Assembly (NCBI GenBank): GCA_002686955.1
Contig: NYZA01000068.1
Coordinates: forward strand, 1 to 22,910
DNA length: 22,910 bases
Origin: Gemmatimonadota bacterium
Lineage (GTDB): Bacteria; GCA-2686955
Direction: 5' to 3'
The notes beneath the pieces were generated by a model, which had not been told where the DNA came from, did not search any database, and saw only the letters and a program-made list of their open reading frames with translations. Of the stretch, positions 1 through 22,910 are shown piece after piece. Numbering within the stretch: the first letter of the stretch is position 1; each line of letters opens with the position of its first letter. The translations under genes were made by a program, and so were the position numbers.

Positions 1-216
1 CGGATGGAAATCCGATCGAAACATGCGAAAGAACACTTCCCTTCGCAGCTCTTCCGATGACAAGGTTCCGCCTTGAGATGCGGAGATTCCGGCCCTTACG
101 AGCTTCAGCGCCGTAGAGTACATGTCTGTGCTCATTACGAGTCGCCGTTGCGGACTCAGTGCCATCAGGGCCGACTGGTATCGATGGGCAGCAAGTGGGC
201 CTGTGTCCGTCATCAT
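1..216 (-). CDS. Small partner protein of the adjacent nucleotidyltransferase, 3' end outside the window
   Basis: An open frame of 72 codons starts at ATG 216-214 (a second ATG follows directly) and runs off the left edge without a stop. Its start overlaps the TGA of the upstream nucleotidyltransferase gene as ATGA, so the two are translationally coupled. The protein begins MMTDTGPLAAHRYQSALMAL and continues with SPQRR and an ARG/GLU-rich helix ending FRSDFHP. From memory, short proteins of about 70-80 residues with an MTD-x(n)-MSPEERF-like layout often accompany DUF6036-type nucleotidyltransferases, which fits here. No catalytic motif is visible. The pair has a toxin-antitoxin-like layout, but no function can be read from the sequence. 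Confidence 0.6.
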   Translation of the reverse strand, partial: MMTDTGPLAAHRYQSALMALSPQRRLVMSTDMYSTALKLVRAGISASQGGTLSSEELRREVFFRMFRSDFHP

Positions 217-758
217 GACAGGGCGTCCTCCAACTGCTTCTCTACAGACAGTCGACCTGCCCATTGCCTGATGTACTCCATGTCGAGATCATTCATGTCG
301 TGGACAATCTGTTTCACATCTCGCAATTGCAGGCTCGAGTCCGCTGCCTTTGCCCAGAGCAGTTTGTTCAAGATTAGGTCCTCGGGCGCAACGACAAAAA
401 CATGGAAGTCTTCTATCTCCACCCTTCGACGACGGGCGAATTCACCTTCCCAGAATACGCCAGTCTTCTTGACCACGAAATCACCCTTTGTGAGCAACTC
501 GTTATGTATGACGTTGAACATACCCCTTCGGCGTACCGCTTCCTGCACGGCTTCAGCGCTGATGTAGCAATCTCCTTCGAATTCCGCGATCAGTTCATCC
601 ACTTGAGGACCCTGCATATCGATGACAATATCTATGTCGCGCGTCATCCGAGGGGTCGCATAGAGTGCCATTGCCAAAGAGCCAGTGAGCATGTAGGGCA
701 CATTCAGGGATTCGAGTCGCTCCGCGAGAAGTCTCAGGAATTCAAGTTGCTCACTCAT
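213..758 (-). CDS. Nucleotidyltransferase-fold protein (DUF6036/AbiEii-like)
   Basis: This 181-residue protein has the minimal nucleotidyltransferase signature: a GS at residues 26-27 (MLTGSLAMALYATPR) followed by the DID pair at 41-43, the usual GS-x(n)-DxD metal/NTP site. A later stretch, EDLILNKLLWAK (about residues 126-137), is also typical of the AbiEii/DUF6036 group, in which it precedes a helical tail. Proteins of this fold occur as toxins of type IV-like modules and as stand-alone accessory genes; which applies here is not shown. The ATG at 758 has no ribosome-binding site but sits 7 bases below a good -10 box, suggesting a leaderless mRNA. It overlaps the small downstream gene by 4 bases, so the two form one unit. 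Confidence 0.75.
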   Translation of the reverse strand: MSEQLEFLRLLAERLESLNVPYMLTGSLAMALYATPRMTRDIDIVIDMQGPQVDELIAEFEGDCYISAEAVQEAVRRRGMFNVIHNELLTKGDFVVKKTGVFWEGEFARRRRVEIEDFHVFVVAPEDLILNKLLWAKAADSSLQLRDVKQIVHDMNDLDMEYIRQWAGRLSVEKQLEDALS

Positions 759-765
759 GGGCTAG

Positions 766-795
766 ATCATACCAAAGCTGGACCGGGGGAGCCAG
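766..795 (-). promoter_or_regulatory. Probable leaderless promoter of the nucleotidyltransferase pair
   Basis: On the minus strand, TATGAT (771-766) matches the -10 consensus at five of six positions and lies only 7 bases before the ATG at 758. A weak -35-like CTGGCT (795-790) is 18 bases upstream. Transcription would start at or one base before the A of the ATG. No Shine-Dalgarno sequence is present, which agrees with a leaderless message. The -35 match is poor, so the call rests mainly on the -10. Confidence 0.4.
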
Positions 796-847
796 CCGCG
801 TATCCTGTGGCGCGAGCATGGATTAGCCGATTCCCAGCCTGCGAACC

Positions 848-870
848 CGCCATCCTCGCCTTGGATGGCG
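848..870. repeat. Perfect 8-bp inverted repeat (hairpin)
   Basis: CGCCATCC at 848-855 and GGATGGCG at 863-870 are perfect reverse complements around a 7-base loop. Neither strand has a T-tract after the stem, so it is not a classical intrinsic terminator. It could be a binding site, a repeat remnant or chance. Confidence 0.45.
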
Positions 871-1422
871 TCGGCTGCTCACCGGCGCGCGCCTTCGACA
901 CCGGCCGGGGACTCCGCACTTGGACTGCCTAGGTTTCCAACGACACCGTTGCTCCAGCACGCAACTTCCCATCATTGGGATAACGTCCGGGTTCAGCGGC
1001 GAGGGTGAGCATAGGTTGAACGCTCAGGAGCGGGGAGGGGGCATTCGAGAATCCTCGGGAGCAATCGAAGCTCGGACTCGCCGCCCTCGCCCTTCTGCAG
1101 CCCGTTGTTCGGCTTCTTCATCCTCCATGGAGCTACATTTTTGCGAGGGAAGGCGAGGTGATTATGAGTAGCCTGATTGCTGGGTTGCGGATGGGCCGCT
1201 CGCACAATGGCGCAATTGGATTGCGGTAGGGCATTCGATCAGGCTTAGGATGTTGGCGGCGGGATGAAACGAAGCCCCCGGTCTACGCCCAGGGTCGGTG
1301 CGCCGTGCAATTCTAGGGCACGAGCCAGCACATCGAGTGAACGGCTCCATTGGCAAGTTGCAGGGCGTTTCGTAACCAGTCTTGATCTTGACCTAATACT
1401 ACTGGGAACGAACTGTGTCAAA

Positions 1423-2991
1423 TCACGAGCCGGTTGGAATCCAACGCCAGTTGTCAGTGCCACCATAGGCCCCCATGTCCGAGCGCGCTCCGTTCGGGTA
1501 CCAGTTCGGCCAGCGTGGGTGCCAATCCGAAACATGATCCTCGACCTCCGGATCCCCGGCGTCGACGCAGGGCGAGAGCGGCCGGAGGAGGTAGTCGACA
1601 TGGAGCCCAGAGTGGAAGAGCGGGTCGGCATCGATATTGCCCTCGCCAGCGAATCCCCCTTCCACATCCGACCAGTCGACCTCGACCGACGCGGACGGAT
1701 CGGCCCCGATCTGGACGGGGTCGTTGGCCCACAGGATAGAGCTCTCTATATTCAGCATCGCATCCCTTGCTGCCAGCACGGCAGGTCCAGAAGGTGAGAG
1801 GCCCTCGACGACCGTGCAGTTGACCAGGGTTGCGCTGCTCTCCAGCGAATGGATGGCGCTCGCTTCGAGGCCAATGTTCTCGACTAGGAGACATCCGCGA
1901 AGCCCGAGTCGAGCTTCCGATTCCGTAGCGATTGCACCGCACGCACGCCCGAAGCCGCCCCTAAATGCCGTCGCTACAGCATCCAAGGTACCCCCGCCCC
2001 CCATTAGAACCGCACCGGCGCGCTCTGATGTATTGGCAGTAAAAATGCAATTCGTGACCCAGCCGGCGGCATTCCGGACCTCGAGCCCGCCCGCCTCGAT
2101 ACCCCAATTGCTCTCGAACTCGCATCCGCGGAAGATGCCCGTCGAGTTGTCTACGATTTCAACGGCTCCACTCGATGCTCCCACATTCTCTCTGAAGACT
2201 GAGTCCAACAGCGAGACCTCCGACTCCCAAGCGTAAATGCCAGCGGCGTAGTTCCTGCCGATCTGTTCGGAGGTGTTGTAAGCGAATTCCAGATCCCGCC
2301 CGAGCAAATCAGAGCGTTGCAGATAGAACGCTCCGCCCCGGCCATTGCGAACATCGCTTTCCGCAATTCGGACTGAGGCCGTGCTGGCGAAGATCGCGCT
2401 GCCCTTCACGGCGGTGTTGTCTGTAAAAGAGCTCTCGATCAGAGTGACCTCGGCAACAAGAGCGAAGATCGCACCGCCGTTGAATTCCGCCATGTTGTCC
2501 GCGAAGGTACAGTCGAGGAAGACTGGTGAGCCCCCATGGATATGTGCACCGCCGCCATGAGCATCGTCCCAGCCCAATGCTCGATTATCGTAGATCAAGC
2601 AGTTCTCAATAGTCGGCGACGCGTTCTCACAACGCAATCCGCCACCGCAGACCGATTCCCCCGCTGTCAGCTGGAACCCACTCAAGCGGCTTTCCCGCCC
2701 CTCGTTCTCCGTGAACACAAAGACTGGCCCTTGGTGCTGGGCGTGGACAACGGCTTTGTCAAAAGGCCCCGATGATCCGCGCACACTAATCGCTTTTCCT
2801 CTGAAGCGAATCCACGACTCGTAATACCTGCCCACGGCAACCACGACTTCATCTCCGTCAGTCGCGGCGTCGATACCCTCTTGGATACTCCCATGCTCAC
2901 CCGGCACGTGAATCGTGGCTGCGGTGGCTGCTGCTGTACTTGTCACTGCGAGCAGGCTCGCCTTGGCGGGAACCCTCATGAATTCGAACAT
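1423..2991 (-). CDS. Secreted right-handed parallel beta-helix repeat protein
   Basis: This 522-residue protein starts with a signal-peptide-like N-terminus (KASLLAVTSTAAATAAT, cleavage near residue 25). TIHVPGEHGSIQEGIDAATDGD then opens the domain, in the pattern usual for beta-helix/pectate-lyase-fold proteins. The body is a ladder of short imperfect repeats with GGG or GGAI turns and C-x-F/I-x-x-N rungs (for example ENCLIYDNRA, LDCTFADNMA, TNCIFTANTS), like polymorphic-membrane-protein and parallel beta-helix families. The C-terminus holds a closing motif, SPCVDAGDP, then DMGAYGG. No sorting domain or membrane anchor follows. The role is unknown; extracellular or surface polysaccharide binding or cleavage is typical of the fold. 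The start is well supported by GGAGG 5 bases before ATG 2991. It has its own promoter and no operon partner. Confidence 0.85.
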   Translation of the reverse strand: MFEFMRVPAKASLLAVTSTAAATAATIHVPGEHGSIQEGIDAATDGDEVVVAVGRYYESWIRFRGKAISVRGSSGPFDKAVVHAQHQGPVFVFTENEGRESRLSGFQLTAGESVCGGGLRCENASPTIENCLIYDNRALGWDDAHGGGAHIHGGSPVFLDCTFADNMAEFNGGAIFALVAEVTLIESSFTDNTAVKGSAIFASTASVRIAESDVRNGRGGAFYLQRSDLLGRDLEFAYNTSEQIGRNYAAGIYAWESEVSLLDSVFRENVGASSGAVEIVDNSTGIFRGCEFESNWGIEAGGLEVRNAAGWVTNCIFTANTSERAGAVLMGGGGTLDAVATAFRGGFGRACGAIATESEARLGLRGCLLVENIGLEASAIHSLESSATLVNCTVVEGLSPSGPAVLAARDAMLNIESSILWANDPVQIGADPSASVEVDWSDVEGGFAGEGNIDADPLFHSGLHVDYLLRPLSPCVDAGDPEVEDHVSDWHPRWPNWYPNGARSDMGAYGGTDNWRWIPTGS

Positions 2992-3512
2992 CTCACCCTC
3001 CAGGTTCGTAGTACGAGGACTATCCGTACAATTCTGGTACGCGGCCTAGGGCAGGTCAACGGATACCGGTAGCACGCAGAACGTGCTGTCGTTGGACATC
3101 TTGCGCAGCGGGGCGTGGCCACAGTGAGGTACGCGTCCTTCGTCTCTCGTTTGCTCGGCAGGGCAAAGCGGTTCCGAACATCGTGGATGGCTTTGCCAAG
3201 TCCAGAGGTTCTGGCCACGTGTGGCTACGGCTCGACCCTTGGATTCATCCTGAGGCTGTGTGAGCGACATTCAAGAGACCATCATGGTCGGGGGAAGGTC
3301 CCTGCATCGCCACCCGAAGCCGCCCGCTCGCGCCTTGCCCCGCTCTCTGCGAGGCCGACGCTGGAAGAGCGCCGCATGAACACCCATTTCGCCCTCACGC
3401 CGTCCTGGCGCCACGCCCTTCAGGCCGCCTGCGACGGTCATTGGAGCCCCGGGGGGGGAACTCATGTCTGTGCCGAAAGCTCAGATGCTATTGTCGGCGT
3501 CCTCTTTTGCGA
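2992..3512. other. Divergent intergenic region between the beta-helix gene and pduS
   Basis: I see no supported gene in these 521 bases. The left end carries the beta-helix promoter. Next to it is a stem (AGCACG 3071-3076 with CGTGCT 3082-3087, 5-base loop) with a looser outer CAACG/CGTTG pairing (3058-3062 and 3089-3093). Near the right end is a run of eight G (3451-3458) followed by ATG 3464, which has a purine-rich site in front but is out of frame with the pduS-like gene. No convincing promoter for the plus-strand operon was found. Confidence 0.45.
3031..3059 (-). promoter_or_regulatory. Sigma-70-like promoter of the beta-helix gene
   Basis: On the minus strand, TTGACC (3059-3054) is followed after exactly 17 bases by CAGAAT (3036-3031). 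They match the -35 and -10 consensus at five of six and four of six positions. The predicted start near 3024 gives a leader of about 33 bases that contains the GGAGG ribosome-binding site at 3001-2997. A small hairpin (3071-3087) lies just upstream of the -35. Confidence 0.55.
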
Positions 3513-4829
3513 ATGGCGAATCGAACGATGATCGAACACGTGGCGCAGCACGGAGTCGTCGGCGCGGGTGGCGCCGGATTCCCCACGGCCCGGAAGCTCG
3601 AGGCGAATGCCGACACCTTCCTGGTCAATGCGGCGGAGTGCGAGCCGTTGCTGCACAAGGATAAGGAGCTTCTTCTCCACCACGCCGAGGCGGTGCTGGC
3701 CGGTCTCAAGGTCGGAATGAGATGCGTGGGGGCCGGCCGTGCGATTGTCGGTATCAAGGAGAAGTACGAGCACGTCATCGAGGCGCTGGCGCCGCTGCTG
3801 CCCTCCGGGGTCGAGATTTGCCCGCTGCGCGACAGCTATCCGGCGGGGGACGAGTTCGTGTTGGTGTACGACACACTGGGGCGGATCATTCCCCCGGGGG
3901 GCCTTCCTCTCGATGTCGGGGCGGTGGTCGCCAATGTGGAGACGTTGGCGAATATCGGTTTCGCGAGGCCGGTGACGCGGAAGTTTCTGACGGTCGCGGG
4001 GGCAGTCGAGGAGCCGGTCACACTTTGCGTGCCGGTGGGCGCACCGCTCTCGGCGCTGCTCGACGCCGCGGGGGGGGCGAGCGAGGAGGAATGTGCTTTC
4101 CTGCTCAACGGGGTCATGATGGGGCGCGTGCCCTCGAGCCTCGACGAGCCGGTGACGAAGACGACCGGGGGATTGATCGTGCTGCCCGGCGCGCATCCAC
4201 TCGTCGCGCGCTACAGCCGATCGGCGGCGGCGGTCGATCGGATCGGGCGATCGGCCTGTGACCAATGCAGCTTCTGCACCGAGCTCTGCCCACGATATCT
4301 GCTCGGCCATCCGATCGAGCCCCATAAGGCGATGCGGGCGTTGGGGTTCGCTCCGGATAAGGATGCATGGATCGCGGGCAGCCTCTACTGCTGCGAATGC
4401 AATCTTTGCAGCCTCTACTCCTGCCCGGAAGATCTCGATCCGCGCGATGTCTGCGCAAGCCAGAAGCCGGCTGCGCGCGAGAAGGGGCTCGCCTGGAGCG
4501 GCGCGCCCGAAGATGTGCGGGCCCACCCCGTGATCGACGGTCGTCGGGTGCCGATGACGCGCCTGATGAACAAGCTCGGCCTGAACCGGTTTCGGAATGA
4601 AGGCCCCCTGCGCGCCGAGGCGCTGGCGGTCGATTTGGTCGTGCTGCTCCTTTCGCAACACATCGGCGCGCCTTGCGAGCCGATCGCTCGGGACGGCGAT
4701 TCGGTTCGTGAAGGCGACCTTATTGCGTCGCCTCCCGCGGGCAAGCTCGGCGCCAATATCCACGCGAGTATCGACGGCGTCGTCAAGGTGATGAACGACC
4801 GCATCGTGATCGATGGAAGGGGATGCTGA
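3513..4829 (+). CDS. pduS: PduS-type cobalamin reductase / RnfC-like flavin and Fe-S protein
   Basis: The product resembles PduS, the corrin reductase of propanediol-type microcompartments, along its whole length. The N-terminal VVGAGGAGFPTARKL nucleotide/flavin-binding loop, FLVNAAECEPLL, the YPAGDE motif, an SLBB-like middle (VAGAVEEPVTLCVPVGAPLS) and KTTGGLIVLPG are all present. Counting from ATG 3528, two ferredoxin-like clusters follow: C244-x2-C247-x2-C250-x3-C and C288-x2-C291-x2-C294-x4-C299, each suited to one [4Fe-4S]. The C-terminus ends QHIGAP...IHASIDGVV, as in PduS. In the family it reduces cobalamin for diol dehydratase and pairs with shell protein PduT, which is the next gene here (adjacent, no gap). 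The start is uncertain: ATG 3513 (438 residues) or 3528 (433), both without a clear ribosome-binding site; the family N-terminus favours 3528. Confidence 0.88.
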   Translation: MANRTMIEHVAQHGVVGAGGAGFPTARKLEANADTFLVNAAECEPLLHKDKELLLHHAEAVLAGLKVGMRCVGAGRAIVGIKEKYEHVIEALAPLLPSGVEICPLRDSYPAGDEFVLVYDTLGRIIPPGGLPLDVGAVVANVETLANIGFARPVTRKFLTVAGAVEEPVTLCVPVGAPLSALLDAAGGASEEECAFLLNGVMMGRVPSSLDEPVTKTTGGLIVLPGAHPLVARYSRSAAAVDRIGRSACDQCSFCTELCPRYLLGHPIEPHKAMRALGFAPDKDAWIAGSLYCCECNLCSLYSCPEDLDPRDVCASQKPAAREKGLAWSGAPEDVRAHPVIDGRRVPMTRLMNKLGLNRFRNEGPLRAEALAVDLVVLLLSQHIGAPCEPIARDGDSVREGDLIASPPAGKLGANIHASIDGVVKVMNDRIVIDGRGC

Positions 4830-5399
4830 GTGTCTCCAAGTGCAACTCTGAACGCGATTGGGCTTCTCGAGACGACGAGCATCGGCATCGGTTTTCTTGC
4901 CGAAGACGCGATGCTGAAGGCCGCGGCCGTCGAGCTCCTGGTGGCGCGGACGATCTGCTCGGGCAAGTACCTCGTCGTGGTAGGCGGTGATGTGGCGGCG
5001 GTCACGGCAAGTGTCGAGGCGGGCGCCACCGAGGCCGAGGGAGCGCTGATCGAGCAGCGGATCATTCCGCGGGTTCATGCCGATGTCTTCCCGGCGATCT
5101 CGATGGCGGCGGAGTTCGATGCTGCGGAGCTGAGGGCGCTCGGAATCATCGAGACCTTCTCGGCGGCGAGCATCGTCGAAGTGGCCGACGCGGCGGCGAA
5201 GGCGGCCGATGTACGGCTTCTGCGCGTTCACCTCGCCATGGCCGTGGGTGGAAAGGGCTTTGTGCTGCTTTCGGGAGAGGTGGCCGCCGCAGAGGCCGCG
5301 GTCGCGGTGGGTGCCGCCGTTGCCGCCGAGGAGGGGATCTTGGTGAGCCGCGTCGTGATTCCGGCGCCCTCGGCTGAGCTGATGCGCGAGATCATCTAG
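4830..5399 (+). CDS. pduT: PduT-type tandem-BMC shell protein with Fe-S cysteine
   Basis: This 189-residue protein has two BMC domains. The first opens with IGLLETTSIGIGFLAEDAMLKAA (residues 10-32), the second with LGIIETFSAASIVEVADAAAKAA (about 108-130). This is the layout of single-pore trimeric BMC-T shell proteins. The loop TICSGKYLVVVGGD contains Cys43, matching the cysteine (Cys38 in Salmonella PduT) at which three subunits hold a [4Fe-4S] cluster in the pore. The family role is to pass electrons across the shell and to dock PduS on the lumenal face. GTG 4830 follows the pduS stop at once, with AAGGGG about 9 bases upstream. No BMC-H hexamer, pentamer vertex or dehydratase gene is in the window, so the compartment it belongs to must lie elsewhere, if it exists. 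Confidence 0.9.
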   Translation: MSPSATLNAIGLLETTSIGIGFLAEDAMLKAAAVELLVARTICSGKYLVVVGGDVAAVTASVEAGATEAEGALIEQRIIPRVHADVFPAISMAAEFDAAELRALGIIETFSAASIVEVADAAAKAADVRLLRVHLAMAVGGKGFVLLSGEVAAAEAAVAVGAAVAAEEGILVSRVVIPAPSAELMREII

Positions 5400-5400
5400 T

Positions 5401-6516
5401 TTGGTTTATCGCTTCGGCACGCTCTGGCTTCTCTTGGCGGCGATCGCCGCGCCGATGGCCCGGGCGCACGATTTCGGCGTCTCCTACTCCCGCATCGAGC
5501 TCTCGGCGAAAGAGGTGTCGATCGCGATGTCGATCAATGCCGACGAGCTGCCTCCGGCGGTCTCGCTCGACGACAGTGGCGACGGCTTCATCACCGAATC
5601 GGAAGCGCTGGCCCACGAGAGCGCCATCCGCGCTTTCTTCGAATCGAAGCTGCGGGTCGAGAAGGATGGCCGGGGATGCTCCGCACAGGCCGGGCCGGTG
5701 AGCTATGCGCCGATGACGACCGCGGTCGAGACGATTCTGCGCTTCGACTGCCCCCCCGGCCCCGGCGCGGTGAAGATCGATTACTCCTTCGTTCCCGCCT
5801 TCTACCACCCTCACAGGAACGTGGCGACGGTGGTTCTGGGGAGCCAGGAACGCACCTTTCTCTTCTCGGCGAAGAGGTCGACGATGACCGCGCGCCTGGT
5901 GGGGAACGAGATCGCGCGGGACGAAGCGGCTCTACGTTCCGGTGCCGCGTTGGCTTGGGCGGGGGCCCGCGGCGTGCTCACGACGGCGGATGCGATCCTG
6001 CTCGCGGCCTGCTTCTGGATCGGTCCGGCTCCCGCGATCGCCGCGCTGGCCGCGGGCCACCTGGTGGGGGCGTTGCTCGCGGCGACCGGCGCCATCGCGC
6101 TCTCGACCGGAGCCCTTTCGGCCGCTCTCGCCCTGGCGATCGCCTTCGTGGCGCTCGAAAACTCCCTCGGGCGAGGCGGCGGGAGTGGGCGCTGGGTGGT
6201 GGCCCTTCCCGCTGGTTTGCTCCTCGGCTCGGTGGCCGTAGCTCTGCTCTCTCGCGGAACCGACATCGCTGCGCTCTCGACCGGAGCGACCTTCGCCCAT
6301 GGCTTTGCCGGAGCGGTGACGCTCGCGATCTTGGCGATCGCACCGAAGCTGGTATTGGCGCGCTTTTGGGAACGGGTGAACGACAAGGCGTGGCTCGCCA
6401 TAGTGCTCATCGGACTGCTCTGGTTCGCCGCGCGCGCCTTCGACTTCGATCTGCCCGCCGGTGAGCTCCTCGACCCTCTCGCGACCGATCTCCGCGCCTC
6501 GGAGCCCTCGCCTTGA
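5401..6516 (+). CDS. HupE/UreJ-like membrane protein with EF-hand loop, metal histidines missing
   Basis: A signal peptide (residues 1-22, cleavage at ARA before HDF) leads into an exported domain of about 140 residues. That domain has a textbook EF-hand loop at 57-68 (D-x-S-x-D-G-x-I-x-x-x-E) and two cysteines. About six membrane helices follow. They align with HupE/UreJ-2 proteins: AIAFVALENSL corresponds to the family's VAVENLL helix and FAHGFAGA to its LLHGFGFA helix. HupE and UreJ are nickel/cobalt permeases or their accessories. In the first helix, the family's G-x-R-H-x(5)-D-H reads GARGVLTTADA, so both histidines are gone. Classical metal transport is therefore doubtful. The TTG start lies one base after the pduT stop; the next ATG (5455) would cut the signal peptide. 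Close spacing suggests an operon with pduS-pduT. Confidence 0.75.
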   Translation: MVYRFGTLWLLLAAIAAPMARAHDFGVSYSRIELSAKEVSIAMSINADELPPAVSLDDSGDGFITESEALAHESAIRAFFESKLRVEKDGRGCSAQAGPVSYAPMTTAVETILRFDCPPGPGAVKIDYSFVPAFYHPHRNVATVVLGSQERTFLFSAKRSTMTARLVGNEIARDEAALRSGAALAWAGARGVLTTADAILLAACFWIGPAPAIAALAAGHLVGALLAATGAIALSTGALSAALALAIAFVALENSLGRGGGSGRWVVALPAGLLLGSVAVALLSRGTDIAALSTGATFAHGFAGAVTLAILAIAPKLVLARFWERVNDKAWLAIVLIGLLWFAARAFDFDLPAGELLDPLATDLRASEPSP

Positions 6517-6532
6517 ACTGGAGAACGCGCGG

Positions 6533-7549
6533 GTGAATCTAGTCGGCGAGCCGCGGCACGCGATCGAGGCGTTCATCACCGATCTCGGTGAGAGGCCTTT
6601 CCGCGCCCGGCAGATCATGCAGTGGATCTACCAGCGCGACATCCGCTCCTTCGACGCGATGACCAACCTCTCGAAAAAGCTGCGGAACACTCTGCTCTCC
6701 CAGGCCACGATCGAAGTTCCCGCCCCGATCGAAGAGAAGAGCTCGGCGGACGGGACCAGCAAACAGCTATTCCGCTTCGCCGGACGGGCCCATGCGGAAT
6801 CGGTCCTCATTCCCGACGGCGACCGAGCGACCCTTTGCATCTCTTCGCAGGCGGGTTGTGCGCTCGCCTGCTCCTTCTGTCAGACCGGACGAATGGGCGC
6901 GGGCCGCAATTTGACACGCGCCGAGATCGTCGGGCAGATCTTGGCGGCTCCGGGCGTCCGCCTATCGAATCTAGTATTCATGGGCATGGGGGAACCGCTC
7001 CTGAATCTCGACGAGGTGTTGGCGGCGATCGACGTGATCACCGACGAGCTCGGCATCGGCATGGCGCCGCGCCGCATCACTGTATCGACCGCGGGCATCG
7101 CACCGGCCATTCACCGCCTCGCCGATTCGGGATCCGCCGTCGGCCTCGCGATCTCGCTCAACGCGACGTCCGACGAGCTGCGCGATGAGCTCATGCCGAT
7201 CAATCGTCGCTATCCGATCCGCACTCTCGTCGAAGCGGCGCGTGCCTACGCGGGCGGGCACAAATCCCAACGTGCGGTGACCTTCGAATATGTGTTGCTG
7301 GCCGGTGTGAACGATTCAATCGAGCAGGCCGCCGCACTCGGGCGCCTGCTCGCCCCGCTGGGGTGCAAGGTCAATCTGATCCCCCACAATCCGATCGAGG
7401 GAAACCCCTACGCCGCCCCTTCCGAGGCGACCATGCAACGTTTCCAAGATGAAGTCAGGCGGCGGATCAAGACGGTGACCGTCCGCTGGCACCGGGGGCG
7501 GGATGTCGGGGGTGCGTGTGGGCAGCTTGGTGCAGCTTATGCAGAATAA
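6533..7549 (+). CDS. rlmN: 23S rRNA (adenine2503-C2)-methyltransferase / tRNA A37 methyltransferase RlmN
   Basis: RlmN is a radical-SAM enzyme that methylates C2 of A2503 in 23S rRNA and of A37 in some tRNAs. The 338-residue product carries all the catalytic parts. The radical-SAM cluster is C109-x3-C113-x2-C116 in GCALACSFCQTG. Upstream C102 lies in TLCISSQ, and the methyl-carrying cysteine is C329 in RDVGGACGQL. The SAM-binding FMGMGEPLLN and the family motif PFRARQIMQWIYQ (about residues 25-37) are intact. I chose GTG 6533 because GGAG lies 9 bases upstream and it gives the usual N-terminus (VNLVGEPRHAIEAF). An ATG at 6461 in the same frame would add 24 residues inside the upstream gene. 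It sits 16 bases after the HupE-like gene and may be read with it. Confidence 0.96.
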   Translation: MNLVGEPRHAIEAFITDLGERPFRARQIMQWIYQRDIRSFDAMTNLSKKLRNTLLSQATIEVPAPIEEKSSADGTSKQLFRFAGRAHAESVLIPDGDRATLCISSQAGCALACSFCQTGRMGAGRNLTRAEIVGQILAAPGVRLSNLVFMGMGEPLLNLDEVLAAIDVITDELGIGMAPRRITVSTAGIAPAIHRLADSGSAVGLAISLNATSDELRDELMPINRRYPIRTLVEAARAYAGGHKSQRAVTFEYVLLAGVNDSIEQAAALGRLLAPLGCKVNLIPHNPIEGNPYAAPSEATMQRFQDEVRRRIKTVTVRWHRGRDVGGACGQLGAAYAE

Positions 7550-7552
7550 CAA

Positions 7553-8356
7553 CTATTCCGCCGGGCCCACCGCCTCCCACGCCTCATCGAACTGTTCCCC
7601 GAGGCGTGTCCGCAGCTCGTCGACCGTCAGGCCCATCTCGATGGCGCCTCGATGGGCCAGGGAGATCTGGCGCGTCTCCTCCGAGACGATCACGACGACC
7701 GCGTCGGTCTCTTCCGTCAGACCCAGCGCGGCCCGGTGTCTCGTTCCGAGCGATTTCTCGACGACGGGATTCTGGGTCAGCGGCAGAATGCACGCCGCGG
7801 CGACGATCTGATCGCCGCGCACGACCACCGCACCATCGTGGAGCGGAGTGTTCGGCGTAAAGATCGTCGTCAGCAGATCGGCCGAGACTTTGGCCCGAAT
7901 CGCTGTTCCCTTCTCGACGATGCTTCTGAATCCGACCTCTCGCTCCAGTACGATCAGGGCTCCCATGGAGAGTGCCGCCATTTTGGACGCCGCGAGAACC
8001 ACTTCTTCAACCGCGTCGTTGCGCTCGATCGTGAAATATCTGGCCAGCAGACGGCTCTCGCCCAGGCGGGTCAGCACACGCCGGAGCTCCGGCTGAAAGA
8101 CGATCACGAAAGCGACCAGAAACACCGTACGCACATGAGATACGAGGTAGTTCAGTCCATCGAGCCGCAGCGTGTCCGCCAGGACCGACACAATGACGAT
8201 CAGGAAGAGGCCGATGAACATCGGCACCGCGCGGGTGCCGCGAATCAGTCCGAAGAGTTTGTAGGTGAGAAAGCTCACGACCGCCACGTCGACCACGTCG
8301 GTCGGACGGATCGAAAGGAAGCCGATCCACAGGGCGCCCTGGTCGAAGTGGATCAT
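7553..8356 (-). CDS. cdaA: Diadenylate cyclase CdaA (c-di-AMP synthase)
   Basis: CdaA makes the second messenger c-di-AMP from two ATP at the membrane. The 267-residue product has three N-terminal membrane helices (about residues 15-95) ending in VFQPELRRVLTRLG, then a DAC (DisA_N) domain. NTPLHDGAVVVRGD holds the catalytic DGA and GTRHRAALG the RHR motif, both intact. It is the last gene of the tilS-hpt-ftsH-folP-cdaA run and overlaps folP by ATGA. The usual partners cdaR (ybbR) and glmM, which often follow cdaA, are absent: the next gene is rlmN on the other strand, only 3 bases away. Confidence 0.95.
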   Translation of the reverse strand: MIHFDQGALWIGFLSIRPTDVVDVAVVSFLTYKLFGLIRGTRAVPMFIGLFLIVIVSVLADTLRLDGLNYLVSHVRTVFLVAFVIVFQPELRRVLTRLGESRLLARYFTIERNDAVEEVVLAASKMAALSMGALIVLEREVGFRSIVEKGTAIRAKVSADLLTTIFTPNTPLHDGAVVVRGDQIVAAACILPLTQNPVVEKSLGTRHRAALGLTEETDAVVVIVSEETRQISLAHRGAIEMGLTVDELRTRLGEQFDEAWEAVGPAE

Positions 8357-9230
8357 CTCGCGGCCTCCCGCGAAACACCCGCTCGCTCGACGAGAGCCGC
8401 TATGCGCACCGAATCGACGGCTTGCGGCACGTCGTGCACCCGCACACCGGCCGTTCCCCGCAGCACTGAAATCGCAACACTTGCGATCGATCCTGCCAGG
8501 CGATCATCCAATCCCCGTCCGGTGATCGATCCAATGAACGATTTCCTCGATGTCCCCACGAGCACCGGAACGCCCAGATCCGCTAGCTCGTCCAGGCGCG
8601 CGAGCAACTCGATGTTGTGGTCCACCGTTTTTCCGAACCCGATCCCGGGATCGACGACGATCCCCGAAGACGCGATCCCCGCTGCGCACGCCCGCTTGAT
8701 CGCCCCTTCGAGAAAGTGTCGCACCTCGCCGACAACATCTTCGTAGTGGGGGGAAGCCTGCATCGTTCGTGGCTCACCCTTCATGTGCATAAGCACAACA
8801 CCGGCCCCGGCATCGGCGATCACCTCCGCCATCGCGCCGTCGCCGAGCGCCCTCACATCGTTGATCGCATGGCAACCGAGCCCCAGCACCGCACGGGCCA
8901 CCTCGGCCTTGCTGGTATCGACCGAAATCGGAACGTCGATCTCTTCGAGCAGGCGCTCCAGCACCGGAATCAACCGATCGAGCTCCTCGGCCGCCGATAC
9001 CCCCTCCGCCCCCGGCCGCGTCGATTCCGCCCCCACGTCGACAATATCCGCACCCTCGGCGACCATCGCCCGCGCCCGCGCGACCGCCCGCTCCCGATCG
9101 AAGAATCGCCCCCCGTCGGAGAATGAATCGGGCGTCAAATTGAGAATCCCCATCACCACCGGCCGCTCGGGCCACGGAAGCGCGCGGGATCTCCATTCCC
9201 AACGCCCGCCCCCCGGTCGTGCTTGCCGGG

Positions 9231-9234
<4 letters not shown>
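8353..9234 (-). CDS. folP: Dihydropteroate synthase FolP
   Basis: FolP joins p-aminobenzoate to dihydropterin pyrophosphate in folate synthesis and is the target of sulfonamides. The 293-residue product shows the two signatures of the TIM barrel: MGILNLTPDSFSDGG (about residues 28-42) and DVGAESTRPGA (about 66-76). SVDTSKAEVARAVL, NDVRA, VVDPGIGFGKT, GTSRKSFIG and the C-terminal RVHDV are also present. An N-terminal stretch of about 25 residues precedes the barrel (GGRWEWRSRALPWPERP). The ATG at 9234 overlaps the ftsH stop (ATGA) and its own stop overlaps cdaA the same way, so translation is coupled along the operon. This folP-after-ftsH order is common in bacteria. Confidence 0.97.
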
Positions 9235-11294
<2,060 letters not shown>

Positions 11295-11355
11295 CGTGGT
11301 TCCTCTCTTGCTGCCGCCGCCCGTAGGCGATACGCGAAGCCGGGCATGCGGTTCC

Positions 11356-11910
11356 TTACTCCTCGGTCTTCGGCGGCAATTGCAAGATCGCTATTTCAGG
11401 TAGGTTGCGGTAGATCTCTTCGTAGTCGAGGCCGTAGCCGACCACGAACTCGTCCGGAATCTCGAAGCCGACGTAATCGAGGGTCACACCGGCATGGAAT
11501 GCTCGCTCCTTGCGCAGGAGCGTGCAGATCTTCAGGCTCGCCGGCTCTCGCAGCTCCAGGTGGTTCTTCAGATAGAGCAGAGTGAGCCCGGTATCGTAGA
11601 TGTCCTCGATCAGGAGCACGTGGCGGCCTTTGATGCTCTGCGAAAGATCGCCGAGAATGCGCACGCTCCCCGACGAGCGCGTCCCGCCCGCGTAGCTCGA
11701 CACCGCCATGAAATCGACCTCGTGGTCCTCATACATCGATCGGGTCAGATCGGCCAGAAACACGAAGCCGCCTTTGAGGATGCTGACCAGCAAGGGGCGC
11801 TTCCCCCGATAGTCCTCGGCGATCCGCGCACCCAGTTCCTGAATGCGCGCCCGAAGATCCTCGGCGGAGATCAGAGTTCGAAAAGTAGGGGACGGGTTCA
11901 GAGCAGTCAC
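11356..11910 (-). CDS. hpt: Hypoxanthine phosphoribosyltransferase
   Basis: The enzyme salvages hypoxanthine (and often guanine) to the nucleotide using PRPP. The 184-residue product has the PRPP-binding loop VLLIEDIYDTGLTL (about 98-111), LKGGFVFLADL (45-55, family LKGSFVF) and the C-terminal GYGLDYEEIYRNLP, all typical of HGPRTases. Pairing with tilS and ftsH is a widely conserved order. GTG 11910 overlaps the tilS stop, but the AAGGAG site abuts that GTG directly. Codon 4 (CTG, about 8 bases after the site) is a possible true start, and the N-terminus is variable enough in the family to allow it. Confidence 0.95.
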   Translation of the reverse strand: MTALNPSPTFRTLISAEDLRARIQELGARIAEDYRGKRPLLVSILKGGFVFLADLTRSMYEDHEVDFMAVSSYAGGTRSSGSVRILGDLSQSIKGRHVLLIEDIYDTGLTLLYLKNHLELREPASLKICTLLRKERAFHAGVTLDYVGFEIPDEFVVGYGLDYEEIYRNLPEIAILQLPPKTEE

Positions 11911-13322
11911 TCCTTGTGTTCGTCTTCTCGGTCTTCGTGTGGATCGCCCTTCGGCGGCATAGCGACGATCCTGATGATCTCTCGCGCCCCTTTCTCAGGG
12001 ATCGCCCTTTCGTCGAGTCGATGACCGGCGATCCAAAGTATGCCCTTGCGATCACTCAGCACGGGCACACCGGGTCTCGATCGTTTCGGGATCTTCCGGT
12101 CGATCATATAGTCGGAGAGCTTCCGCTCTCCCGGTCCTCCGGCGGGCCGAAAGCGGTCGCCCGCACGGCGGGACCTGATCGTGAGCGGGGGATCGACCTC
12201 TCCCAGCTCGGCGACCCAGCGCCCGCGAATCGCGGGATCCGGGCACGCCCGCTCAACCTGGAAGGACCAACCTCCGACCTCGATCGTGGCTCCGATCGCA
12301 AGCGTCGTTTCGGCCAGCTCGTCTTGCTGGAACTGCTCGTTGGACACCACGATCCGCTCGTCGAGCACCCGGAGTCGGATCCCCGGCGCGAGCTGGGCGT
12401 CACGATCCCGCTCCAAAACGGCATCGATCCGCGCCAACGCGACCGGCCGGCCTTCCCCGATCAGCTCACGAAGCGCAGCGGCAACGATCATGCATCTCGA
12501 AGCGCGATGATAGGTTGCGAGCACAGCTCGATCAAGCCACGTCTCCCCGGCCGGCGAAGCGACGCGCGCGCGCTCCAGGCCCGCCGCTGCATCCGCCTCG
12601 GCGACGCTCGAAACGCCATCGAGAAGCCGGGCGGTCTCGGCCAGGCGCTCCACGACGCGCGGATTCAAATTGGCCTCGAGCCAGGGGATCAGCTCCTTTC
12701 GCACCTTCACGCGACGAAAACGTCGGTCCTCGTTGCTCCGATCCTCGCGCCAGCCGAGCCCCCGCTCCCGCAGCCAGTCCCGCAGATCCCCTCTCCGCAT
12801 CGCGATCATCGGCCGCACCACTCCGTCGTCACGGCGAACCCGCGGCCCCGAAAGCCCTCGCGGACCGGCTCCCCGCGCCAGATTGAGCAGCAGCGTCTCG
12901 GCGCGATCGTCCGCCGTATGGGCGGTCGCGATCGCTTCGGCCCCCACCTCATCGGCCATCGCCCGCAGCGCCTCGTATCGAAGCCGCCGCGCGACCTCCA
13001 TCACACCGCCCCCCCGCAGCCGCCGCTCCTCCGCCACATCCGCGCGGCGACGCCGGAAGTCCAGCTCGAGCGAATCGGCCAGATCGCGAACGAAAGCCTC
13101 GTCCTCATCGGCGCTCCGCCCCCGGAGCCCGTGGTTCACATGCCCCAGCACCGCCTCGACCCCGAGCCGCCCCCGCAGCCGAGCCACCATCGCCGCCATC
13201 GCCACCGAGTCTCCGCCCCCGGAACAGGCCAGGAGCACCGTGCCCCCGGCGGGGAAGAGCCGATCGCCCTCCACCGCCCGCACGAGCTCCTCGAGAAGAT
13301 CGGGCTCGCCCTGCTCTGCCAT
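11907..13322 (-). CDS. tilS: tRNA(Ile)-lysidine synthase TilS
   Basis: TilS converts C34 of the CAU-anticodon isoleucine tRNA to lysidine, changing both its codon and amino-acid identity. The N-type PP-loop LLACSGGGDSVA, GHVNHGLRGRSADEDEAFV and AHTADDRAETLLLNLARGAGPRGL are intact. The C-terminal domain has SRRAGDRFRPAGGPGERKLSDYMIDRKIP. I chose ATG 13322 (471 residues), with GGAG about 10 bases upstream, because it puts the PP-loop about 34 residues from the start, as is usual. GTG 13415 in the same frame would add 31 residues rich in Arg and Pro and begin only 17 bases from the tRNA. It is the first protein gene after the tRNA and probably shares its transcript. Confidence 0.93.
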   Translation of the reverse strand: MAEQGEPDLLEELVRAVEGDRLFPAGGTVLLACSGGGDSVAMAAMVARLRGRLGVEAVLGHVNHGLRGRSADEDEAFVRDLADSLELDFRRRRADVAEERRLRGGGVMEVARRLRYEALRAMADEVGAEAIATAHTADDRAETLLLNLARGAGPRGLSGPRVRRDDGVVRPMIAMRRGDLRDWLRERGLGWREDRSNEDRRFRRVKVRKELIPWLEANLNPRVVERLAETARLLDGVSSVAEADAAAGLERARVASPAGETWLDRAVLATYHRASRCMIVAAALRELIGEGRPVALARIDAVLERDRDAQLAPGIRLRVLDERIVVSNEQFQQDELAETTLAIGATIEVGGWSFQVERACPDPAIRGRWVAELGEVDPPLTIRSRRAGDRFRPAGGPGERKLSDYMIDRKIPKRSRPGVPVLSDRKGILWIAGHRLDERAIPEKGAREIIRIVAMPPKGDPHEDREDEHKE

Positions 13323-13432
13323 CGGACGCGGTCTCCGCTTCCGCACCGGAAAAGAGAATGGGCTCTCGAGCGCGTCGAAGAGCCCAGAATCGGCGCCGGG
13401 ACGCTCGTTGCTCACCCGGAGCGCCGTGAAGC

Positions 13433-13509
13433 TGGTAGCGGCGCAGGGACTCGAACCCCGGACACGCGGATTATGATTCCGCTGCTCTAACCAACTGAGC
13501 TACGCCGCC
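13433..13509 (-). tRNA. tRNA with CAT anticodon, probably elongator tRNA-Met
   Basis: A complete cloverleaf of 77 bases includes the encoded CCA (13435-13433). It has a 7-bp acceptor stem closed by a G1-U72 wobble, a GCTC/GAGC D stem, anticodon stem GCGGA/TCCGC with loop ATCATAA (anticodon CAT), variable loop GTGTC, and a T arm with TTCGAGT. The discriminator is A73. CAT can mean elongator Met, initiator Met or the TilS substrate Ile2. The G1-U72 closing pair and lack of three consecutive G-C pairs flanking the anticodon argue against an initiator. The acceptor pairs G4-C69 and G5-C68 differ from the C4-G69/C5-G68 used by E. coli TilS. Elongator Met is therefore favoured. The gene lies directly upstream of tilS. 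Confidence 0.93.
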
Positions 13510-13521
13510 AGAGAATCGCTG

Positions 13522-13551
13522 AGCGTAACGAGAGCTGCTTTTGGGGGTCAA
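13522..13551 (-). promoter_or_regulatory. Probable promoter of the tRNA-tilS-hpt-ftsH-folP-cdaA operon
   Basis: On the minus strand, TTGACC (13551-13546), five of six to the -35 consensus, precedes TACGCT (13527-13522) by 18 bases. The -10 match is weak (first T, A and last T). A start near 13515 would place the tRNA 5' end only about 6 bases into the transcript, as expected for a tRNA leader. No other promoter-like pair was seen between the tRNA and the repeat region. Confidence 0.4.
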
Positions 13552-13776
13552 TCGGAATCGGGTCGGGAGCAGGGCGATCGAAGAGAAGATGGGGATGGGG
13601 ACTGAGTATTGAGGTGCTGGTCGCCGCCATTCGTTGCCAGGCCCGCCCAACGGCTCCGCGGCACCGAACGCGACGCCCTGATGGGCCGGGTGGGCGGTTG
13701 GGGGGAGGCCGCGCTCCACAGTGCTCCAGGCGGTTCTCTCTTTCAAAGGCGGCGCCCGGACAACGAGCAAGTGGGT

Positions 13777-13930
13777 GCACACAGAGGGGGGTGAGCTTGT
13801 CAGATCTCCGCGAAATGAGCCGAATCCGACCAAGGACCTTGCTCTGGGAGCCGAATTGGCGACTCCTCGGCGCGCTTTGTCAAGTTCACCCCCTCTGTGT
13901 GCGTCAGGTGTCAAGTTCACCCCCCTCTCC
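13777..13930. repeat. Imperfect inverted-repeat element with three TGTCAAGTTCACCCCC-like copies
   Basis: The left arm (13777-13802), beginning GCACACAGAGGGGG, pairs with the right arm (13878-13902), ending CCCCCTCTGTGTGC. The first 14 bases are perfect and the rest follows with one extra G and a few changes. The 75 bases between them look unrelated to any gene. A second copy of the right-arm core, TGTCAAGTTCACCCCC, lies at 13909-13924 in direct orientation after a short spacer. The layout recalls a small non-autonomous element or a REP-type palindrome cluster. No transposase is present in the window, so its class is not known. Confidence 0.6.
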
Positions 13931-14130
13931 ATGCAACATCCGGACTGGATCGCGTCGCCGCTCGTGTTCGGGTGCTTTCCTTTGCGTCACAACTCCGCGC
14001 TTTGAAATGGGAAGTGCTGGTTGCGACATATCTATGCGTCGCAGCTCATGGCTCCCACGGTTGAGTTGACGGCTCTGGCGCCGTGCGCGCCGCAACTCGG
14101 TGTTTCGTTTTCTGAAAAGGGTGTTGTGAC

Positions 14131-14268
14131 GTGGTTGGGGCTCTCGACGGGTGCAGGGGGGCGGCGCGGTTGGGGCGTGGTTGGGGCTCTCGGCGGGTGC
14201 GGGGCGAGCGGCGCGGTTGTGGCGTGGATCGGGCTTTCGGCGGGTGCGGGGCGAGCGGCGCGGCGGGC
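14131..14268. repeat. Minisatellite, three tandem units of 45-47 bases
   Basis: Three head-to-tail copies start at 14131, 14177 and 14224, each beginning GTGG and containing GGGCTYTCGRCGGGTGC and GCGGCGCGG. Units 2 and 3 are closest to each other; unit 1 differs by several changes in the middle and unit 3 is slightly short. The unit length is not a multiple of three in every copy, and no reading frame around it resembles a known protein, so it is most likely non-coding. Confidence 0.75.
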
Positions 14269-14477
14269 TTGAGCTCAGCGGATTCGTGGACCCCCGCGCC
14301 TCAGGGCATGGGGAATGGTGCATGAGGTGGGGCGCGTGGGCGGGGGCCGGCCGTGTCTCTCGGGGCACCGAGGGCGGGAGCTTCGATGGAGCGGAGCGAC
14401 GGGGCGTGCCTGGCGAGGTGCGTCGGGGATCGGCGGATCAGTGCTTGGTCCCCCCCCCAATATCCCCAACTCGGCTG

Positions 14478-14579
14478 CCAGATTTCGTGAATCGGAAAGC
14501 GATCGAGGGCCGTGTCGCGGCTGACGAACGACAGGCCCTCCGCCATGGCCTGGGGCACGAGGCGGGACCGGTTCACCTT
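14478..14579 (-). pseudogene. Remnant of a PIN-domain (VapC-like) toxin C-terminus
   Basis: On the minus strand, 34 codons read KVNRSRLVPQAMAEGLSFVS followed by RDTALDRFPIHEIW. This matches the C-terminal pattern of PIN-domain toxins (family form roughly DRLLIAQALAEGLTLVTRD..F..YPV..LW), including the conserved Q-A, the S/T-x-D strand and the final Trp. The frame continues past the Trp without the expected stop and has no PIN-like sequence before it: the N-terminal acidic residues of the active site are absent. It is therefore a decayed fragment, with no antitoxin visible. Short similarity of this kind could be chance, so confidence is moderate. Confidence 0.45.
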
Positions 14580-14670
14580 CGCGCGGCAACCGTGTGGTGA
14601 AGACGCCCCGACCGCGATTCGGCTACGATGGCGATCTGGGTTGTTTCGACATCCGCCAGGAGAATTCGAC

Positions 14671-15693
14671 GTGAATCGCAGACTTCTTTTTGCTTTCGTT
14701 TGCGCCGCGCTGGGCGGCTGGGTTTTGTCGCCGCGATCGGCCGAGGCCGTTGCGGGAGGCCCCACCAAGATCACGCTGGGGATCGCCATCCCTTCGTATG
14801 TGCACGCGGTGGCGTGGCTCGCCGAGGAAAAGGGGTTTTTCCGGGAGAGCGGGCTCGAGGTCGAGGTGATCGTGATGGGCGGATCGTCGGCCACTATGAA
14901 GGGGCTGGTTTCGGGCGATCTCGATATCGGACTCGGCGGTGGGGACGCGGTGATCAAGGCCGACCTGGCGGGCGCCGATCTGGCGATCTTCGGGGGGGTC
15001 GTGAACCGTTTCTACCATCGGCTGGTCGGTTCGAAGGGCGTGGCGGGCGCGGAGCAGCTCAGGGGTGGGGCGATCGGGTTGCCCTTCTTGGGCGGTCCGC
15101 AGGATATGGCGGTGCAGTTCGCTCTCGATGAGCTGGGACTGGGTTACAACCGCGAGGTCGAGATTCGCAATATGGGCAAGGAGTATGCGCGGCTGGTCGC
15201 GCTCGACAAGGGGCTCGTCGATGCGATTACTTCGGCGGCGCCGCCGGCGATGCTCCGAAAGATGGGGCTGAATGTGCTGGTCGATCTGCCCGCGTCGGAC
15301 CGGCCTTTTCCCTACATGATGATGGTGGCGCGGCGGCGCACGCTGGCCGAGCGGGGGAAGATGGTGGAGAGCTTCGTCGAGGCGCTGGCGCGGGCGATGC
15401 GCTACTACGCTCTAGAGCGGGACGGGTCGTTGGCGCTGCTGGGCGAGCATCTGGGTGCCGACAAGGGTGAGCCGGACGACGCCTATGCCGCTTGCGGTCC
15501 ATCGCTCTTCAGCTACCCGCCCTATCCCGATGCGCGGGGCGTGCAGGCGGTGCTCGATTTTCTGGGTGGGCAAGAGGATCGGGAGTTGGCACGGGCGGGG
15601 GATCACAAGGCGGCTGAGTTCATCGACACGACGATTCTCGACGCTCTTGCGGCACGGGGCGCTTTCGAGATGCCGGCCGAGTCCGCGAATTGA
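14671..15693 (+). CDS. ABC importer substrate-binding protein, NitT/TauT (NMT1/SsuA-like) family
   Basis: The 340-residue product has a signal peptide (residues 1-26, cleavage at AEA before VAGG). The family opening ITLGIAIPSYVHAVAWLAEEKGFFRESGLEVEV follows, then the ligand-loop features MGGSSATMKGLVSGDLDIGLGG and a second lobe from about residue 115. Such proteins bind nitrate, taurine, alkanesulfonates or pyrimidine thiamine precursors in the periplasm; the ligand here cannot be read. GTG 14671 is supported by AGGAG 8 bases upstream and by the signal peptide; the frame is open further upstream but adds no homologous sequence. It is the first gene of an importer operon and its stop overlaps the permease start. 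Confidence 0.9.
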   Translation: MNRRLLFAFVCAALGGWVLSPRSAEAVAGGPTKITLGIAIPSYVHAVAWLAEEKGFFRESGLEVEVIVMGGSSATMKGLVSGDLDIGLGGGDAVIKADLAGADLAIFGGVVNRFYHRLVGSKGVAGAEQLRGGAIGLPFLGGPQDMAVQFALDELGLGYNREVEIRNMGKEYARLVALDKGLVDAITSAAPPAMLRKMGLNVLVDLPASDRPFPYMMMVARRRTLAERGKMVESFVEALARAMRYYALERDGSLALLGEHLGADKGEPDDAYAACGPSLFSYPPYPDARGVQAVLDFLGGQEDRELARAGDHKAAEFIDTTILDALAARGAFEMPAESAN

Positions 15694-16475
15694 GTGGATC
15701 GCGGGAGAGGGCGGCGGGGCCGGGGTCGGGCTACCCGGTCTTCTTCGCCTCGCTGGCGGTGCTCCTGGCGAGCTGGGAGGCTGCCGACCGGGCGGGGTGG
15801 ATCAGTCCGGTGCTCTTTTCCAGCCCTTCGCGCATCGTCTCGAGCGGAGTCGATCTGCTCGGCTCCGGGATGATCAACGACGACCTCGCGACAACGCTCG
15901 CCGGATTCAGCGCGGCGTTCTTCATGGCCACCTTCTTCGGAGTGATCGCCGGCATCGCCATCGGCTACTCGGAGACGCTGTATAGGATCTTCCATCCCTA
16001 TATCGTGGCGGTGAATGCGGTTCCCAAGATCGTGCTGATGCCCCTGGTGATCCTCTGGTTCGGGCTGGGCTTGCCGTCGAAGGTGTTTCTCGGCGGGGTG
16101 ATGGCCGGCTTTCCGATCGTGGTCGGCACCCATGCGGGGGTGCGCGGGCTGGATCGCGAGTATATCCAGCTCGCCCGCGCCTTTCGCGCGTCCCGCGGGC
16201 GGATCCTGCGTTCGGTGATTCTACCGAGCATCGCGCCCTATGTGCTTTCGGGGATGCGGGTGGGGATCAACTACGCGATGGTCGGTGTGCTGATCGTCGA
16301 GTTTTTCGCCTCGGGCAAGGGGGTCGGCTACCGGATGGTGCTCTACACACAGAATTTCCAGATCGATCGCTTCTTCGTGCTGCTCGTGGTGGTGGTCGCC
16401 TTCACGCTCGGGTGCACGGAGCTCGTTCAGCGTCTGGAGCGGCGGCTGGGCAGCTGGCGGCCGGCGGCACTCTGA
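15690..16475 (+). CDS. ABC importer permease, NitT/TauT (SsuC/TauC-like) family
   Basis: This 261-residue membrane protein has about six helices. Its cytoplasmic EAA loop ends DREYIQLARAFRASRGRILRSVILP and then GMRVGINYAMVGVLIVEFFAS, characteristic of SsuC/TauC/NrtB permeases. It forms the channel for the preceding binding protein and is driven by the following ATPase. The start is TTG 15690, overlapping the upstream stop; the first 20 residues (SGSRERAAGPGSG) are polar and could be trimmed, but no better start lies nearby. The stop TGA shares its A with the ATPase ATG. Confidence 0.93.
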   Translation: MSGSRERAAGPGSGYPVFFASLAVLLASWEAADRAGWISPVLFSSPSRIVSSGVDLLGSGMINDDLATTLAGFSAAFFMATFFGVIAGIAIGYSETLYRIFHPYIVAVNAVPKIVLMPLVILWFGLGLPSKVFLGGVMAGFPIVVGTHAGVRGLDREYIQLARAFRASRGRILRSVILPSIAPYVLSGMRVGINYAMVGVLIVEFFASGKGVGYRMVLYTQNFQIDRFFVLLVVVVAFTLGCTELVQRLERRLGSWRPAAL

Positions 16476-17251
16476 TGTCTGCGCCTGCTTCGGTCGATCG
16501 CGATGTGGTCCTGAAGCTCGATCGGCTTCGCAAGGAGTTCGTCGAGGGGCGCGACGGACGCGGGGACCGGCGACTCGAGGTGCTCGACGATCTGAGCTTC
16601 GAGGTGCGGCAAGGGGAGTTTCTGTCGGTCATCGGACCCAGCGGTTGCGGCAAGACCACCCTCTTGCAGATCCTCGGCGGCCTCGATGAGCCTTCGGCCG
16701 GTTCGGTCAGGGGCAGCCGTGAGTCGATGGCCTTCGTCTTCCAGCGGCCGCTGCTGCTGCCCTGGCGCAATGTGCTCGGGAATGCGCTCTTCTCGATGGA
16801 ATGCCAGGGACGGTGCGCCGCCGACGCGCGTGGCGAGGCCGAGGAGATGCTGCGGAAGGTGGGGCTCGGACAGTTCCTCGACTACCTGCCCCACCAGCTG
16901 TCCGAGGGTATGAAGCAGCGGGTGAATCTGGCGCGGGCGCTGCTGGTGAAGCCCCGGATCCTGCTCATGGACGAGCCCTTCGCGTCGCTCGATGTCGACA
17001 CGCGGGCGTCGATGCATCATGAGCTACTCAAGCTCTGGCGCGAGCAGGAGCTCACGGTCGTTTTCGTTTCTCACAACCTGGAAGAGGTGGTCTTTCTGTC
17101 GGATCGAGTGGTCTTTCTATCGGACAAACCGAGCCGCATTCGCCAGGTGGTCGAGATCGATCTGCCGAGGCCGCGAGGCGTTGGCGCCGACGCCAAGGTG
17201 GCCCTGGTTCGGCTGAGCGATTCTTTTGTTGAGTTCATGCAGTCGCGGTGA
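16475..17251 (+). CDS. ABC importer ATPase, NitT/TauT (SsuB/TauB-like) family
   Basis: The 258-residue ATPase has Walker A GPSGCGKT (54-61), Q-loop Gln90 in AFVFQRP, the signature LSEGMKQR (142-149), Walker B ILLMDE (162-167), D-loop SLD and switch His200 (VSHNLEEV). LLPWRNV after the Q-loop is typical of the nitrate/sulfonate/taurine branch. The signature has E in place of the usual G at position 3 (LSEGM rather than LSGGM), a change also seen in this branch. ATG 16475 overlaps the permease stop (TGATG). An upstream in-frame start at 16412 would only extend into the permease gene. Confidence 0.95.
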   Translation: MSAPASVDRDVVLKLDRLRKEFVEGRDGRGDRRLEVLDDLSFEVRQGEFLSVIGPSGCGKTTLLQILGGLDEPSAGSVRGSRESMAFVFQRPLLLPWRNVLGNALFSMECQGRCAADARGEAEEMLRKVGLGQFLDYLPHQLSEGMKQRVNLARALLVKPRILLMDEPFASLDVDTRASMHHELLKLWREQELTVVFVSHNLEEVVFLSDRVVFLSDKPSRIRQVVEIDLPRPRGVGADAKVALVRLSDSFVEFMQSR

Positions 17252-18582
17252 TCGATGAGGAAGCACCCGAGATGATCGCGCGGGCCGAGACGATGGTCGA
17301 CGTGTTGCGGAGCTTCGAGCTGCGCGGGGCCGCTGGAGGCGCGAGGGCAGGGGAGCAGGGGGAGCTATGGGGCGAGCCTGGCGGATTTCCTGTAGAGAAG
17401 AAGGTCGCGCCTTCGCGCACCGAGACGATCGAGGTGGCGGGTCGGCCGATTCCGCGGATCCACAATGAGCTGTGGACCGCGCGGCAACGGCAGGGGCATT
17501 CGCTGCACGAGATCTCTTATCGCGCCTGCTTCAAGGCGGAGCTGCCGGCCTTTTTCATCGAGCGGCTGACGGCGAAAGGGGACCGGGTGCTCGATCCCTT
17601 TTTGGGGCGGGGGACGACGACGATCGAGGCGGGGCTCAGGGGGCGGGTGCCGGTGGGGAGCGATCTGAATCCGCTCTGTCCCTTGCTGGTCGAGCCGAGG
17701 TTGGCGCCGCCGCGTTTGCCGGAGATCGAGGAGAGACTGGCGGAGATCCCCTGGGGGAAGGGGGAAGATGCGGGGATCGATCTCTCGATGTTCTATCACC
17801 CCGAGACGCTCGCGAAGATCACGGCGTTGCGGCGGTATTTGCGGGAGCGTCGCGAGGCGGGCCGGGAGGATTCGATCGATCGCTGGATTCGGTTGGTGGC
17901 GATCAACCGTCTGAGTGGACACTCGCGCGGCTTTTTTTCGGTGTACACGATGCCGCCGAATCAGGCGGTGGGGCCGGAGAAGCAGCGGGAGCTGAACGCC
18001 CGGCGGGGGCAGGAGCCTCCGGCGCGTGATGTGGCGGAGCTCGTGTTGCGGAAGTCGAAATCGTTGTTGCGTTCTCTGAGGGAGGAGCAGCGGGCGCGAT
18101 TGCGGGTCGCGCATGCGCGGGGAACGATTACCGAGGGGCCGGCGGATCGGTTGGCCGGTGTGGCGGAGGGTTCGGTGGCGCTCACCGTGACATCTCCTCC
18201 CTTCGTCGACGTGGTCGACTATGCGCGCGACAATTGGTTGCGTTGCTGGTTCGCCGAGATCGACGCGGAGGGTGTGCGGGAAAGGCTGACGACACCGCGC
18301 AAGCTCGATGATTGGGCTGGGGCGATGGGGGCGGTGCTTCGCGAGCTCTATCGCGTGACACGGATCGGGGGATGGGTCGCTTTCGAGGTGGGAGAGGTGC
18401 GCGGTGGAAAGTTGCCGCTCGACGAGATCGTGGCGCCGCTCGGAGTCGAGGCGGGGTTAGACTGTGTGGCGATCGCGGTGCACACGCAGGAGTTCACCAA
18501 GACCGCCAACTGTTGGGGAGTGGCGAACAACAGCAAGGGAACCAACACCAATCGGGTGGTGCTTTTTCGGAGACGGTTGTGA
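17248..18582 (+). CDS. Orphan DNA amino-methyltransferase (N4/N6 type) with TSPPF motif
   Basis: The 444-residue product carries the SAM-binding motif DPFLGRGTTTIEA (116-128) and, 195 residues later, the catalytic TSPPF (315-319), the form used by N4-cytosine and some N6-adenine methylases with Phe for the usual Tyr. Strand SDLNPLC after motif I and the C-terminal EFTKTANCWGVANNSKGTNTNRVV are also typical of this methylase group. The order motif I, long insert, motif IV resembles the alpha class, with the insert as probable target-recognition region. No restriction enzyme is in the window. GTG 17248 overlaps the ATPase stop; ATG 17272 with an upstream AGGA is an alternative. The first 60 residues are poorly conserved. 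RNA as substrate cannot be excluded. Confidence 0.82.
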   Translation: MIDEEAPEMIARAETMVDVLRSFELRGAAGGARAGEQGELWGEPGGFPVEKKVAPSRTETIEVAGRPIPRIHNELWTARQRQGHSLHEISYRACFKAELPAFFIERLTAKGDRVLDPFLGRGTTTIEAGLRGRVPVGSDLNPLCPLLVEPRLAPPRLPEIEERLAEIPWGKGEDAGIDLSMFYHPETLAKITALRRYLRERREAGREDSIDRWIRLVAINRLSGHSRGFFSVYTMPPNQAVGPEKQRELNARRGQEPPARDVAELVLRKSKSLLRSLREEQRARLRVAHARGTITEGPADRLAGVAEGSVALTVTSPPFVDVVDYARDNWLRCWFAEIDAEGVRERLTTPRKLDDWAGAMGAVLRELYRVTRIGGWVAFEVGEVRGGKLPLDEIVAPLGVEAGLDCVAIAVHTQEFTKTANCWGVANNSKGTNTNRVVLFRRRL

Positions 18583-19748
18583 ATCGCAAGTATCTTGTTG
18601 GGCTGTCGTCGCTCTTGATCTGCTCTGGACTCCGGGCGACCGTGATTCGGGTCCCGGAAGAGGTGGCCACCATCAATGGCGCCGTCGCGGCGGCGGCGGA
18701 CGGCGACACTATTCTGATCGCTCCGGGCTTGTACGAGGAGCCCGTGCTGATCGAGGCCAAGGATTTAACGATCGGATCTTGGTTTCTGACGACCGGCGAG
18801 GTCCACTATGTCGACGAGACCGTCATCGATGGCATCGGAGCCGCCTCCGCCCTATCGATTCGGGACACGACGCCGGATGCGGTTGTGGTACAAGGTTTGA
18901 CGATCATGGGAGGCGTCGACTGCATCGAGGCTCGCGCGAGGATTCAGGTTCTCGACAATCACCTTACGGGGTGCGCGGACGGCATCGACTACGAATTCGA
19001 TGGCGGCGGTATCTGTCGGGGAAACTTGATCGATCATCAGATCGACGACGCGCTCGACCTGGATCATTCCATAGCCGTTGTGGTCGAGGGCAATACACTT
19101 CGTGACAATGGCGGCGACGGAATCGAGATTCGGCTCCATCCATATGCAGGTCCGGTGTTGGAGACGACGATATCCAACAACATCATAGGCGGCAACGGTG
19201 AGGACGGAATTCAGTTCATCGACTACGATGGCGAATCGGATCGGTCGTTTCTGATCCAGCGCAATTTGATCGCCGGCAATGGAGCCGCGGGCTTGGGATG
19301 CGTGTTCGGACAATCACAGGAGACTTTCGAAGGTGCGAGTATCGCTGAGCCGGTGGTTCTTGCGCACAACGTTTTCGATGCGAACAATCACGGCGTTTGC
19401 GGTGGCGACGAAATGCTAGTAGTGAATAATATCGTCACTGGCTCCACGGTTTTCGCATTCAAGAACGTTGACGGGAATTCGCTCGTTTCCTACACTGCAC
19501 TTTGGGAAAACGGCGACAACTTCGAAAACGTCAATGTGCTCACGGAGACTCTGGTTCTCGCGGCCCCTTTGCTCCTCGCGGACTACAGACCGCAAGGCGA
19601 CTCTCCATGCATAGACGCCGGGCATCCACGGAGTCCGGACGACCCCGACTGGACGGTGGCGGATCTGGGGGTCTATTCCTACGATCAGAGCAGGCTTCGC
19701 CCCACCGGCCCTGTGTGGCAAGAGTCCCCGCCGGCCTCACGGCCTTGA
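18579..19748 (+). CDS. Secreted right-handed parallel beta-helix protein (second copy type)
   Basis: GTG 18579 overlaps the methylase stop and opens a signal peptide (MNRKYLVGLSSLLICSGLRA). The 389-residue product then reads VIRVPEEVATINGAVAAAADGDTILIAPGLYEEP, the N-terminal cap of beta-helix proteins. Rungs follow such as VLDNHLTGCADGIDYEF, VVEGNTLRDNGGDGIEI, ISNNIIGGNGEDGIQFI and IQRNLIAGNGAAGLGCV, close to the NosD/CASH pattern. The C-terminus SPCIDAGHP...DLGVY matches the closing motif of the beta-helix protein at 1423-2991, though the rungs differ. The frame is open further upstream inside the methylase but has no signal peptide there. The role is unknown; it is likely extracellular or periplasmic. 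Confidence 0.85.
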   Translation: MNRKYLVGLSSLLICSGLRATVIRVPEEVATINGAVAAAADGDTILIAPGLYEEPVLIEAKDLTIGSWFLTTGEVHYVDETVIDGIGAASALSIRDTTPDAVVVQGLTIMGGVDCIEARARIQVLDNHLTGCADGIDYEFDGGGICRGNLIDHQIDDALDLDHSIAVVVEGNTLRDNGGDGIEIRLHPYAGPVLETTISNNIIGGNGEDGIQFIDYDGESDRSFLIQRNLIAGNGAAGLGCVFGQSQETFEGASIAEPVVLAHNVFDANNHGVCGGDEMLVVNNIVTGSTVFAFKNVDGNSLVSYTALWENGDNFENVNVLTETLVLAAPLLLADYRPQGDSPCIDAGHPRSPDDPDWTVADLGVYSYDQSRLRPTGPVWQESPPASRP

Positions 19749-19751
19749 TCG

Positions 19752-21653
19752 ATGTGCGGCATTTGCGGCGGGGTTCGATTCGATGGAGGAGAGGTTTTCG
19801 CACCGGGTGTGCTAGAGGCGATGGTGGCGAGTCTGGAGCATCGGGGGCCTGACGACGCGGGAATCCACAGAGAGGAAGGGGTTGCTCTGGGGTTTCGGCG
19901 ATTGGAGATTCTCGATCTCTCGGAGCATGGTCGCCAGCCGATGGCGAATCCCGACGGGACGGTCCGAATCGTCTTCAACGGCGAGGTGTACAACCACCGG
20001 GAGTTGCGTCGCGATCTCGAGACGCGGGGATACCGGTACCGAGGGCACTCAGATACGGAATCGATCCTCTATCGGTATGAGGATCGGGGTACGGAAGTTT
20101 TTTGCGATCTGCTCGGAATGTTCGCGCTGGCGATCTGGGATCAGCGGCGACGGCGACTGATTCTGGGGCGCGATCGGGCCGGAAAGAAACCGCTCTATAT
20201 CTGGGAGGGCGGAGGACGATTGCTCTTCGCGAGTGAGATGAAGGCGTTGCTCGCCGATCCGGAAGTGTCGCGCGAGATCGATCCGCGGGCATTGGCGGAC
20301 TATCTGACCTACGGCTACGTACCGGCGCCGCGCGCGATCTTCGAGGGGATTCGCAAGCTGCCGCCCGCCACTTCTCTCGAGGTGACGCGTGCTGGATCGA
20401 CGCAGCGACGATATTGGTCGTTGAGCTTCGAACCTGCGTGGGACGCCTCCGATCGGAAAGCCCGGAATCGCGCGAAGAAGGAGCTGGAGGGGCGGCTCGA
20501 AGAGGCTGTGGAGGCGCGGTTGGAGAGCGATGTGCCGCTAGGGGCCTTCCTCTCTGGTGGGGTGGACAGCTCAACTGTTGTGGCCCTGATGGCGCGGGCT
20601 TCCGATTCGCCGGTGCGAACGGCGTCGGTCGGCTTCGGGGGCGGGGCGGACGACGAGCTGCCGGCGGCGCGGGAGTTCGCGAAGCGCGTGGGGGCGGAAG
20701 CCTCGGAAATGGTAGTGCGACCCGATGCTCTGGAGGCGCTGGAGAAGATCTGTTGGCATTTCGACGAGCCTTTCGGGGACCCCTCCGCGGTGCCGACCTA
20801 CTATCTGTGCAAGATGGCGCGCCGGCAGGTAACGGTAGCGCTCTCGGGAGACGGTGGCGATGAGGCATTCGCCGGTTATCGTCACTACCGTTTCGAGCGG
20901 ATCGAAGACCGTCTTCGCCGGTTGTTGCCGGGTCCGTTTCGGGGGCCGAGCTTCGGTGTGCTGGCACGTCTGGCGCCGAAATGGGACTGGCTGCCACGGG
21001 TGCTGCGCGCCAAGACGCTGCTCACGAATCTGAGCTTGGCTCCGGAACGGGCCTTGGCGCATTCGGCCGATCGGCTCAAGTTCGTCGGTCTCGCTTCGAT
21101 CTTGCGACCGGAGCTCCGGGAGAGTCTAGGTGGTTACGACCCCGCCGAGCCGGTGTTTCGCGCCTTCGAGAAGACGCGCGTACCCGTCGACCCGGTGTCG
21201 CGGGCGCAGCACCTCGACATGCGACTCTGGCTGCCGGAGGACATCCTGGTCAAGGTGGACAGAGCCAGCATGGCCCACTCTCTCGAGGTGCGGTCACCAT
21301 TCCTCGACCATCGGCTTCTGGAGTTCGCCGCGCGTTGCCCCAGCGAATGGTGGCTTTCCGGCGCGACGTCAAAAGCGCTGCTGAGAGAGGCGGCGCTTCC
21401 ATGGGTCGGGGAGGAGACACTTCGGCGCGGGAAGCAGGGGTTCTCGCCGCCGATCGAGAACTGGCTCCGGAATGAGCTGCGGCCGCGAATCGAGGATGAG
21501 CTACTGGCACGCGGCTCCAGAAGCGCTCGCTATCTCGAGATCGATCGCATGCGGTCTCTCTGGAAGATCCACTGCTCCGGGCAACGCGACCTATGCGATC
21601 TCTTTTGGTGTCTCATGGTCTTCGAGACCTGGCATCGCACATGGATTTCATGA
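19752..21653 (+). CDS. asnB: Glutamine-hydrolysing asparagine synthase (AsnB family)
   Basis: The 633-residue product begins MCGICGG with Cys2 as the glutaminase nucleophile, followed by LEHRGPDDAG, VFNGEVYNHRELR and HSDTESILYRYE. The synthetase half has the PP-loop SGGVDSS (268-274), SGDGGDEAFAGYRHY, LWLPEDILVKVDRASMAHSLEVRSPFLDH and KQGFSPP. It makes asparagine, or amidates a related substrate, from glutamine and ATP. Members of this family also sit in polysaccharide and exosortase loci. ATG 19752 is 3 bases after the beta-helix stop with no clear ribosome-binding site; the N-terminal Cys fixes the start. The C-terminus FETWHRTWIS stops at about the usual point and coincides with a gene remnant. 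Confidence 0.95.
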   Translation: MCGICGGVRFDGGEVFAPGVLEAMVASLEHRGPDDAGIHREEGVALGFRRLEILDLSEHGRQPMANPDGTVRIVFNGEVYNHRELRRDLETRGYRYRGHSDTESILYRYEDRGTEVFCDLLGMFALAIWDQRRRRLILGRDRAGKKPLYIWEGGGRLLFASEMKALLADPEVSREIDPRALADYLTYGYVPAPRAIFEGIRKLPPATSLEVTRAGSTQRRYWSLSFEPAWDASDRKARNRAKKELEGRLEEAVEARLESDVPLGAFLSGGVDSSTVVALMARASDSPVRTASVGFGGGADDELPAAREFAKRVGAEASEMVVRPDALEALEKICWHFDEPFGDPSAVPTYYLCKMARRQVTVALSGDGGDEAFAGYRHYRFERIEDRLRRLLPGPFRGPSFGVLARLAPKWDWLPRVLRAKTLLTNLSLAPERALAHSADRLKFVGLASILRPELRESLGGYDPAEPVFRAFEKTRVPVDPVSRAQHLDMRLWLPEDILVKVDRASMAHSLEVRSPFLDHRLLEFAARCPSEWWLSGATSKALLREAALPWVGEETLRRGKQGFSPPIENWLRNELRPRIEDELLARGSRSARYLEIDRMRSLWKIHCSGQRDLCDLFWCLMVFETWHRTWIS

Positions 21654-21978
21654 GGAGTGCCCCCACGAGCTGTTGGACGATCCGGGGCGGGTGCATGTCG
21701 ATCCGGCGGGCAACCTGCATATCTGCCAGGGCCTGAGCATGGGAAATCTGTCACGAGACTCGTTGGTCGATATCTTGGAGCGGTTTCAGCCCACGCGAGA
21801 TCCGGTCTTCGGTCCACTCCTGATGGGTGGACCTGCCGAGCTGGTCGAACGGCATGGCCTGCCGCATCGGGCCGAGTACGCCGATGCTTGCCACCTGTGC
21901 TACGAGGCGCGAGCGGCCCTGCGCGAGCGTTTCCCCGATGTTCTCTGCCCGGGCGGAATGTACGGCGAGGAGAGGTAG
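21646..21978 (+). pseudogene. C-terminal remnant of a radical-SAM-type protein fused against asnB
   Basis: From codon TTT 21646 the plus strand reads FHEECPHELLDDPGRVHVDP, then AGNLHICQGLSMGNL, GPLLMGGPAELV and ADACHLCYEARAALRERFPD, ending at TAG 21976-21978. This is the well-formed C-terminal part of a radical-SAM family, with VHVDP-x-GN-x-x-x-C-QG and C-x-x-C as probable auxiliary cluster ligands. The radical-SAM core is missing: before 21646 the frame lies inside asnB and carries no such sequence, and no start codon precedes it in frame. The junction falls within a few bases of the asnB stop, so a deletion or insertion removed the N-terminal part. The family name is from memory. Confidence 0.7.
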
Positions 21979-22061
21979 GAAGGGCCATCGAGGGTTGGGC
22001 TCGGTTCGGATGTGGTGCCCTTCGATCGCCGCCCGCCGAGCATCATCTACTACACTCGATC

Positions 22062-22817
22062 ATGCTCAGCATCACGCCTCCGCGCCCCTACGGTTTCTTC
22101 TCACGCTGGAGCCGACTCGCTCTCGCCTTTTTTCTCTTCGCTCTCGGCGCGAGCCTCTATCTCCTTCTCGCTCTGCTCCTCCTGCCGTGGCGGGGACTGC
22201 GTCTGCGCTTGGCCGGAATCTACGCGACCAGCATCGCGCCTCTCCTCCTCTTCGCGCTCGGCATCGACGTGAGGATCGAAGGTCGGGATCGGTTGCGGAG
22301 CTCCGTCCCAGCCATCTTCGTCCTCAACCACAGCTCCGCTCTCGACACGGTGATCAGCATGCTCCTGTGGCCTCCGCGAGCCTGCGGCGTGGGCAAGAAG
22401 GAGATCGTCTGGATCCCCTTCTTCGGACAGGCCTACCTTCTCTCCGGAATGCTGCGAATCGATCGCGCCGATCGCGCCGGCGCCATCGAGGCATTGCGCG
22501 GAATGACCGAGACGGTCCGCCGACATCGAATCAGTCCCTGGATCGCCCCCGAGGGGACCCGAAGCGACGACGGCCGTCTACAACCATTCAAGAAGGGCTT
22601 CGTCCACATCGCCTTGGCCACCGATCTTCCCGTCGTCCCGATCGTGCTCCACAACGCCCATCTCTGTTTGCCAAATCGAACTTACGCCCTCGCGCCGGGA
22701 GTCATCGAGGTCGAGGTGCTGGAGTCCATCGACACTTCGCGGTGGGGTGCCGACACAGTTGACGATCACGTCCAAGAGGTTCGGGAGCTCTTCCGTGAGC
22801 GGCTCGAGACGGGCTAG
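22062..22817 (+). CDS. plsC: 1-acyl-sn-glycerol-3-phosphate acyltransferase (PlsC family)
   Basis: The enzyme adds an acyl chain to lysophosphatidate in phospholipid synthesis, at the inner membrane. The 251-residue product has two hydrophobic segments (about 17-42 and 55-68) and the acyltransferase blocks: I, NHSSALD with His90 and Asp95 (H-x4-D); II, KKEIVWIPFFGQAYLLSGMLRIDR; III, APEGTRS (162-168); and IV, VVPIVLHN. ATG 22062 is chosen because homology begins soon after it. The longer in-frame start would run through the radical-SAM remnant, out of frame with it. The gap from the remnant is 83 bases, without a clear promoter. Confidence 0.93.
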   Translation: MLSITPPRPYGFFSRWSRLALAFFLFALGASLYLLLALLLLPWRGLRLRLAGIYATSIAPLLLFALGIDVRIEGRDRLRSSVPAIFVLNHSSALDTVISMLLWPPRACGVGKKEIVWIPFFGQAYLLSGMLRIDRADRAGAIEALRGMTETVRRHRISPWIAPEGTRSDDGRLQPFKKGFVHIALATDLPVVPIVLHNAHLCLPNRTYALAPGVIEVEVLESIDTSRWGADTVDDHVQEVRELFRERLETG

Positions 22818-22910
22818 CCCGCATTTCTCACCAACTTTCTGCTGTGGCGGCGCATCTCCGCACCCTGGCAGCACTTCCCCCCGTTTCGCTTTGTGCGACG
22901 TGCAACCAGC

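Follow-up and report, generated by a model that had tools for sequence, protein, structure and literature searches.

The pduS-pduT pair at positions 3,513 to 5,399 of the window (the whole stretch analysed, i.e. the entire 22,910-bp contig C68 of genome G000) is best understood as a two-gene satellite of a bacterial microcompartment (BMC) of the sugar-phosphate-utilizing (SPU) type, the other genes of which lie on two further contigs of the same genome, C236 and C127; we assign this reading a probability of about 0.7. Contig C68 carries a partial shell set, namely PF00936 without PF03319, and a locus with both BMC-H and BMC-P is found on C236. In the terminology of Axen 2014 the locus would be called satellite-like, because the pair also holds PduS (PMC4207490). 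Dispersed and satellite BMC loci as such have been described earlier (PMC4207490, PMC8217296). The host MAG comprises 4.28 Mb in 270 contigs, with a completeness estimate of 84.5%, and its closest named relative is T2_metabat2_scaf2bin.146, a Gemmatimonadetes MAG; in an assembly of this kind, separate contigs need not mean that the pair lies far from the genes of C236 and C127.

The PduS-PduT pair and its neighbors on the contig

The relevant features of the window are:

2992..3512, no strand: intergenic region from the beta-helix gene (minus strand) to pduS (ORF list, Pfam)
3513..4829, plus strand: pduS, NADH:FMN / dicluster [4Fe-4S] oxidoreductase (Pfam Complex1_51K-SLBB-Fer4_17-RnfC_N, identity to Salmonella PduS)
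4830..5399, plus strand: pduT, tandem BMC-domain trimer (BMC-T) shell protein (two PF00936 domains, identity to Salmonella PduT, AF2 model)
4956..4958, plus strand: Cys43 codon, predicted [4Fe-4S] ligand on the trimer axis (aligned with the Salmonella PduT pore Cys)
5401-6516, plus strand: membrane-like protein of 371 aa, starting 1 nt past the pduT stop (sub-threshold DUF6702 and HupE_UreJ_2)

The PduS protein is characterized by the Complex1_51K, SLBB, Fer4_17 and RnfC_N domains and by two tetracysteine cluster motifs, C249-x2-C-x2-C-x3-C259 and C293-x2-C-x2-C-x4-C304 (numbering from the start ATG at 3513; the frame is open from a TTG at 3441). It also possesses the GAGGAGFP loop and shares 44% identity with Salmonella PduS across its length. 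Both tetracysteine motifs are conserved in all 73 full-length PduS proteins examined. NCBIfam offers no fitting PduS model: the best match is to rnfC, below its cut-off.

The pduT product displays two PF00936 domains (E 1e-40) and 43% identity to Salmonella PduT. Its Cys43 is invariant in 10 homologues, and the C-x-G-K pore motif to which it belongs is seen in 82 of the 82 PduT proteins examined. The match to TIGR02526 (E 7e-34) reaches 117 bits against an equivalog cut-off of 250: judged by its sequence, the protein is PduT-like and lies outside the curated equivalog. The top solved matches of its AlphaFold (AF2) model (pLDDT 91.7) are 3nwg, a Desulfitobacterium microcompartment protein, and the PduT structures 3n79 (PduT C38S) and 3pac; by this predicted fold PduT is a shell trimer. 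The earlier note had described a full-length PduS-type reductase with both cluster motifs intact directly before pduT, and a PduT-type tandem-BMC protein keeping Cys43; both descriptions are borne out by the Pfam domains and the Salmonella alignments and, for PduT, by the AF2 matches.

The pair is unaccompanied by other shell genes, as had also been claimed: PF00936 and PF03319 profile searches of the entire contig C68 recovered only pduT, leaving no less than 3.5 kb upstream and no less than 17 kb downstream without a BMC gene, and the ORF list and Pfam likewise reveal no other BMC gene from the contig start to pduS. The beta-helix gene and rlmN were both confirmed as neighbors by profile searches; a nucleotidyltransferase gene, identified by reading the sequence, is also present upstream of pduS. 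The gene termed HupE-like in the earlier note is indeed there, starting just past pduT, but the label is weak: the matches to HupE_UreJ_2 (E 0.099) and DUF6702 (E 0.0018) are sub-threshold. The spacing points to co-transcription with pduT, but we rejected this gene as a partner in the operon, since relatives do not keep it next to PduT: the nearest of them, G001, lacks it and has an aconitase-like gene after pduT.

Other microcompartment genes of the same genome

The own-genome searches with PF00936 (BMC-H) and PF03319 (BMC-P, the vertex protein), which the earlier note had proposed, recovered two BMC-H genes on C236 and four BMC-P genes on C236 and C127, all of them off C68. The gene order on C236 is BMC-H, BMC-H, AldDH, PduL (PTAC, PF06130), BMC-P, DUF711. 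On the minus strand of C127 it is cytidine deaminase, BMC-P, RpiB (PF02502), BMC-P, BMC-P, DeoC (PF01791), a short ORF and a thymidine/pyrimidine phosphorylase of the thymidine phosphorylase type, with DeoC and RpiB interleaved with the three BMC-P genes. The DeoC passes the TIGR00126 equivalog cut-off (290 bits). For the AldDH, the best match is to acetylating acetaldehyde dehydrogenase (TIGR02518, E 4e-181, 603 bits, just under the cut-off of 620), and a dehydrogenase of this type matches the product of DeoC. We assign the BMC of C236 and C127 to the SPU type because DeoC and RpiB with core enzymes define that type (PMC4207490; PMC8217296): here these two are found with shell genes, along with the acetaldehyde-processing AldDH and PduL. 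By gene content, C236 and C127 together represent a near-complete SPU metabolosome, which supports the proposal of the earlier note that the pair is a satellite of a distant BMC locus. The organelle probably digests the sugar of DNA, i.e. it would function in deoxyribose phosphate catabolism. The same three segments are held by G001 on separate contigs: C623 (two BMC-H, AldDH, PduL), C154 (CDA, three BMC-P, RpiB, DeoC, PyNP) and C701 (PduST).

Some further features of these loci were observed. A DUF711 (UPF0210) gene lies immediately 3' of the C236 shell genes (L009:5028-6473). The second BMC-H of this locus (L009:1467-1895) bears a C-terminal extension of about 45 residues, and that of Stygiobacter (L132:2689-3357; 222 aa, with the BMC domain at 4-79) also has a long C-terminal extension; such extensions are possibly core- or nucleic-acid-binding tails.

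Four known systems provide points of comparison. The PDU1 systems (Salmonella, Citrobacter): these share with the window the pduS-pduT order, the domains, the PduS tetracysteine motifs, the PduT pore cysteine and 43-44% identity. The window pair differs in being without other pdu genes alongside and in a PduT that falls below the TIGR02526 equivalog cut-off, and the BMC of its genome has DeoC/RpiB rather than diol dehydratase; a search for the B12 diol dehydratase (PF02286) gave no match in the 84.5% complete MAG, with the control search for this profile also matching nowhere. The SPU loci (PMC4207490; PMC8217296): these likewise feature DeoC, RpiB, an EutE-type AldDH, PduL, a BMC-P triplet and BMC-H, and PduS has been reported in the SPU of Atribacteria (Axen 2014 PMC4207490; Sutter 2021 PMC8217296). 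Here, however, the genes are on three contigs, a nucleoside phosphorylase and a cytidine deaminase adjoin the triplet, and PduST lies apart. The FRAG systems (PMC8217296): these have no defined locus and shell genes at many places. Scattered shell genes, a BMC-P triplet and a BMC-H pair amid housekeeping genes are seen in the isolated-pair genomes considered below, including FRAG-like relatives that correspond to this description and carry an extended DeoC; in the window genome, in contrast, the genes are on three contigs, and C127 and C236 each group enzymes and shell genes together. The GRM1b/GRM3/GRM5 systems (Ferlez 2019 PMC6325248): these show PduS/PduT in B12-independent BMCs as a proposed lumen-cytosol electron conduit, but there the pair is part of the GRM locus, which includes a glycyl radical enzyme. 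The window locus is an ordinary satellite of a known BMC type; it is of interest chiefly for what the comparison suggests about FRAG organelles and NAD+ recycling.

Isolated pairs in other genomes and the placement of the window pair

A PduT scan of GTDB species genomes provided 80 loci that were kept, all from other genomes, with PduS directly upstream of PduT in nearly all of them. We counted a pair as isolated if both of its flanks were free of other shell genes over at least 5 kb; in most cases the clear flanks span 8-10 kb. The comparison of homologous neighborhoods suggested in the earlier note gave 29 isolated loci and 21 beside a shell locus, the remaining 30 being on contigs too short to tell. 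The shell-adjacent loci are mostly from Acidobacteria, and in these the main locus is usually divergent at a distance of 1.5-3.2 kb. Each of the 29 genomes with an isolated pair encodes PF03319 and additional PF00936 proteins at other places, the usual set being three BMC-P and two BMC-H on top of PduT; an AldDH match was found in 8 of 20 such genomes at an overly strict limit of 1e-40. The single-contig genome G013 has the pair at 91 kb, BMC-H at 586 and 875 kb, BMC-P at 906, 1162 and 2850 kb, AldDH at 1143 kb and DeoC at 673 kb, i.e. these genes are physically dispersed around the chromosome. Given the shell genes elsewhere in 29 of 29 genomes and the dispersed genes of G013, the isolated pair is an arrangement that truly recurs and is not, as such, a product of assembly. 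Across phyla, no third gene, whether for a partner or for an external electron acceptor, was found to be conserved beside the isolated pairs: apart from PduS and PduT, the neighbor clusters consist of shadow frames, of an ABC-type ATPase family with scattered occurrence and of an upstream gene found mainly in Ignavibacteria.

These data bear on two other accounts of the window pair. The earlier note had also entertained a shell-less or simplified PduS-PduT electron-transfer module working without a microcompartment. Such a module would be in keeping with a contig that has no other BMC gene and with isolated loci that have no conserved neighbor except PduS; but the own genome possesses BMC-H and BMC-P, every one of the 29 isolated-pair genomes has BMC-P and further BMC domains, with no shell-less case among them, and the PduT fold, from the match of the AF2 model, is that of a shell trimer. 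With shell genes in all isolated-pair genomes tested, we reject the shell-less module, whose probability we consider close to negligible. The other account makes the pair a part of the main locus, lying some 5 kb upstream of the first BMC-H gene of C236 in divergent orientation, with an assembly break as the cause of the apparent isolation. It draws on the PduT tree, in which the window and G001 proteins fall in a 24-row set (support 98/90) that is otherwise from Acidobacteria, mostly from loci in which the pair adjoins the main locus, divergent to it and at 1.5-3.2 kb, and that is apart from the isolated pairs of Ignavibacteria. Further, C68 and C236 each end within a few kb of their own BMC genes, and if their left ends abut, PduS and this BMC-H gene would lie at least some 4.6 kb apart, in divergent orientation. 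The ends of C68 and C236 show no overlap, a result compatible with abutting and with distant ends alike; but the upstream genes, as read from the sequence, are unrelated, with a beta-helix and a nucleotidyltransferase gene on the pduS side and a HepT/MntA-like pair on the BMC-H side, and in the sister genome G001 the gene upstream of the first BMC-H differs. Even abutting ends would still leave the pair separated by unrelated genes (beta-helix, nucleotidyltransferases). We regard placement within the main locus as unlikely and favor the two-gene satellite.

Proposed redox role of the pair, and the extended DeoC

The PduS protein of Citrobacter is a PduT-binding protein that contains FMN and a pair of [4Fe-4S] clusters and oxidises NADH; the reported midpoints are -150 mV for the PduS flavin and +99 mV for the PduT cluster (PMC2982820). 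A lumen-cytosol electron conduit formed by PduS/PduT is a published proposal (PMC6325248), and in the Listeria eut system the redox balance of the BMC is reported to be coupled to an external electron sink (PMC8547011). In the organelle of the window genome, deoxynucleosides would yield deoxyribose-5-phosphate, and AldDH and PduL would give rise to acetyl-CoA, acetyl-phosphate and NADH. The PduS protein would dock on the lumen side of PduT and oxidise this NADH via FMN and its two [4Fe-4S] clusters; from there the electrons would reach a cytosolic acceptor by way of the PduT pore cluster, with NAD+ regenerated in place of an alcohol dehydrogenase. No alcohol dehydrogenase was recovered among the ORFs tested on C236 and C127, and the sole Fe-ADH match of the genome is weak and lies on C11. 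Similarly, an Acidobacteria locus divergent to pduS-pduT (L060:2197-8522, the one locus taken in detail) combines a class II aldolase, three BMC-P, AldDH, three BMC-H, PduL and acetate kinase; here too, the ORFs tested include no alcohol dehydrogenase. Given the NADH-making chemistry and no alcohol dehydrogenase identified, NAD+ recycling is the simplest role for PduS-PduT, for which we infer both the direction of electron flow and the acceptor: most likely, PduS oxidises the NADH of the encapsulated dehydrogenase and the electrons exit via the PduT pore cluster, substituting for the missing alcohol dehydrogenase.

Electron flow could alternatively be inward, with PduT and PduS feeding reducing power to the lumen, e.g. 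for the conversion of acetaldehyde to alcohol. Such a role of PduS has been proposed for SPU and GRM5 loci without AlcDH (PMC4207490), but Pfam detects no alcohol dehydrogenase domain in PduS, and the reported midpoints favor flow from the lumen to the pore (PMC2982820), making this direction quite improbable. Still less credence goes to PduS as a corrin (B12) reductase serving a B12-dependent signature enzyme, as in the PDU organelles: homology and the corrin reductase activity of Citrobacter PduS (PMC2982820) speak for it, but the enzymes of C236 and C127 need no B12, PF02286 is unmatched in the genome (subject to the failed control and the incomplete MAG mentioned above), and PduS is found in B12-independent BMCs (PMC6325248, PMC4207490).

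The DeoC of the window genome has a 76-residue extension ahead of its catalytic core, which opens with the amphipathic segment MNHTQLVERITDHVLEALRKEG (hydrophobic moment p 0.001). This amphipathicity is not clear in all relatives (Stygiobacter p 0.9); in position, length and conservation the extension is suggestive of an element like an encapsulation peptide (EP). All 27 PduT-bearing genomes tested possess DeoC, and the match reaches the extension (query residue <=52) in 22 of them as against none of 20 DeoCs from 35 genomes without PduT, these being counts from related and hence not independent genomes. When measured from the first ATG, the extension is longer in PduT genomes (p 0.0016), a noisy comparison with uncertain start codons and several valueless controls. 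An N-terminally extended DeoC (about 45 residues or more) was recognized by sequence reading in 20 of 20 isolated-pair genomes tested; two other PduT genomes, G024 and G046, have a DeoC without the extension. In Melioribacteraceae and relatives, DeoC is 7-13 kb from the BMC-H pair, and in Stygiobacter electus the housekeeping genes tmk, S41 protease, ymdB and folD lie between the two.

The extensions also vary in composition. That of the window genome (L010:6302-7171, minus strand) includes a Cys-rich stretch, CTPCTNSGHC; those in L131-L154 are Cys-rich too, and a Cys-Cys-WERNVVDQP block is conserved in Ignavibacteria. In Cloacimonadota (L140:5254-6645 and L141:4508-5872) the extended DeoC has an extra domain, some 150 residues long, which follows the N-terminal helix and precedes the aldolase core, and its gene adjoins a BMC-P gene.

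The FRAG microcompartments were described as being without an obvious signature enzyme, with their function left open, and EP-bearing PF01791 enzymes were noted at a distance in HO genomes (Sutter 2021 PMC8217296). The extended DeoC common to isolated-pair genomes makes deoxyribose-5-phosphate a candidate FRAG substrate, and some FRAG microcompartments may be dispersed SPU organelles; among the main texts searched, we found no paper that says so. At about even odds, we propose that the isolated pair marks a widespread, dispersed FRAG-like BMC of Ignavibacteria, Bryobacterales, Sumerlaeota and Cloacimonadota, and that a DeoC with an N-terminal tag, encoded at a distance from the shell genes, is the signature enzyme of this BMC. 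If true, FRAG-like organelles would be deoxyribose-phosphate metabolosomes that vent NADH electrons via the PduT pore, without an alcohol dehydrogenase. PduS-PduT persists as a self-contained redox module, with a shell in all genomes tested; if its proposed role is right, NAD+ regeneration in BMCs without alcohol dehydrogenase becomes directly testable.
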